From Lachnospiraceae oral taxon 107 str. F0167 (GTDB taxonomy: Bacteria > Bacillota > Clostridia > Lachnospirales > Lachnospiraceae): 64,000 nucleotides of DNA. Below, in pieces: positions 1 to 64,000 of this stretch (its first letter is position 1; every line of letters starts with the position of its first letter). The position numbers were made by a program, and so were the translations under genes. Under the pieces are notes generated by a model. That model was not told where the DNA came from, did not search any database, and was given only the letters and a program-made list of their open reading frames with translations. The DNA is taken from NCBI GenBank assembly GCA_000209465.1, contig GL890583.1, positions 348,422 to 412,421 on the forward strand, read 5' to 3'.

Positions 1-440
1 TGTGATCCTTACCAAGGGAATCAGTTATGATGCATACAAAGATGTTGAAAGATATTCGACGTCCGGGAGAGCAGTTAAAGGCTGCATAACCGAGCAATAA
101 AGAACAACCATAATGATTATAGGAAGCGTCCACCGAAAGGTGCTGTAATCGTAGTGTTTGGATCAGTGATGAAAGTACAAAGAATGAGCTGGTAGCCGGC
201 AGGAATTTTCTCCAAAGGGCATGACCCTGATGAATAGCTAAGCTGGCACCCTGGTTATGGACAGGCAGAACGAAGGAAGTGAGGACCCACCGTAAGGAGG
301 ATAATCCTGTTGGACATGAGAGGTGAGCTGCCATATAGGGATGGGTACACATCGAGGCCATTTAGAACGAATAGTGATGACGTTTTATTTGGTGCACCCA
401 TTATTACTATATATCTGCCCTGTATGAGGTAAAGATCACT
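1..440. other. Non-coding structured stretch, possible group II intron 5' ribozyme remnant
   Basis: No credible reading frame covers these bases. The composition is richer in G and C than the flanks, and short self-complementary blocks are frequent, for example GTCCACC/GGTGC near 128-143 and repeated GAGCTG/CAGC segments. The phrasing, with many GNRA-like and AAGTGAGG-type blocks, resembles the 5' ribozyme domains of bacterial group II introns. I see no domain V hairpin and no reverse transcriptase, so if this is an intron only its 5' part is here. The identification rests on general resemblance; a decayed structured RNA of another class is possible. Confidence 0.3.
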
Positions 441-588
441 CCATAACCTTAGTTCTATTCAATGACAGGTATCAAAAAGTATTGAATTTATTAAAAAAAC
501 ACTTGATTATATGGAGAGGGAGATTAAGGGTTATGTTTTAGTAAAACAATAGATTTGTTGAGATATAAATATTAAGGAGAAATGAGAT
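441..588. other. Intergenic leader of the TIR gene
   Basis: AT-rich stretch before the TIR gene. It holds only a 13-codon open fragment (511-552) that I do not consider a gene. The AAGGAG ribosome site of the TIR gene lies at about 574-579. No convincing terminator or operator was seen. Confidence 0.4.
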
Positions 589-1962
589 ATGAACTATGAT
601 GAATATATAGAGCGTATGAAAGATAATAAGTATAAAGAGCTTGTAGTTACAAAAAGTGGAGAGGATAAGCCATATGTGTTTATCAGTTATAGAAGTGATA
701 GCTGGAAAAAGGTTTTAACAGAAATAGTTTATAAGTTGCAGAAGGAATATGGGCTAAGAATATATTTTGATAAGGATTTTGCGTCTGAAACCAATACGTG
801 GGTTGAACAGTTTCAAAAAAATATGAATTCGCCATTCTGCAAAGCATTCATATGTTTTTTTGATGAAGGATATGTGACAAGCTATGCAACGTTAATAGAG
901 TTGATGCATGCAATGAATCCGAAAAGCAAATTGAAAGATTCTATATTTTCAATAAATTTTAATATAGACTGGAAAAAATTAGATGATAATGGTAATAATA
1001 CTGGACTTGGTGTTAAACAAGATGATAACCCAGGATGGGAAAAAGAAAAAGAGGCGTTTGAAGATGAATTTGAGTTAATAAAAGATGATAATGAATACAA
1101 AGCAGTTAAAGCTTATTATAAGCGAAACGATGAATTGAGGGTATGTGATTGTAAGGATATTATGAATATTATTCAGCCTAAAAACAGAAGGCCTTTTGCA
1201 GATACCAAAGAATTTTATGAGCATTTTATTATAAAACCACTTAAAGATAAATGCCCTAGTGTATTTGAAGATGTATTAAAAGCTGATGTTGTAAATCAAG
1301 AAAACAAAGTAATTGCTTCGAACAATGTAGAAGAAGACAGGGCATACACTTTGAAAAATGACATAATACTTAAACAAGATTCTGAGTCTAGTGTGTATGT
1401 AGAATCTATTGCTACACCTTTGTATGCTAACATACCAACAACAGTTTCAAAAGCTACAATCCTAAGGGACTTCGAAAAGCTGTGTGAAAGTGTTGATTTT
1501 TGTGTGGAATTAGGTAATGCCAGAAACAAAATAAGACATGGTGGAAAAGGTCTCTTTGATTATTTAATGGCTGCATTGCTTAGAGGTTGTGATGCTGATA
1601 TATATGATAAAAAGAATAATAGAGTAATGAGACAGGCAGGATATAATTACAATAAATATGCTGTTGTAGAGAATCCGAATGATCCTAAAACAAGTGATAT
1701 TCAATATCCATGGACTTGGACAACAAATTGCAGGAAATCAATAAAAAAGGATGACATTCCGGATAGATTCTTCAATGAAAAAGGAAAGGTAAAGTCAGGA
1801 AGGCTTGAAGACTTTAACAAAATCTTTGAGAATTTAAGACCGGAATCAACAATTGGAGAAGTTCTTGAAAAATTTGAGAGTAGAGAAAAAGGATTTGATA
1901 CAAAAGATAATACTTTGATTTTTGAGGCATGGAATTTGATTGAAGAAATACATCTAAATTAA
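589..1962 (+). CDS. TIR-domain protein, probable defence signalling enzyme
   Basis: 457 residues. Residues 29-110 form a TIR domain of the bacterial TIR_2 type: beta strand A reads YVFISYR (29-35), a second strand reads LRIYFDKDF (57-64), and the helix after SYATL carries Glu104 at the place of the NADase catalytic glutamate. Bacterial TIR domains commonly cleave NAD or make cyclic ADP-ribose-like signals in anti-phage systems. The remaining 350 residues are soluble and hydrophilic and match no family I recognise; a Trp-rich stretch (PWTWTTN) lies near residue 380. No membrane segment or signal peptide. It starts at ATG after AAGGAG. The next intact gene on the same strand is the RyR-domain membrane protein, which suggests a two-gene module. 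The TIR call is firm; enzymatic activity and role are inferred. Confidence 0.8.
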   Translation: MNYDEYIERMKDNKYKELVVTKSGEDKPYVFISYRSDSWKKVLTEIVYKLQKEYGLRIYFDKDFASETNTWVEQFQKNMNSPFCKAFICFFDEGYVTSYATLIELMHAMNPKSKLKDSIFSINFNIDWKKLDDNGNNTGLGVKQDDNPGWEKEKEAFEDEFELIKDDNEYKAVKAYYKRNDELRVCDCKDIMNIIQPKNRRPFADTKEFYEHFIIKPLKDKCPSVFEDVLKADVVNQENKVIASNNVEEDRAYTLKNDIILKQDSESSVYVESIATPLYANIPTTVSKATILRDFEKLCESVDFCVELGNARNKIRHGGKGLFDYLMAALLRGCDADIYDKKNNRVMRQAGYNYNKYAVVENPNDPKTSDIQYPWTWTTNCRKSIKKDDIPDRFFNEKGKVKSGRLEDFNKIFENLRPESTIGEVLEKFESREKGFDTKDNTLIFEAWNLIEEIHLN

Positions 1963-2515
1963 ATTAAAAAGTTGTATTAAATTTTATAGAATATAGATGG
2001 ATGTAATGAATGTAGAACAGGTATAAGAATTGATTGCAAATAAACAGTTCCAGTCGCTTAGGTATATTCAGGTAAAGACCAATGTAATTACATTATGCAA
2101 AATTTAGTAAAGCCGAATAAACTTAAATATGACATTAAAGATATTTTAGATAGTATCCTTAACCAAAACACTATAGAAGTAAGAACTTAACAGACGCTAA
2201 GCAGCGTTAGGAATTCAGGCAAAAAGGAATTAGAAAGCTGGATTTATCAATATTTTGTTAAAATCAATAAAGTTCCTGCTCATCATCACAGATCTTATAA
2301 ACTTGTTTATATAGACCTTAATTAAAAGAATATATCTATCAGATTGTATATAAAGTTGTAAACCATAAAGAATCTAATGTCTGGTAATAAGAAGAAATGT
2401 GTTCCAAAAGCTCGGACAAGGAAGCGTTATGGTTAGAAATATGTTGGAGAATAAAACATAGCTTAATTTAAAGTGGATTATACTAATTTATTGATGATAG
2501 AATGGATGTGAAAGA
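1963..2515. other. Decayed spacer between the TIR and RyR-domain genes
   Basis: About 550 bases with no intact gene. The only readable material is the broken unit at 2095-2325. No terminator follows the TIR gene, so co-transcription with the gene at 2516 is possible but not shown. The ribosome site of the RyR-domain gene is weak (GTGAAAG just before its ATG). Confidence 0.4.
2095..2325 (+). pseudogene. Small unknown gene with in-frame ochre codon
   Basis: A 76-codon unit from ATG 2095 to TAA 2323-2325, interrupted by an in-frame TAA at 2188-2190. Both parts have ordinary protein-like composition: the first is Lys/Leu-rich (KPNKLKYDIKDIL), the second contains ESWIYQYF and PAHHHRSYKL. I do not recognise the family. 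It lies between the TIR and RyR-domain genes and could be a lost third component, or an unrelated remnant. It may also be chance open sequence, so confidence is low. Confidence 0.3.
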
Positions 2516-3862
2516 ATGATAAAGAAAATGTTGCCTGTACTTGCCATATTGCCAATGGCTATAGGTGTGCTAGGGTATATGTTGGCAGGCGAAATGTTTT
2601 CAAATGCCTTGTATGCTGCATTTGCATTATATTTTACAAATCCGATTTCAGATGCCTATAATGTATTTGTAGAAGCTGCAAGATGGACAGCTCCGCTGGT
2701 AACAGCTACTGCTATTCTATGTGTGTTACAAAGCGTATGGGATGCATTGAGATATAGGATAAAACTATTAAGAAAAAAAGATAGTGTTGCGGTGTATTCT
2801 GATAATGAGTGTCATATTGAATTCAGTAAAGATGTAAGTGTAATCTATCCCGGAGATAGATTTAAAAGCTATGCTCGTTCTCATATTATAATGTTTTCGT
2901 CAGATGAAAAAAATCTTCGATTTTATGAGGAGCATAAGGATGAACTTGCAGATAGGAAAGTGTTCATAGCCGTAAAAGATATAGAATGCAGTTTCTTGAA
3001 TTCATTAGGTAATATAACAGTTTTTGATATAAATACTACTATTGCCGGAATGCTTTGGAAGGAAATATCTTTATGGAATATTGGATTTTCTGTATATAAT
3101 ATTGTCATATGGGGAGATAATATTCTGACCGAAAATATAATTAGTACTGGTCTGCAACTTAATTTATTCTCACGAAATCAGAAAGTCATATACCATGTTA
3201 TTGCAGATAATGCAAACTTTAAAGTAAGACATAGTGAACTTAGGCTTATGAATAATGATGAAATTCATTATCATAATAAGGATGATTCTAATATATGGAA
3301 TTTGATATTAGAAGCAGATATTGTTATCGTACCTGATGTTCCTGACGCCGAAACGATGCAGACCATCGTTGTAAAAGCGGGAGATTCAAAGGTTTATTAT
3401 TATTCTCCACATTCGGGAGATTTGATTTCATATTTTTCACAAGGAAGTATTATTCCGTTTGGTAGAGATGATATGGTGTTTACAGATGATAATATAAGAA
3501 GATTTAAGTTGTTTTGTAAAGCTGTTAAATTAAATGAGCATTATGCAACTTTGTATGATACAGAGCGAAATTGGAATGCACTTTCTGGATTTCTTAAAGG
3601 GTCAAATATTTCTGCTTCCGCTTTTGGAGAAGTATTGTTTGACCTTAACTCAAGAATAAGTGAGGAAGAGCAGGCCGAACTTGAACATATAAGATGGTGT
3701 AGATTCTATTTTTTGAATTACTATACTTTTGGGATTCCAAAGAATGGTAAAAATCGAGATGATAAAAGAAGAATTCATAAGGATCTGGTCGCCTACAATG
3801 AACTTGATCAGGCTGAGAAATTAAAAGATTTGGATGCAATACGGATTACTCGTGATTTATAA
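2516..3862 (+). CDS. Membrane protein with C-terminal RyR domain, candidate TIR-partner effector
   Basis: 448 residues. Two or three hydrophobic segments occupy the N-terminus (about 6-24, 28-42 and 57-76), followed by basic residues (RYRIKLLRKK) that place the rest in the cytoplasm. Residues 90-370 look like an alternating alpha/beta fold in the manner of a nucleotide-binding TrkA-N-like domain, with strands such as VYNIVIWG and ADIVIVPD. Residues 385-448 match a RyR domain: ELEHIRW, a YTFG turn and IHKDLVAYNEL. Bacterial RyR domains occur in nucleotide-signal conflict systems, often joined to membrane or ion-channel-like parts. The TIR gene upstream could supply the signal. An IS256 element lies just downstream. 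The RyR call is good; channel function and ligand are inference. Confidence 0.7.
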   Translation: MIKKMLPVLAILPMAIGVLGYMLAGEMFSNALYAAFALYFTNPISDAYNVFVEAARWTAPLVTATAILCVLQSVWDALRYRIKLLRKKDSVAVYSDNECHIEFSKDVSVIYPGDRFKSYARSHIIMFSSDEKNLRFYEEHKDELADRKVFIAVKDIECSFLNSLGNITVFDINTTIAGMLWKEISLWNIGFSVYNIVIWGDNILTENIISTGLQLNLFSRNQKVIYHVIADNANFKVRHSELRLMNNDEIHYHNKDDSNIWNLILEADIVIVPDVPDAETMQTIVVKAGDSKVYYYSPHSGDLISYFSQGSIIPFGRDDMVFTDDNIRRFKLFCKAVKLNEHYATLYDTERNWNALSGFLKGSNISASAFGEVLFDLNSRISEEEQAELEHIRWCRFYFLNYYTFGIPKNGKNRDDKRRIHKDLVAYNELDQAEKLKDLDAIRITRDL

Positions 3863-3913
3863 AAATAAACACGATGTGGCTGTCGAGAAGTAAGCAATTT
3901 GTTACTAAATCAC

Positions 3914-3920
3914 AAAAATA
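3914..3920. repeat. Target-site duplication, left copy (IS256-family element)
   Basis: AAAAATA directly before the left end of the IS and again directly after its right end (5431-5437). IS256-family elements usually duplicate 8-9 bases; seven identical bases are visible here. Confidence 0.55.
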
Positions 3921-3965
3921 GAGCTTGTGTAAATTTTTCTGTAAATAATGCTAAGAAAGGTCTTC

Positions 3966-3987
3966 TATGATAAAATATTTTATCATA
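3966..3987 (+). promoter_or_regulatory. Perfect 22-base palindrome at the IS256 transposase leader
   Basis: The two 11-base arms TATGATAAAAT and ATTTTATCATA abut without a loop and end at the first base of the AAGGAGG ribosome site. It could be an operator, or a hairpin that blocks translation from transcripts entering from outside, as seen in other insertion sequences. Function is inferred. Confidence 0.5.
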
Positions 3988-4002
3988 AGGAGGCCTTTTA
4001 TT

Positions 4003-5244
4003 ATGGCAAGAGAAAAGAAACCGGTACACAGAGTACAAATGACAGAAGGAAAGCGTAACATCATTCACCAACTCTTGGAAGAATACGATATCCAATCAGC
4101 AGAAGACATTCAAGATGCTCTAAAAGATCTTCTCGGTGGAACGATCAAAGAAATGATGGAAGCAGAAATGGATGAACACCTGGGATACGAAAAATCAGAG
4201 CGTTATAAAAGCGATGATTATCGTAATGGTTATAAGCGAAAAAGAGTAAACAGTCGTTATGGTTCTATGGAGATCGAAGTTCCACAAGATAGAAAATCAA
4301 CCTTTGAACCTCAAGTAGTAAAGAAACGTCAAAAAGATATTTCCGACATTGATCAAAAGATTATTTCCATGTATGCGAAAGGTATGACAACTCGCCAGAT
4401 CTCAGAAACGATCGAAGATATTTACGGCTTTGAAACATCAGAAGGTTTTATATCTGATGTTACAGATAAGCTTTTACCACAGATCGAAGACTGGCAGAAT
4501 CGACCTTTGGATGAGATCTATCCGATCCTCTATATCGATGCGATCCACTACTCTGTTCGTGACAACGGTATCATACGAAAGCTAGCTGCTTATGTCATTC
4601 TTGGTATCAATACAGAAGGAAAGAAAGAGGTCCTTACGATTCAAGTAGGCGATAATGAAAGCTCTAAATACTGGCTTTCAGTATTAAATGAACTGAAGAA
4701 CCGAGGTGTAAAGGATATCCTTATTCTTTGTGCAGATGGACTGACAGGCATAAAAGAAGCGATCTGTGCGGCTTTTCCGAAAACAGAATATCAAAGGTGT
4801 ATAGTACATCAGGTAAGAAACACACTCAAATACGTACCTGACAAGGATAGAAAAGCTTTTGCAACAGACCTGAAAACTATTTATCAGGCTTCGGATGAAG
4901 AAAAAGCACGTTAGTCTTTGGATCGTGTTACAGAGAAATGGACATCAAAATATCCAAATTCTATGAAACGCTGGTACGATAACTGGGACGCTATCACCCC
5001 TATTTTCAAGTTTTCTGTGGATGTAAGAAAGGTTATTTATACTACCAACGCCATTGAAAGCCTAAATTCCACATACAGAAAGTTAAATCGCCAAAGAAGC
5101 GTATTTCCAAGCGATACAGCCCTGCTAAAAGCCTTGTATCTGGCGACATTTGAAGCTACTAAGAAGTGGACAACTACCATACGAAACTGGGGACAGATAT
5201 ATGGAGAATTGAGCATCATGTATGAGGGGCGTCTTCCCGAGTAA
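4003..5244 (+). pseudogene. IS256-family transposase with in-frame amber codon
   Basis: DDE transposase of the Transposase_mut family. The start is ATG 4003 after AAGGAGG, reading MAREKKPVHR. The first aspartate lies in LYIDAIHYSVRD and the second in ILCADGLTGIKEA, followed by YQRCIVHQVRN; the glutamate part lies after the break in VIYTTNAIESLNSTYRKLNR. The frame is whole except for TAG at 4912-4914, between DEEKAR and SLDRVTEKW, so the product would lose its third catalytic residue. A single base change explains it; there is no frameshift. Total length without the stop would be 413 residues, normal for the family. Inactive unless read through. Confidence 0.85.
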
Positions 5245-5253
5245 CAAAAAATC

Positions 5254-5320
5254 GACCACAAGTCAAGGATAAAATAAACGTCGGTCTTCGACCGACGCCC
5301 TTGACGTGGGTCTGATTTTT
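5254..5320 (+). terminator. Large hairpin terminator at the end of the IS256 transposase
   Basis: An inner perfect stem CGTCGGTC-TTC-GACCGACG (5279-5297) sits inside an outer pairing of GTCAAGG (5262-5268) with CCTTGAC, extended by GACC/GGGTC, and is followed by a T-run. Probably ends transposase transcription and insulates downstream DNA. Confidence 0.7.
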
Positions 5321-5430
5321 TGATTATTATATTAATAAGGACAAATGCCAAATGATGGCATTCGCCTTAAAATAATACTTATCATAGAAGTCCGAAAGTT
5401 GGAATTTACAGACTTTGATTCACACAGCCC

Positions 5431-5437
5431 AAAAATA
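5431..5437. repeat. Target-site duplication, right copy (IS256-family element)
   Basis: AAAAATA directly after the right inverted repeat, matching 3914-3920. Confidence 0.55.
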
Positions 5438-5634
5438 AAAACATCCTAGAAGTAAAGATTTTTTGACTTTGTAGATTTATAAAAAATTATATTGCTAAAA
5501 ATTTCCCCAAGTTTTTTCACGTATGAGGATATATACTCAGCGGTATGATTTATAATGTTTTTTTGTGCACATCACATCATTTTTAATCCGCATATCTGAT
5601 GAAAAATGATATATATTTCTTTAGAGCAGAAGTA
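5438..5634. other. AT-rich gap without features
   Basis: I see no gene, promoter or terminator here. It lies between the IS and the stump of a response regulator, so it may be decayed coding sequence. Confidence 0.3.
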
Positions 5635-5745
5635 TTATAGACAAAGAAATATCTCATCTATACCTATTTCAGGTAATATGGCGAGGGTTTTAATCCCTCG
5701 CCTGATTATCGGTTCGTCATCAACTATAAGCAGCTTATACATCAT
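5635..5745 (-). pseudogene. Response regulator N-terminal stump (YesN-like)
   Basis: The minus strand reads MMYKLLIVDDEPIIRRGIKT and stops after 36 codons. LLIVDDEPIIRRGI is the first strand and acidic pocket of a receiver domain, with the wording typical of YesN/AraC-type regulators of sugar uptake in Firmicutes. The phosphoacceptor aspartate and the DNA-binding part are absent. A GGAG site precedes the start. The rest was probably deleted, perhaps when the neighbouring IS arrived; this is inferred. Not functional as a regulator. Confidence 0.7.
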
Positions 5746-5764
5746 ATCTCCATAATTTGCAATA

Positions 5765-6904
5765 TTATTCAACCAAGTACTTTAAATATCCATAACCCCT
5801 TTCTTCCATCTGTGAGTATGGAATAAATTCAAGAGAAGCGCTGTTGATACAGTATCTTTTTCCACCCTGATCCTTTGGACCGTCATTAAAAACATGGCCC
5901 AAATGTGCATCTCCGCTTCTGCTTCTTACCTCGGTTCTTGTCATATTAAAGCTGTTGTCTTCATTATATTTTACCACATCTTTATCAATAGGTTTAGAAA
6001 AACTCGGCCAGCCACATCCTGATTCAAATTTATCTGTGGATGAGAAAAGCGGCTCCTTTGTTGTGATATCTACATATATACCTTTTTCAAAATTGTTCCA
6101 GTATTCATTTGAAAATGCTCTTTCAGTATTGTTTTGAATAGCAACACTGTATTGCATATCTGTAAGTGATTTTTTCAGCTCCTCATTGGAAGGTCTTGGA
6201 TATTTTGAAACATCAATCATAGGCTTCTTGTCATCAGACTTTATTTTTTCATCTTCAGACAGAGGTTTTTCGGCAAGAGAAAGGTTTATATGACAATAGC
6301 CGGTAGGATTTTTTGCAAGATAATCCTGATGATAGTCCTCAGCATCATAAAAATGCTTTAATGTTTGAACCTCTATTGCAATGGGTTTATCATGCTTTGT
6401 CTGCTCATTTTTTAAAACCATATCTATTATATTTTTATCATTATCATCTGTATAATAAATTCCGCTTCTGTATTGTGAACCTGTATCATTACCCTGTTTA
6501 TTTATACTTACAGGATCTACTACTCTAAGATAATATGCAAGTATATCCTCAAGGCTGATTATTTCAGGATCATATACCACCTTTACAGTCTCTGCATGAC
6601 CGCTTGAATGTAAATCATGATATCCCGGATTTTCAGTTTTTCCATTGGCATAGCCGCTTACGGCATCCTCAATACCGTTTATCTTTTGCATATAGGCTTC
6701 AAGCCCCCAAAAACATCCACCTGCAAGATAGATTTCTTTGTATTTACCGTGCTGTTTCATATTCTGTACCTCCGTATTTGATTCAATATTATTTGTATTT
6801 TTTGCTTCACTTACCTCCTTGCGGCTTTTAAAAACATTTACCGACAGGAAAACTATCACAATAAAAAATACAGGTAGTATAAAAAGTAATTTATCTTTTC
6901 TCAT
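5765..6904 (-). CDS. msrAB: Membrane-anchored methionine sulfoxide reductase MsrA-MsrB fusion
   Basis: 379 residues. An N-terminal hydrophobic helix ([15 protein letters not shown], 6-20) anchors the protein outside the membrane. The MsrA domain follows with the catalytic [10 protein letters not shown] (Cys64) and [10 protein letters not shown]. The MsrB domain fills the C-terminus with [24 protein letters not shown] and the catalytic cysteine in [11 protein letters not shown]. MsrA reduces the S and MsrB the R form of methionine sulfoxide, so the fusion repairs oxidised surface proteins. Both active-site cysteines are ordinary cysteines. The MsrB domain appears to lack the CxxC zinc pairs of some relatives. 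It is transcribed alone on the minus strand, divergently from the methyltransferase. High confidence. Confidence 0.95.
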
Positions 6905-7071
6905 ATATATTCCTTTTCTTATATTTATATTATTTTATCCGATATTAATTTATTTCGGATTTATATTTTATATGATAAAATAAAATCATTATATATGTAA
7001 TAGAATTTTATTTAGAAAAACATGAATATTATTATGTATAGCTGAAAATTATAAAAGATAAAGGATTTTTT

Positions 7072-7689
7072 ATGAAAGAGAATTATTTTGATACCCTTGC
7101 AAAGGAATGGAATACTCCACAAAGAAAGAATACAAGTGAGAATATAAAAGAAATTATTTTAAATAAATTTGATAATAAACCTCATTCACAGGTAAAAGCA
7201 CTGGAAATAGGGGCGGGAGACGGCATACTTGCAATACTGCTTTCAGAGCATTTCAGTAAAATAGATTGTATAGACAGTTCAAGCGGAATGAGAGAGGAAT
7301 TCTTAAAAAACAAAGAAAAATTTATGACTGAAAATATTTTTATCTATGATGAGAGTTTTTTGTCGGATAATGTTCACAGATATGATCTTATATATAGCCA
7401 AAAGGCTTTCCATCATATCGTGGATATTGAGGCTGAACTTAGAAGTTTAAAAGAAGTAATTGATAAGGATGGAGTATTTTATCTTATAGATTTATGTACT
7501 GTACCAAGAGAATTTCATAATGATTTTCCGGGTTTTGACGGTCATGACGGCTTTTCAAAGGATGAGATTTATACATACTTTGAAAATACAGGTTGGGAAG
7601 TGACAGACTATGAAATAATTATGCAGGGTAAAAGAAATGGTATAGATTTCAGTATGTTTATGGCAGTAGGAAAAGTGAAGCAGCAGTAA
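7072..7689 (+). CDS. Class I SAM-dependent methyltransferase
   Basis: 205 residues. Motif I reads ALEIGAGDG (44-52), the acidic end of strand 2 is in KIDCIDSSSGM, and the segment YDLIYSQKAFHHI is motif IV of small-molecule methyltransferases (Methyltransf_11/25 type). The product probably transfers methyl from S-adenosylmethionine to a small substrate, but nothing shows which. The AlkD-like gene begins 38 bases after the stop, so the two are probably transcribed together. Family certain, substrate unknown. Confidence 0.8.
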   Translation: MKENYFDTLAKEWNTPQRKNTSENIKEIILNKFDNKPHSQVKALEIGAGDGILAILLSEHFSKIDCIDSSSGMREEFLKNKEKFMTENIFIYDESFLSDNVHRYDLIYSQKAFHHIVDIEAELRSLKEVIDKDGVFYLIDLCTVPREFHNDFPGFDGHDGFSKDEIYTYFENTGWEVTDYEIIMQGKRNGIDFSMFMAVGKVKQQ

Positions 7690-7727
7690 ATATTATCTTA
7701 TATTTATAAATTAAAACAGGAGATATT

Positions 7728-8417
7728 ATGATTTCGGATGAGATAAGAGATGAATTATTTAAAATACAGGATATAGTGTATAGAGATTTTAACAGTAAAC
7801 TTATTCCTACAGTAAAAAAGGAAGATATGATCGGAGTGAGAACTCCGGAGCTTAGAAAGCATGCAAAGAAACTTTTAAAAGAGGAAGGTGTGGAGGATTT
7901 TTTACATTCGCTTCCACATAAATATTTTGATGAAAATCAGCTTCATGCATTTATAATTTCAGAGATAAAGGATTTTAAGTTATGTATTGACGAGTTGATA
8001 ATTTTTTTGCCTTATTTGGATAACTGGGCAACCTGTGATCAGCTTTCACCAAAGATATTTAAAAAATATCGCAATGATTTGCTTCCACATATATATGAAT
8101 GGTTAAAGTCGGATAAAACCTATACTGTAAGATTTGGTATAGGTATGCTTATGGAACATTTTTTGGATGAAGATTTTAAAAGTGAATATCCTGAAATGGT
8201 GGCAGCTGTAAGGTCGGAGGAATATTATATAAATATGATGACTGCATGGTATTTTGCAACTGCACTTGCAAAGCAGTATGAAAGTATACTGCCGTTTATT
8301 GAGGGTAATAAGTTGGATACTTGGACGCATAATAAGTCTATTCAAAAAGCGATAGAAAGCAATCGTATCAATGCGGAGCAAAAGAATTACCTTAAAGGAC
8401 TGAAGATAAAAAAATAA
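7728..8417 (+). CDS. DNA alkylation repair protein, AlkD-like HEAT-repeat family
   Basis: 229 residues, all helical. The family wording is clear: GVRTPELRKHAK near residue 38, LPYLDNWATCDQLSPKIFKK in the middle and YYINMMTAWYFATALAKQY near residue 170. AlkD proteins remove bulky or charged N3- and N7-alkyl purines without flipping the base. The conserved Trp/Asp/Arg set of the groove is plausible here: DNW, and RFGIGMLM. An AGGAG site precedes ATG 7728. Its neighbour at 8559 is an alkyltransferase-like fusion, so this stretch reads as a small alkylation-repair group. Confidence 0.9.
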   Translation: MISDEIRDELFKIQDIVYRDFNSKLIPTVKKEDMIGVRTPELRKHAKKLLKEEGVEDFLHSLPHKYFDENQLHAFIISEIKDFKLCIDELIIFLPYLDNWATCDQLSPKIFKKYRNDLLPHIYEWLKSDKTYTVRFGIGMLMEHFLDEDFKSEYPEMVAAVRSEEYYINMMTAWYFATALAKQYESILPFIEGNKLDTWTHNKSIQKAIESNRINAEQKNYLKGLKIKK

Positions 8418-8558
8418 TGCATTGCATTTTTCTTAAAAGTTTACAGTTCAGGTAATTAGAAAATACCAGTTAAAAAGAGAAATTTACCATGACATAAATG
8501 TTTTAATGATAGAGTTAAAAAGCGTTATTTTATATTGGCAATATAAGAGAGGATTATT

Positions 8559-9179
8559 ATGAAAACGAAGGAAGAGGCATGTGCTTTCGGTTTATCATTT
8601 GAAAATACATATTTGGATACTCCGTTTAGAAGAGCCGAGTGGCAGCTTGTCAGGATAAAAGACAGTAAGAAAACCTTTCTTTGTGTATATGAAAAGGAAG
8701 GTTTTACAAATTTAAATGTAAAGGTAAGCCCTGAGTGGAGGGATTTTTGGAGAAGCATTTATGCTTCCGTACTGCCGGGATACCATCAAAATAAGGAACA
8801 TTGGAATACCATTATACTTGACGGTACCGTAAAGGAAGATGATATTAAAAGAATGATTGCGGAAAGCTATGACCTTGTAACAGATTCTCCTACTAAAAGA
8901 ATCTATGAGGCGGTAAAAAGGATACCGAAAGGCCATGTGGCAACCTATGCAAAGGTTGCAGAAATGGCAGGAAATAAAAAGATGTCAAGGGCAGTTGGGA
9001 ATGCACTTCATAAAAATCCGGATCCTGATAATATCCCATGTTTTAGGGTGGTAAATTCAAAAGGTGAGTTGGCTCCCGAGTTTGCCTTTGGAGGAATGGG
9101 AGAACAAAGAAAGCTGCTTGAGGCAGAGGGGATTGAGGTGAAAGATAACAGAGTCGATTTATCAAAGTATGGAATATAA
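8559..9179 (+). CDS. MmcQ/YjbR-like domain fused to MGMT-type alkyltransferase domain
   Basis: 206 residues. Residues 1-105 are a MmcQ/YjbR-like fold (AEWQLVRIKDSKKTFL). Residues 110-206 are an O6-methylguanine-DNA methyltransferase DNA-binding domain: RIYEAVKRIPKGHVATYAKVAE with the arginine-finger region AVGNAL, then DNIPCFRVVNSKGEL. The acceptor cysteine is present (Cys161) but the next residue, the histidine of the usual PCHRV, is Phe162. That histidine normally activates the cysteine, so this may be a slow enzyme or a lesion sensor like the ATL proteins, which lose the cysteine instead. It is 9 bases upstream of the CmpB-like gene. Domain assignment is firm; activity is uncertain. Confidence 0.85.
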   Translation: MKTKEEACAFGLSFENTYLDTPFRRAEWQLVRIKDSKKTFLCVYEKEGFTNLNVKVSPEWRDFWRSIYASVLPGYHQNKEHWNTIILDGTVKEDDIKRMIAESYDLVTDSPTKRIYEAVKRIPKGHVATYAKVAEMAGNKKMSRAVGNALHKNPDPDNIPCFRVVNSKGELAPEFAFGGMGEQRKLLEAEGIEVKDNRVDLSKYGI

Positions 9180-9188
9180 AGGAGTAGA

Positions 9189-9920
9189 ATGAAACTATTT
9201 ACAGGAGCGGATCTGATTATATATTTTTTTATATATGGTCTTTTGGCATGGATAATAAATACAGCTATTTACAGTCTTAAGGAGCAAAAATATGTCAGTA
9301 CCGGAGTGCTTGGTATACCGATACTTGGAGTACCGGCAATACTTATGACTATAATAATTATAGTATCATCCGGTAAAAATGTAAGTTATTATGGAATGCT
9401 CTTGATGGCATTTATAGATTATCTTATTTTGGAAAAGCTTGGGCTTGTTTTTTCGCAAAGGCTTTTATTGAAAAAAGAGATAAGGTCTGAAAAAGACAGA
9501 TATGGCAGGAGTTTAAAGCTAAGCTGTATAAATTCATGTATAGCCGTAGCCATAGCTTTTATATTTTTGAAAACTTTGCATCCGATAATCTTTTCTGTGG
9601 TATCATTTATACCGGATTTTATAGTAAATATAATTGCAACAGTTCTCATTGTACTTCTTTTGTCAGCGTTAATAACAGTATATATATTTGCAAGAAAATA
9701 TCCGATGCAAGGTATAAGCAACAATATTGCAAAAAGAAAAAACTCGTTTGGAGAATGGATTTCAAAAATCATTTGGAAAAAGATCTATAAACTTTATCCA
9801 AGCCTTTTAGAAGAGAATTTTGAGGAATCATCAAAGGGAATTTCTGATGCGGACAAGATTCTTGAAGAGCATGGTGTTATTTTTGCAAGCGGTATAAATA
9901 TAGATAAGCTTGTATGGGGA
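9189..9920 (+). pseudogene. CmpB-type putative ABC transporter permease, 5' half split by a transposon
   Basis: The N-terminal part of a membrane protein of the family annotated as putative ABC transporter permease (PF06541 type). It reads IYFFIYGLLAWIINTAIYSL and later FASGINIDKLVW before the foreign sequence starts. Five or six hydrophobic helices are visible. The reading frame runs on into the transposon and stops at 9977, adding about 19 unrelated residues. The other half begins at 18256. Joining the halves at the shared GGA codon gives one continuous frame (KLVW-G-LGAV). From my memory of the family, roughly 40 residues usually found between these points are missing, so there may also be a small deletion. 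Confidence 0.75.
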
Positions 9921-9932
9921 GTAATAGAATTA

Positions 9933-9974
9933 AGAAGAACACTTCATCACTATTTTAGTGAAATATGTACTTCT
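9933..9974. repeat. Imperfect inverted repeat at the left transposon end
   Basis: AGAAG...TTCATCACT on the left pairs with AGTGAA...ACTTCT on the right around a central ATTT. A palindromic block of this size beside the core dinucleotide is where a large serine recombinase would bind; function inferred. Confidence 0.45.
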
Positions 9975-10000
9975 TAATTCTTTTTTATTTAAGAAATTGA

Positions 10001-11869
<1,869 letters not shown>

Positions 11870-11964
11870 CAAAGCTAAAGAATAATATTACAAGTAAAAT
11901 CTTGTTGACAAATATTATAAAATAATTTATAATAAGTGCACATATAATAAAAGGAGGAAGTACT

Positions 11965-12372
11965 ATGGAATTTAGTTTTAGTTTGAAAATCAAAGCGGCA
12001 AAAGAAGATGTGTGGGAATACTATGCAAATATTGAAAAATGGTATGACTGGGAAAAAGATTTAAAAAATATTACATTAAAAGAGGGGTTTAAGACAGGTT
12101 CATATGGAACTATGGAACTTGAAGGAATGCCCCCTATGGAATATCAGCTTACTCTTGTAAAACCTTTTGAAGAATTTTGGGATAAAACAGAAACTCCGTT
12201 TGGAGATATTCTTTTTGGTCATCAAATAATTGATAACAATGACGGAAGCGTAAATATAAAACATATTGTGGCTTTAGATAGTGAAGACAAGCAACATTTG
12301 GAATTTTTGAGCCAAGTTTTTTCCGATGTTCCTCATTCTATATTCATTCTGAAAAATTGCTTGGAAAGATAA
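11965..12372 (+). CDS. SRPBCC-fold protein (polyketide cyclase/START-like)
   Basis: 135 residues. The opening MEFSFSLKIKAAKEDVWEYY followed by WYDWEKDLKNITL is the usual start of small SRPBCC proteins, which enclose a hydrophobic ligand. It has a good AAGGAGGA site and lies 12 bases before the MarR-family gene, an association seen often in Firmicutes. The -10-like TATAAT at about 11928 suggests its own promoter. Ligand unknown. It is transposon cargo rather than a transfer gene. Confidence 0.75.
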   Translation: MEFSFSLKIKAAKEDVWEYYANIEKWYDWEKDLKNITLKEGFKTGSYGTMELEGMPPMEYQLTLVKPFEEFWDKTETPFGDILFGHQIIDNNDGSVNIKHIVALDSEDKQHLEFLSQVFSDVPHSIFILKNCLER

Positions 12373-12384
12373 GGTGATTGCTGT

Positions 12385-12828
12385 TTGTTTACATCAAAAT
12401 ATAAAAATAATTCAGAAAAATCAACAGGATTGTTATTCATGAGGGTGTACAATAAATGGCATCTTATGATAAAACAGGAGTTAAAGAAAATGAATTTGAC
12501 ACACCCTCAATTTGTTGTTTTAGCTTCTCTTGCTTATCTATCACAAAATGGAAATGAAGTTACACAGGTTATGATTTCAAAACTCTCAGGGATAGATGTT
12601 ATGACCTTATCTCAAATATTGAGTTTATTGGAAAAACATAATTTTGTGAAAAGAAAAGAACATTCAAGGGATACAAGAGCAAAAGCTGTTACTTTGAATA
12701 AAAAGGGAGAAGAAATATTACAAAATGCTGTTCCGTTAATTGAGCAAATTGATGAATTTTTTTTCGGAAAGTTAGATAACGATGAAGAACAATTTAAACA
12801 TTTTCTTATTAGCCTAAATGAAGAATAA
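12385..12828 (+). CDS. MarR-family transcriptional regulator
   Basis: 147 residues from a TTG start placed 8 bases after AAGGTGAT; the ATG at 12439 is a later alternative. The winged helix-turn-helix reads LTHPQFVVLASLAYL, VTQVMISKLSGIDVMTLSQILSLLEKHNFVKR and the wing KEHSRDTRAKAVTLNKKG, with a C-terminal dimer helix. It probably represses its own operon with the SRPBCC gene and responds to a small ligand; that is inferred from the family and the spacing. Confidence 0.85.
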   Translation: MFTSKYKNNSEKSTGLLFMRVYNKWHLMIKQELKKMNLTHPQFVVLASLAYLSQNGNEVTQVMISKLSGIDVMTLSQILSLLEKHNFVKRKEHSRDTRAKAVTLNKKGEEILQNAVPLIEQIDEFFFGKLDNDEEQFKHFLISLNEE

Positions 12829-12849
12829 GAAATATTATTTATAATTTAT

Positions 12850-12873
12850 GGAGATGTCAAAATTGCCATCTCC
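12850..12873 (+). terminator. Hairpin after the MarR gene
   Basis: GGAGATG pairs with CATCTCC around a 10-base loop, 21 bases after the stop. The T-run is weak (ATTATTAT). Confidence 0.5.
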
Positions 12874-12929
12874 ATTATTATATTTGAAACTCAAAAAATA
12901 AAACATAGATATAAAACAGAAAATTATTC

Positions 12930-12971
12930 AAGAGGATTTTTTACACCAAAGTGTAGAAGTCCTCCTTTTTT
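12930..12971 (+). terminator. Hairpin with T-run before the sigma-like gene
   Basis: AAGAGGA...ACAC pairs with GTGT...TCCTC and is followed by TTTTTT. It lies upstream of the gene at 13018 and may act as terminator or attenuator. Confidence 0.55.
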
Positions 12972-13017
12972 ATGCTCAAAAAGCAAAAACAGAGAGCAGA
13001 AAAAGGAGGATTACACA

Positions 13018-13418
13018 ATGGATAAAAAAGAATATTTCATTTATGTCAAAGGAAAAGCGGTTAAGGTAAATGAGGAAATATACAGAGCTTGCTGGAGAAT
13101 AACGGAACACGAAAAGTATATCCAAAGAAAAGATTGGAAGTATAATGTACTTCCCTTTTCTGTATGTGACTATGACGGACATTTTATAGATAACATCGTA
13201 GATGAAAGCATTGATATTGAAAAAATTGTAGAAGTAAAAATGCAAATTGAAGAACTGAATAAGGCATTATCTACCCTTACAGAAGAAGAAAGGGACATCA
13301 TTACTGCCATATTTTTCAAAGAGGAGAGATTACGGTCTATCGGAGAAAGAAAAAAAGAAGCTATCAGGCAATCGGAAAAAGGAGGGATAAGATTTTAGAG
13401 AAATTAAAAAAATCTTAG
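13018..13418 (+). pseudogene. Sigma-70 region 4-like HTH protein, frameshifted in an A7 run
   Basis: The family is common in Tn916- and Tn4451-type elements. It reads MDKKEYFIYVKGKAVKVNEE and later LSTLTEEERDIITAIFFKEERLRSI, the start of a sigma-like helix-turn-helix. At 13350-13356 there is a run of seven A, after which the reading frame drifts to a stop at 13398. One frame over, the sequence continues as YQAIGKRRDKILEKLKKS and ends at 13418, which is the usual recognition helix and tail. A one-base change in the run therefore removed the DNA-binding end, unless slippage restores it. It precedes the mobilization genes. Confidence 0.7.
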
Positions 13419-13438
13419 AAGGTAAAATCTAATAAATC

Positions 13439-13473
13439 GGAAAGGTTAAGTGTGAAATGTGCTTAACCTTTTC
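13439..13473 (+). terminator. Rho-independent-like terminator
   Basis: GGAAAGGTTAAG pairs with CTTAACCTTTTC around an 11-base loop. It ends the sigma-like gene just before the small coiled-coil gene. Confidence 0.6.
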
Positions 13474-13494
13474 TCATAAAAATGAAAGCGAGGA

Positions 13495-13767
13495 ATGGAT
13501 ATGAAAGACAATAGGACAGAACTACAAAAAGTAAAATCGGAAATTAAACTCAAAGAAAATGAACTTGAAAAGTACGAAAAGAAGTTGGTGCAATTAAAAA
13601 ATCAGGAAAAGAAAATCAGAAAGCAAGCTAGCTTTGAAGAACGGAAAAAGAGAAACCATAGGTTGATAGAACGAGGAGCAATTTTAGAAAGTTTTATCGA
13701 GGGAGCAAGCGAAAAAAGTAATCAAGAAATAAAGGCTATTTTACAAAGAGTATTTCAAAAAAGTTAA
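13495..13767 (+). CDS. Small coiled-coil mobilization accessory protein (DUF3847-like)
   Basis: 90 residues, strongly charged and helical: ELQKVKSEIKLKENELEKYE then NQEKKIRKQASFEERKKRNHRLIERGAILE. Proteins of this kind sit directly upstream of MobA/MobL relaxases and are thought to assist the relaxosome. An alternative start is ATG 13501, 9 bases after a GCGAGGA site, which fits better than 13495. The candidate oriT follows within 20 bases. Function is inferred from position. Confidence 0.65.
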   Translation: MDMKDNRTELQKVKSEIKLKENELEKYEKKLVQLKNQEKKIRKQASFEERKKRNHRLIERGAILESFIEGASEKSNQEIKAILQRVFQKS

Positions 13768-13783
13768 GAAAAGCAAGGGCGTC

Positions 13784-13827
13784 GTATAATTGGAATTCCC
13801 TTAGATTTTCTAAGGGCGCAATTATAC
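13784..13827 (+). other. oriT: Candidate origin of transfer (nested perfect hairpin)
   Basis: Two perfect stems are nested: GTATAATTG (13784-13792) with CAATTATAC (13819-13827), and CCCTTAGA (13798-13805) with TCTAAGGG (13809-13816) around a TTT loop. The sequence after the inner stem, TAAGGGCGCAATT, resembles the stem plus nick-region layout of MOBQ-type origins. The relaxase gene lies 350 bases downstream. Nick position is not determined. Confidence 0.55.
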
Positions 13828-13996
13828 ACCCTAAAGGGTGTCCTTGCGTCCTGCGGAGCCTTTACCCTTGCAGGGAGCAAAAGAGGAGTAGCAAAGATGA
13901 TTGCATATCCCCCATTCCCTTTTTATCGTCAAGGGTAAAGTGCATTCGCTACCGCTCACCCTTGACCCTAAAAATTTGAAACGGATACTACTTATC

Positions 13997-14046
13997 AAGC
14001 CGACATACTGAAACAACAAAAGCAGTTGCAGTATAGTCGGCTTTTT
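13997..14046 (+). terminator. Hairpin with T-run before the relaxase gene
   Basis: AAGCCGACATACTG pairs with CAGTATAGTCGGCTT (one unpaired base) and is followed by TTTTTC. Terminator of the upstream transcript or part of the transfer origin. Confidence 0.6.
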
Positions 14047-14173
14047 CTATTGTACCGTTTCAAAACGGTCATTCACTTTATGGACTATCCGAGAAGAAAA
14101 CCGCTAAGACCGACACCTAAAACAACAAAAGAAAAGAACAAAGACAATCTAAAAGCGAAAGGAGTTGATAAGA

Positions 14174-15835
14174 GTGGCAGACAGTTTTCACTTTAATATT
14201 TCCATCATCTCAAGAGGGAAAGGAAAAAGTGCAGTCGCAAGTGCTGCCTATATTTCTTGTGAGAAACTCACGAATGAATGGGACGGAGTAACCCACGATT
14301 ATCACAACAAAAAAGGCTTGGAGCATAAAGAAATCTTCTTGCCGGAAAATGCACCGAAAGAATTTTTAGACCGTTCCATCTTGTGGAACAGTGTGGAGTT
14401 AAATGAAAAAGCCATCAGTGCACAGCTTGCAAGAAACTTCATTATTGCCCTACCCAAAGAGTTGAGTTTGGAAGAAAACAAAGACCTCATCAGGGATTTT
14501 ATACAGGAGAATTTTGTATCCAAAGGAATGATTGCAGACCTTGCCATTCATCAAGGAAATGATGAGGGAAACGGAAATATTCACGCTCATATAATGACAA
14601 CTGTTCGCCCCTTAAATTAAGATGGCGCTTGGGGAGCAAAGAGCAAAAAAGAATATCTTCTTGATGAACAGGGAAAAAAGATTTTAGGTAAAAACGGAAA
14701 ACCTAAAACAAGAAAAATTGACCTCACTGATTGGAACAACAAAGAAAATGCCGAGAAATGGAGAGAACATTTTGCCACACTTTGTAATCAATATTTAGAA
14801 ACAGCCGGAGAACAAAAACGAGTGGATCATCGCTCCTACAAAAGACAAGGAAAAGAAGAAATTCCGACCATTCATTTAGGAGCAAGTGCCGGTGCCTTAG
14901 AGCGAAAAGGAGTGGAAACCGAGAAAGGAAATATCAACCGAGAAATCAAAAAGCATAATTCTATTGTGAAAGCAGTGAGAGAAAGAATTGCAGAAATCAC
15001 CTCTTGGTTGAATGACTTTACCAAAGTCTTATTTGACAAATATGAGCAGTACAAACAGGAGAAGAAAGAAGAATATGAGAACAAAGTGGAACTCTTTTAT
15101 CTCTATGAGTACATCAGTATTTATTATGACTTACAGGGAGAAAAAGCAAGAAAACTAAACCCCTATGCAAGCAACAAAAAGATCAGTGCAGACCTCAACC
15201 GATTTTCCAAAGCAAGAATATATTTATCCGATAACAGATTGCAGACCATTGCAGATTTGCAAGGGAAAATCATCGAACTACAAGGCAAGAATAAGAACAT
15301 CTATCAGGACATCAAAGCCAAAACCCAAAGAATAGAAACACTTCATCAATGCCTTGTCTATGCAGACATTGTCAAAGCAAACAGAAAGGTTTATGAGGAG
15401 TGGAAAGGTAACCCCTTTTTGTTCAAAGACAGCTTCTACAATGCCCATCAAGAGGAAATCGACAAATACCAAAGAGCAAAAGGACGGATTGAAAAACTAA
15501 GTGGAGAAAGTGCCTTAAAGCCAAAGAGTTGGAAGAAAGAGATCGAGAGCCTTGAAAGTGAAACATCGAAACTCAACAAACAATCTCAATCTATCAAAGA
15601 TGAATACGAGCAAATCAATCATATCAAGTATGCCGTCAAAACCGTCAATGAGGATTATGGAATAGACCTATCCATTGAGATTGATAAGGCAATTAAGAGA
15701 GGAGAAAAACCAAGTGTCATTACACAGATTAAAAATACCAAGAGCAACAAGAAGCCTATGAAAAACGAAAGGAAAGGACAAAGGATTATTACAGGAATGA
15801 GGAAAGATGAAGTCCTGAAATGGGATACCATTTAA
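14174..15835 (+). pseudogene. MobA/MobL relaxase with in-frame ochre codon
   Basis: The start chosen is GTG 14174, reading VADSFHFNISIISRGKGKS, placed 9 bases after GGAG; TTG 14165 abuts that site and is less likely. The relaxase domain shows AVASAAYISCEKL, and the metal-binding motif is GNGNIHAHIMTTVRPLN. TAA at 14618-14620 then interrupts the frame, and the same frame continues as DGAWGAKSKKEYLLDEQG, ALERKGVETEKGN and a long coiled coil to 15835. Relatives usually carry glutamine at the stop (CAA to TAA). The truncated protein would lack most of the relaxase domain. This would leave the element dependent on a relaxase in trans. Confidence 0.85.
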
Positions 15836-16018
15836 GGGGGTGAAAAAATCGTTCACTCCTATAAGCTGACGCACTGTTTCAGTGCATAAGTTTTGCATAC
15901 CCGGTTTTAGGGACTTGCAGAAAAATGAAGGGTGTCGTAAATCACGACTTCCTTAAAGACTATGAGGGGAGTAATGATTTGTTACTCCCTTCTGCGTAAG
16001 AAAAGAAAGGAGAGAAAA

Positions 16019-16744
16019 ATGGCAGAAAGACGAATGTTTTCCAAGTCCGTTATCTGGTGCGATATGTTTTTAGAAATGCCTTTATCCTCACAGGCACTTT
16101 ATATGCACCTGAATATGAGTGCTGATGATGATGGATTTGTAGGCAATCCCAAAACAATATTGAGAATGATAGGAGCAAGTGAAGATGATTTTAAGATATT
16201 AGTTACCAAAGGCTTTGTGATTGTGTTTGAGAGCGGAATTATTGTGATTACGCATTGGAAACGAAACAACTACATTCAGAAAGATAGGTACAAGGGGACA
16301 ATCTATAAAGACGAAAAAAGCTATCTAAACATCAGTAACAATAATCTTTACGAGAAAAAGGAGCGTATTTGTATCCAAAATGTATCCGATTTGGATACAC
16401 AGGATAGGATAGGTAAGGATAGGTTAGATAAGGGTAGTATAGATAAGGGGAGAGGAGAAGAAGAAAGTCCCCCACCCCCAAACTCAAAAACCTATGGGGA
16501 ATTTCAAAATGTCAATCTAAGTGATGAAGAATATCAAAGGCTAAAGGAAAAGTTAAAAAGCCACACAAACACGATGGTTGAAAAGCTATCAAGGTATATG
16601 CAAAGCAGTGGAAAGACCTATCAAGACCATTATGCAACCTTGCTTCACTGGTATGAGAAAGATGAGGAAGAATTGCGAAAGAAAACAAATGATAGAAGCA
16701 AAGCTCCAACGATTGAGGAATATATGATAGGAGATCATCTTTAA
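16019..16744 (+). CDS. Replisome-organiser-like protein of mobile elements
   Basis: 241 residues from ATG 16019 after GAAAGGAGAG; a longer frame upstream has no ribosome site. The N-terminus (MAERRMFSKSVIWCDMFLEM, SSQALYMHLNMSADDDGFV, NPKTILRMIGASEDDF) is the winged-helix domain of phage and ICE replisome organisers. The middle is a low-complexity linker (DRIGKDRLDKGSIDKGRGEE then PPPP), and the C-terminus is a small helical domain. Probably helps replication or transfer of the element. Exact role unproven. Confidence 0.6.
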   Translation: MAERRMFSKSVIWCDMFLEMPLSSQALYMHLNMSADDDGFVGNPKTILRMIGASEDDFKILVTKGFVIVFESGIIVITHWKRNNYIQKDRYKGTIYKDEKSYLNISNNNLYEKKERICIQNVSDLDTQDRIGKDRLDKGSIDKGRGEEESPPPPNSKTYGEFQNVNLSDEEYQRLKEKLKSHTNTMVEKLSRYMQSSGKTYQDHYATLLHWYEKDEEELRKKTNDRSKAPTIEEYMIGDHL

Positions 16745-16968
16745 GATATGCTTAAAAGACGGTGCAAGCACTCTATTTTGTTTCTAAATGCAAAATAGGT
16801 AAAAAGATAAGCCAAAAAGAAAAAGAGCTTTAAAACGATTGCCACCGTTTTGTAGTGGGTTTACTAAAAATATTTCTTTATGGTATTTGGAAATGGAAAG
16901 GCTTGGAAATTAATGGTATAATAAAATTTAGGAGAAATAAAACATCATTGATTTGAGAGGTATTCACA

Positions 16969-17415
16969 TTGATAGAAATAAGAGAAGTTGTAGGAAATAA
17001 GAAGCAGTTTTTATCGCTTTTATTATTGGCAGATGAACAAGAAGATATGATCGACAGATATATAGCAGATGGCACAATGTATGTTTTAGACGATAATGGA
17101 GTAAAGGGCGAGTGTGTTGTCCTAAATGTGGGGAATAATACTCTCGAAATCAAAAATATCGCCATTCATCCGGATTATCAAAGAAAAGGATACGGACAGG
17201 CTTTCATTGATTTTATTATAGAGAAATACAAAGGGGAATATTCCGTATTGCAAGTGGGAACGGGAGAAAGTCAGACTACCATCCCTTTTTATGAAAAATG
17301 TGGCTTTATTCGTTCTCATATCATACCAAATTTTTTTACTGACAATTATGCTAACCCAATATATGAGAATGGAGTACAATTAGTGGATATGGTGTATTTG
17401 GAAAGAGCGTTATAA
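16969..17415 (+). CDS. GNAT-family N-acetyltransferase
   Basis: 148 residues from TTG 16969 after GAGAGG. The acetyl-CoA site is clear: LEIKNIAIHPDYQRKGYGQAF followed by VGTGESQTTIPFYEKCGF, typical of small YhfO-like GNATs in Firmicutes mobile elements. A TATAAT at 16916-16921 suggests its own promoter. Substrate unknown; no sign of a known resistance enzyme. Transposon cargo. Confidence 0.85.
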   Translation: MIEIREVVGNKKQFLSLLLLADEQEDMIDRYIADGTMYVLDDNGVKGECVVLNVGNNTLEIKNIAIHPDYQRKGYGQAFIDFIIEKYKGEYSVLQVGTGESQTTIPFYEKCGFIRSHIIPNFFTDNYANPIYENGVQLVDMVYLERAL

Positions 17416-17446
17416 ATCAATTTTAAAGTTGTGGAGATAAATATTA

Positions 17447-17932
17447 ATGTTGAGATTAAAACCTTATAATATAAACGAAGCAGATGTAATTCTTTCTTGG
17501 AGTAAAGACAAAGTAGCTTTTTACAAATGGTCTGCGGGTATTTTGGGCGAATACCCGATAACAAAAGAGAAGTTTGATTTTGTTAATAATCTAATGGCTT
17601 TTACAGCTATTGAAGATGATTAGATAGTAGGTTTTTTTACAATGAGAAGACCTTCAGAAAACTTTGATGAGTTGAGGTTTGGCTTTGTAGTCGTTGACCC
17701 TTCAAGGCGTGGCAAAGGATACGGCAAGAGAATGCTTCAGTTAGGTTTAAAGTTTGCATTTGAAATTTATGGTGCAAAAAAGGTTTCGTTAAGTGTTTTT
17801 GAAAATAATGAATCTGCATATTTCTGTTATAAATCAGTAGGTTTTGACGATGTAATTATAGATAAGACAGAAATTTATTATGTTTTGGGAGAAGAATGGA
17901 AATGTAAAGAATTGATGATTGAAACTCAATAG
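17447..17932 (+). pseudogene. GNAT acetyltransferase (RimJ/RimL-like) with in-frame amber codon
   Basis: The frame runs from ATG 17447 (MLRLKPYNINEADVILSW, KDKVAFYKWSAG) to TAG 17621-17623, then on in the same frame as IVGFFTMRRPSENFDELRFG, VVDPSRRGKGYGKRML (the acetyl-CoA loop) and NESAYFCYKSVGF. Relatives read a Glu or Gly near the stop, so one base change is enough. The downstream part has its own ATG at 17642, but that lacks the N-terminal strands. Probably inactive. It lies 31 bases after the other GNAT gene. Confidence 0.8.
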
Positions 17933-17975
17933 CTCCCAGTTTGTCGCACTAAAACATTAAATAAGATTACTAAAG

Positions 17976-18012
17976 AGGAAGTAAAAACCAATAGCCGATA
18001 CTTCCTTTTTTT
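17976..18012 (+). terminator. Hairpin with T-run before the TnpW-like gene
   Basis: AGGAAGTA (17976-17983) pairs with TACTTCCT (17999-18006) and is followed by a T-run. Confidence 0.55.
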
Positions 18013-18047
18013 GTTGCCAAAAATTCAAAAAATGGAAAGGAGAATTT

Positions 18048-18311
18048 ATGGAAGAACTGAAAAACACAGATAAAAAAGGCATTAGCACAAAGAGAAAGAT
18101 TGTAAAGACCACCTATGAGGTTGTTGTCCATTTCAATGAAAATGCAACTGAAACAATGCAAGATAAACTTACAAGAATAATGCTGAGGGAGCTTAGGAGA
18201 AAATCGAACGAAAAAAAGATGATTTTGATTAAAAAGTCCTTGACAAGTAGCAACAGGATTGGGCGCTGTAATACTTACTGTGGCACTTTCAAGAGTAAAA
18301 AGGCGGAATAA
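18048..18311 (+). CDS. TnpW-like small transposon protein running out of the element
   Basis: The first 55 or so residues match the TnpW-type family of Tn4451-like elements: STKRKIVKTTYEVVVHFNEN and ATETMQDKLTRIMLRE. An AAAGGAGA site precedes ATG 18048. The present frame passes through the right transposon end at 18258 into the split gene and stops at 18311. An A7 run at 18211-18217 lies near the expected end; one more A would give a natural stop at 18230-18232 (NEKKDDFD), inside the element. So the long tail may come from a one-base loss. Role in transposition is not well established. Confidence 0.55.
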   Translation: MEELKNTDKKGISTKRKIVKTTYEVVVHFNENATETMQDKLTRIMLRELRRKSNEKKMILIKKSLTSSNRIGRCNTYCGTFKSKKAE

Positions 18312-18741
18312 TATATCTGTTTTTATTTCAGGATTCTTTTTTGGAGGTGTTTTTGAGTATATATGTTCGGTGTTTACTGAAGTCTTCTTTGGAATGAAGT
18401 TTTGGGATTATTCATATATGCCTTTTAATATTGACGGAAGAACGAATCTTTTGTTTATGTTCTTTTGGGGTATAGTTGCACTGGTATTGTTTAGATTTAT
18501 TTATCCGCCGCTATCAAAAACAATTGAAAAGATTCCGCCTGTAACAGGAACTGTTTTAGCCTTTATAATAACGGCATTTTTTATCTGTAACGGTATAGTA
18601 ACATCCATGGTAATGATAAGGACAACCGGCAGAAAAGAACAACCTGTGGCAAGAAATGTAATAGAGCAGTTTATAGATGATGAGTATCCCAATGATGTGG
18701 TGAAAAAGCTTTGGCCGAATATGGATTTTTTGGAGGAGTAA
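18256..18741 (+). pseudogene. CmpB-type putative ABC transporter permease, 3' half
   Basis: The continuation of the gene that starts at 9189. It reads GLGAVILTVALSRVK, then FEYICSVFTEVFFGMKFWDY, PFNIDGRTNLLFMFFWGI and LSKTIEKIPPVTG, the C-terminal wording of the PF06541-type family, with four hydrophobic helices. Upstream of 18256 the same frame enters the transposon and hits TGA at 18241-18243. No ribosome site serves it, so it is probably not translated. The Rrf2 promoter starts 8 bases after its stop. Confidence 0.75.
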
Positions 18742-18760
18742 TGTAACTGTTGACATTACA
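18742..18760 (+). promoter_or_regulatory. Candidate Rrf2 operator, copy 1 (TGTAA-N9-TTACA)
   Basis: TGTAA (18742-18746) and TTACA (18756-18760) flank nine bases that include the -35 box of the Rrf2 gene promoter. The same spaced palindrome overlaps the promoter at 19381-19409. Predicts autorepression. Confidence 0.6.
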
Positions 18761-18777
18761 ATGACATATAGTATACT
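18750..18777 (+). promoter_or_regulatory. Sigma-A promoter of the Rrf2 gene
   Basis: TTGACA (18750-18755), 16-base spacer, TATACT (18772-18777). It lies inside what would be the longer frame from 18761, which supports the later start at 18845. Confidence 0.75.
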
Positions 18778-18844
18778 GATACCTAAAGATTGGAAGTCTG
18801 ATATAAATTTCCGGATTTTATATTATACGAAAGGGTTGACTTTA

Positions 18845-19273
18845 ATGCAGATTTCAAGCAGATTTACCATTGCATTACATATTTTTACATGTGTAGAATA
18901 TTTTAAGGATAGAGAAAAAATAACAAGTGACTTTCTTTCAGGAAGCATAAGCTCGAATCCCGTTATTATAAGAAATATACTTTCACAACTAAGAAAGGCA
19001 GGTCTGATTACTGTAGCAAGGGGAACAGGTGGAATAGAAATTACAAGAGATTTATCTGAGATTTCTTTTTATGATATATATATGGCGGTTGAGGCTGTAA
19101 AGGAAGAAGGGCTATTTCATTTTCATGAGTCACCGAATCCCATGTGTCCTGTAGGAAAGAATATACATAGATTACTGGATGACAAATTGGTGAAAATACA
19201 GGAAGCCATGGAAAATAAAATGAAAGAATATACTCTTTTAGATATAAAAAAAGGTATGGAAGAGTTTTGTTAA
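18845..19273 (+). CDS. Rrf2-family transcriptional regulator (YwnA-like)
   Basis: 142 residues. The start is ATG 18845 (MQISSRFTIALHIFTCVEYF), which follows the promoter at 18750-18777; the frame from 18761 would begin inside the promoter. The winged helix-turn-helix reads ITSDFLSGSISSNPVIIRNI and LRKAGLITVARGTGGIEITR. One cysteine (PNPMCPVGKNIH) lies where some relatives sense oxidants, but the three-cysteine cluster of FeS Rrf2 proteins is absent. TGTAA-N9-TTACA sits at its own promoter and again before the transporter genes, so it probably represses both. The signal is unknown; osmotic or thiol stress would fit the neighbours. Confidence 0.85.
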   Translation: MQISSRFTIALHIFTCVEYFKDREKITSDFLSGSISSNPVIIRNILSQLRKAGLITVARGTGGIEITRDLSEISFYDIYMAVEAVKEEGLFHFHESPNPMCPVGKNIHRLLDDKLVKIQEAMENKMKEYTLLDIKKGMEEFC

Positions 19274-19299
19274 AGATGCCTGTAGGGCATCTTTTTTGT
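19274..19299 (+). terminator. Terminator of the Rrf2 gene
   Basis: AGATGCC pairs with GGCATCT around TGTAG, followed by TTTTT, directly after the stop codon. Confidence 0.85.
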
Positions 19300-19380
19300 T
19301 TTTAGAGAGTAACATAAGGAAATGACAGCTTAAAAATGTAGGGACTTCCAAAGTATAATTTATTTTATATTTAAAAGGTA

Positions 19381-19409
19381 TTGACAAAGCAGTTGTAATG
19401 ATTTATATT
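19381..19409 (+). promoter_or_regulatory. Promoter of the SnoaL-remnant and betaine/choline transporter genes
   Basis: TTGACA (19381-19386), 17-base spacer, TATATT (19404-19409). The Rrf2-type palindrome at 19394-19412 overlaps spacer and -10 box. Confidence 0.7.
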
Positions 19410-19412
19410 ACA
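19394..19412 (+). promoter_or_regulatory. Candidate Rrf2 operator, copy 2 (TGTAA-N9-TTACA)
   Basis: TGTAA (19394-19398) and TTACA (19408-19412) with a nine-base spacer, extended to GTTGTAAT/ATTACAAC (8-base perfect arms). It covers the -10 box, so bound protein would block RNA polymerase. Confidence 0.7.
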
Positions 19413-19525
19413 ACAAGTAACAAATATTAATTTTAAGCTTTTTAATAATGTTTTAACATTAGAAGAATGGTGTAAAAATATTTTTATCACTATTTGTGCC
19501 ATCATTTGGCGGAGAGGAAATTATT

Positions 19526-19657
19526 ATGTCAGAGAAATTAAATAATGCAAAGAATTTATATATAAGAGGTATACAGGATGGAGAACTTGAAGAGGTTTTA
19601 TCCTGCTATATGGGAGAAAGTTATACTCAACACAGTACAGGTGTAGGAGAAGAATAG
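19526..19657 (+). pseudogene. SnoaL-like (NTF2-fold) protein, 3' truncated
   Basis: 43 codons after GGAGAGG: the reading NAKNLYIRGIQDGELEEV then SCYMGESYTQHSTGVGEE is the start of small SnoaL-like proteins of about 130 residues, where the text continues with a glycine-rich loop. Here TAG at 19655 ends it, and the next bases lead straight to the transporter gene, so the remaining two thirds were lost by deletion. It is the first unit after the operator-bearing promoter, which suggests the original operon had this protein first. Confidence 0.55.
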
Positions 19658-19722
19658 AGAAATAGTACCAAGCAGGGAGGAATTAACCAATTCGGGTAAG
19701 TTTTAGTACTTTAGGAGGATAA

Positions 19723-21261
19723 ATGATAAAGGAAATAGGGATATTATTAAGTACTAAATGGGATTTCTTTGGAAAGCTTTTGTTGGAGCATATTGAAATC
19801 TCATTGATTGCCATATTGATTGCAATAGTGTTTGGAGGTATAGTAGGGATTTTTATAAGCGAGTTTCAAAAAAGTGCAAAACTTACTTTGGGAGTTATAA
19901 ACTTTTTATATACGATTCCATCTATATCAATGCTTGGATTTTTAATACCTTTTTCAGGTATAGGAAATGCAACAGCTATTATTGCTTTGACAATATACGC
20001 ACTCCTACCTATGGTTAGAAATACATATACAGGAATGATAAATGTGGATGCAGGTATATTGGAAGCGGCAAAGGGTATGGGAAGTACCAAAAAGCAGATA
20101 CTTTTCAGAGTACAGATACCTCTTGCAATGCCTGTTATAATCTCAGGAATCAGAAATATGGTTACAATGACAATAGCACTTGCAGGTATTGCTTCATTTA
20201 TCGGAGCCGGAGGACTTGGAGTAGCTATTTATAGAGGCATTACCACAAATAATGCCGCAATGACTATAACAGGAAGCTTGCTTATCGCAGTTTTGGCATT
20301 AGCGGTAGATTTTATCCTTGGATTTGTTGAAAAAAGAATGCAGATAAATGGAAAGGCTGCAAAAAAGCAAAACAGAATACTTGCTGTCATTTCGCTTGTC
20401 TTAATTTTTTGTATCTTGATTGTAGGATTACTTCCGAAGAAAAACAAAAATATAATCCATCTTGCGACAAAGCCTATGACTGAACAATATATTCTTGGTG
20501 AGATGTTAAAATTATATATAGAAAATAATACAGATTTATCCGTAGATATTACACAGGGAGTAGGTGGAGGAACCTCAAATATAGAACCGGCTATGGAAAG
20601 CGGTGAGTTTGATCTCTATCCGGAATACACAGGTACAGGTTGGAATATGGTATTAAAACATGAAGATCAGTACGGTGAAGAACAATTTGATATTTTACAA
20701 AAAGAATATCAGGAAAAGCTCGGACTTACATGGGATGTAATGCTTGGCTTTAATAACACCTACGGCATTGCCCTTAGAAGAGATATTGCCCTAAAGAATG
20801 ATATAAAAACATATTCCGATTTACAAAAACTGAATGGGAAGCTTATTCTTGGTGCCGAATATGACTTCTTTGAGCGTCAGGACGGATATGATATGTTAAG
20901 AAAAACATATAATCTTTCATTTGCCTCTACAAGTGATATGGATATGGGACTTAAATATCAGGCGATAAACAGCGGTAAAATAGATGTAATGCCTGTAAAT
21001 ACTACAGACGGTCAGCTGTCTCAGGCGGATGTTGTACTTCTTGAAGATGATAAAGGAATGTATCCTTCATATCAGGCAGGAATGGTGGTCAGAGAAGAAA
21101 TATTCAACAAATATCCACAGCTTCACAGTGCTTTGCAAAAATTTGATAAGCTGATAAATGAGTCGGATATACAGAGGATGAACTATGAAGTGGAGAGTGA
21201 AAAGAAAGAGCCGAGGGATGTTGCAAAGGCATTTTTATTAGAAAAAGGGCTTATAGAATAG
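19723..21261 (+). CDS. Glycine betaine/choline ABC transporter, fused permease and substrate-binding protein
   Basis: 512 residues. Residues 1-210 are the OpuCB/OpuBB-type permease with five or six helices and the EAA loop LEAAKGMGSTKKQILFRVQI. Residues 245-512 are an OpuAC-like binding protein facing outward: MTEQYILGEMLKLYIENN, GVGGGTSNIEPAMESGEFDL then YPEYTGTGWN. Fusions of this kind import quaternary ammonium osmoprotectants. The aromatic box residues can be guessed (YPEYTGT, tyrosines and tryptophan) but not assigned. AGGAGG precedes ATG 19723. The ATPase gene follows after 8 bases. Precise ligand (betaine, choline or carnitine) is open. Confidence 0.9.
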   Translation: MIKEIGILLSTKWDFFGKLLLEHIEISLIAILIAIVFGGIVGIFISEFQKSAKLTLGVINFLYTIPSISMLGFLIPFSGIGNATAIIALTIYALLPMVRNTYTGMINVDAGILEAAKGMGSTKKQILFRVQIPLAMPVIISGIRNMVTMTIALAGIASFIGAGGLGVAIYRGITTNNAAMTITGSLLIAVLALAVDFILGFVEKRMQINGKAAKKQNRILAVISLVLIFCILIVGLLPKKNKNIIHLATKPMTEQYILGEMLKLYIENNTDLSVDITQGVGGGTSNIEPAMESGEFDLYPEYTGTGWNMVLKHEDQYGEEQFDILQKEYQEKLGLTWDVMLGFNNTYGIALRRDIALKNDIKTYSDLQKLNGKLILGAEYDFFERQDGYDMLRKTYNLSFASTSDMDMGLKYQAINSGKIDVMPVNTTDGQLSQADVVLLEDDKGMYPSYQAGMVVREEIFNKYPQLHSALQKFDKLINESDIQRMNYEVESEKKEPRDVAKAFLLEKGLIE

Positions 21262-21269
21262 GAGGATTT

Positions 21270-22064
21270 ATGGCAATAGCTATTGAGTTTTCACATATAA
21301 GAAAAAGTTATGGAGATACGGTAATTATACCGGATTTGAATTTACAAATAGAAAAGGGAGAGTTTGTTACCATTGTAGGCTCTTCAGGTTGTGGAAAAAC
21401 TACCGCTTTAAAGATGATTAACGGACTTTATGAGCCTACATCAGGAGATATTTTTGTAAATGGAGAAAATATCAAGAATATAGATATGATTAGGTTAAGA
21501 AGAAGTATCGGCTATGCTATACAGGGCAGTGTTCTATTCCCGAATATGACGGTTGAAGAAAATATTTCCTATGTTCCAAGCTTATGGAATAAAAATGACA
21601 AGGAAAAGACTAAAAAGGCTGTGGATAAATGGATGGAGGTAATAGGTTTGGATCCGTCAATGAAGGACAGATATCCGTCAGAACTTTCAGGAGGGCAGCA
21701 ACAAAGAGTAGGAATTGCAAGAGCACTTGCGGCATCTCCTGATATTTTATTGATGGATGAGCCATTCGGAGCGGTAGATGCGATTACAAGAGAGCAATTA
21801 CAAAATGAGTTGAAGTCTTTGCATAAAAAAACAGGTATTACCATATTATTTGTCACTCATGATATTGAAGAGGCATTAAAGCTTGGTACAAAGGTTTTGG
21901 TACTTGATAAGGGTGAGATAGAGCAATTCGATAAGCCGTCTGAGATAGTGCAAAACCCTGCCACGAATTTTGTAAAAAAGCTTGTGGAAAAGCAAAGGAG
22001 AGCCTGCAACCTGCCTGATGAAAAGCTTAGAGAGTGCGAGTATTGCGGTGCATATATTCTTTAA
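21270..22064 (+). CDS. Glycine betaine/choline ABC transporter ATP-binding protein
   Basis: 264 residues. Walker A is VGSSGCGKTTALK (36-48), the Q-loop is IGYAIQGSVLFPN, the signature is LSGGQQQRVGIARAL and Walker B is ILLMDEPFGAVD followed by the VTHDIEEAL switch. It lacks the CBS pair that OpuCA-type ATPases use to sense ionic strength, and ends instead in a short Cys-containing tail (NLPDEKLRECEYCGAYIL) that could bind metal. GGAGG precedes ATG 21270. It is the motor for the fused permease/binding protein directly upstream. Confidence 0.9.
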   Translation: MAIAIEFSHIRKSYGDTVIIPDLNLQIEKGEFVTIVGSSGCGKTTALKMINGLYEPTSGDIFVNGENIKNIDMIRLRRSIGYAIQGSVLFPNMTVEENISYVPSLWNKNDKEKTKKAVDKWMEVIGLDPSMKDRYPSELSGGQQQRVGIARALAASPDILLMDEPFGAVDAITREQLQNELKSLHKKTGITILFVTHDIEEALKLGTKVLVLDKGEIEQFDKPSEIVQNPATNFVKKLVEKQRRACNLPDEKLRECEYCGAYIL

Positions 22065-22079
22065 AAGCAGGAGGTATAT

Positions 22080-22481
22080 ATGAATCAAAATGAAAGACCG
22101 GATTTTCTTATAGATGCTTTTAAGGAAGAATTTTGGTCATAGTGGTCGAAACATATTTATTTTAACAGATATATTGATACCCGAAAGCCTGTATATAAAG
22201 ATTCGTTTTAATTGGTAAAGGATAAGTACTATTTTATAATTACTACAAATGTTGACCACAGGTTTCAAATGGAGGGATTTGACAAGAACAGGCTTTTATA
22301 CACACAGGGTGATTATGGTTTGTTTCAGAGCACAGATACAAATTGTAAAGATACCTATGATAATAAAAATTCGATTTATGCCTGCTTAAATTTGAAAGAG
22401 GCATTTTGCCCTGAAAGTATAAATAGCAGAAGTATATGTATAGATGGGGATATTGGAGAAGTATTGAAAGAATTAAAATAA
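22080..22481 (+). pseudogene. Sir2-family protein fragment with two in-frame stops
   Basis: A good AGGAGG site precedes ATG 22080, 15 bases after the ATPase gene. The text SKHIYFNRYIDTRKPVYKD and LVKDKYYFIITTNVDHRFQ, FDKNRLLYTQGDYGLFQ is the middle of a Sir2-type NAD-dependent protein, including the ITTNVDH and YTQGDYG motifs. The NAD-binding GAGxS start is missing, and TAG (22140-22142) and TAA (22209-22211) interrupt the frame, where relatives carry ordinary residues such as Tyr and Glu. The C-terminal zinc region is not recognisable. Inactive remnant of the last gene of the transporter operon. Confidence 0.75.
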
Positions 22482-22518
22482 ATATTATAGAAATATAAAG
22501 CGATTTTGATAAACGGAA

Positions 22519-22561
22519 AACACCCACACATTGGATAAAAAATCCGATGTGGGGGTGTTTT
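22519..22561. terminator. Bidirectional terminator between the Sir2 remnant and hicB
   Basis: AACACCC...CACAT-GGAT pairs with ATCC-ATGTG...GGGTGTT and has a T-run on the plus side and an A-run on the minus side. It serves both converging transcripts. Confidence 0.8.
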
Positions 22562-22907
22562 ATATACTGATTTTAGCAGCAGGAGAATTATTTAAAGTTT
22601 CTTCAATATATTTGTTTATAGATATCTTATTACTTGTTGCATATACAAAGATTTTCTTGTGGAGTTCTGGTGAAAGACGAATATTAAAACTTCCCTTAAA
22701 TGCAACTTCAGGTTCTTTACCCTGAGCCTTACAAGTATCCAAATAGTCATCAACAGCACCATGAAAATCATCTAACAGTTCTTTAGCATTTTCACCTTCA
22801 TAAGAGATCAATGATCTTATACCTAAGACTTTTCCAAAGAAAATACAGTCTTCTTCAGAAAATTCAACGCTTCCGATATATCCTTTATACATAATAGTAT
22901 TATTCAT
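22560..22907 (-). CDS. hicB: HicB-type antitoxin
   Basis: 115 residues. The N-terminal HicB fold reads MYKGYIGSVEFSEEDCIFFG then SYEGENAKELLDDFHGAVDD. The C-terminal ribbon-helix-helix reads GSFNIRLSPELHKKIFVYAT. HicB proteins bind the partner toxin and repress the operon. Its ATG overlaps the TGA of hicA (ATGA overlap), the usual coupling. Expressed leftwards after hicA. Confidence 0.9.
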   Translation of the reverse strand: MNNTIMYKGYIGSVEFSEEDCIFFGKVLGIRSLISYEGENAKELLDDFHGAVDDYLDTCKAQGKEPEVAFKGSFNIRLSPELHKKIFVYATSNKISINKYIEETLNNSPAAKISI

Positions 22908-23158
22908 ATGAGTCCCTCCTGTTCTAGAATTATTATAAGTTGTTTTATTTGATATGCCTTTAATTCTTTTTGTGGATGTGGTTTATGAAGCAAAATACTC
23001 CCAAAGCTATTATTAACAAAGATTACTCTGGAACCACTGGTTTTTCCTTTGTTTGAACGAACATAGCCGAAGTAGTTTAATAGGGTTTCTGCATCATTAA
23101 AAGTAAAATCTTTAGGATTAGACTTGAGATGTTTTATAAGTTTTTCTTTTTGCCCCAT
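22904..23158 (-). CDS. hicA: HicA-type mRNA interferase toxin
   Basis: 84 residues, the normal size. It has the double-stranded RNA-binding-like fold: KLIKHLKSNPKDFTFND, LNYFGYVRSNKGKTSGSRVI and LLHKPHPQKELKAYQIKQL. The catalytic histidine is in LHKPHP. AGGAG precedes ATG on the minus strand. It is first in the hicAB operon and is held in check by HicB. No inactivating change seen. Confidence 0.9.
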   Translation of the reverse strand: MGQKEKLIKHLKSNPKDFTFNDAETLLNYFGYVRSNKGKTSGSRVIFVNNSFGSILLHKPHPQKELKAYQIKQLIIILEQEGLI

Positions 23159-23379
23159 AGCATTTCTCCTTTTCTATATTATATCTTATTGAAGATAATT
23201 TTACAACTAAAAATAGTTGCAAAATTATTTGTATGTTTTATGTACTAATATATCTCCAGTATGAGGAAAGAGTTTTATTTATTTAATAATTGAGATATAA
23301 TTTATATATTTAAGTATAGTGGAATTTATAGAATAAATTTTTATAAAATATTAAGTTAAAAAAAGAAGGGAAGATAGAT

Positions 23380-23626
23380 ATGAAGACTATAAGTATTAGA
23401 TTAGAGGATTCAATTTATGAAGAATTAGGGAAAATGCTGGATGAAATGGGACAGACTAAACAGACATTCTATGAGACATTTACAAAAACTGCATTGAGAG
23501 AGAAGTATTCCATTTATTATCAAAACTCCTTTATCGGATAAAAATAGCAATAATAGAAGAAAAATAGAGGCATTTGAAAGATTAGAGACGGTAAGAAAAG
23601 AAAATAAAGGAGAAATTGATTATTAG
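23380..23626 (+). pseudogene. RelB/DinJ-like antitoxin, frameshifted
   Basis: From ATG 23380 after AAGAAGGGAAG it reads MKTISIRLEDSIYEELGKML then MGQTKQTFYETFTKTALRE, the ribbon-helix-helix start of RelB/DinJ proteins. At about 23498 the frame slips and ends at a stop. One frame over, the natural end continues as IPFIIKTPLSDKNSNNRRKI, AFERLETVRKENKGEIDY and ends at 23626. A single indel after LRE explains it. No partner toxin is nearby. The EamA gene starts 40 bases later. Confidence 0.75.
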
Positions 23627-23665
23627 GGTATATGGAATAAATTTATACACAAGGAGTTTTTGAGT

Positions 23666-24721
23666 ATGAACAAGAATAATAGAATTGTATCAGTATTTTT
23701 TGCATTACTTGCGGCAGCTTTTTATGCAATAAATACGCCATTTTCCAAGCTGCTGCTTGATAAGATAGCTCCTACATTTATGGCATCTTTTTTGTATCTT
23801 GGAGCAGGAATTGGTGTAGGAATAATGTATCTATTTCATGCCAAGTCGGAGGATAAATTTGAAAGGCTTACAAAGGAAAATCTTTTATATACGGTAGGTA
23901 TGATAGTTTTGGATATTCTGGCACCGATTTTTTTAATGATAGGGATAAATACAGGTTCAGCTTCCAATGCTTCATTACTTGGCAATTTTGAGATTGTTGC
24001 TACAGCAATCATAGCACTTTTGGTATTCAAGGAAAGTGTAACACTAAGGCTTTGGTGTGCCATAGTTTTTATTACGATATCAAGTATAGTTCTTTCATTT
24101 GAGGGTACGGGAAGCTTTAAGTTTTCTATAGGCTCATTATTTGTTATATTGGCAACCTGCTGCTGGGGGCTTGAAAATAATTGTACAAGAAAGCTTGCAG
24201 ATAAAAGTACATATGAGATAGTATTTTTAAAGGGTATTTTTTCAGGTACAGGTTCATTTTTAATTGCAATTTTTATAGGCGAAAGTATCCCTGAAATCAA
24301 ATATATGATATTTGCTCTATTGCTTGGATTTGTAGCCTATGGTCTTAGTATCTTTATGTATATAAGGGCTCAAAGAGATTTGGGAGCTGCAAAAACCGGT
24401 GCATATTATGCGGTAGCTCCATTTATAGGTACCTTTTTGGCTTTTATTGTAAATGGAGAGAGGCTGACGGCAGTATATTTTATAGGTCTTATTTTTATGA
24501 TAATAGGAAGTACGATTGTTATATATGATACAATGCTAAAAAATCATATACATTATCATATACATACAATTGTTCATACACATAACGGTTCCACTCATAA
24601 ACATATTATTAAACATGAGCATAAACATAAACATTTTGTTTCAGAAAAAAATCATTATCATAAACATGATGATTATATAAATAGCGATGAACATAAACTG
24701 ATGCATGATAAGAATTTGTAG
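23666..24721 (+). CDS. EamA/DMT-family transporter with a His-rich cytoplasmic tail
   Basis: 351 residues from ATG 23666, 9 bases after AAGGAG; the earlier TTG has poor spacing. Ten hydrophobic helices form two EamA repeats (VFFALLAAAFYAINTPFSKL, then LATCCWGLENNCTRKLADKS). The tail from about residue 295 holds 17 histidines in HxH and HxHxH patterns (HIHYHIH, HKHIIKHEHKHKH), unusual for this family. It may bind zinc, nickel or another divalent metal and sense or buffer it, as His-rich loops do in cation exporters. Transport substrate is unknown. Confidence 0.85.
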   Translation: MNKNNRIVSVFFALLAAAFYAINTPFSKLLLDKIAPTFMASFLYLGAGIGVGIMYLFHAKSEDKFERLTKENLLYTVGMIVLDILAPIFLMIGINTGSASNASLLGNFEIVATAIIALLVFKESVTLRLWCAIVFITISSIVLSFEGTGSFKFSIGSLFVILATCCWGLENNCTRKLADKSTYEIVFLKGIFSGTGSFLIAIFIGESIPEIKYMIFALLLGFVAYGLSIFMYIRAQRDLGAAKTGAYYAVAPFIGTFLAFIVNGERLTAVYFIGLIFMIIGSTIVIYDTMLKNHIHYHIHTIVHTHNGSTHKHIIKHEHKHKHFVSEKNHYHKHDDYINSDEHKLMHDKNL

Positions 24722-24781
24722 AATCCAAAGACAGTATGTGATAAAATATTTTATAAATAGGCATAATATGGGAGGTAGAAT

Positions 24782-25291
24782 ATGGATATAATTATAAAGG
24801 AAGCAAGAATAGAAGATGCTAAAAAGCTTATTGAATATACGGGGATAGTGGGCTCGCAAACAGAATATTTGAGTTTTGGAAAAGAAGGTATAGGTGTCAG
24901 CTTGGAAGAGGAAGAAGCATTTATTCGTGGGATTGTTGAAAATCCAAAATCAGTAATGTATCTTGCATGGAAAGACGGGGAAATAGTCGGATGCAGCGAT
25001 ATCAGAAATCTGCCAAACAAAATGAGCCATAGAGCCGACTTTGGAATAACTGTAGTGAAATCGGAATGGAGGAAAGGTATAGGTAGTATGCTTTTAGAAA
25101 AATGTATCAGCTTTGCAAAGGAGTGTGGGTTAGAAATAATAAATCTTGAAGTAATGAGTGAGAATACACGAGCTATAGGCCTGTATAAAAAATTCGGCTT
25201 TGTAAAGACAGGAAAAACACCTGCATGTATCAAGGTAAATGAAAGATATATAGATGCTGATACTATGTATTTAGATTTAAGGAATATATAG
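24782..25291 (+). CDS. GNAT-family N-acetyltransferase
   Basis: 169 residues. The core reads GITVVKSEWRKGIGSMLLEK followed by INLEVMSENTRAIGLYKKFG, the acetyl-CoA pyrophosphate loop (RKGIGS) and the alpha-4 region of RimI/YhhY-like enzymes. GGGAGG precedes ATG 24782. The substrate cannot be told; relatives modify amino groups of proteins or small molecules. It ends near a shared terminator with the converging XRE gene. Confidence 0.85.
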   Translation: MDIIIKEARIEDAKKLIEYTGIVGSQTEYLSFGKEGIGVSLEEEEAFIRGIVENPKSVMYLAWKDGEIVGCSDIRNLPNKMSHRADFGITVVKSEWRKGIGSMLLEKCISFAKECGLEIINLEVMSENTRAIGLYKKFGFVKTGKTPACIKVNERYIDADTMYLDLRNI

Positions 25292-25350
25292 TCGCTATAT
25301 TGAATAAATATGCAGATAGCCTTAGAAATAAATATATGAAAAGAGAATTG

Positions 25351-25387
25351 CCTTGCTATAAGATCTGTATATTCTTATAACAAGGCA
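25351..25387. terminator. Hairpin between converging GNAT and XRE genes
   Basis: GCCTTGCTATAAGA pairs with TCTTATAACAAGGC (one mismatch). Serves both directions, though T-runs are short. Confidence 0.6.
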
Positions 25388-25416
25388 TAAATATTTATAT
25401 ACTTAAAACAAGGAAA

Positions 25417-25644
25417 TTACATCGTATCAGGTGATTTTTCAATATTTTCCTCCCAAAAAAGTTCATCCAGACTTTTATCAAGTGCATAGCAAATGGATAG
25501 ACAGAGTCTAATAGTGGGATTATAATCACCTTTTTCAATTGCATTTATAGTCTGGCGACTTACGCCTACAATTTCAGCAAGCTGTTGCTGCGAGAGATCC
25601 TTAGCCGCTCTGGCGGATTTTAATTTTAGATTTTTCATTTTCAT
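25417..25644 (-). CDS. XRE/Cro-type HTH regulator
   Basis: 75 residues. The whole protein is a helix-turn-helix: LKLKSARAAKDLSQQQLAEI then VGVSRQTINAIEKGDYNPTI and RLCLSICYALDKSLDELFWE. This is the short class paired with a small membrane protein in Firmicutes. The gene for that membrane protein ends 7 bases upstream on the same strand, so they form an operon. It probably represses through the TGTCAAATATAT repeats at 26188-26296. Confidence 0.85.
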   Translation of the reverse strand: MKMKNLKLKSARAAKDLSQQQLAEIVGVSRQTINAIEKGDYNPTIRLCLSICYALDKSLDELFWEENIEKSPDTM

Positions 25645-25651
25645 ACCTCAT

Positions 25652-26167
25652 TCAGTCATCTTTTCTATGCTTATCAAGAAACATTTTAAGCAATAGATTC
25701 AATGTCAAAAGTAAAAAGAAGACGGTCAATACAGGATTTATGCCCTCGCTAAGCCCAAGTATTCCATTTTGAAACATTTTGTTATCAACTACTGATTTTA
25801 CAGTCATAAAAAGATTCAGTAAAAATAATGTGACAAAACTAAATATGTATTTTACAACATTGGTGTATTTATACCCCCAATAAGCATCATGAAAGATAAG
25901 ATATGCATTGAGTACAGTGCCTGATAATAAAAGCATTATAATTATAACAAGTCCGGGTGATACAGGTAATGGTACCTCCTCTTGAATAAAAGCATATGTA
26001 AATCCTAATACCATCATGGTAATAAAAGAGTAGAAATATCCTCTCCCACGAATACTCATCTGTCTTTCGTCATATTCCGTCCTTTTCTTTTGCTTTATAG
26101 CAAAAATTAAAGCAACAATAAGACCAATTGTAAATCCAAATAATAAACCTATTTGATATGAACTCAT
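25652..26167 (-). CDS. Small multi-pass membrane protein of an XRE-linked pair
   Basis: 171 residues from ATG 26167 (MSSYQIGLLFGFTIG), 4-5 bases after AAGGAG; an ATG six codons earlier overlaps that site and is less likely. Five hydrophobic helices are visible, and EYDERQ follows the first helix, a motif seen in DUF2178-like proteins. Proteins of this kind travel with short XRE regulators. Function unknown. No catalytic motif seen. Confidence 0.7.
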   Translation of the reverse strand: MSSYQIGLLFGFTIGLIVALIFAIKQKKRTEYDERQMSIRGRGYFYSFITMMVLGFTYAFIQEEVPLPVSPGLVIIIMLLLSGTVLNAYLIFHDAYWGYKYTNVVKYIFSFVTLFLLNLFMTVKSVVDNKMFQNGILGLSEGINPVLTVFFLLLTLNLLLKMFLDKHRKDD

Positions 26168-26187
26168 AAAACTCCTTCCTGACATAT

Positions 26188-26296
26188 TGTCAAATATATG
26201 TTACACCTATAATATACATCTTTTTTTACTTTATGTCAAATATATTTTGCTTTTTATAGTATATATTTGATTTTATATATTGTAGAATATTTGACA
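26188..26296. promoter_or_regulatory. Repeated TGTCAAATATAT motifs, candidate operators of the XRE operon
   Basis: Identical 12-mers TGTCAAATATAT lie at 26188-26199 and 26234-26245, and an inverted copy ATATTTGACA lies at 26287-26296. They sit upstream of the membrane protein/XRE operon and also before the divergent gene at 26376, so they could control both. Function inferred. Confidence 0.5.
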
Positions 26297-26375
26297 GCAG
26301 CCTGTTAAGATATTATTATAAAAGTATAAATAACAGCTTTTACACATTTTTTAAAGTATAAGGAGATATTTGGTT

Positions 26376-27214
26376 ATGAAAAAGATTGTAATTAATACAG
26401 TTCTTATATGTATATTTTTTTAAGTATATGTTTTTTAATCTATAGATTCGGTAAAGTAAAACAAATGAAAAAAGATTATGGTGTATTTATCGGTGCTGAT
26501 AATATCAATAAAATAAAAGGTTATAATGTGGTGGTTGTAGAACCTGCATCAATTGATATAGGCGGTGTGGAATCTCTTCATAAAACAAATGAAAAAATAT
26601 ATGCCTATCTTAATATAGGCTCACTGGAAGAATATCGTTCGTATTTTAATGAGTTTAAAGAAAAGACTCTTGGTCTATATGAGAATTGGGAAGATGAATA
26701 TTGGATGGATGTATCGGATGTTGCCTGGCAAAAGTTAATTGTGGATAAACTTGGAAGAGATATTGTGGATAAGGGTTTTGACGGGTTTTTTATAGATAAT
26801 TGTGATGTATACTATTATTATCCGAATGAAGAGATATTTAACGGACTTTCTTCCATATTGCAGGGATTAAGGAGCTTAAATATGACAAAAAAATATAAGA
26901 TTGATATTATAATCAATGGAGGAGATACATTTGTAAGCAAGTGCATTGAGAATAAAACTGCAACAGAATTATTTGACGGTGTAAATCAGGAATGTGTTTT
27001 TACAGATATAGATTTTGAAAATAAAACATATAAGGAAAAGGATGAGAGTGACAGAGAGTATTTTAAGGAATATTTGTCTAATGTAAAAAAGTATATACCG
27101 GAAGTATATCTTATAGAATACGGTGCAAACAGTAATTTAATAAAGGAAATTGAAAATTACTGTAATGAAAACGGTTTTTATTGGTATAATGCCAAAGAAT
27201 TGGAATTAAAATAA
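26376..27214 (+). pseudogene. GH114-like (endo-polygalactosaminidase-type) protein, frameshifted in a T7 run
   Basis: From ATG 26376, 11 bases after AAGGAG, the text is a signal-anchor (MKKIVINTVLICIFF) that ends at TAA after a seven-T run (26415-26421). With one more T the frame enters LSICFLIYRFGKVKQMKKDY and then the domain: GVFIGADNINKIKGYNVVVV, KIYAYLNIGSLEEY, FDGFFIDNCDVYYYYPNEE and VYLIEYGANSN. This is the TIM-barrel of GH114-type proteins with the catalytic aspartate of FIDNCD. Without the shift the domain could start only at an internal ATG and stay in the cytoplasm. T-tract length change is either phase variation, mutation or an error. Confidence 0.7.
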
Positions 27215-27223
27215 GGAGATAGA

Positions 27224-27613
27224 ATGAAATTTAATTCACTGATACCTGAACTGACAGTGTCTGATATAGAAATAAGTAAGAAATTTTATTTGGAAGTTTT
27301 AGAATTTAAATTGGAGTATGAAAGAGTGGAAGACTTATTTATATTTATTTCTAAGGAAGGAAATCAGCTTATGCTAGAACAGGAAAACGGTGCATGGAAC
27401 ACCGGTGAACTTGTTTTTCCATATGGCAGAGGAGTAAATTTTGAAATGAATATTGATGATGTTGAAAGCCTGTATAATAGAATAATAAAACTGGGTATAA
27501 AGCCTTTTAGAGAATTAAAGAAAAATATCTATAAATGCAATGGGGAAGATATATGTCAAAATGAATTCCTTATACAGGATCCGGATGGATATCTGTTAAG
27601 GTTTACAGACTAA
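27224..27613 (+). CDS. VOC-family protein (glyoxalase/bleomycin resistance fold)
   Basis: 129 residues. It reads SLIPELTVSDIEISKKFYLE, then LFIFISKEGNQLMLEQ and ends with FLIQDPDGYLLRF. The paired beta-alpha-beta units and the final DPDGYLLRF are standard for VOC proteins. Some metal ligands may be absent. Starts 9 bases after the GH114-like gene stop, with AAGGAG, so the two are transcribed together. Binding or detoxification role is unknown. Confidence 0.85.
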   Translation: MKFNSLIPELTVSDIEISKKFYLEVLEFKLEYERVEDLFIFISKEGNQLMLEQENGAWNTGELVFPYGRGVNFEMNIDDVESLYNRIIKLGIKPFRELKKNIYKCNGEDICQNEFLIQDPDGYLLRFTD

Positions 27614-27650
27614 GCCGAATATTTTTATTGAGCGAAATACATTATAAAAA

Positions 27651-27688
27651 ATCATATGAATACAAATAGTCATTCATATGATTTTTTG
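27651..27688 (+). terminator. Terminator after the VOC gene
   Basis: ATCATATGAAT pairs with ATTCATATGAT and is followed by TTTTTT. Confidence 0.85.
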
Positions 27689-27789
27689 TTGTTTACTGAC
27701 AAATAAAAAAATATAACGACGATTAAATTAATACAATCTTAAGAAAATATTTTTTTATGTCTCATTAGACAGTTTAAAAACAAAGTAAA

Positions 27790-27966
27790 ATATAGTAGAA
27801 TAGTATGGATTTTAAAAAATCAAATTTTGTCATAAGGAGGTGTAGGGGAAATCAATTATTTTTCATTTTCTATAACGCAAGAAGAAAGAAAATGGAAGCT
27901 CTGTTTATATGGAAAAGGGCTAGGTTCATGTAAACAGTCAACTCCTTAGTGCGGGAGTTTTATTTA
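27790..27966 (+). ncRNA. Structured leader or small RNA before the giant surface proteins
   Basis: After -10-like boxes (TATAGT, TAGAAT near 27792-27802) comes a stretch with two successive hairpins. The first pairs CTGTTTATATG (27901-27911) with CATGTAAACAG (27927-27937); the second, AACTCC/GGAGTT (27940-27959), ends in a T-rich run and looks like a terminator. An AGGAGGTG block at 27836-27843 precedes a 33-codon open stretch without a normal start. The region could be a 150-base RNA or an attenuator controlling the operon at 28162. I do not recognise a riboswitch class. Confidence 0.4.
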
Positions 27967-28161
27967 TTGGGCGGTTTGTCCATGCAAGAGGATAGACAAT
28001 ACTATGATAGAGAATTTAAAATCAGGGGTGGATTACTTGGGCTAGGTATGAAACTCTTATTTCAAGTGCAATAAATAAGATTTTATATTCTTTATATTTT
28101 AACGGAGGAATGAACTGGATAGTGATTTTATTTTGTATGAAAAAACAAATAGAGGTGATAT
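27967..28161 (+). other. Non-coding leader of the giant surface protein operon
   Basis: No gene. TTGTC (27976-27980) and GACAA pair loosely around 27976-27999. A GAGGTG ribosome site precedes ATG 28162. No sure promoter was found, so the operon may depend on read-through from the structured region upstream. Confidence 0.35.
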
Positions 28162-31100
28162 ATGAAAAAGAACGGTAATAAGGGTAAAAGACTTTTGGCA
28201 GGTCTGTTATCCTTTTTAATGATAGCAAGCGGAACACCTCCGGGTGAATTAAGTGTGAATGCAAGTACACTTATTCCTAATACATCATTAAACAATACGG
28301 ACAGATATCCGTATATGTCAAATAGCAGCAGTAGTACAGGAGTTACCTATGGTTCTTCAGAATCTACAGGTTTTACATTTCAAAAAATGGGTACAGGATT
28401 AGCCGGTTTGCTTACAAACTATGATCCTGCGGATTTATATACACAGGGTGCATCAATGTTCTCTCCCAATATAGGAAATACAAACTCATTTAATATTGCT
28501 GCAGTCATTGATGACAGTGTTGCTGCCAGAAGCGGTGCACAAAAGGGCTATGATACTTCTGTTCGTACCGCTTTTGGAAAAGATTATTGGCCTACATACT
28601 ATGGTTTTGGCGAACCGAGAGCAAATGACAGCGACTCGGCTCTTACATATTTAACACCATATGTAACATATAGGACTGACGGAATTACACCGGATGATGC
28701 TTTGTTACAGGGAAATGACTATTTCGCTCCTATAGGTGGAGGTAAATTTAAATCAACTGATCCTAATGTGTTTCCGGTAAAATTATTTCCGGCAACGTAT
28801 AATGGTGGAATAACAGAGTTACAGGTACCGGGAAAACCTGTCGGAACTAAGATAGAAGTGCGTCAGGAGATAAAACCTGATGATAATGATAAAAACTTAT
28901 TGGTAAGATATACCGTATTAAATCCTACAAGTGACCCTGTTAAATTTATGATCGGAAATGAGTCGGATACATTTTTGTATAATCATGATCAGGCTCCAAT
29001 TCTTGTTACACAAGGTGGAACTCATCTTCATATGATGGCAAATAATGGTGATAAATACCAACTTTCAGATTTTGATGTAAAGGTAAAGGAGGGAGACGGA
29101 AGAGTCTGGGCAGGGCAATGGCCTATGACACCATGGGATGCGTCAAATACTGCGGTTTATCATACGGGATTTGCTTTTGCAAAATCAAGGGATTCTTTGA
29201 TACAGGGATTTGACTCTGCAGCAGCATTTTCAGCTTATTTTGATCTTGCTCCCGGAGAGCAAAAGACTGCAACATTTGAGGTTTCTATGAGAGTTTCCGT
29301 ATATTATGTAGATCCTACATATGGAAATCAAAACGGTACATCTACAGGATATATTACAAAGCCTTTTAAGACTGTACAGGATGCTTTGGATGCAATAGGA
29401 GCAAGCGGAACTGAAAAGGCATATATTTATGTTATGGAAGATACACAGATATCTGCCACGGTTAATTGGAACAATGCACCCAATTTAAAGAGTCTTACTA
29501 TTCAAACAAGTATTTATGATAAAATCGGTGCATCAATGACTGTTTCGGATACAGATGGTTATTATGGAGATCATCCTACAGATATGCCTGACGGAACAAT
29601 TAAAAAATTGATTCGTAAAGACAATTTTGCAGGTGATCTTATTGAAGTACCTGCAGGAAAAACCTTGACTCTTACAAATATTGAGATAGATGGAAATAAG
29701 GCAAATACTGATGCGGTAGGTACAGTAGTAACAGGTGCTCTACTTAAAGTTGACGGTCAGCTAAATTTAAAGACTGATACCACCCTTACAGGTAATAAGG
29801 TTCAAAATACTGCTTCCTCTTCCGCTATAAATGTGGGAAGTACAGGAAAAGTAGCGGCAAATGCCGGAACAGGAAGCATAAATATTACAGGAAATGAGTC
29901 CACAAATAAGGTTTCAGCGGTAAGTCTTAAGGATGCCATGGCAATTACAGGTTCCACACCTACAGCCTATCCTTTCACATTAAACGGTAATGTAAATGTA
30001 ACGGGAAATACTACGACTGACACGGTTACAAACACTACAACAGATGCAAATATCGGTCTTGGTGCAAATTATTTGTACATACCGAAGGGACCGAAGTTTA
30101 CAGGTACTATCGGTGTAAACGAGGTTGATGAAACAAGACTTCCTACAGCAAATACCGAGGGAAGTACAGTACTTGATTTTGCAGGAAGAGGCAGCATTGC
30201 TTTACCGTATTCGATTGGAAGTATAAAGGCTGATAAAGCCGGACAGACTATTGCACCGGGAAATGTTTCACAACAGGTAAGAACAGGCACAACAATAAAT
30301 GCTGAAGCTAATCAGATTCAAAATGTTGCCTATCTTAAAGCTCCTGTTTACAGCATAAATATTAACTATGTGGATGAGGACGGAAACAGTATACCGTTTT
30401 CAGATATGAATTTCGGAAGCATACCTGTCACAGAACATGTAAATGCAAATCCTTTTACAAAGACATTCCCTGCAGGTGCAGGTATAAAGTATAAATTACC
30501 TACTCTTACAGGAACATATACAGGCTTTGTACTGGACAGAGTGGATGTACCAAGTACTGTAACTACAGTTCTTGCAGAGAAGGATGCTTCAAATATTCCT
30601 ACAGGAAATATTATAGGTACTATGGGAACAACTCCTGTAAATATTACGGTTTACTTTAAAAAGAATGTTGTTCGTTATCATTTTGATACCAAGGGCGGAA
30701 ATAATATAGCCGTTATGGAAGAGGGTGTAAGCAGCAGTGCTACTGCCACAACTCTTGGAGTAATACCGACTCCTGCAAAATACGGTTATAATTTTGCAGG
30801 TTGGACAACATATATAGATACAGATGGTGATGGAGAATATTTGGCAGGCACAGATACTGACGGAACAGCATTTACCGGTGTAGGAGCTCCTGCAACATTC
30901 CCGGCACCTACAACTTCAGGAGATGTATATTTATATGCAAACTGGACACCTGATACCACATTACATAATTTTACGGTAACACATAAGAATTCAAATATGA
31001 CTCTGCCGATAGATTTTGGAACGGAACCACCTGTTACATACAGCTTTACTCAACCGATAACAAAGGATCCGCTTACATCCATAGCAGGATATACCTTTAA

Positions 31101-34100
31101 TACAGGAGTACTTAATCCTTATGCGGCGGGAAATGTAAATCCTATTACAGGTCGTGTTGCCGCCACTATGAATACGGTTGGCGTTGATTTGACATACCAC
31201 TATAAAGTTGATCCGGGCATTACATTTAACTACACTGTTCATCACCGTGACAGTGCGGGAAATACTTTGGCAGCCGATCAAAGCGGAGCGCTAAATGCTG
31301 AACAGATTTTTTCAAGTCAGCCTGATACATCGATTACAGGATATGATTACACATCCTTTAGCATAATTAGAGGTGAACATGAAGATTTGACATATCCGAA
31401 TTATAAAACAGGACTTAACAGCACAGGTTTTATAACATTAAATGATCAGACAAGCGGTAATTTCACTGCACATATGCCTAATCAGGATGTTGAGATAACT
31501 TATCTGTATACGGCTGATTCATCAAATAATCTTGTTCGTAGATTTTTTGACAGAGAAGTACCTAACAGTGTACTTGCAAGCAGTGTTGACGGTATAGCAC
31601 CGGGTTCTGTAATAACAAATATGCAAATACCTGCTATTGGAACTACAGTCGGTGATAAGCTTTACGGATATATTTGGGATGCAAATTCAAGTGCCGATAT
31701 AAATCCGGCAGGATCCACATGGGGAATGGTAAATCCTGCAGACGGAGCATTAAACGGAGCAATGCCGATATCCACTACAGGTCCTATAAGTATAGACTAT
31801 AAACTCAGTCGAGATCCGAGTAAGTGGAGAGCTATAAACTTTATGGTTGCGGATACTCCAAATAATGAAGGAAGTATAAGTGCACTTTTACCCGGAGTTC
31901 CAACCACATATCTTGGAAGTGACTCAACTGCACTTGGTGATGCGAAGGCGGATACATTTAATAAGCTTAATGCACAAGGAAGTATACCCGCTACAGTAGC
32001 AAACAGATATTATAAATTTGACGGTTGGTATATGGATGCAGCGGCTACAATACCTGTCGGACCGACAGATCCTCTGCCAATCGGAAGTACGCCGCTTACA
32101 TTATTTGCAAAATTTGTAGAAGATCTGGATATGTGGATCGATATAAACTTTGCCGCAAATGAAAATGGAAGCGTCACTACACCGACTACATTGCATAAAC
32201 CTTTTGATTATAAATGGGGGCAGATACAAAATGATTTACCGAGCACTATTCCTGTAGCAAACTATAATTTTGCATCATGGAGTGACAGTGCGAACAATAT
32301 AATGACTGTAAATTCCTCCCTGACAAATCATGCTACATACTATGCTAACTTCTCAAAAGATCCGGTTATATGGGGACTTACCATAGGTTCCATAATTCCA
32401 AGCGGTCATCTTGGAAGTGACGGAAGCGGTGAGATAAGAATAAATGGTACTAAACCGGGAAATGTATATGTAATAAGCGATAAGAACGGAAAGATTGTTG
32501 CAGTTGTGACAGGAAATTCCGTAGGAAGTATTACCAATGTTCCTGATTTGATCCCCGGAGCACATTATGATGTACAGGAGGGTACACCGGATACCATTGC
32601 AACAGTCGGAAATCAGACATCAACTATTACAGGAAGGTCTATTTCATCACCTATAGATACATATATTCCTACAGTGGAGAATAATTACAGCATAGGTTAT
32701 GATCCTGATAATGAGGGAATGGCTCAGATTGTTATAAATCCCGCCGACACGGATGCGGATTATGCTCTTATTGATGAAAAAGGAAATGTATTAAATTATC
32801 AGGGAAGTGATAACGGATGGATAGGTTCATCAGGAAATCCTTCTATAGTTACATTTAATAATCTAAACCCTAATGAAACATATACTGTTGTGGCAAGGAA
32901 AAAGGGAGATACATCTATTTCCAAGCCGCTTAGTAAATTACCTGATGGAAATACTATTACTGCAAATCCCGGAGATATGGCAGATGCGCCTAAATATATT
33001 GTAGAGGCTATAAATGGTGAAGTTGTAATGGTCGGAGCAAATACGGTTAATTCAGAAAGCTTTAGTGAGGCAAGGGCGGGAGATCTTGTAAATCTTCATG
33101 CCGATCTTGTAAATGCTTCAGGGTATAACTTTAAATACTGGCAGGTTCTTGCAGGAAGAGCTGTAGGAGTTACCGGAAAGATAGTTTCCAATGATTATTC
33201 ATTTACACTTTCAAATTCAAATATTGTATTTAAGGCAGTATATGATTTACCTAAAGTAGCAGCTGATGATGCGGATGCCGATGAGGAGATAAGAGGCGGC
33301 GCGGTAGGAGAGTTCGGACTTAATCCGAATCAGATACCGGCACTTGCACATGAGCTTACAACACCTCAGGATCAATCTTTAATCGGCATAAACGGTGCAA
33401 AGGTTGATTACAGAGTAATATTCTCAAAAAGAGAAGCAAGTAATGCAGAAAGTAACTTGGTAAAACCTGTTTCTGTTTCGGGAACGGATCATCCTGATGC
33501 TTATACAGCAGCTTATGCACTTGATATAGAGCTTGAGCGCTATGTGGATGGAAGAAAGGTCGGAAGAGCTACAGCATCCAATGCAAGCATTGATGTAGTA
33601 GGACAGCTTCCGGCAGCGGATACTGATCAGCTTGATTACGAAATCTTTGATGTAACTACAGGAACACCTGTTTTAGTAAGCTATGTCGGAGATCTTGACA
33701 ATAATGCCGGACTGTTTAAGTTTAATGCTAATTTAAATCATACCTATATAGTTGTTTACTCAAAGATATTTAAGGTAGTATTTGTAGACAATAAGCCTGT
33801 ACTTGATTATCAATATTTGAATGATACAAGCAGGAATTTCTATCACAGATTTAAAGTAAGAAGAAAAGAAGCTGTAGAGGATACATATTATTCGCTTGAT
33901 TACTCTCTTATACAAGCTTATGCTGACGGAGAAAATGCCGGAAATCTTGTAACACCTTTTGAGGATATTTACGGTGTTGAATATAATTATAAAAACTGGT
34001 CAAAGAAAGAGAGTTCATTCTCATTATTTAAACCTGATACAGCCATTACAAAGGCAACTACGGTATATGCTTACTATGAGAACAATAAGCCTAAGGTAGA

Positions 34101-35082
34101 TAAGGCGAGAGTGGATCTTGGCAATACAATTGAAACTGCAAAAAGCTTACTTGATGATCCGTATTTAAAGCTGGGAGAAGCAGATGAGATCAAAGCTAAG
34201 ATATTGGAAGCTATGGATATACTGGCATGGGCAAGAGATATACCGGATAAAGACGGTGTTGACCACAGAAGAATGGCAAACTATGAAGAATTACAAAAGG
34301 CTATAGACGGATTGCTTGAGATAATAAATAAGTATAGAGATGTTTCTTTTGGAAGAGCTGCCGACAGAGTAAGAAGAACCGGAGGTTCAAGCGGAGGTGG
34401 AAATTCTTCAGCAGGTAGAGGTTCAATCCTTCTGACACCGGGAGAGAAAAATACTGCAAAGAACAAGGCATCACTGGAAGGAAGTAATGTGACAAGCTTT
34501 GTGCTTGGAACTGACGGCAAATGGGAGATTAATCCTGTGACCGGAGGTTGGAGCTTTGTGCTAAATGGCGGACTCCCGCTTAACTCTTCATGGGGTAAGA
34601 TACAGATACCTGATAAAAACGGAAAACTTGTCAGCAGATGGTATTTCTTTGATTCAAGGTCAACAATGATTACCGGATGGCTACAGGATCCTTCTACAAA
34701 GAACTGGTACTATATGAATACGGAAAAAGGTGAATTTGAAGGTCAGATGGTTCATGGATGGGTATTGGACGGCAATACAAATCTGTGGTATTACATGGAT
34801 GAAAACAATGGTGCATTGACAAAGGGATGGCACAGGGATTCACAGGATGGAAGATGGTATTATCTGGATAATTCCGGTGCAATGCTTACCGGATGGCAAA
34901 ATATTTCCGGAAAGAACTATTTTTTTAATCAGGATGTAGTAAATCCTACATATGAGTGGAATGCCGCTGATATGAGATGGGATTATGTAATTAAATCTTC
35001 CAGACCATATGGCTCAATGTATGAAAATGAAAAAACACCTGACGGCTTTTTGGTAAATGCCAATGGTGAAAGGATTCAGTGA
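28162..35082 (+). CDS. Giant cell-wall-binding surface protein, 2306 residues
   Basis: A signal peptide (about 1-34) ends before STLIPN. Residues 50-380 are an unrecognised beta-rich domain. Residues 380-690 look like a right-handed beta-helix (YYVDPTYGNQNG, then many Thr/Asn-rich turns). From 730 to about 1900 run many beta-rich repeats of InlB B-repeat/MucBP type, such as YHFDTKGGNNIAVMEEG and FNYTVHHRDSAGN. Residues 1974-2060 are a helical FIVAR-like segment. A Gly/Ser linker (GGSSGGGNSSAG) leads to choline-binding-like repeats at 2120-2270: GWLQDPSTKNWYYM, GWHRDSQDGRWYYLD. The tail reads GSMYENEKTPDGFLVNANG, nearly shared with the next gene. Probably an adhesin held on the wall non-covalently; there is no LPXTG. 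Confidence 0.85.
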   Translation: MKKNGNKGKRLLAGLLSFLMIASGTPPGELSVNASTLIPNTSLNNTDRYPYMSNSSSSTGVTYGSSESTGFTFQKMGTGLAGLLTNYDPADLYTQGASMFSPNIGNTNSFNIAAVIDDSVAARSGAQKGYDTSVRTAFGKDYWPTYYGFGEPRANDSDSALTYLTPYVTYRTDGITPDDALLQGNDYFAPIGGGKFKSTDPNVFPVKLFPATYNGGITELQVPGKPVGTKIEVRQEIKPDDNDKNLLVRYTVLNPTSDPVKFMIGNESDTFLYNHDQAPILVTQGGTHLHMMANNGDKYQLSDFDVKVKEGDGRVWAGQWPMTPWDASNTAVYHTGFAFAKSRDSLIQGFDSAAAFSAYFDLAPGEQKTATFEVSMRVSVYYVDPTYGNQNGTSTGYITKPFKTVQDALDAIGASGTEKAYIYVMEDTQISATVNWNNAPNLKSLTIQTSIYDKIGASMTVSDTDGYYGDHPTDMPDGTIKKLIRKDNFAGDLIEVPAGKTLTLTNIEIDGNKANTDAVGTVVTGALLKVDGQLNLKTDTTLTGNKVQNTASSSAINVGSTGKVAANAGTGSINITGNESTNKVSAVSLKDAMAITGSTPTAYPFTLNGNVNVTGNTTTDTVTNTTTDANIGLGANYLYIPKGPKFTGTIGVNEVDETRLPTANTEGSTVLDFAGRGSIALPYSIGSIKADKAGQTIAPGNVSQQVRTGTTINAEANQIQNVAYLKAPVYSININYVDEDGNSIPFSDMNFGSIPVTEHVNANPFTKTFPAGAGIKYKLPTLTGTYTGFVLDRVDVPSTVTTVLAEKDASNIPTGNIIGTMGTTPVNITVYFKKNVVRYHFDTKGGNNIAVMEEGVSSSATATTLGVIPTPAKYGYNFAGWTTYIDTDGDGEYLAGTDTDGTAFTGVGAPATFPAPTTSGDVYLYANWTPDTTLHNFTVTHKNSNMTLPIDFGTEPPVTYSFTQPITKDPLTSIAGYTFNTGVLNPYAAGNVNPITGRVAATMNTVGVDLTYHYKVDPGITFNYTVHHRDSAGNTLAADQSGALNAEQIFSSQPDTSITGYDYTSFSIIRGEHEDLTYPNYKTGLNSTGFITLNDQTSGNFTAHMPNQDVEITYLYTADSSNNLVRRFFDREVPNSVLASSVDGIAPGSVITNMQIPAIGTTVGDKLYGYIWDANSSADINPAGSTWGMVNPADGALNGAMPISTTGPISIDYKLSRDPSKWRAINFMVADTPNNEGSISALLPGVPTTYLGSDSTALGDAKADTFNKLNAQGSIPATVANRYYKFDGWYMDAAATIPVGPTDPLPIGSTPLTLFAKFVEDLDMWIDINFAANENGSVTTPTTLHKPFDYKWGQIQNDLPSTIPVANYNFASWSDSANNIMTVNSSLTNHATYYANFSKDPVIWGLTIGSIIPSGHLGSDGSGEIRINGTKPGNVYVISDKNGKIVAVVTGNSVGSITNVPDLIPGAHYDVQEGTPDTIATVGNQTSTITGRSISSPIDTYIPTVENNYSIGYDPDNEGMAQIVINPADTDADYALIDEKGNVLNYQGSDNGWIGSSGNPSIVTFNNLNPNETYTVVARKKGDTSISKPLSKLPDGNTITANPGDMADAPKYIVEAINGEVVMVGANTVNSESFSEARAGDLVNLHADLVNASGYNFKYWQVLAGRAVGVTGKIVSNDYSFTLSNSNIVFKAVYDLPKVAADDADADEEIRGGAVGEFGLNPNQIPALAHELTTPQDQSLIGINGAKVDYRVIFSKREASNAESNLVKPVSVSGTDHPDAYTAAYALDIELERYVDGRKVGRATASNASIDVVGQLPAADTDQLDYEIFDVTTGTPVLVSYVGDLDNNAGLFKFNANLNHTYIVVYSKIFKVVFVDNKPVLDYQYLNDTSRNFYHRFKVRRKEAVEDTYYSLDYSLIQAYADGENAGNLVTPFEDIYGVEYNYKNWSKKESSFSLFKPDTAITKATTVYAYYENNKPKVDKARVDLGNTIETAKSLLDDPYLKLGEADEIKAKILEAMDILAWARDIPDKDGVDHRRMANYEELQKAIDGLLEIINKYRDVSFGRAADRVRRTGGSSGGGNSSAGRGSILLTPGEKNTAKNKASLEGSNVTSFVLGTDGKWEINPVTGGWSFVLNGGLPLNSSWGKIQIPDKNGKLVSRWYFFDSRSTMITGWLQDPSTKNWYYMNTEKGEFEGQMVHGWVLDGNTNLWYYMDENNGALTKGWHRDSQDGRWYYLDNSGAMLTGWQNISGKNYFFNQDVVNPTYEWNAADMRWDYVIKSSRPYGSMYENEKTPDGFLVNANGERIQ

Positions 35083-35096
35083 TATCGGAGAGAAAT

Positions 35097-38000
35097 ATGA
35101 AAAGAATAAAAAGAAAAATTGCTTCCTTGTTGACGGGAACAATGATAGTAACTCAGCTGGCAACATTGCCGGCATGGGCTGCTACCACGACTCATATTAA
35201 ATTTAATTTTACGGACTTAAATCCTTCTATAAAAAATATTGTTTCAAATGTAGATATTACAGGTGGTGCATCAAATACTTTAATAGATGACGGAAGCGGG
35301 AACTTCCACGGTATGGTGGTGGATACAAGCAATCATTTTGTATATCTGCCATTTGTAAATCCTGTTACCGGTAATCCAAATGGCGGAACATTTGATAATA
35401 CAAAGACATTGGACGGCAAGACATGGGATGTAATGGGGCTTGATGGATATGTTATAAACAGCTGGAGCAGTGCAAAAGAAAACGGATTTGATCTATGGAG
35501 GATGGACAGTGTCAATTTTCCTCAGACTGAAAGAACATATTATGCAAAGCTGGGTGCAGATCCTTTAAAGACCTATGATTTAAAGGTAGAGTATAAGTCG
35601 GCAACAGGTGTTTATGTACCCGGTATTCCTGCCGATACAACCACATCACAGCATGTACTTGACAGTATTCCTCAGTCACCTATTATTCCTGAGGGATTTA
35701 AGATAACAAATACAAATGTAGATGATACCGTTAAATTCTTTGATCATGGAACTACAACAGCTTTTACAGGTTTTAATGCAAGTGCTGCAGGTTTTTCTAT
35801 GGATGCAGACTTTAATGTAAGCGGAACCATGGTTAATAAGGACACGAATATTACATTTAATTATGAGGTAAATCGTGATATAAAAAAGACATTGCAGGTA
35901 GTGGATGAGATATATCAGGATAATGCTTTGACTACTTTATCAAAAAGAATGAACAGAGCGGGAGGAACATATACCGAGTATGCATTGTTTGATGTAGAGA
36001 CAAAAAATATAAATCCTAATCAGAATTTACTTGATGCTTCAAGCGGTGCAGCCAGATATATTTTAAAAGAAGTAAAAATAAACTATATTGACAGTGAGAG
36101 AAATATTGCAGCCGGAAATGCCGCAGCAAATGATACATTGTTAACAAACGATATTACCACTGCAGCGGGAACATATACAAGAATTAATGCAAATCCTGTA
36201 AATGCGGCTACCGATCCGGGTAAGATAAAGGGTAATATGCCGAACCAGGATGTAAAGATAACATATAAGTATTATATTAATCCGACATTTGAAACCACAT
36301 TAAGGGTGAAGTATGTGGATGACAGAGGTAATGATATTACCGATAAAATAGTCTCAGGTCTGGAAAACGGTACAGCATATCCTACATCATCAACAGGTTT
36401 GAATAATGGTGATATTTACAAAGAGGTGGATGGAGCAGGAAAGGCAATATATCTTGATATAAAGGCAGGGTATAATGCAGGTCAGTATGATATTCATATA
36501 CCTGTACCTGAGGTTCCAAATTACAGATATGGTGCAACAGATCATCCGAAAGCACAATTAAACGGCGGTACAGCTACATGGGGAAGTTCATATCAGACAG
36601 CCATAGCAAGTATTGATTCAAGCTGGACAAGTGCAAATCCGTTTTTTGATCTTACAACGGTGGCAACAGGTCCTATAGAATCAAAGGAAATTGTTGTAAC
36701 ATATTCCGTTGATCCTACCGCTGTAGTTCAACTTATACCGATAAACGGAGCAGGTGGAAGCATCAGAGTGGCGAATAATCCGTCAGCTGCAACTTATGAT
36801 GTAAATACGGATACTGCAATCAATCTGTCAAGAATAAATACAGTCGGAAGCAGCACATATGATGTCAATATAGATCCTTCCGATATGATTTATTATCCTG
36901 TTCCAAATGCCGGATATAAATTTGATCATTGGGAAACAGGTGCAGACCTTGGTACTCAGAGGGTAAATTTGAATATTGGAACAACACAGACTCTCACAGG
37001 TATACCAAACAGTAAGAATACGATAACATTAAAAGCGGTATTTGAAAAAGAACCTAATAAGTTTAATCATTATCATTTTAATATCGGAAGTCATATAAGT
37101 CCTCTTCCGCTAGGTCAGGATGCGGAGATAGCAAATGTGGATGCAAGCGGAAATCCTGTTGCACTCACATTCGGATCACTCAGTGCATATACTGCCGTTA
37201 CTCCGGATGCAGGATACACAATACAATGGTATGACGGTACATTTAATCCTATAGATGCCACAACGCCTATCAATAGTTTAAACGGACAGACTTTCACAGC
37301 ATTTGCACAGCCTGTAAGTGCACTTGCGGCAAATACACCTGTATCAAACGGACAGCTTCATCCGGGAAATGCTACACCTTCAATACAGATAGATCCGTCA
37401 ACTATTGATACAAGACTAAGATATGTGGTGGTAGATCCTGTTACAGGAAATGTAGTCTGTGAGACAAATGGTGCAAATCTTGTTTCAACAGGTGGTGAAA
37501 TAACCGATCCTGCATTGACACCCGGACAAAACTATCAGGTATATACAGCATTACCTACTGCGGTTATATCAGTAGGAAACCCTATTCCAAGCACTGATGT
37601 TTCAGCACCTGCAAGTGCAACTATACCGACCACCGTAAATCCTTTAGTTGAGGTGGATCCAAACAACAGAGGAAAGGCAAAAATTACTATAGCACCACTG
37701 TCTGCAAATACAGATTATGCAATTATAGGTCCGGGTGGAGTGGTATATCCGTTTACAACACCTACAGGAAGTGATCTTGTGTTTGATAATCTTGATCCGG
37801 ATGTGAATTTCCAAATAGTTGCAAGACCTACCGGAACAAATACTGATCCTTTAACAAGACAGGCGGATACAGTACCTACAGTTGTAAGTACCGCAAATTT
37901 AGCTATAAGAAATTCAAACAATGATATTACATTGATATCAGATGCCACTCCACAGTACAGTTTCCTTCGTTTTAACGGAAATAATGTTACAGGAGCAAAT

Positions 38001-39794
38001 CCTCTACAGGGAGTAGCAGAGGGAACACATGTTGAAATAAAGGCTGCACCTTTAGATAATAACAGTAATATATTCCAGGCATGGAATGTGGTAAGAGGTA
38101 TCAGAAACTACACAATACTTGGTGACAGAATTTCATTTAATATGCCTAATGTTCCGGTTACCATACAAAGTGTATTTGCTTCACCTACAGGAAATACATG
38201 GGCTAAGGATTATATTGACAATTTGAATTCAAATCAGGATGTCGGTGTCATATACCCTATGGTAAATGACAGTGGTGAATTCAGAATTCGGATTATAAAG
38301 TCAAGTATGCCTACAGCTACAAGAAATGAAATTGCAGCAGAAACTGATGACAGCTTCAGACCTGTATTTTTAATAACATTTAATATTCAAAAGAAAAATC
38401 CGGCTACAGGTATATGGGAGAATTATACAGATCCAAGCGGAGCGAATATAAGCTTTGATGTAAATATCGAAACAGGAGCACTTTTAAGTAATAGAAATTA
38501 TGCCTTCTATGAACTTGGAGGAAGTCTTGCTTCACCTTCAAATGCAGGCAGCTCGGTGATAAATCTTTACACAGGAGTGGACTTTACATCAACCTCATAT
38601 ACAGGTGATTTTACACTTACTGTTTTAAACGGTTCAACATATGGATTCGGATATACTCTTCCTGATGATGTGAGAACGGTCATTGTAAGAGATGCAAGAG
38701 ATAATCGTCTTGTTTCTACACTTCATATTGCATCTACAAAGGTGATAGAAGATTATTCGGCTTTATACACAGCAAATCTTACAAGAGAGTATGTAGATAA
38801 TAATGGTATTACATGGCATTATGAAGGCATAAGTGATGACAGAAATGCCTTTGTACCTACCGACACAACTGCAAGAGTACTTGCAGATGCCACAGTTTAT
38901 TTGTATTTTTCAAATGACAGAGCGGACAGAAGCAAGGCTGTTGATGATTTGGAGAAGCTTATACAAAAAGCAAATATTGAGCTACCGGGAGTTGCAAATA
39001 CAGGTATGCTTCAAACTGCAATAGATGCTGCAAGAGCGGTTCTTGCACAAATAAACAGAAAAGCTTCTACAGCCGAATTAAAAGCTGCCTATGATGCATT
39101 GGAACTTGCATTAAAAAATGCAGGTAAAAAGAGTAGCGATAATCCTTCACCAAGTGCACCAAGTAATTCAAATAGAGGCAGCTCAGGCAGAGGAGGAAGT
39201 AGCTCCGGAGGCTCAGGCGGAGGAAGAAGCAAATCCAATTCATTGTCTACAACAGCACCTGTAGTTGTAGGAAGCAGTGGAAACTGGGAGCTTATAAATC
39301 CTGAAGAGGCTTCAAGTAATCTTGACAATTCTAAATGGATATTTAAGTTAAACAATGGCGAGAGAGTAAAGGGATGGCAAAAACTCAGCTATACTTATGA
39401 AGGTAAAACCAAGGAAGAATGGTATCATTTTGAAGAAGACGGTATTATGAACAGCGGATGGTTTCTTGATAAAAATACTGATAAATGGTATTATCTTTCA
39501 ATGGATCATAACGGATTTTTCGGTGAGATGGTTAAGGGCTGGCATTATGATTCACAGGATGCAAGATGGTATTTCCTTGATAAAAATGACGGACATATGT
39601 TTATTTCATGGAATAAGATAGATGGAAAGTGGTATTTCTTTAATCCTACCCCTCCTGCTCAGACATGGTTCTTTGACAGTGTAACAGGTCATTGGAATTA
39701 TGGTGAGAAGGGAGTGAGATCCCTCGGCTCCATGTACATAAATGAGAGTACGCCTGACGGATATAATGTAAATGCCGAAGGAGTATGGCAATAA
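35097..39794 (+). CDS. Second giant cell-wall-binding surface protein, 1565 residues
   Basis: The start is ATG 35097 (MKRIKRKIASLLTGTMIVTQ, a signal peptide ending in PAWA) after GGAG, 14 bases behind the first protein's stop, so the two share an operon. It has the same plan: MucBP/InlB-type repeats (FETTLRVKYVDDRGNDITDK, KFDHWETG), a FIVAR-like helical part near residue 1280-1345, a Ser/Gly linker (SGRGGSSSGGSGGG) and choline-binding-like repeats (GWFLDKNTDKWYYL, GWHYDSQDARWYFLD). The tail GSMYINESTPDGYNVNAEG mirrors the first protein. There is no beta-helix part. Ends at a strong terminator (39831). Paralogue by tandem duplication and divergence. Confidence 0.85.
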   Translation: MKRIKRKIASLLTGTMIVTQLATLPAWAATTTHIKFNFTDLNPSIKNIVSNVDITGGASNTLIDDGSGNFHGMVVDTSNHFVYLPFVNPVTGNPNGGTFDNTKTLDGKTWDVMGLDGYVINSWSSAKENGFDLWRMDSVNFPQTERTYYAKLGADPLKTYDLKVEYKSATGVYVPGIPADTTTSQHVLDSIPQSPIIPEGFKITNTNVDDTVKFFDHGTTTAFTGFNASAAGFSMDADFNVSGTMVNKDTNITFNYEVNRDIKKTLQVVDEIYQDNALTTLSKRMNRAGGTYTEYALFDVETKNINPNQNLLDASSGAARYILKEVKINYIDSERNIAAGNAAANDTLLTNDITTAAGTYTRINANPVNAATDPGKIKGNMPNQDVKITYKYYINPTFETTLRVKYVDDRGNDITDKIVSGLENGTAYPTSSTGLNNGDIYKEVDGAGKAIYLDIKAGYNAGQYDIHIPVPEVPNYRYGATDHPKAQLNGGTATWGSSYQTAIASIDSSWTSANPFFDLTTVATGPIESKEIVVTYSVDPTAVVQLIPINGAGGSIRVANNPSAATYDVNTDTAINLSRINTVGSSTYDVNIDPSDMIYYPVPNAGYKFDHWETGADLGTQRVNLNIGTTQTLTGIPNSKNTITLKAVFEKEPNKFNHYHFNIGSHISPLPLGQDAEIANVDASGNPVALTFGSLSAYTAVTPDAGYTIQWYDGTFNPIDATTPINSLNGQTFTAFAQPVSALAANTPVSNGQLHPGNATPSIQIDPSTIDTRLRYVVVDPVTGNVVCETNGANLVSTGGEITDPALTPGQNYQVYTALPTAVISVGNPIPSTDVSAPASATIPTTVNPLVEVDPNNRGKAKITIAPLSANTDYAIIGPGGVVYPFTTPTGSDLVFDNLDPDVNFQIVARPTGTNTDPLTRQADTVPTVVSTANLAIRNSNNDITLISDATPQYSFLRFNGNNVTGANPLQGVAEGTHVEIKAAPLDNNSNIFQAWNVVRGIRNYTILGDRISFNMPNVPVTIQSVFASPTGNTWAKDYIDNLNSNQDVGVIYPMVNDSGEFRIRIIKSSMPTATRNEIAAETDDSFRPVFLITFNIQKKNPATGIWENYTDPSGANISFDVNIETGALLSNRNYAFYELGGSLASPSNAGSSVINLYTGVDFTSTSYTGDFTLTVLNGSTYGFGYTLPDDVRTVIVRDARDNRLVSTLHIASTKVIEDYSALYTANLTREYVDNNGITWHYEGISDDRNAFVPTDTTARVLADATVYLYFSNDRADRSKAVDDLEKLIQKANIELPGVANTGMLQTAIDAARAVLAQINRKASTAELKAAYDALELALKNAGKKSSDNPSPSAPSNSNRGSSGRGGSSSGGSGGGRSKSNSLSTTAPVVVGSSGNWELINPEEASSNLDNSKWIFKLNNGERVKGWQKLSYTYEGKTKEEWYHFEEDGIMNSGWFLDKNTDKWYYLSMDHNGFFGEMVKGWHYDSQDARWYFLDKNDGHMFISWNKIDGKWYFFNPTPPAQTWFFDSVTGHWNYGEKGVRSLGSMYINESTPDGYNVNAEGVWQ

Positions 39795-39830
39795 AAGCTT
39801 TAAAAGCTCAAGCTGATACGATTAATCACA

Positions 39831-39856
39831 AACGCCCCGTCCACGGGGCGTTTTTT
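39831..39856 (+). terminator. Terminator of the surface protein operon
   Basis: AACGCCCCG-TCCA-CGGGGCG then TTTTTT, 36 bases after the stop codon. Confidence 0.9.
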
Positions 39857-39876
39857 ATAAGGAGAGTAAGTATTAT

Positions 39877-40887
39877 ATGAAGAAGATTTTAGTAATAGGT
39901 ACAGGCGGAACTATTGCGTCAAAGCAGATGGGAGAGGGGTTATCTCCTGCACTTTCGGCACCTGAGATTTTAACCTTTGTGCCTGAAGTAAAAAAATATT
40001 GTGAGATAGATGTACTTCAGGTTTGCAATATAGACTCGACCAATATAACCCCTGCGGTATGGCAGGATATAGCAAGAACAATAGAAAAAAATTATGATTC
40101 CTATGACGGGTTTGTTATACTTCATGGAACGGATACCATGGCATATACCTCAGCGGCACTTAGTTATATGATACAAAATTCCAGAAAGCCTATAGTTATC
40201 ACGGGAGCACAAAAGCCAATAAATATAGACGGTACGGATGCAAAGGTAAATCTAAGAGACAGTATTCTTTATGCATGTGATGATTACTCTCAAAATATTG
40301 TTCTGGTCTTTGACGGTAATGTAATTGCCGGTACAAGAGCAAAAAAGATGATGGCAAGATCCTTTAATGCATTTCACAGTGTAAACTTTCCTGTACTTGC
40401 AAGAATACAGGAAGAACATATAATCAGATATATACCATATATACCTATGAGGGAAAGAGTCAGATTTTTTATAGAGCTCAGTGATTCGGTATGTGTATTA
40501 AAGATGATTCCCGGTATGAAGGAGGATATGCTTGCATATCTGTTTGAAAACTATGATTGCATTATTATAGAGAGTTTCGGTGTGGGTGGAATTCCTGAAA
40601 ATATGCTGGATAAGTTTTACGGGGAGATGGAAAAATGGCAGGAGATGGGGAAATTTATAGTTATGGCGACTCAGGTGGTAAATGAGGGATCAAATATGGA
40701 GATTTATCAGGTCGGACAAAAGATAAAAAAGGATTTCAATCTTATAGAAGCTTATGATATGACCTTGGAAGCCACCATTACAAAGCTGATGGTTTTACTG
40801 AAAAGATATTCATCATACCCTGACCTTAGAAGAGCTTTCTATGAGGAAATAAATTATGATATACTATGTGCTTTTGAGAGATTATAG
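39877..40887 (+). CDS. ansA: L-asparaginase, type I
   Basis: 336 residues. GTGGTIASKQMGEGLSPALS near the start contains the nucleophilic threonine of asparaginase motif 1, and YDGFVILHGTDTMAYTSAAL is motif 2 with the second threonine and the Asp. The C-terminal half (IIIESFGVGGIPENML, MATQVVNEGSNMEIYQVGQK) fits AnsA-type cytoplasmic enzymes, which convert asparagine to aspartate and ammonia. It has no signal peptide. Start has AAGGAGAG before it, inside the tail of the upstream terminator. Reading frame intact. Confidence 0.95.
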   Translation: MKKILVIGTGGTIASKQMGEGLSPALSAPEILTFVPEVKKYCEIDVLQVCNIDSTNITPAVWQDIARTIEKNYDSYDGFVILHGTDTMAYTSAALSYMIQNSRKPIVITGAQKPINIDGTDAKVNLRDSILYACDDYSQNIVLVFDGNVIAGTRAKKMMARSFNAFHSVNFPVLARIQEEHIIRYIPYIPMRERVRFFIELSDSVCVLKMIPGMKEDMLAYLFENYDCIIIESFGVGGIPENMLDKFYGEMEKWQEMGKFIVMATQVVNEGSNMEIYQVGQKIKKDFNLIEAYDMTLEATITKLMVLLKRYSSYPDLRRAFYEEINYDILCAFERL

Positions 40888-40983
40888 GTTTTAATTCAGC
40901 TTAAAAAAATATCGAAGATTGGTAAATTTTATGTTTATAGTTGTTAGCCAGAAGTGTTTTTGTAAATATTTTAAATAAAACAA

Positions 40984-41012
40984 TTGACAAACATATAGAA
41001 AGCTGATAATAT
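40984..41012 (+). promoter_or_regulatory. Sigma-A promoter of the infC operon
   Basis: TTGACA (40984-40989), 17-base spacer, TAATAT (41007-41012). It leaves a long leader of about 160 bases before infC. Confidence 0.8.
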
Positions 41013-41177
41013 AAACAATGTTGAAAGAAAGCAGGTTCGCCTCACCTTAGCACAGAAGTGACTTTGGTTCATATAAACATTTTTGTTAGACATTTTGTTT
41101 TTGATTAAAATGCTTATTTGGCGGATAGTTTTCTATCTGCCTTTTTATATTGGTAAAGAAAATGGAGGTATAAAGGT
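41013..41177 (+). promoter_or_regulatory. infC leader with attenuator hairpin
   Basis: The leader holds a hairpin at 41120-41146, GGCGGATAG-TTTT-CTATCTGCC followed by TTTTT, which is a complete terminator placed before the ribosome site. Firmicutes infC-rpmI-rplT operons are often controlled by L20 binding to such a leader that makes RNA polymerase stop. Structure upstream of the terminator (near 41030-41070, GCAGGTTCGCCTC) could be the binding part. The link to L20 is inferred. Confidence 0.65.
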
Positions 41178-41687
41178 ATTAGCGAACAATTGATTAACGA
41201 ACAGATTAAGGTTAAAGAAGTTCGTCTTATTTCATCAGAGGGTGAACAGTTAGGTGTAGTTTCAATAAATGAGGCAAGGGAAAAAGCAGAGGAAGCAGGT
41301 TTAGATTTGGTTCTTATTGCTCCAACAGCAAAACCCCCTGTTTGTAAAATTATTGATTATGGTAAATTCAGATACGAGATTGCCAGAAAAGATAAGGAAG
41401 CAAAGAAAAAACAAAAGACAATAGAAATAAAAGAGGTTCGTTTATCTCCAAATATTGACACTAATGATCTTAATACTAAAGTCAGTTCTGCAAGAAAGTT
41501 TCTTGAAAAGGGTAATAAGGTTAAGGTTACACTAAGATTTAGAGGTAGAGAAATGGCAAGAATGTTTAAATCCAAGTATATATTGGATGATTTTGCCGAA
41601 GCTCTTTCAGAAGTGGCAACAATTGACAAACCTTCTAAGGCGGAAGGAAGAAGTTTGGTAATGTTTTTATCAGCAAAGAAGGCTTAG
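41178..41687 (+). CDS. infC: Translation initiation factor IF-3, rare ATT start
   Basis: 169 residues. GGAGG at 41164-41168 is nine bases from ATT 41178-41180, reading [20 protein letters not shown], the normal IF-3 N-terminus. A later TTG at 41190 has no site of its own. The two domains are intact: [20 protein letters not shown] in the middle and [12 protein letters not shown] in the C-terminal domain. IF-3 rejects non-standard start codons, so an ATT start lets the factor limit its own translation, as known in E. coli. First gene of infC-rpmI-rplT. Confidence 0.9.
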
Positions 41688-41715
41688 AGATATTGTAATA
41701 AAAGGAGGATTCATC

Positions 41716-41913
41716 ATGCCAAAGCTAAAGACAAGTAGAGCAGCAGCTAAGCGTTTTAAGAAAACAGGAACAGGTAAGCTTGTAAGAAATAAAGCTTATA
41801 AGTCACATATCTTAACTAAGAAGTCAACAAAGAGAAAAAGAAATCTTAGAAAAGATATCGTAACAGATGCAACAAATGCAAAAGTTATGAAGAAAATTTT
41901 ACCATATCTATAA
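41716..41913 (+). CDS. rpmI: Ribosomal protein L35
   Basis: 65 residues of strongly basic sequence: [20 protein letters not shown], then [16 protein letters not shown], standard for L35 in the large subunit. AGGAGG precedes ATG. Lies between infC and rplT as in most bacteria. Confidence 0.95.
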
Positions 41914-41940
41914 GTTGACGAAGGGTTAGGAGGTTTTTAA

Positions 41941-42297
41941 ATGGCAAGAGTTAAAGGTGCTTTAAATGCAAAAAAAAGACATAATAGAGTTTTAAAACTT
42001 GCAAAGGGATATAGAGGAGCTCGTTCAAAGCAGTACAGAATTGCAAAGCAGTCTGTAATGAGAGCTTTAGCAAGTGCTTATGCAGGTAGAAAAGAGAGAA
42101 AGAGACAGTTCAGACAGCTTTGGATCGCTCGTATCAATGCAGCTGCCAGAATCAACGGACTTTCATATTCAAAGCTTATGCATGGACTTAAGCTTGCAGG
42201 TGTTGATATGAACAGAAAGATACTTGCAGATTTAGCTGTAAATGATGCGACAGGATTTTCAAAAATTGCAGAACTTGCAAAATCTAAGCTTGCATAA
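41941..42297 (+). CDS. rplT: Ribosomal protein L20
   Basis: 118 residues: [53 protein letters not shown] and the C-terminal globular part [20 protein letters not shown]. Needed for large-subunit assembly, and in Firmicutes also the repressor of its own operon through the leader. Good AGGAGG site. Confidence 0.97.
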
Positions 42298-42318
42298 TAT
42301 TAAATATTGTATTATACT

Positions 42319-42345
42319 TGCCACGTAAGAAAATTTATGTGGCAA
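42319..42345 (+). terminator. Hairpin after rplT
   Basis: TTGCCAC pairs with GTGGCAA around a 13-base loop. The following T-run is missing, so strength is uncertain. The tRNA starts at 42350. Confidence 0.4.
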
Positions 42346-42349
42346 ATGA

Positions 42350-42433
42350 GCAGAAATGGCGGAATTGGCAGACGCGCACGGTTCAGGTCCGTGTGATAGC
42401 AATATCATGAGGGTTCAAGTCCCTTTTTCTGCA
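42350..42433 (+). tRNA. tRNA-Leu (anticodon CAG)
   Basis: 84 bases. The acceptor pairs GCAGAAA with TTTCTGC, discriminator A. The anticodon arm is CACGGTTCAGGTCCGTG with loop TTCAGGT, hence CAG, which reads CUG. A long variable arm (GATAGCAATATC) is as in class II tRNAs, and the T-loop is GTTCAAGTC. CCA is not encoded. Confidence 0.95.
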
Positions 42434-42472
42434 TCAATCTATCTGAATATTAAGAGGTAGTTCATTTAAAAG

Positions 42473-42498
42473 ATTGTACATCATGTACAATTTTTTTT
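42473..42498 (+). terminator. Terminator after tRNA-Leu
   Basis: Near-perfect palindrome ATTGTACAT-C-ATGTACAAT followed by seven or more T. Confidence 0.85.
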
Positions 42499-42518
42499 AT
42501 TAAAGAGAGGAGAGAAAT

Positions 42519-44264
42519 ATGTTAAAAGTACTGGCAAAATATATTAAAGAGTATAAAATTGCTTCCTTGCTCACAATTGTATTTATAATAGGTGAAGTGG
42601 TATTTGAATTGATGATCCCATATATGATGACCTTTATAATTGATAGAGGTGTGGCAATTAATGACTTCAATGCGGTAATAAAATACGGTTCAATAATGAT
42701 AGTGCTTGCAATTCTTGGACTTATTTGCGGAATAGCTGCCGGTATTTACGGTGCTAATGCCTCAGCAGGATTTGCTAAAAATTTACGTGAGGGCATGTTT
42801 AGAAATATTCAAAATTTTTCATTCTCAAATATTGATAAATTTTCAAGTGCCGGTCTTGTTACAAGACTTACAACAGATATAACCAATGTTCAAAACTCAT
42901 ATCAAATGATACTTAGAATGTTGATGAGAGCTCCTGCTACACTCATTTTTGCTCTGATTATGACTGTATCTATCTCAAGAGATATGTCGGTTATATTCTT
43001 TGTTGCTATTTTCTTTTTAGCTACTGCCCTTGCCCTTATAATTGCGGTGGCTTTTAAACTCTTTAATCAGGTATTTGAAAAGTATGATGCTCTAAATGCG
43101 AATGTACAGGAAAATATCTCGGGTATAAGAGTTGTAAAATCATATGTACAGGAAGATAAAGAAATATCTAAGTTTGATAGAGCTATAACAAATTTATATA
43201 AGTTGTTTGTAAAGGCGGAATCACTTGTTGCAATAAACAATCCTCTGATGATGTTTACTGTATATGCATGTATAATTGCGCTGTCATGGTTCGGTGCAAA
43301 AAGAATTGTAGCCGGAGCATTAACAACAGGTGAGCTTACATCTCTTTTTTCATATATAATGAGTATACTTATAGCTCTGATGATGCTTTCATTTGCATTT
43401 GTAATGATTACTTTATCTGAGGCAAGTGCAAAGAGAATTACGGAAGTCTTACAGGAGGAAAGTGATATAAAGACAAAGGAGAATGCGTCCAAAGAGGTAA
43501 AGGACGGCAGTATTGAATTTGATAATGTAAGCTTTTCATATAAAGCAGGTATCGGAAAGCCTGTGCTGTCAAATATAAATATTCATATAGCGTCAGGTCA
43601 GACTATCGGAATAATCGGTGGAACGGGTAGTTCAAAGACATCTTTGGTAAATCTTATTCCAAGACTTTATGATGCCACACAGGGAAAAGTATATGTTGGT
43701 GGAAAGAATGTAAAGGACTATGATATAAAGAGTCTTAGAGATGCTGTAAGTGTGGTATTACAAAAAAATGTCCTCTTCTCAGGCAGTATAATTGACAATC
43801 TTCGCTGGGGAAATGAGAATGCTTCACCCGATGAGATAAAGAGAGCCTGTGAACTTGCTTGTGCCGACGAATTTATAGAAAGAATGCCTGAAAAGTATGA
43901 TACATGGATAGAGCGTGGCGGAAGTAATGTATCAGGTGGGCAAAAGCAGAGGCTTTGTATTGCAAGAGCTCTTCTAAAAAAACCAAAGATATTGATCCTT
44001 GATGACTCTACATCTGCTGTAGATACTGCTACAGATGCAAAGATAAGAAAAGCGTTCAAAGAAGAGATACCGAATACTACAAAAATTATTATCTCTCAAA
44101 GAATATCATCTATAAAAGATGCTGATAAGATTATTGTAATGGACAATGGTAAGATTGTGGGATTTGATACACATGAAAAATTACTTGAGACTAATGAGAT
44201 TTACAGAACTACAGCAAATGCACAGTCTGAAGGTAATGCGGATTTTGATAAGGCAGGTGCATAA
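42519..44264 (+). CDS. Heterodimeric ABC exporter, subunit with degenerate ATP site
   Basis: 581 residues: six transmembrane helices (about 15-310), then an ATPase. Walker A is GGTGSSKTSL, with Ser where the third conserved Gly of GxxGxGK sits. Signature is VSGGQKQRLCIARALL. Walker B is ILILDDST, where Asp replaces the catalytic glutamate. H-loop text is IIISQRISSI, where Gln replaces the switch His. These changes mark the degenerate half of heterodimeric exporters such as BmrC/LmrC. The partner gene overlaps by ATGA at 44264. Probably exports drugs, lipids or peptides. Confidence 0.9.
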   Translation: MLKVLAKYIKEYKIASLLTIVFIIGEVVFELMIPYMMTFIIDRGVAINDFNAVIKYGSIMIVLAILGLICGIAAGIYGANASAGFAKNLREGMFRNIQNFSFSNIDKFSSAGLVTRLTTDITNVQNSYQMILRMLMRAPATLIFALIMTVSISRDMSVIFFVAIFFLATALALIIAVAFKLFNQVFEKYDALNANVQENISGIRVVKSYVQEDKEISKFDRAITNLYKLFVKAESLVAINNPLMMFTVYACIIALSWFGAKRIVAGALTTGELTSLFSYIMSILIALMMLSFAFVMITLSEASAKRITEVLQEESDIKTKENASKEVKDGSIEFDNVSFSYKAGIGKPVLSNINIHIASGQTIGIIGGTGSSKTSLVNLIPRLYDATQGKVYVGGKNVKDYDIKSLRDAVSVVLQKNVLFSGSIIDNLRWGNENASPDEIKRACELACADEFIERMPEKYDTWIERGGSNVSGGQKQRLCIARALLKKPKILILDDSTSAVDTATDAKIRKAFKEEIPNTTKIIISQRISSIKDADKIIVMDNGKIVGFDTHEKLLETNEIYRTTANAQSEGNADFDKAGA

Positions 44265-46162
44265 TGTCGGGAATAAATAGAGAAAAAGGCGGTATAAATC
44301 AAACTATACAGGTTGTTGCAAGTGACAGCATGAAAAGAGTAATATCACTTGTATTAAAAAATTATAAAAAGAGTATCTTTATTGTAATTATAGGAATACT
44401 GATATCAGCGATAGTAAGTTCTATCAGTGCTTCCGTTATGCAGGATATTATAGATAATTATATAATTCCTCTTACAAAAGAAAGTAATCCGGATTTCACA
44501 CCATTGGCAATTGAGATAGGAAAACTTATTTGTATATTTTCGGCGGGAGTATTGGCATCATTTGTTTATAACAGGATAATGGTAAATGTAGGAGAGGGAA
44601 CCATGCGTGAGATAAGAAGAAATCTTTTTGCACATATGGAAAAACTTCCTATAAGATATTTTGATACACATTCACATGGCGATATAATGTCCATATATAC
44701 CAATGATACAGACACATTGCGACAGTTTATAGAAATATCTTTTCCACAGCTTGTTGAGGCTTTACTTTCTTTAATTGCTGTATTTATCACAATGCTTTTA
44801 TTAAGTCCTATGATGACTTTAGTGTCTGTTATTATGATTATTATATCTGTACAGGCTTCAGGTAAGGCGGCAAGTATTTCAGGTAAATATTTCGGAATAC
44901 AGCAGGCTACTCTTGGAAAAGTAAACGGATATATAGAAGAGATGATAAGCGGTCAAAAGGTTGTAAAGGTATTTAACTATGAAGATAAGAACATAAAAGG
45001 GTTTACAGCCATAAATGATGAACTGTGTGATGCCGCTTCAAAAGCAAACGGATTTGCAAATATTCTTATGCCGATAGTTGCACAAATTGGAAACTTAAGT
45101 TATGTAGTAATAGCTGTAGTTGGTGGCTACCTGTCTATAAACGGTCATTTCGGTGTGACCATAGGAACTATAGCTGCATTCCTTTCACTGGTAAAAGCAT
45201 TTAACAGACCGTTTATGACTGTATCACAACAGCTCAATACCGTAGTTATGGCGGCTGCCGGAAGTCAAAGAGTATTTGCACTTATGGATGAAACTGTAGA
45301 AGAAGATGAAGGCCATGTTACACTGGTAAATGCAAAGATAGACGGTAAGGGAAATATAGAAGAGTCAAAATCAAGAACCGGTATCTGGGCATGGAAGCAT
45401 AAGCATGCTGATGGAGAAATCACTTATAAAAAACTTGAGGGTGATATTGTATTTGAAAATGTGGACTTTGGATATGATCCTGAAAAGATTGTATTACATG
45501 ATATAAATCTCTTTGCAAATAAAGGGCAAAAGATTGCCTTTGTAGGTTCTACAGGTGCAGGTAAGACAACTATAACAAACCTTATAAACAGATTTTATGA
45601 TATTCAAAAGGGTAAAATCAGATATGACGGTATAAACATCGAAAAGATAAAAAAGGATGACCTAAGAAGATCTTTGGGTGTGGTTCTTCAGGAAACAAAT
45701 CTCTTCTCAGATACTGTTATGGAAAATATTCGTTATGGTCGTCCTGATGCTACAGATGAGGAATGTATGGCGGCTGCAAGACTGGCAAATGCTGACGGTT
45801 TTATAGAAAGACTTCCTGACGGATATAATACCTTCCTGCATGAGGGAGGGGCAAACCTTTCGCAAGGTCAAAAACAGCTCCTTTCTATTGCAAGAGCTGC
45901 ACTTGCAGATCCGCCTGTACTTATTTTGGATGAAGCTACATCATCAATTGATACCAGAACAGAGCAGCTTGTACAGGCAGGTATGGATTCTTTGATGAGT
46001 GGTAGGACAACATTTGTTATAGCACATAGACTTTCAACGATTAAAAATTCTGATGTAATAATGGTACTAGAACAGGGAAGAATAATAGAGCGTGGCTCAC
46101 ATGAGAGTCTGCTGGAACAAAAGGGAAGATATTATCAACTTTATACGGGAAAAGTGGTATAA
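44264..46162 (+). CDS. Heterodimeric ABC exporter, subunit with canonical ATP site
   Basis: 632 residues with six transmembrane helices and a complete ATPase: Walker A FVGSTGAGKTTITN (about 425-438), signature NLSQGQKQLLSIARAAL, Walker B LILDEATSSID with the catalytic Glu, and IAHRLSTI with the switch His. An insertion between membrane domain and ATPase (KIDGKGNIEESKSRTGIWAW) is typical of BmrD/LmrD-type subunits. Its ATG overlaps the stop of the first gene, so they are translated together. It supplies the hydrolysing site of the pair. Confidence 0.92.
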   Translation: MSGINREKGGINQTIQVVASDSMKRVISLVLKNYKKSIFIVIIGILISAIVSSISASVMQDIIDNYIIPLTKESNPDFTPLAIEIGKLICIFSAGVLASFVYNRIMVNVGEGTMREIRRNLFAHMEKLPIRYFDTHSHGDIMSIYTNDTDTLRQFIEISFPQLVEALLSLIAVFITMLLLSPMMTLVSVIMIIISVQASGKAASISGKYFGIQQATLGKVNGYIEEMISGQKVVKVFNYEDKNIKGFTAINDELCDAASKANGFANILMPIVAQIGNLSYVVIAVVGGYLSINGHFGVTIGTIAAFLSLVKAFNRPFMTVSQQLNTVVMAAAGSQRVFALMDETVEEDEGHVTLVNAKIDGKGNIEESKSRTGIWAWKHKHADGEITYKKLEGDIVFENVDFGYDPEKIVLHDINLFANKGQKIAFVGSTGAGKTTITNLINRFYDIQKGKIRYDGINIEKIKKDDLRRSLGVVLQETNLFSDTVMENIRYGRPDATDEECMAAARLANADGFIERLPDGYNTFLHEGGANLSQGQKQLLSIARAALADPPVLILDEATSSIDTRTEQLVQAGMDSLMSGRTTFVIAHRLSTIKNSDVIMVLEQGRIIERGSHESLLEQKGRYYQLYTGKVV

Positions 46163-46212
46163 TAAAAATGTAGTATATATTTTCAGGTCTATAATTTAAG
46201 GAGTTTACATAT

Positions 46213-47136
46213 ATGTTTTGTTCAAATTGCGGTAAACAGATTGAAGATGGTGGTAAAGTATGCGGTTTTTGCGGCATACCTGTACAAAGCGAAAGCAATG
46301 TTATATTAAGTAAAGATAATCCTGATAAAACATATAATAATGTAGAAAAAGACGGCAATATAGAAATACCGAGCTATATCAAAAAAGTAGCTTTAGTTTC
46401 GGCAGGTATTTACATCTTATCCAGATTTATGATTTATATTGTTGACATATTTGACAGTTCAAGAACAATGATAGGTGTTCCGTTTTATATTTCATTGCTA
46501 TGTATTATTTCTTTAGTAATGATAGTAGGGCTTTTAGTTCTGAATTCAAAGAACAAAATAATATTGGCTGTACCGAAGATATTCATCATCATTTCATCGA
46601 TACCGACGATACTTCTTTACTACCAATATTTTAGAAGTGGATTTTTGTTTTCTGATTTTTTAAAAGCTGTATTTATATATTCTACAAATTTTGTAGCCGC
46701 AATTGATGATTGTATCGTATTTGTTGTGCTATGTATACTGGCATTAAGTAAAAATAAAACACTTGTTAAATTTTGCGGATTTATATTGATTTTAACAGTA
46801 TTGCGCCATATGGTAAGTACAATTTATCTTACTTGCTACGAATTTACTACGATATTTGAGGACTTATTCAGTCTTGCAAGTTTAAGTACTGTTTTCCGTA
46901 TTATAGTGACAATATCTTTTTATGTATATGAAGTCTGCATATTCTTCATCATGTGGAGTATGAGTGCATGCGGAAAACAAGCTGTAAATACAGCAGGTAG
47001 AGAAAACAAAATAAGAAATGTATATAAAAAATCAAAAGTCGCACTGAAGGTTGCTTTAATAGGATTTTTAATTTGGACTGTATTAAGATTGTCTATAGGC
47101 TTTATAGTTTATTGGATGATTTCGAATATGCACTAA
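46213..47136 (+). CDS. Zinc-ribbon membrane protein of unknown function
   Basis: 307 residues. The start MFCSNCGKQIEDGGKVCGFC is a double-CxxC zinc ribbon facing the cytoplasm, followed by a linker and six to seven hydrophobic helices from about residue 60 (LVSAGIYILSRFMIYIV). It has GGAG before ATG 46213. Such zinc-ribbon membrane proteins are frequent in Lachnospiraceae and their role is not known. Stands between the exporter operon and a non-coding gap. Confidence 0.8.
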   Translation: MFCSNCGKQIEDGGKVCGFCGIPVQSESNVILSKDNPDKTYNNVEKDGNIEIPSYIKKVALVSAGIYILSRFMIYIVDIFDSSRTMIGVPFYISLLCIISLVMIVGLLVLNSKNKIILAVPKIFIIISSIPTILLYYQYFRSGFLFSDFLKAVFIYSTNFVAAIDDCIVFVVLCILALSKNKTLVKFCGFILILTVLRHMVSTIYLTCYEFTTIFEDLFSLASLSTVFRIIVTISFYVYEVCIFFIMWSMSACGKQAVNTAGRENKIRNVYKKSKVALKVALIGFLIWTVLRLSIGFIVYWMISNMH

Positions 47137-47483
47137 TAATTATTGATGTATGAAAATTAATATTTAAGATAGGATAACGGTCGAAGCGGTTTGCTTTGGC
47201 TGTTATTTTGTTGTTAGGGCAAGGTCCTGTTCCCACAAAGTATAAGGAAGCATTTGGAGAAGTACTTGGAGAAGTGGCATCAGACAGCGGTTATTGTAGT
47301 GAGAAAAATCTCTTATATTAAAAGAAAATAAGATAGACAGTATTATAGAAAAATAAAATATCCTAACAAAGTCACAGAGCCAAAACACCTTGTATTTGTC
47401 AGGATATTTTATTCTGCGGGAAGTAAAATCACTTATTTCCCGACAATCTCTTTTTATTTTAGGAAAATATTTTTACGGTACTT
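47137..47483. other. Non-coding gap with a peptide remnant and a long hairpin
   Basis: A 47-codon open stretch (about 47178-47321) reads FALAVILLLGQGPVPTKYKE then AFGEVLGEVASDSGYCSEKN and stops; it has no start or ribosome site and is probably a gene remnant. TAAAATATCCT (47354-47364) pairs with AGGATATTTTA (47401-47411) over a 36-base loop and may terminate the minus-strand lipoprotein gene and the plus-strand gene upstream. Confidence 0.4.
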
Positions 47484-49166
47484 TTATTTATTATCATCAA
47501 ATGTACAGTCTATAAATTGGATATCTTCATTGCTTTTTGTCTTATAGCTGTTATTTTTGAAATTACAATTTTTAAATACTATACCGTTAGATCCGGATGA
47601 TGCTATAAAAAGTTTTTGCATATCTTCGGCTTTATTTCCTGTGATTTGACAATCTTCAAAACTTATATTGCCACAGTAGTTCATCTCGAATTGATTATAG
47701 CCCTCACTGTCACGCAAAACACAATTTTTAAATGTGGAGTCATAAGTATTATTAAGTTCCAATAATCCATAGCTGCATTCATAAATCTGAGTATTTATAA
47801 CAGATAAATTTGATACACCGTTTGAGCTTATACCATAAGTACCGCATCCAAACAGATTACAATCCTCAATTCTTATTCCGTCACAAGATGAGAATGCAAG
47901 CACATTTCCGGTACAAAAGCCTTTTTCAACATTATGCCCGAAGGTCAGACCTTTAAAGCTTATATCATTTCCTCCAAAAAATTCAAGTACATTACTTGTG
48001 GAGGAATTTGTAAGAATACTTACCTTGGCTCCATCCTCGGCTTCAAGCCTTATATGATCCGTATATAGAAGATAGTTGAAATAATTACTTCCTGAATCCG
48101 ATTCACCGTATTCATCAATACTTGTATCCGAGTCAAGATTGGAGAAATTATATGTACCTTCTTTCAGTATGATCTTTGTATTGGCATAAAGATTTTGTAC
48201 AAGTTCATTTATATCGGAAACAGTAACTACTTGGTGGTAAAAATAGTTTTCTCTGTCATCATATTCCTTTGTACCTTTTCTTAGATAAACCAGTGTAGGA
48301 TATCCGTCAAAATCCGATTCCGGATCTTCTTCAATCAATAAAAGCTTATTATCCCCTACAAGGGTAAAATTCACATTCAGTTTTATTTTCTGATCCGCAC
48401 CCTCAGGTATTACAGCCTCATTAAAGCTTGCACTCCAAAATTCATTGAGGCAGTTTAATGTCAGCGGTTTTTTATTAAAGGAAATACCCATTTGCTCTAT
48501 ATCGCTTTTACCGGAACCCTTCTCTCTTATAAAATGATAATCCGCATACATTTTATCATTTTTCTTATATATATTCAGAGTGGATCCAAACTCTGTTCCC
48601 TCATCCGAAGTCATATCATGAGGTGAATAATCACCATATGCAACAAGTTCCCATTCTCCTATCAGCTTGTCGGAATCCTCCTCTATGGAAGTGAGCTTAG
48701 GCATTTTATCCTGCTTTATAAAGGTGAGGCTCTCCTCAGAAATTTCAAACATATCGGAACATCTTATTTTATCACCATTATTTAAAATCTGGGCGTAAAA
48801 AGTCACCTTTTTATGTGGATTATCCGTATTAAATTCAAGGTCTATCATATCTGAGTTTTGAATCCATGTATAGGAATCGGCATCAACATGTGAACAATAT
48901 GAGTCAATATCACCACCGGTTATTGATCTGCAATGAAAACTTCCATCATCATTAAATATAAGCTCTACACTTCTTTTCCAATCACCCTCCTCCTGATTTG
49001 CTATCCAATATGTATTTTTTATGGAAGAGTTTTTGTTATTTTCGGATTTATCATTTGCAGAAGATGAATTATTATCTGTCTTATTTTGCTTACCACCTCC
49101 CGAACAGGCAGTTGCAATAATAGCCACAGATAAAAATAACGATATCAATATTTTCTTTTTAAACAT
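47484..49166 (-). CDS. Lipoprotein with a right-handed beta-helix domain
   Basis: 560 residues. The signal reads MFKKKILISLFLSVAIIATA then CSGGG, a lipobox with Cys21 for lipidation. Residues 45-300 hold beta-rich repeats (WIANQEEGDWKRSVELIFND, GEWELVAYGDYSPH). From about 320 a beta-helix begins (VVTVSDINELVQNLYANTKI, then LFGCGTYGISSNGVSNLSVI and later EFNNCGNISFEDCQITGNKA-type turns with Asn/Asp ladders). Such folds bind or cleave polysaccharides, but I see no catalytic motif. Extracellular, membrane-attached. Monocistronic on the minus strand. Confidence 0.75.
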   Translation of the reverse strand: MFKKKILISLFLSVAIIATACSGGGKQNKTDNNSSSANDKSENNKNSSIKNTYWIANQEEGDWKRSVELIFNDDGSFHCRSITGGDIDSYCSHVDADSYTWIQNSDMIDLEFNTDNPHKKVTFYAQILNNGDKIRCSDMFEISEESLTFIKQDKMPKLTSIEEDSDKLIGEWELVAYGDYSPHDMTSDEGTEFGSTLNIYKKNDKMYADYHFIREKGSGKSDIEQMGISFNKKPLTLNCLNEFWSASFNEAVIPEGADQKIKLNVNFTLVGDNKLLLIEEDPESDFDGYPTLVYLRKGTKEYDDRENYFYHQVVTVSDINELVQNLYANTKIILKEGTYNFSNLDSDTSIDEYGESDSGSNYFNYLLYTDHIRLEAEDGAKVSILTNSSTSNVLEFFGGNDISFKGLTFGHNVEKGFCTGNVLAFSSCDGIRIEDCNLFGCGTYGISSNGVSNLSVINTQIYECSYGLLELNNTYDSTFKNCVLRDSEGYNQFEMNYCGNISFEDCQITGNKAEDMQKLFIASSGSNGIVFKNCNFKNNSYKTKSNEDIQFIDCTFDDNK

Positions 49167-49344
49167 TTTTATACCTCCCGAACATTATAATATACTTCTT
49201 ATGTAGCATATTTTCACACAAAAGTATATTATCAAATGAATACTTTTTTAAAAAAATGAGGAAATTATCCGTCGGATACCTATAAAATGTCTAAAAAAAA
49301 TTGTATAAAAGAACTTATATAAATATGTATGCACTAAAATAATT

Positions 49345-49758
49345 TTATGATAACTCTATCGGCTTTCCGATAGACATAAAAGAAAATATCCCTACTGCAA
49401 GTTCTACATCATCCTGGTCTGTAACGGATATACTATAAACAAGTATTTTCTTTCCTCTTTTAATTTCTGTGGTTGTTGCAAAAAGCTTTTTTGTATTTAT
49501 ACCTGCTCTCAGATAATGAAAGTTTCCATCTATTGTGGTCACATGAACACCATAAGAACTTGCGGCAGCACCTCCTGCTATATCTGCAATTGTATATAGA
49601 CAACCGCCATGCAATGAACCAATTGGATTTAGCAATTCAGTCTTTACATCCATTTCAGCCTTTGCATAACCTTCGGAAATTTTCGATAACTTTATACCAA
49701 GTAAATTTGCAAAGTTGTTTTTTATATTACGATATAGTCTAAGTTTTTCAAAATCCAT
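49345..49758 (-). CDS. PaaI-type hotdog thioesterase
   Basis: 137 residues. The text KAEMDVKTELLNPIGSLHGG and CLYTIADIAGGAAASSYGVH is the PaaI hotdog core, with NPIGSLHGG carrying the conserved Asn and His-Gly-Gly and the acidic AD pair acting in catalysis. It would hydrolyse small acyl-CoA. Shorter N-terminus than many relatives. AAGGAG precedes the start on the minus strand. Divergent from mreB. Confidence 0.85.
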   Translation of the reverse strand: MDFEKLRLYRNIKNNFANLLGIKLSKISEGYAKAEMDVKTELLNPIGSLHGGCLYTIADIAGGAAASSYGVHVTTIDGNFHYLRAGINTKKLFATTTEIKRGKKILVYSISVTDQDDVELAVGIFSFMSIGKPIELS

Positions 49759-49955
49759 AATCTAATCTCCTTAGTTTTTCTACAGTTGTTAAATTATACA
49801 TTAAGCTTGTCTATATGAAAAGTAAAGAAGATATAAATTTTTATTTCTTTATAATTTATTTCTAAATATTCATATTGGCTAAATTGATAATTTGTTGTAG
49901 AATATAAGACAGTGTGTTATAGTAAAATTATTATTAAGTAAGTTTGGAGGAGAAT

Positions 49956-50966
49956 ATGTTTTGGTTTACATCCAATGACATTGGTATAGATCTTGGAACA
50001 GCAAGTATCTTGGTTTACATAAAGGGCAAGGGTGTTGTTTTAAAGGAGCCCAGTGTTGTAGCTATAGATAGGGAGAACGGCAAAATACAGGCCATAGGTG
50101 AAGAAGCCAGACTTATGATCGGAAGAACACCGGGCAATATAGTTGCTGTAAGACCGTTGCGCCAGGGTGTTATATCAGATTATACAATCACTGAAAAAAT
50201 GCTGAAATATTTTATCGACAAGGCTGTAGGAAAGAGAACTTTCAGAAAACCGAGAATTGCGGTATGTATACCGTCAGGTGCTACCGAAGTTGAAAAGAAG
50301 GCAGTTGAGGATGCTACATATTCAGCAGGTGCAAGAGAAGTAAAGATTATTGAAGAGCCTGTAGCTGCCGCTATAGGTGCAGGTATCAATATCGAGAAGG
50401 CTGTCGGAAATATGATAGTTGATATCGGTGGCGGTACAGCAGATATCGCTGTTATATCTCTTGGAGGTACTGTGGTAAGTACATCAATAAAGATAGCCGG
50501 AGATGACTTTGACGAATCAATTGTAAGATTTATGAGAAAAAAACATAATCTTTTAATCGGTGAAAGAACAGCTGAGGAAATCAAGATAAATATCGGTGCG
50601 GCATATAGAAGACCTGAGGTTCTTACTATGGAAGTAAAGGGCAGAAATCTTGTAACAGGTCTGCCAAAAACAATAGAGGTGAACTCAGATGAGACATTGG
50701 AGGCACTTAGAGAGCCTGCAATGCAGATTGTAGATTCGGTACATAATGTTTTGGAGAGAACTCCTCCTGAGCTTGCAGCGGATGTATATGACAGAGGTAT
50801 TGTACTTACAGGAGGTGGTGCATTACTTTCAGGTCTTGACGCCCTTATTGAAGAAAAAACAGGTATAAACACTATAGTTGCGGATAATCCTCTGACTGCT
50901 GTAGCTATCGGTACAGGTAAGTTTATCGAACTTAAAAATTTCGCTAAGGGAGATTCTAAAAAATAA
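49956..50966 (+). CDS. mreB: Rod-shape actin homologue MreB/Mbl
   Basis: 336 residues from ATG 49956 (MFWFTSNDIGIDLGTASILV) after GGAGGAG. The actin-fold ATPase motifs are present: phosphate 1 DIGIDLGTA, EPVAAAIGAGIN, phosphate 2 MIVDIGGGTADIAVIS and adenosine GIVLTGGGALLSGLD. The MreB polymer guides wall synthesis along the membrane. Which paralogue (MreB, Mbl or MreBH) is not decided. One base separates its stop from the helicase gene. Confidence 0.92.
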   Translation: MFWFTSNDIGIDLGTASILVYIKGKGVVLKEPSVVAIDRENGKIQAIGEEARLMIGRTPGNIVAVRPLRQGVISDYTITEKMLKYFIDKAVGKRTFRKPRIAVCIPSGATEVEKKAVEDATYSAGAREVKIIEEPVAAAIGAGINIEKAVGNMIVDIGGGTADIAVISLGGTVVSTSIKIAGDDFDESIVRFMRKKHNLLIGERTAEEIKINIGAAYRRPEVLTMEVKGRNLVTGLPKTIEVNSDETLEALREPAMQIVDSVHNVLERTPPELAADVYDRGIVLTGGGALLSGLDALIEEKTGINTIVADNPLTAVAIGTGKFIELKNFAKGDSKK

Positions 50967-50967
50967 T

Positions 50968-53202
50968 ATGTCAACAGTATTGGGCTATATTGAGAAAATC
51001 ATTTATAGAAATGAGAACAATGGCTATACTGTACTTAGTGTGGAGTCCGATGATGATGAATATGTCCTCGTCGGTACATTCAACTATATTGCTGAAGGCG
51101 AATTTATAAAGGCAAATGGAAATATGAAGCTGCATCCAAGTTATGGAGAGCAGCTTTTTGTTGATGAATACGAAATTGTTGAGCCGAGAGAACTTGACAG
51201 TATTCAAAAGTATTTGGCTTCTTCAGCAATAAAGGGAGTCGGTGAGGCACTGGCAAAAAGAATTGTAAAAAAATTCAAAATGGACACCCTTAGAGTGATG
51301 GAGGAAGAACCTGAAAGACTGGCTGAAGTCAAGGGAGTCAGCGCCAAATTAGCCAAGTCTATAAGTGAACAGATACAGGAAAAAAAATCCATGCGTGATG
51401 CTATGATTTTTTTACAAAAATTCGGCATCAGTATGAAATTGGCTGCAAAAATTTATATGGAATACGGCAGTAAAATCTATACAATTATAGAGACCAATCC
51501 CTATAAACTTGCTGATGATATTGAAGGAATCGGTTTTAAAATCGCAGATGATATTGCAAAAAAGGTAGGTATTACGGCTGATTCAAAGTTTCGTGCAATT
51601 GCCGGAGTGGAATACCTGCTTTCAAATGCTATGTTATCGGGACATTTATATTTGCCGGATAGGGTATTGGAAGAGGAATTTTTAAATCTTTTTGGAGAAA
51701 ATATATTTGACTTTAATTCTTTATTATCGGAAATGCAGATGGAAAAAAGGATTGTGGTAAAAAGAAGTGAAGAAACAAATGTATATTTGTCGGGATCTTA
51801 TTACACAGAACTTGCAGTTGCAAAAATGCTTATAGATATAAATATAAAAGCTAAGTATGATATAAGCAAAATAGAAGATAAAATACGAAAAATAGAAGAT
51901 AAAGAAGGTATCATATTGGATGATTTGCAAAGACAGGCTGTAATAGAATCTATAAACAGCGGTCTTATAATCATCACGGGAGGTCCGGGAACCGGAAAGA
52001 CCACTACAATAAATACCATTATTAAATATTTTGAGAGTGAGGGAGAGAGCATATCTCTTGCGGCACCTACCGGCAGAGCGGCAAAAAGAATGTCGGAGGC
52101 GACATCCTATGAAGCAAAGACAATTCACAGATTACTTGAAATTACACCTAATATAAGTGAAAATTCAAATAGTATAGGAACTCATTTTGAAAGAAATGAG
52201 GACAACCCGCTGGAAGCGGATGTGCTTATTATAGATGAGGTCAGTATGGTGGATATTTTTTTGATGAATGCCCTATTAAAGGCGGTAGCTATCGGAACAA
52301 GGCTTATTCTTGTAGGAGATATAAATCAGCTTCCTAGTGTGGGACCGGGAACGGTATTAAAAGATTTGATAGAATCAAACTGCTTTAATGTAGTCAGATT
52401 AAATAAAATATACAGGCAATCTGTCAGAAGTGATATTGTGGTAAATGCCCATAAGATAATGACCAATGAGGACATTGATCTGTCTAAAAAAAGTAATGAT
52501 TTTATATTTATTAAGCAGAATAATCCCGAACATGTGATGGACTCCGTTATTACTCTTATGAGAGATAAACTGCCGGGATATGTGAATTCTACTATCAATG
52601 AATTGCAGGTAATGACACCTATGAGAAAAGGTCCGCTGGGTGTGGAAGTACTGAATTCATTTTTACAAAATAAGCTTAATCCGACGAGTAAGCAAAAAAA
52701 TGAAAAAGAATATGATGCCACCGTCTTTAGAGAAGGCGATAAGGTAATGCAGATAAAAAATAATTACCAAAAAGAGTGGTATATATATAATGAAAAGCAT
52801 TTCCCGGTGGATAAAGGGCTTGGAGTATATAATGGTGATATCGGTGTAATAAAAGAAATAGATATGTTTTCGGAAAGCTTTACCATATGCTTTGATGACG
52901 GAAAGGTTTCAAAATATGAGTTTTCAGAATTTAATGAGATTGAACTTGCCTATGCCATCACGGTGCATAAATCACAGGGAAGTGAATACCCTGCCGTTAT
53001 TATACCTATATACAAGGGACCTGCAATGTTGATGAACAGAAACCTTATATATACAGCAATCACAAGAGCTAAAAGATGTGTTGTGCTTGTGGGTGTTCCG
53101 GAAGCATTCTATACAATGATACAAAACACTAAGGAGATGGCAAGATATACAGGCTTAAAATCCAGAATACTTGAACTTGATATATTATCCAAGGAGGACT
53201 GA
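50968..53202 (+). CDS. recD2: RecD2-type SF1 DNA helicase
   Basis: 744 residues. The N-terminal part (STVLGYIEKIIYRNENNGYT, then helix-hairpin-helix IKGVGEALAKRIVKKFKMD) is specific to RecD2. Walker A is ITGGPGTGKTTTINTI, Walker B is LIIDEVSMVDIF, motif III is LILVGDINQLPSVGPGTVLK, and the C-terminal UvrD-like part ends AYAITVHKSQGSEYPAVIIP with TAITRAKR. It is a 5'-3' helicase acting in mismatch repair or replication stress, not part of RecBCD. Starts two bases after mreB and precedes a competence-like gene by overlap. Confidence 0.95.
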   Translation: MSTVLGYIEKIIYRNENNGYTVLSVESDDDEYVLVGTFNYIAEGEFIKANGNMKLHPSYGEQLFVDEYEIVEPRELDSIQKYLASSAIKGVGEALAKRIVKKFKMDTLRVMEEEPERLAEVKGVSAKLAKSISEQIQEKKSMRDAMIFLQKFGISMKLAAKIYMEYGSKIYTIIETNPYKLADDIEGIGFKIADDIAKKVGITADSKFRAIAGVEYLLSNAMLSGHLYLPDRVLEEEFLNLFGENIFDFNSLLSEMQMEKRIVVKRSEETNVYLSGSYYTELAVAKMLIDINIKAKYDISKIEDKIRKIEDKEGIILDDLQRQAVIESINSGLIIITGGPGTGKTTTINTIIKYFESEGESISLAAPTGRAAKRMSEATSYEAKTIHRLLEITPNISENSNSIGTHFERNEDNPLEADVLIIDEVSMVDIFLMNALLKAVAIGTRLILVGDINQLPSVGPGTVLKDLIESNCFNVVRLNKIYRQSVRSDIVVNAHKIMTNEDIDLSKKSNDFIFIKQNNPEHVMDSVITLMRDKLPGYVNSTINELQVMTPMRKGPLGVEVLNSFLQNKLNPTSKQKNEKEYDATVFREGDKVMQIKNNYQKEWYIYNEKHFPVDKGLGVYNGDIGVIKEIDMFSESFTICFDDGKVSKYEFSEFNEIELAYAITVHKSQGSEYPAVIIPIYKGPAMLMNRNLIYTAITRAKRCVVLVGVPEAFYTMIQNTKEMARYTGLKSRILELDILSKED

Positions 53203-53912
53203 AAATACTAGATAACTTAATAAATATTATTTATCCCAGACGCTGTCCGGTATGTGAGGAAATAGTAAAAGATAAAAAATATCTTATATGCAGAGATTGT
53301 GTAAAAAAACTTCCCTTTGTAAAATCTCCATACTGTATAAAATGCGGGAAGGAGATAATTTCTGATGACAATGCCTACTGCGAAGAATGTAAAAAAGACA
53401 GAGAGTTTATATTCGGCAGGGGACTTTGTAATTATACCGATGATATGAGGCATATTATTTTAAAGATAAAATATGACAATAAAAGAGAGTATCTTGAAGG
53501 TTTTGCAAAGCTTATGGCTGTTCGCTACAGGGAATTGGTAGAAAAAAGTAATATAGATTGTATTATACCTGTACCGCTTCATAAATCCAGGCAGAGGGAA
53601 AGAGGTTTTAATCAATCAGATATACTGGCAAAATATTTGTCAGTATATTTAGATATTCCTACATATTCGGAGTATCTTAAAAGAATTAAAAAAACAAAGG
53701 ATCAAAAAGGGTTAAACAAGGATGAAAGGAGGCATAATCTTGACAATGCCTTTGTTGCAAAAGATATTCCGGTATATATCAAAAATGTTCTAATTGTTGA
53801 TGATGTATATACAACAGGAACAACTATAGAAAAATGTGCTATAGCACTAAAAAAAGCCGGAGTAAAGAATATTTATTTCTTAACTGTATGTACAGGTGAA
53901 ACTAATTTATAG
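53199..53912 (+). CDS. comF: ComF-like phosphoribosyltransferase with a non-standard start
   Basis: The frame covers a zinc-ribbon part (NIIYPRRCPVCEEIVK, LICRDCVKKLPFVK, YCIKCGKEI, CEECKK) and a phosphoribosyltransferase part (IPVPLHKSRQRERGFNQSDI, VLIVDDVYTTGTT). That is the ComFC family of competence and DNA uptake helpers. No ATG, GTG or TTG lies between the previous in-frame stop (53178) and the zinc ribbon. AAGGAGG at 53191-53197 suggests CTG 53199 or ATA 53205 as start. A later ATG at 53445 would lose the ribbon. Overlaps the recD2 stop. Reading frame otherwise intact. Confidence 0.8.
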   Translation: MKILDNLINIIYPRRCPVCEEIVKDKKYLICRDCVKKLPFVKSPYCIKCGKEIISDDNAYCEECKKDREFIFGRGLCNYTDDMRHIILKIKYDNKREYLEGFAKLMAVRYRELVEKSNIDCIIPVPLHKSRQRERGFNQSDILAKYLSVYLDIPTYSEYLKRIKKTKDQKGLNKDERRHNLDNAFVAKDIPVYIKNVLIVDDVYTTGTTIEKCAIALKKAGVKNIYFLTVCTGETNL

Positions 53913-53952
53913 TAAAATAATAATACAATATTTAGTTTCGGAGGATTGTCTT

Positions 53953-54567
53953 ATGAGAAAAAAATTATTTTTAATACCCTTAATTCTTTTATTGTTGAAT
54001 GCTTGTGGCAGTAGGCAAGTAAACACAGCGGAAAATTCAACAAAAATAGAAAGTTCTGAAGAAAAAACAGAGTCACAAAATTATGATAAATCAGAAAGTA
54101 AAACAACTATGGGAAATACTGAAAGAATAGAAAAGGATTTTGGTACATTTAATATACCTGAGGGTTGGGGTGAGGCAAAGGAGCAGTCAGGACATGGAAG
54201 GTATTTTTATGTAGTAAAAGGACATGAACATGATGCCATGCCTAATAATATCTCAATAAATATGGGGCATCAAAATTATAATCTGAATGAAAGTGAGAAG
54301 TTTGCAGAGTCAACCACTATGCAGCTTGGCATGCAGATAAAACAATCGGGAATAGATGCTACGGTTTCAGGTTCATCGGGAAAAACGGATGCCGGAGATA
54401 TAATGTATATCTTTGATATTAAGATCAATAACACCGATGAGATAGATCGTCAATACTATATTTTAAGGGATAAAAAGTTTGTAATGGTCTTTATGACAAA
54501 TTTTGACAATGATGAAGAGGTTAATAAGGCCGCTGAGCTTATGGCAAAGAGTTTTGAGTGGAAATAA
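53953..54567 (+). CDS. Small lipoprotein of unknown function
   Basis: 204 residues from ATG 53953, after GGAGGA and 40 bases from comF. The signal MRKKLFLIPLILLLLNACGS has a lipobox (LNAC) with Cys18. A Ser/Glu-rich linker (AENSTKIESSEEKTESQ) leads to a domain of about 140 residues: FGTFNIPEGWGEAKEQSGHG, then FVMVFMTNFDNDEEVNKAAE. It resembles PsbP- or DUF-type domains of surface lipoproteins, but I cannot name the family. Probably on the outer face of the membrane. Confidence 0.75.
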   Translation: MRKKLFLIPLILLLLNACGSRQVNTAENSTKIESSEEKTESQNYDKSESKTTMGNTERIEKDFGTFNIPEGWGEAKEQSGHGRYFYVVKGHEHDAMPNNISINMGHQNYNLNESEKFAESTTMQLGMQIKQSGIDATVSGSSGKTDAGDIMYIFDIKINNTDEIDRQYYILRDKKFVMVFMTNFDNDEEVNKAAELMAKSFEWK

Positions 54568-54594
54568 TCTAAACCTTGTTAAGAAATTTAAACA

Positions 54595-54623
54595 TTGTAT
54601 AAGCATTTCCCCTATGGTATACT
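54595..54623 (+). promoter_or_regulatory. Promoter of pyrH
   Basis: TTGTAT (54595-54600), 17-base spacer, TATACT (54618-54623), 35 bases before the start codon. Confidence 0.65.
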
Positions 54624-54658
54624 TGGTACAGATATTTCAGTAAAGGGTAGAAGAATCT

Positions 54659-55357
54659 ATGCAAAATAAAAGAGTAATGTTGAAACTTAGCGGTGAAGCA
54701 CTGGCAAGAGCTGAGGGCGGCTATAATGAAGATAAGATAAGAGATATTGCAAAACAGTTAAAGCCTTCCATTTTGGCAGGAATTGATATCGGTATAGTGA
54801 TCGGGGGAGGTAATTACTGGAGAGGTCGTACATCTGAGGCTATAGACAGAACAAAGGCTGATCAGATCGGAATGCTTGCAACTATAATGAACTGCATATA
54901 TGTCTCTGAGATATTCCGCTCTGAAGGGATAGATACTGCTATATTCTCAGCCTTTGTTTGTGGAGATATAGCTGAGTTCTTTTCAAAAGACAGGGTAAAT
55001 GAGAGATTTGCAGAGGGCAAGGTAGCATTCTTTGGTGGAGGAACCGGACATCCTTATTTTTCGACAGATACAGGCATTGTTTTAAGAGCTATTGAGATGG
55101 ATGCAGATATGATACTTTTAGCAAAATCCATTGACGGAGTATATAATGCAGATCCTAAAATAGATCCCAATGCGAAAAAATATGATACACTTACTATGCA
55201 GGAGGTAATTGATAAGAGACTTGCAGTAGTGGATTTGACAGCTTCTGTTATGTGCCTTGAGCATAAGATGCCGCTTGCGGTATTTGATTTGAATGAAGAA
55301 AATTCTATAAAGAATGCCTTAGAGGGCAAAATAAACGGAACAATTGTGACAGTATAA
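54659..55357 (+). CDS. pyrH: UMP kinase
   Basis: 232 residues of the amino-acid-kinase fold: RVMLKLSGEALARAEGGYNE, IGIVIGGGNYWRGRTSE, FFGGGTGHPYFSTDTGIVLR and ILLAKSIDGVYNADPKIDPN, ending PLAVFDLNEENSIKNALEGK. It phosphorylates UMP to UDP. PyrH and frr are adjacent in nearly all Firmicutes. AAAGGG site before ATG 54659. Complete length. Confidence 0.97.
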   Translation: MQNKRVMLKLSGEALARAEGGYNEDKIRDIAKQLKPSILAGIDIGIVIGGGNYWRGRTSEAIDRTKADQIGMLATIMNCIYVSEIFRSEGIDTAIFSAFVCGDIAEFFSKDRVNERFAEGKVAFFGGGTGHPYFSTDTGIVLRAIEMDADMILLAKSIDGVYNADPKIDPNAKKYDTLTMQEVIDKRLAVVDLTASVMCLEHKMPLAVFDLNEENSIKNALEGKINGTIVTV

Positions 55358-55407
55358 GCTTTTGCTTATCTATATGCATTTAATAAACATGAAATTAAGG
55401 AGATTTT

Positions 55408-55962
55408 ATGCAGGAGAGTATTAAAAAATTTGAAGAGAAGATGAATAAATCTATTGATGTTTTGCTGGAAGAGTATGCGGCTATAAGAGCCGGAAGAGCA
55501 AACCCTCATGTACTTGACAGAATAAAAGTGGACTACTACGGAACAGCTACACCTATACAGCAGGTGGGAAATGTTTCAGTTCCCGAGCCAAGAATCATAC
55601 AGATTTCACCATGGGAGAAGTCTCTTTTAAAGGAGATTGAAAAGGCTATAAATATGTCTGATCTCGGTATAAATCCTACAAATGACGGTTCATGCATAAG
55701 ACTTGTATTCCCTGAACTTACAGAGGAGAGAAGAAAAGAACTCGTAAAGGATGTAAAGAAAAAGGGTGAGGCATGTAAGGTTGCAATCAGAAATATCAGG
55801 CGTGATGCTATAGATGCTGTTAAGAAGCTTGAAAAAGCCGGTGAATTTACGGAGGATGATGTAAAAGACGGCGAAAATAAAATACAAAAAATGACAGATA
55901 AGGCTATTGAAAGAGTAGATAAGGCTATTGAAGACAAGTCAAAGGAAATATTAACAGTTTAA
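55408..55962 (+). CDS. frr: Ribosome recycling factor
   Basis: 184 residues: KKFEEKMNKSIDVLLEEYAA, IRAGRANPHVLDRIKVDYYG (tip of the three-helix bundle), VPEPRIIQISPWEKSLLKEI and the C-terminal helix. It splits the post-termination ribosome together with EF-G. AAGGAG precedes ATG 55408. A terminator follows, although downstream genes continue in the same direction. Confidence 0.97.
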   Translation: MQESIKKFEEKMNKSIDVLLEEYAAIRAGRANPHVLDRIKVDYYGTATPIQQVGNVSVPEPRIIQISPWEKSLLKEIEKAINMSDLGINPTNDGSCIRLVFPELTEERRKELVKDVKKKGEACKVAIRNIRRDAIDAVKKLEKAGEFTEDDVKDGENKIQKMTDKAIERVDKAIEDKSKEILTV

Positions 55963-56004
55963 TTAGCCGACTTCATATTAGTAGGAACAAAATTTCCGGA
56001 TTTT

Positions 56005-56034
56005 AAGAAGGTGGGCTTCCACCTTCTTGTTTTA
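56005..56034 (+). terminator. Terminator after frr
   Basis: AAGAAGGTGG pairs with CCACCTTCTT around GCTT, then TTTT. It lies just before the uppS start, so read-through or a hidden promoter must feed the downstream genes. Confidence 0.85.
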
Positions 56035-56059
56035 TAATTTAAAGTTAATGGAGTACAAA

Positions 56060-56767
56060 TTGGAGAATTTAGTTATACCAAAAAGCATTGCCATAATACT
56101 TGACGGCAATGGAAGATGGGCACAAAAAAGAAATTTGCCAAGAGCAATGGGACATAAGGCAGGCTGTGAAGCGCTGGAAAAAACTGTAGAGGATTGTGTA
56201 CGCCTGGGGGTGGAATGTCTGACCGTATACGCCTTTTCAACGGAGAATTGGAAAAGGTCATCGGTTGAAGTCGGTGCATTGATGAAATTGCTTAGATTTT
56301 ATATGGTAAAGCTTATTGATGTTGCCAATAAAAATAATGTAAAAGCTGTGATGATAGGTGATGAAAGCAGATTTGAACCTGATATAAGAAAAGGGATAAA
56401 AAAGCTTGTAGATGCTACAAGTAAAAACACCGGAATGACATTTGCCTTTGCCATAAACTATGGCGGCAGGGATGAGATAAGAAGAGCAATAAATAATATA
56501 GTGGATGATACCGTATCGGGAGCTATATCAAAGGATGATATAAATGAAGAATTGATTTCTTCATATCTTGATACCAAAAATTTGCCCGATCCCGACTTGC
56601 TCATCCGTACCAGCGGAGAGCTTAGAGTTTCAAACTTTTTGCTTTGGCAAATAGCCTATAGTGAGTTTTATATAACTGATACTCTTTGGCCGGATTTTGA
56701 TAAGGAAGAGCTATTGAAAGCTGTTGAGAGTTATAGCCAAAGGCAGAGGAGATTTGGAGGTCGTTAA
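56060..56767 (+). CDS. uppS: Undecaprenyl diphosphate synthase (isoprenyl transferase)
   Basis: 235 residues if TTG 56060 is the start, placed 6 bases after GGAG; ATG 56048 is the alternative but has no ribosome site and lies near the terminator tail. The family motifs are complete: IPKSIAIILDGNGRWAQKRN (catalytic Asp), AMGHKAGCEALEK, VYAFSTENWKRSSVEVGALM, FAINYGGRDEIRRAI, and PDPDLLIRTSGELRVSNFLL. Makes the C55 lipid carrier for wall synthesis. Its stop overlaps the cdsA start by one base. Confidence 0.95.
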   Translation: MENLVIPKSIAIILDGNGRWAQKRNLPRAMGHKAGCEALEKTVEDCVRLGVECLTVYAFSTENWKRSSVEVGALMKLLRFYMVKLIDVANKNNVKAVMIGDESRFEPDIRKGIKKLVDATSKNTGMTFAFAINYGGRDEIRRAINNIVDDTVSGAISKDDINEELISSYLDTKNLPDPDLLIRTSGELRVSNFLLWQIAYSEFYITDTLWPDFDKEELLKAVESYSQRQRRFGGR

Positions 56768-57567
56768 TGTTTTTTACAAGGCTAATAAGTGGAGTAGCAT
56801 TGCTGATAGCGGCTGTTTTTGCCTTTTATATCGGGAATTTGCCGCTTATAATATTATCTGCATTGATTTCTGTCATAGGACTTTTTGAGTTTTACAGAGC
56901 ATTGGGGCTTGAGAAGAAAAATATAGTATATTTGGGATATATATATTCCATTATATATTATTGTCTGATTTATTTTAAATTAAATCAATATATTTTCTTT
57001 TCGGTAATTGCCTTTTTATTGGTGATTTTTGCTATATATGTGTTTACCTTCCCAAAATATAAGACAGAAGAGATCTCTTTAATATTTATGGGGGTAATGT
57101 ATATTCCGATATTATTTTCTTATGTATACAATACAAGGACATATGATGACGGAAAATATCTGGTATGGCTGATACTGATATCCAGCTGGGGTTCTGATAC
57201 CTGCGCCTATGTTGTCGGTTCTCTTTTCGGGAAACATAAGATAGCACCTGTTTTGAGCCCGAAAAAGTCGGTTGAAGGAAGTATCGGAGGAGTGTTGGGA
57301 GCTGCTCTTATAGGTGGAATAGTAGGATTTATTTTGTCAGGGCATTTTAAAAGTACAATTTCGCCTACATTTACCTGTGCCGTTTCATGTGGTATAGGCT
57401 CAATAATCTCGCAGGTTGGAGATGCACTTGCCTCTGCAATAAAAAGAAATCATAATATAAAGGACTATGGCAATTTGATTCCGGGGCATGGTGGAATACT
57501 GGACAGATTTGACAGTATGATTTTTACCGCACCTGCGATTTTTTTTGCAATATATTTTTTAGGTTAA
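56767..57567 (+). CDS. cdsA: Phosphatidate cytidylyltransferase
   Basis: 266 residues with seven or eight membrane helices. The CdsA signature is SWGSDTCAYVVGSLFGKHKI, then LSPKKSVEGSIGGVLGA, and ends LIPGHGGILDRFDSMIF. It makes CDP-diacylglycerol for phospholipid synthesis. Coupled to uppS (overlap) and 4 bases before dxr. Intact. Confidence 0.96.
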   Translation: MFFTRLISGVALLIAAVFAFYIGNLPLIILSALISVIGLFEFYRALGLEKKNIVYLGYIYSIIYYCLIYFKLNQYIFFSVIAFLLVIFAIYVFTFPKYKTEEISLIFMGVMYIPILFSYVYNTRTYDDGKYLVWLILISSWGSDTCAYVVGSLFGKHKIAPVLSPKKSVEGSIGGVLGAALIGGIVGFILSGHFKSTISPTFTCAVSCGIGSIISQVGDALASAIKRNHNIKDYGNLIPGHGGILDRFDSMIFTAPAIFFAIYFLG

Positions 57568-57571
57568 ATAA

Positions 57572-58711
57572 ATGAAAAAAATATCTATTTTAGGATCTAC
57601 GGGATCCATTGGAACTCAGACAATTGATATCGTAAGATTAAACAGCGATGTAGAAGTTGTCGGACTTTCCGCACATAAAAACATTGATTTGCTGGAAAAG
57701 CAGATCAGAGAGTTTAAGCCGCAAGTTGCATCTATATGGGAAGAAGATGATGCTAAACTGCTTAAAGACAGAGTAAAAGATATTGATGTAAGAATTGTCT
57801 TCGGAATGGAGGGACTTATTGAAGTTGCCTGTATCAATGAAGCGGATATAATAGTAACTGCAGTTGTAGGTATGATAGGCATACAGCCTACTATAGCTGC
57901 AATAAAAGCAAAAAAGAATATTGCACTGGCTAATAAGGAGACTCTTGTATGTGCCGGACATATTATAATGCCTCTTGCAAGAGAAATGAATATAAATATA
58001 TATCCGGTGGATTCGGAGCATAGCGCAATTTTTCAATGTCTGGATAAGAATAATCCGGTTAAAAAGATTTTACTTACAGCATCCGGAGGTCCGTTTCGAG
58101 GCTTTACCAAGGAAGAATTAAAAAATGTAACTTTGGAGGATGCTCTTAAGCATCCGAACTGGAGTATGGGCAAAAAAATCACCATTGATTCTGCTACAAT
58201 GATTAATAAAGGGCTTGAAATTATAGAAGCCTCACATCTTTTTGATATGGATATTGACGATATAGAGGTGGTGATACAAAAGGAGTCCATTATCCATTCC
58301 ATGGTGGAGTTTAAAGATAACGGAATTATAGCGCAGCTTGGTACTCCGGATATGAAGCTGCCTATTTCATATGCCTTATTTTATCCGGAAAGAAGATATA
58401 TATCTGAGGCAAGAGTGGATTTTAATACATTAAGTACTCTAAATTTCTCAAAACCGGATCCGGAAGTCTTTGAAGGGTTAAAGATGGCTATATCGGCAGG
58501 TAAGAGGGGTGGAAGTGCTCCTACGGTTTTGAATGCCGCAAATGAGTGGGCTGTAGATAAATTTTTGAACAATAAAATAAAATTTATAGATATACCATAT
58601 CTTATAGGTATGGCTTTAGATAATCATGAGTTCACAAAAAATCCATCTATTGAGGATATTCTATACTTGGAAAAATGGACTGAAGAGTTTTTGGAAAGGA
58701 TAAAGATTTGA
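57572..58711 (+). CDS. dxr: 1-deoxy-D-xylulose 5-phosphate reductoisomerase
   Basis: 379 residues: KKISILGSTGSIGTQTIDIV (NADPH site), LANKETLVCAGHI, NIYPVDSEHSAIFQCL (metal ligands Asp and Glu), LTASGGPFRG, HPNWSMGKKITIDSATMINK and GLEIIEASHLF. Second step of the MEP pathway to isoprenoids; feeds uppS upstream and shares its pathway with ispG downstream. The stop overlaps the start of rseP. Confidence 0.97.
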   Translation: MKKISILGSTGSIGTQTIDIVRLNSDVEVVGLSAHKNIDLLEKQIREFKPQVASIWEEDDAKLLKDRVKDIDVRIVFGMEGLIEVACINEADIIVTAVVGMIGIQPTIAAIKAKKNIALANKETLVCAGHIIMPLAREMNINIYPVDSEHSAIFQCLDKNNPVKKILLTASGGPFRGFTKEELKNVTLEDALKHPNWSMGKKITIDSATMINKGLEIIEASHLFDMDIDDIEVVIQKESIIHSMVEFKDNGIIAQLGTPDMKLPISYALFYPERRYISEARVDFNTLSTLNFSKPDPEVFEGLKMAISAGKRGGSAPTVLNAANEWAVDKFLNNKIKFIDIPYLIGMALDNHEFTKNPSIEDILYLEKWTEEFLERIKI

Positions 58712-59742
58712 ATATAGTTATAGCATTTATTATTTTTGGAATAATAGTTTTAATACATGAGTTTGGACATTTTTTATTTGCCAAACTTTCAGGAGTAAAG
58801 GTGATGGAGTTTTCGGTAGGCATGGGACCGAGGATTTTTTCCGTAAAGGGTAAGGAAACCAAATATTCTTTAAAGCTCTTGCCGCTTGGAGGTTCCTGTG
58901 CAATGTATGGGGAGGATGAGGATGAAGATGCTCCGGGGAGTTTTAACAGCGCACCTCTTCTTGGAAGGATAGCAACCATTGCCGCCGGACCTGCCTTTAA
59001 TTTTATTTTGGCATTCTTAGTTGCGATATTTATAGTTGCAAATGTGGGAGTGGATAAACCTGTGATAAGCGGATTTATATCCGGACTTCCGGCTGAGAGT
59101 TCCGGGCTTATGGTAGGTGATGAAATAAAAGAAATAAATGGCAAAAATGTTGATTTTTACAGAAATGTATCAACATATCTTTTTTTGAATCAGGGAAAGG
59201 ATATTGTACTTACTGTAAAAAGAAACGGCAATGAAGAAAAAACTGTAAATATAAGCCCTGTATATAATGAAGAACATTCACAATATATGATCGGTATACG
59301 AAGCTCGGGCTATCAAAAGCTTAATAATCCTTTGGAAATCATAAAATATTCTGTGTTGGAAGTAAAATTTACTATATCAATGACTGTAGAATCACTGGCG
59401 CATCTTATAAAGGGCAAGGTTGATGTAGGTGAGGTCAGCGGACCGGTAGGTATAGTATCTATGATTGGGGATACTGTAAATGAATCAAAACCTTACGGGA
59501 TATTTGTGGTACTTTTATCATTATCACAAATGGTTTTACTTCTCAGTGCAAACCTTGGCGTGATGAATTTGCTGCCGTTGCCTGCTCTTGACGGAGGCAG
59601 ACTTATATTTTTATTCTTGGAGGCAATCTTTAGAAGACCTCTTAACAGAAAAGTAGAAGGCTATGTTCATCTGGCAGGCTTTGCTCTTTTGATGCTTTTG
59701 ATGGTCTTTGTTATGTTCAATGATATAAGAAAGATATTATGA
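58708..59742 (+). CDS. rseP: Site-2 protease RseP family
   Basis: 344 residues from TTG 58708, overlapping dxr. The first helix has the zinc motif IHEFGHFLFAK (about 16-26), a single PDZ domain occupies about 105-200 (PAESSGLMVGDEIKEINGKN), and NLLPLPALDGGRLIFL holds the third zinc ligand. Four transmembrane helices. Cuts anti-sigma factors and signal-peptide remnants within the membrane. The dxr-rseP-ispG order is usual for Firmicutes. Confidence 0.95.
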   Translation: MNIVIAFIIFGIIVLIHEFGHFLFAKLSGVKVMEFSVGMGPRIFSVKGKETKYSLKLLPLGGSCAMYGEDEDEDAPGSFNSAPLLGRIATIAAGPAFNFILAFLVAIFIVANVGVDKPVISGFISGLPAESSGLMVGDEIKEINGKNVDFYRNVSTYLFLNQGKDIVLTVKRNGNEEKTVNISPVYNEEHSQYMIGIRSSGYQKLNNPLEIIKYSVLEVKFTISMTVESLAHLIKGKVDVGEVSGPVGIVSMIGDTVNESKPYGIFVVLLSLSQMVLLLSANLGVMNLLPLPALDGGRLIFLFLEAIFRRPLNRKVEGYVHLAGFALLMLLMVFVMFNDIRKIL

Positions 59743-59766
59743 TGATACTGTCATAGGAGTCAAGTA

Positions 59767-60825
59767 ATGAGGAAAAAAACAAAATTAGTACAAATAGGAG
59801 ATAAACAAATAGGTGCAGGTCTGCCTATACTTATACAGTCTATGTGTAATACAAAGACTGAGAATGTAAAGTCAACAGTAGAGCAAATACTTAGACTTGA
59901 GGATGCGGGCTGTGATATAATAAGAGTTGCGGTGCCAAATACGGAGGCGGCATCAGCAATAGCTCAGATAAAAAAACAAATACATATACCGCTGGTTGCG
60001 GATATTCATTTTGATTACAGACTTGCACTGGAAGCTATAAAAGCGGGCTGTGACAAAATAAGGATAAATCCCGGGAATATCGGCAGTACAGAAAGAATAA
60101 AAGCTGTGGTAGATGCCTGCAGGGAAAGAAATCTGCCTATAAGGGTAGGAGTAAATTCAGGCTCTTTGGAGAAACATCTTATTGAAAAATACGGTGGAGT
60201 AAGCGCAGAGGGGATAGTGGAGTCCGCACTTGATAAAGTAAGAATAATAGAGTATATGGACTATAACAATATGGTTATAAGTATCAAATCCTCAGATGTA
60301 ATGATGTGTGTAAAGGCACATGAACTTATTTCAGAGAAAACAGATTATCCGCTCCATATAGGTATTACCGAATCGGGAACTGTAAAAAGAGGTATGATAA
60401 AATCATCTCTTGGACTTGGTATTATTTTATATCAGGGTATCGGTGATACTATAAGAGTTTCGCTCACAGGTGATCCGGTAGAGGAAATATTTGCAGGAAA
60501 GCTGATTTTAAGCAATTTGGGGCTTAAAAAAAGCGGTATAGAGGTAGTGTCCTGTCCTACATGCGGAAGAACAAATATCGACCTTATAGGGCTTGCAGGC
60601 AAGGTGGAAAAGCTTGTGGAAGATTATGACCTTAATATAAAGGTTGCAGTAATGGGCTGTGTTGTAAACGGACCGGGAGAAGCCAAGGAAGCCGATATAG
60701 GTATTGCCGGCGGAATAGGTGAAGGACTTTTGATAAAGAAGGGCAAGGTTGTAAAAAAATTGCCGGAAAGTGAACTTTTAAAAGCTTTGAAAGAGGAGCT
60801 GGATTTATTGTCAAAAGAGGCATAG
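59767..60825 (+). CDS. ispG: (E)-4-hydroxy-3-methylbut-2-enyl-diphosphate synthase
   Basis: 352 residues. The TIM-barrel start reads LPILIQSMCNTKTENVKSTV. The FeS ligands are VVSCPTCGRTNID and KVAVMGCVVNGPGEAKEADI (three Cys). Sixth enzyme of the MEP pathway, taking MEcPP to HMBPP. A CATAGGAGTCAAG site precedes ATG 59767. Ends one base before polC, so polC is translated from the same transcript. Confidence 0.96.
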   Translation: MRKKTKLVQIGDKQIGAGLPILIQSMCNTKTENVKSTVEQILRLEDAGCDIIRVAVPNTEAASAIAQIKKQIHIPLVADIHFDYRLALEAIKAGCDKIRINPGNIGSTERIKAVVDACRERNLPIRVGVNSGSLEKHLIEKYGGVSAEGIVESALDKVRIIEYMDYNNMVISIKSSDVMMCVKAHELISEKTDYPLHIGITESGTVKRGMIKSSLGLGIILYQGIGDTIRVSLTGDPVEEIFAGKLILSNLGLKKSGIEVVSCPTCGRTNIDLIGLAGKVEKLVEDYDLNIKVAVMGCVVNGPGEAKEADIGIAGGIGEGLLIKKGKVVKKLPESELLKALKEELDLLSKEA

Positions 60826-60826
60826 G

Positions 60827-63800
60827 ATGTTAAAAAAATTCAAAGATGTTTTTCAAAGTTTAGAATGTTCAAATCATATAAATGAACTTTTAAACTTTGT
60901 TTTTGTGGAAAAAGTAAGCGCCAGCAGTGATATGTCATTGATAAAAATAAATATCATTGCCGAGAGAATAATAGAGAAAAAAACTATACTTGAATTGGAA
61001 ATGCTTATAAAGGATAAGATGTTTCCAAAAAAGAATATTAAGATAAAAATATTTGAAAAATTTAAACTTTCAAGCCAATATACTGCCCAAAATCTTTTTG
61101 AATCTTATAGGGAAAGTATTCTTTTAGAAATTAAAAATTATAAGATATCACAGTATGTTATTTTAAATAATGCATGTATAAGCTTTGAAGGCTCATATAT
61201 GGATATGACGGTGGAGAAAAATCCTTTAAATGAGAGTGTTATAGATGAGCTTGTAAGAATACTTGAAAAAATCTTTAATGAAAGATGCGGAATACTTTGT
61301 ACAGTCAGACATAAGTTTATTGCAAGAAAAGAAAAGGAAGAAGTAGTAGAATATGCAGAAAGAACCTTTAACAAAAAAGCGGATAACAGCGAATTTGTAA
61401 ACGGAAATGCCAATGCAGCTTGGGAAAGCAATGATAATGTAGATTCTGCAAAGGAATCAAAGGAAAAGGAAGTTGCAAAGAAAAAGTTTGATAAAAAGGG
61501 CTTTGATAAGAAAGGGTTTGAGAAAAAAGGCTTTAACTCTAAGTTTGTAAAGCAAAAGTCAAATAATCCGGATGTTATTTACGGCAGGGATTTTGAAGAT
61601 GATTTTATAAAGCTTTCAGACCTTATAGGAGAAATAGGAGAGGTATCCGTTCGTGGTAAGATAATAGAGGTTGACAGTAGATATCTTGAGAGGAGCGATT
61701 CCACACTTTATATTTTTGCAATAACGGATTTTAGTGATTCGATTTATGTAAAGATGTTTGTTCGTGGCGAACAGCTTGATACAATAAAGGAAAATATAGT
61801 AAAAGGAAATTATATAAAGGTAAACGGGCTTGCTCTAATTGACAAATTTGACAGCGAGCTTACCATAACTTCCATAAAGGGAATAAAAAAATGCGAGAAG
61901 TTTGAAGAAAATATCAGAACGGATAATGAACCTCTAAAAAGAGTTGAGCTTCATTGCCATACAAAGATGAGCGATTTTGACGGTGTTTCTTCCGCTTCAG
62001 ATATAATAAATCAGGCTAAAAACTGGGGAATGGATGCAATTGCTATTACAGACCATGGAAATATACAAGGATTTACCGAGGCAAGCCATGTAAAAAATCC
62101 TCCAAAGATAATATATGGTGTGGAAGGGTATCTGGTAGATGATTTAAAAGAACTTGTGACAAATCCAATGGATAAGACATTGGATGACGGCTTTATTGTA
62201 TTTGATATTGAGACCACCGGTTTTTCCGCCAAAAATGATGCCATCACTGAGATCGGTGCGGTAAAGGTTGTAAAGGGGGAAATAGTTGACAGATTTTCAA
62301 CATTTGTAAACCCAAGAAGACCTATACCTTTTAAGATAGAGGAGCTTACACATATCAGTGATGCAATGGTAATGAATGCACCTTTTATTGAGGATATACT
62401 CCCGAAATTTTTAGACTTTTGTGAGGACTATATTATAGTTGCTCATAATGCAGGATTTGATACAGGATTTATCCGTGAGAATGCAAAGAAGATAAATAAA
62501 GAATATAATCCCTCCATAATAGATACGGTAGCAATGGCAAGGCTTCTTTTACCGGAGCTGAACAGATTTAAGCTGGATACTGTGTGTAAGGCTTTAAATA
62601 TATCTTTGGAAGGTCATCACAGAGCTGTAAATGATGCGGAAGCTACCGCACAGATCTGGGTTGAATTTATAAAAAGATTAAAAGATAAGGGAATAAGTAA
62701 GCTTTCAGAGGTGGCAAGCCTTGGAGAGACAAATGCGGATATTGTAAAGAAAACCAAGTATAATCATGTTATTATACTTGCAAAAAATGATATAGGCAGA
62801 ATCAATCTTTATAAGTTGATTTCATTATCACATATTGATTATTTTAATAAAAGGCCGAGAATACCCAAGTCCATTTTAGCAAAAATGAGAGAGGGACTTA
62901 TTATAGGAAGTGCCTGTGAGCAGGGTGAGGTGTATAAGGCATTATTAAATGATGCTACTGATGATGAACTGAACAGAATAGTATCATTTTATGATTATCT
63001 TGAAATACAGCCCATTGCCAACAATATGTTTCTTATAGAGGATGAGCAAAATGATATTCATTCAATAGAGGATTTGCAGGAAATCAATAAAAGAATAGTG
63101 GAGCTTGGAAATGTTTATGAAAAGCCCGTTGTTGCAACATGTGATGTGCATTTTTTAAATCCTGAGGATGAAATATACAGAAGAATTATATTCTACGGTA
63201 AGGGATATAAGGATGCCGATACACAGCCTCCTCTATATCTTAGAACCACAAGAGAAATGCTTGATGAATTTGAATACCTCGGAACTGAAAAAGCTTATGA
63301 GGTGGTAGTTACAAACAGCCGTATGATAGCGGATATGGTGGAAGTGATATCACCAGTAAGACCTGATAAATGTCCACCGGTTATAGAAAATTCCGATGAA
63401 GATCTCACAAATGCCTGCTATAAAAAAGCGTATGAACAATATGGTGAAGTATTACCGAAGATAGTGGAAGACAGGTTAAAAAAAGAACTTAATTCCATTA
63501 TTTCAAACGGCTTTGCCGTAATGTATATTATTGCAAAAAAACTGGTGGAAAAAAGTAATGAGGACGGTTATCTTGTAGGTTCAAGAGGTTCTGTAGGTTC
63601 ATCATTTGCCGCATATACCTCAGGAATAACGGAGGTTAACCCATTGCCTGCACATTATTACTGTGACTGTAAATATGTGGATTTTGATTCACCTGAGGTA
63701 AAGGCATTTGCCGGAATGGCAGGCTGTGATATGCCTGATAAAATCTGCCCAAAATGCGGCAGAAAGTTAAAAAAAGACGGATTTGATATACCTTTTGAGA

Positions 63801-64000
63801 CCTTCCTTGGATTTAAAGGAGATAAAGAGCCCGATATAGACTTGAACTTCTCGGGAGAATATCAGCCGAATGCCCATGAGTACACAGAGGTAATATTCGG
63901 TAAAGGATATACCTACAGAGCGGGAACAGTGGGTACGCTTGCTAATAAGACCGCCTACGGTTATGTAAAGCATTATTTTGATGATAAAAATGAAAGTAAG
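60827..64000 (+). CDS. polC: DNA polymerase III alpha subunit PolC, 3' end outside the window
   Basis: 1058 residues are visible from ATG 60827. Order: N-terminal domain; a Lys-rich linker with near-repeats (FDKKGFDKKGFEKKGF, about 217-240); an OB-fold (EVSVRGKIIEVDSRYL); PHP-type part (RVELHCHTKMSDFDGV); an inserted DEDDh proofreading exonuclease (FIVFDIETTGFSAKN, HNAGFDTGF, HHRAVNDAEAT); then the palm start with SRGSVGSSFAAYTSGI and a zinc finger (CDCKYV...CPKCGRKL) and EPDIDLNFSGEY. This is the replicative polymerase of low-GC Gram-positives. The C-terminal palm and fingers lie beyond 64000. The start overlaps ispG by adjacency. Confidence 0.95.
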   Translation, partial: MLKKFKDVFQSLECSNHINELLNFVFVEKVSASSDMSLIKINIIAERIIEKKTILELEMLIKDKMFPKKNIKIKIFEKFKLSSQYTAQNLFESYRESILLEIKNYKISQYVILNNACISFEGSYMDMTVEKNPLNESVIDELVRILEKIFNERCGILCTVRHKFIARKEKEEVVEYAERTFNKKADNSEFVNGNANAAWESNDNVDSAKESKEKEVAKKKFDKKGFDKKGFEKKGFNSKFVKQKSNNPDVIYGRDFEDDFIKLSDLIGEIGEVSVRGKIIEVDSRYLERSDSTLYIFAITDFSDSIYVKMFVRGEQLDTIKENIVKGNYIKVNGLALIDKFDSELTITSIKGIKKCEKFEENIRTDNEPLKRVELHCHTKMSDFDGVSSASDIINQAKNWGMDAIAITDHGNIQGFTEASHVKNPPKIIYGVEGYLVDDLKELVTNPMDKTLDDGFIVFDIETTGFSAKNDAITEIGAVKVVKGEIVDRFSTFVNPRRPIPFKIEELTHISDAMVMNAPFIEDILPKFLDFCEDYIIVAHNAGFDTGFIRENAKKINKEYNPSIIDTVAMARLLLPELNRFKLDTVCKALNISLEGHHRAVNDAEATAQIWVEFIKRLKDKGISKLSEVASLGETNADIVKKTKYNHVIILAKNDIGRINLYKLISLSHIDYFNKRPRIPKSILAKMREGLIIGSACEQGEVYKALLNDATDDELNRIVSFYDYLEIQPIANNMFLIEDEQNDIHSIEDLQEINKRIVELGNVYEKPVVATCDVHFLNPEDEIYRRIIFYGKGYKDADTQPPLYLRTTREMLDEFEYLGTEKAYEVVVTNSRMIADMVEVISPVRPDKCPPVIENSDEDLTNACYKKAYEQYGEVLPKIVEDRLKKELNSIISNGFAVMYIIAKKLVEKSNEDGYLVGSRGSVGSSFAAYTSGITEVNPLPAHYYCDCKYVDFDSPEVKAFAGMAGCDMPDKICPKCGRKLKKDGFDIPFETFLGFKGDKEPDIDLNFSGEYQPNAHEYTEVIFGKGYTYRAGTVGTLANKTAYGYVKHYFDDKNESK

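Follow-up and report, generated by a model that had tools for sequence, protein, structure and literature searches.

Two exact TGTAA-N9-TTACA palindromes lie at the promoters of an rrf2 gene and of a transporter operon in the window (the whole stretch of 64,000 nucleotides that was analyzed). Judged from the sequence and its comparison with relatives, they are very likely the operators of the adjacent SifR/YwnA-type redox repressor, which would act on its own gene and on the transporter operon. Repression of both transcription units is the best reading because the published operator of the SifR/YwnA class is this same motif. The sites, their overlap with promoter-like boxes, the family of the regulator, the conservation of the sites and the specificity of their spacing were observed directly.

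Two palindromes overlap the predicted rrf2 and transporter promoters

The locus was found to contain the following features, given in window coordinates.

18742..18760, no strand: candidate operator 1, TGTAACTGTTGACATTACA, exact TGTAA-N9-TTACA; contains the -35 box of the rrf2 promoter
18750..18777, + strand: predicted rrf2 promoter, TTGACA (18750), 16 nt, TATACT (ends 18777); consensus scan 11/12
18845..19273, + strand: predicted SifR/YwnA-type Rrf2 repressor, 142 aa; Pfam Rrf2 PF02082 at 96.1 bits, cut-off 30
19272..19294, + strand: intrinsic terminator-like hairpin 3' of rrf2 (inverted repeat I4)
19381..19409, + strand: predicted promoter of the transporter operon, TTGACA (19381), 17 nt, TATATT (ends 19409); consensus scan 11/12
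19394..19412, no strand: candidate operator 2, TGTAATGATTTATATTACA, exact TGTAA-N9-TTACA; spans the -10 box of the transporter promoter
19526..19703, + strand: SnoaL-like gene remnant of which the start and the final 17 residues are left (tblastn with the protein of a relative, blastn against L056)
19723..21261, + strand: EgtU-like fused permease and substrate-binding protein, 512 aa; Pfam BPD_transp_1 and OpuAC
21270..22064, + strand: ABC ATPase of the transporter, 264 aa; Pfam ABC_tran
22080..22481, + strand: first 17 codons of a macrodomain gene, then SirTM-like sirtuin fragments with stop codons (tblastn, blastn against L056)

The sequence-only reading had described the palindromes as a matched pair that overlaps promoter boxes, and this was confirmed. 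A pattern search found both exact and in place, with the same half-sites and the same spacer, and the consensus scan placed the -35 box of rrf2 within palindrome 1 and the -10 box of the transporter operon under palindrome 2. An inverted-repeat search found perfect arms, GTTGTAAT/ATTACAAC, across 19392-19414 at operator 2. The two promoters were the best two among 20 promoter-like sites in 18600-22700, a total that is not above that of shuffled sequences (mean 18.7). The terminator-like hairpin between rrf2 and the transporter operon fits separate promoters for the two units. The start of rrf2 was set at 18845, since the ORF extended to 18761 would have its start codon 5' of the point where transcription is predicted to begin. 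A search of 18600-22600 against Rfam gave no family at or above its gathering score, which speaks against a known structured RNA in the leader.

An exact pattern search of the window found no second exact site near either palindrome. In some relatives the operators are paired, at a distance of 49 bp (7 of 14 close pairs) or 42 bp (4 of 14), where the count of 14 takes one place twice (L036 and L166). Paired operators were seen at several SifR-linked promoters (L035, L036, L155, L164, L167, L168, and others), and one partner usually contains TTGACA.

Frequency, conservation and spacing of the motif

The window holds two exact matches to TGTAA-N9-TTACA against 0.14 expected, and 2 of 100 shuffles gave two. 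The source genome (3.29 Mb) contains 25 sites with the N9 spacer, compared to 7 with N8, 10 with N10 and 5 for the N9 motif read backwards. By mechanical ORF calling, 22 of the 25 N9 sites fall within reading frames, L003 and L023 among them at roughly 50 bp or less from the ORF start; the other three are both window sites and one site 43 bp beyond a stop codon. Genes thus often contain the plain motif, and it is the placement of the window pair at promoters that is special. A refined pattern, TGTAAY-N7-RTTACA, was derived from 61 unique exact sites of related loci. Position 6 was C or T in 95% of these sites, and TTGACATTACA was present, in one orientation, in 23 of them. The refined pattern had three exact matches in the 3.29 Mb genome, namely both window sites and one in a reading frame.

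Both palindromes were exact in all six Lachnoanaerobaculum genomes of the own-genus comparison, which was made without gaps (the genus was assigned through the named loci L056 and L057). All 20 half-site columns were invariant in the six genomes, compared to 23 of 70 and 9 of 60 flanking columns at site 1 and 21 of 70 and 7 of 60 at site 2. The sequence TTGACAA located 5' of site 2 was invariant in all six as well.

For other genera we used 25 rrf2 loci, hand-picked with one per genome at approximately 45-68% identity, some of which share a genus. Counted at any position in these loci of about 2-3.4 kb, in promoters or otherwise, 29 exact N9 sites were found in 15 loci, while spacers of 7, 8, 10, and 11 gave 0, 0, 0, and 1 sites and 40 shuffles a mean of 0.15. 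With at most one mismatch there were 43 N9 sites in 20 loci; the same spacer controls gave 2, 1, 1, and 2 sites and the shuffles 2.58. Five of the 25 loci (L039, L040, L117, L118, and L125) were without a site within one mismatch. Two rrf2 loci were excluded despite an identity at or above the limit, L134 (45%, with an exact site) and L145 (48%, a second copy in its genome, with no site). Among own-genus loci with one mismatch, spacer 8 gave 10 sites in 6 loci vs. 17 for N9, so that loose matching is less clean there.

The halves TGTAA and TTACA are similar to the boxes of several other regulators. With the plain motif present 25 times in the genome, the palindromes could be bound by another regulator that recognizes a dyad, the neighboring Rrf2 being incidental. 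We consider this improbable, because exact N9 sites stand in 15 of the 25 rrf2 loci, at a shuffle mean of 0.15, and because TGTAA-N9-TTACA is the operator published for the SifR protein class. Even further from likely is that the palindromes are chance occurrences in AT-rich promoters. With two mismatches allowed the window does contain 110 pattern matches vs. 64.6 expected, but the half-sites are invariant in the genus and the spacing is specific in other genera; spacer controls, shuffles and genus conservation together rule out a chance origin for practical purposes. The prediction of the sequence-only reading that Rrf2 represses itself and the transporter operon is well supported by comparison, that is, by the published SifR/HypR operator, by the spacing-specific co-occurrence and by the conservation in the genus. 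The name "osmoprotectant" that it gave to the transporter needs correction.

The Rrf2 regulator

The closest PDB chains to the Rrf2 protein were 1ylf and YwnA 1xd7. Its Cys101 lies within HESPNPMC, which matches HxxPNPxC. A cysteine was found at this position in all 35 sequences compared (that of the window included), with several relatives differing at the H, P or N positions. Further cysteines are located at positions 16 and 142, and sensing may for this reason differ from that of SifR. Of the 35 SifR homologues in the comparison, 25 have Cys16 and ten carry another residue there, which may point to a second redox cysteine in some members of the family. For S. pneumoniae SifR, the reported operator is TGTAA-N9-TTACA, identified by analogy to the core motif of HypR; its sensor is reported to be Cys102 of HxxPNPxC, the modification of which by quinones leads to release from DNA, and HypR uses Cys33 and Cys99 (PMC9218516).

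We infer binding, repression, quinone sensing and the transporter ligand, and for dimer binding, promoter occlusion and release through Cys101 we follow the SifR work (PMC9218516). An Rrf2 homodimer would bind TGTAA-N9-TTACA at both sites and would obstruct RNA polymerase, at the rrf2 promoter through the -35 box and at the transporter promoter through the -10 box. An electrophile, for example a quinone, would modify Cys101, upon which Rrf2 would leave the DNA and both transcription units would be induced jointly. The induced product would be an EgtU-like importer, with ergothioneine or a related betaine-type compound as its cargo, and not a general osmoprotectant system. A redox-repressor switch of this kind is already known from Streptococcus; here it is probably joined to a transporter with a cargo other than a simple osmoprotectant. 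The bare pair of palindromes thereby becomes a testable redox switch in anaerobes.

L. saburreum carries a second SifR paralogue (L052 in G004, 1501-1935), which is 67% identical, has sites of its own and adjoins SnoaL-like and PNPOx-like genes (names assigned by eye). In the genome of the window no second SifR match was present among the matches listed. A preprint gives weak evidence (q = 0.09) for an association of a Lachnospiraceae Rrf2 protein resembling SifR with abundance in cirrhosis (PMC13404960), which makes the targets of this protein in Lachnospiraceae of interest.

The transporter resembles EgtU

The fusion of permease and binding protein has an ATPase gene beside it, which is the arrangement of EgtU. 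The nearest NCBIfam model to the ATPase was proV, which at 283 bits fell short of its cut-off of 326.6. The best PDB chain for the fused protein was 8dp6 (H. pylori EgtU), with E 8.8e-71 by sequence and E 1.8e-88 with a profile of 20 relatives. A model of the binding domain (mean pLDDT 91.6) matched H. pylori EgtU with Z 35.3, 1.4 A rmsd and 45% identity, and 8dp7, the same protein with ergothioneine, was among the structure matches with Z 29.8. As a sign of ergothioneine binding, the closeness of the modeled domain to the H. pylori EgtU structure is no more than suggestive.

The positions of the ergothioneine pocket were taken from the pneumococcal list in PMC9732360 and were placed by motif and residue numbers, not by letter-by-letter alignment. 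On this placement Lys242, Thr275, Thr296, Asn339, Tyr341, Arg379, and Tyr443 are kept in the window transporter, while Ile243 is changed to Pro, Gly244 to Met, Thr274 to Gly, Phe293 to Tyr, Tyr337 to Phe, Glu375 to Asp, and Tyr419 to Asn. Gly244 and the Phe293/Tyr337 switch, which mark pneumococcal EgtU, are therefore absent (Met; Tyr/Phe). The aromatic cage residue at Tyr419 is also absent, since the window and the clade's 13 other distinct records have Asn there; if position 419 is placed off by one, the residue is Val and likewise non-aromatic. The reading as a plain pneumococcal EgtU was rejected, since the specificity positions are not retained. Pneumococcal EgtU with I243P, with T274G and with both was crystallized with ergothioneine (titles of 9egj, 9egi, and 9o5f), hence the changes to Pro243 and Gly274 are compatible with binding. 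The missing specificity marks and the presence of Asn419 in the whole SifR-linked clade make ergothioneine uncertain as the ligand.

Asn419 was found in 14 distinct records, that is, the window, two more of the genus and 11 of other genera (L087 is the window itself, and L088, L089, and L090 repeat L058, L064, and L069). Within up to 2.3 kb upstream, the 11 records of other genera had the exact motif in 7 cases and a site with at most one mismatch in 9, and for all 14 records these numbers were 10 and 12. One member of the Asn clade, L063, had no site in 2.3 kb upstream. The 27 loci with transporters of the Phe/Tyr419 type had no exact motif and a site with one mismatch in 8 loci, where the upstream DNA covered was mostly 1.5 kb or less vs. 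mostly 2.3 kb for most Asn records. For L060, the upstream DNA covered was 663 bp. No other transporters are as close to the query as those of the Asn clade, and the operator and the Asn may for this reason share one origin.

Two other readings leave binding of Rrf2 to the sites untouched. The sensor could respond to thiol-disulfide exchange (HypR-like, with two cysteines) or to another redox signal and not to quinones. HypR is reported to use the identical motif (PMC9218516). Cys16 is present in 25 of the 35 sequences compared, and the protein has a weak match to the NCBIfam HypR equivalog, which at 44.1 bits is below the cut-off of 180, so that identity with HypR itself was rejected. We nevertheless find this reading rather unlikely, because the context of the conserved cysteine, HxxPNPxC, is of the SifR/YwnA type and the nearest PDB sequences are 1ylf and YwnA. 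It is also doubtful that the transporter is a true importer of osmoprotectants (glycine betaine, choline or carnitine), in which case Rrf2 would control osmoprotection. The Pfam OpuAC domain, a more distant similarity to ProX/OpuC and Tyr residues that correspond to 293, 341, and 443 agree with such an importer. However, among solved structures H. pylori EgtU comes nearest (45% identity), the SnoaL-like partner is as in the pneumococcal egtU operon, and the regulator belongs to a redox class and not an osmotic one; Asn at cage position 419 fits neither class cleanly. A simple osmoprotectant label is weakened by the nearness to H. pylori EgtU and by the pocket residues.

We keep to the reading of a redox repressor that would control an EgtU-like importer, and the name of the transporter has to be corrected: its binding domain is EgtU-like, with 8dp6 closest, and not that of a demonstrated osmoprotectant system. 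The view that an Rrf2 regulator is uncommon for this transporter needs correction as well, since there is a precedent in the pneumococcal egtU operon, which is described as partly SifR-regulated (PMC9732360).

Gene decay and neighboring genes

The SnoaL-like remnant lacks approximately 200 bp compared to L. saburreum DSM 3986, and its counterpart in L057 matches Pfam SnoaL_2 and SnoaL. A SnoaL2 gene accompanies egtU in the pneumococcal operon (PMC9732360). In 18000-23500 no obvious MarR-like ORF was recognized, an apparent difference from the pneumococcal egtU operon. At the place of the macrodomain and sirtuin fragments, about 1.8 kb of additional sequence is present in L. saburreum DSM 3986 (tblastn, blastn against L056). 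Within the genus, the second operator is located directly before the macrodomain gene, with no intervening transporter, in G001, G002, and G005, while in G000, G003, and G004 a snoaL-transporter block, whole or decayed, lies between the two.

Several neighbors of the locus were recorded. A HicB antitoxin and HicA toxin pair (22560-23158, - strand; Pfam HicB 72 bits, HicA_toxin 38.5 bits) follows directly behind the decayed sirtuin. Mobile-element genes are found just before rrf2 (14165-18311, + strand), with a MobA/MobL family gene at 14165 and TnpW at 18048. Beside them is a CmpB-family gene (18259-18741) that is apparently shortened compared to a 419-aa ORF in L057. An EamA-type permease (23660-24721) has a very His-rich C-terminal tail, and an EamA-like gene, identified by eye, is instead located directly upstream of rrf2 in G001, G002, G003, and G005.

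A possible wider regulon in relatives

In relatives, a macrodomain gene and a sirtuin were found behind a TGTAA-N9-TTACA operator. The macrodomain protein matched the NCBIfam protein-ADP-ribose hydrolase with 313 bits (cut-off 272). The PDB entry closest to the sirtuin was 5a3a, "SIR2 family protein" (E 7e-27), which we take to be SirTM of S. pyogenes; no Pfam family matched the sirtuins of L031 and L057.

The macrodomain protein was matched in 142 of 250 family genomes. Among the best 30 of these 142 loci, 10 had the exact motif and 10 a SifR homologue within the locus. When the two loci closest to the genus were left out (L146 of the own genus and L147 of a close relative, both with exact sites), exact sites were found in 8 of 28 loci, 13 in total, against 0.17 in shuffles and none at spacers 7, 8, 10, and 11. 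The excess was smaller with one mismatch, with 20 N9 sites vs. 7, 2, 6, and 7 at these spacers. The macrodomain and rrf2 sets of loci overlap at least at G012.

YwnB-like, PNPOx-like, cupin and SnoaL-like genes were likewise found behind such sites in relatives. The motif precedes a YwnB-like gene in L059, L036, and L119, where the NAD(P)H-binding domain was tested for L059 only and the YwnB name, as well as the calls for L036 and L119, were made by eye. A YwnB-like gene is described as a direct SifR target (PMC9218516).

These gene orders suggest, at the level of sequence, a SifR regulon that covers both betaine-type uptake and ADP-ribosylation. We give even chances to the following extension: that a SifR-type electrophile sensor is, in Lachnospiraceae and certain further Bacillota, the direct regulator of a recurring redox module made up of a macrodomain/SirTM-like ADP-ribosylation pair, of SnoaL-, YwnB-, and PNPOx-like enzymes and of a distinct Asn-cage clade of EgtU-like transporters, the ligand of which would be a betaine-type thiol, either in place of ergothioneine or in addition to it. 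The window would then be a reduced version that keeps only the regulator, the operators and the transporter. If this is true, the ADP-ribosylation pair gains a named transcriptional regulator. A literature search, which left most subscription papers outside, found no report tying SifR to macrodomain/SirTM genes. The kind of locus is already known, as a SifR-type switch with a link to egtU; the wider regulon, although unproven, is the interesting part, as a pointer to a single regulator for betaine-type uptake and protein ADP-ribosylation.

Comparison with known systems

The operator core of HypR from Staphylococcus aureus is, according to PMC9218516, identical to the motif found here, whereas the window protein is below the cut-off of the HypR model (44 of 180 bits). 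The Zn-macrodomain/SirTM ADP-ribosylation pair is matched in relatives by a macrodomain gene and a 5a3a-like sirtuin behind the same operator; the window has fragments only, while the macrodomain gene is whole in relatives.

With the S. pneumoniae egtU operon (spd_1642-1645) the locus shares the fused permease and binding protein, the ATPase, the SnoaL-like gene and the link to SifR (PMC9732360). It differs by the loss of the Gly244, Phe293/Tyr337, and Tyr419 specificity positions and by the decay of the SnoaL gene. H. pylori EgtU (8dp6, 8dp7) is the closest solved structure, with 45% identity and shared TKP, GGGT, and EYTGT motifs, and it has Phe at the position of pneumococcal Tyr419, where the window has Asn. 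Compared to SifR of S. pneumoniae and YwnA of B. subtilis, the predicted regulator adjoins its own operator and an EgtU-like operon and has the extra Cys16 and Cys142, but it shares with them the Rrf2 domain, the conserved cysteine in HxxPNPxC and, at the level of sequence, TGTAA-N9-TTACA at the predicted target promoters.
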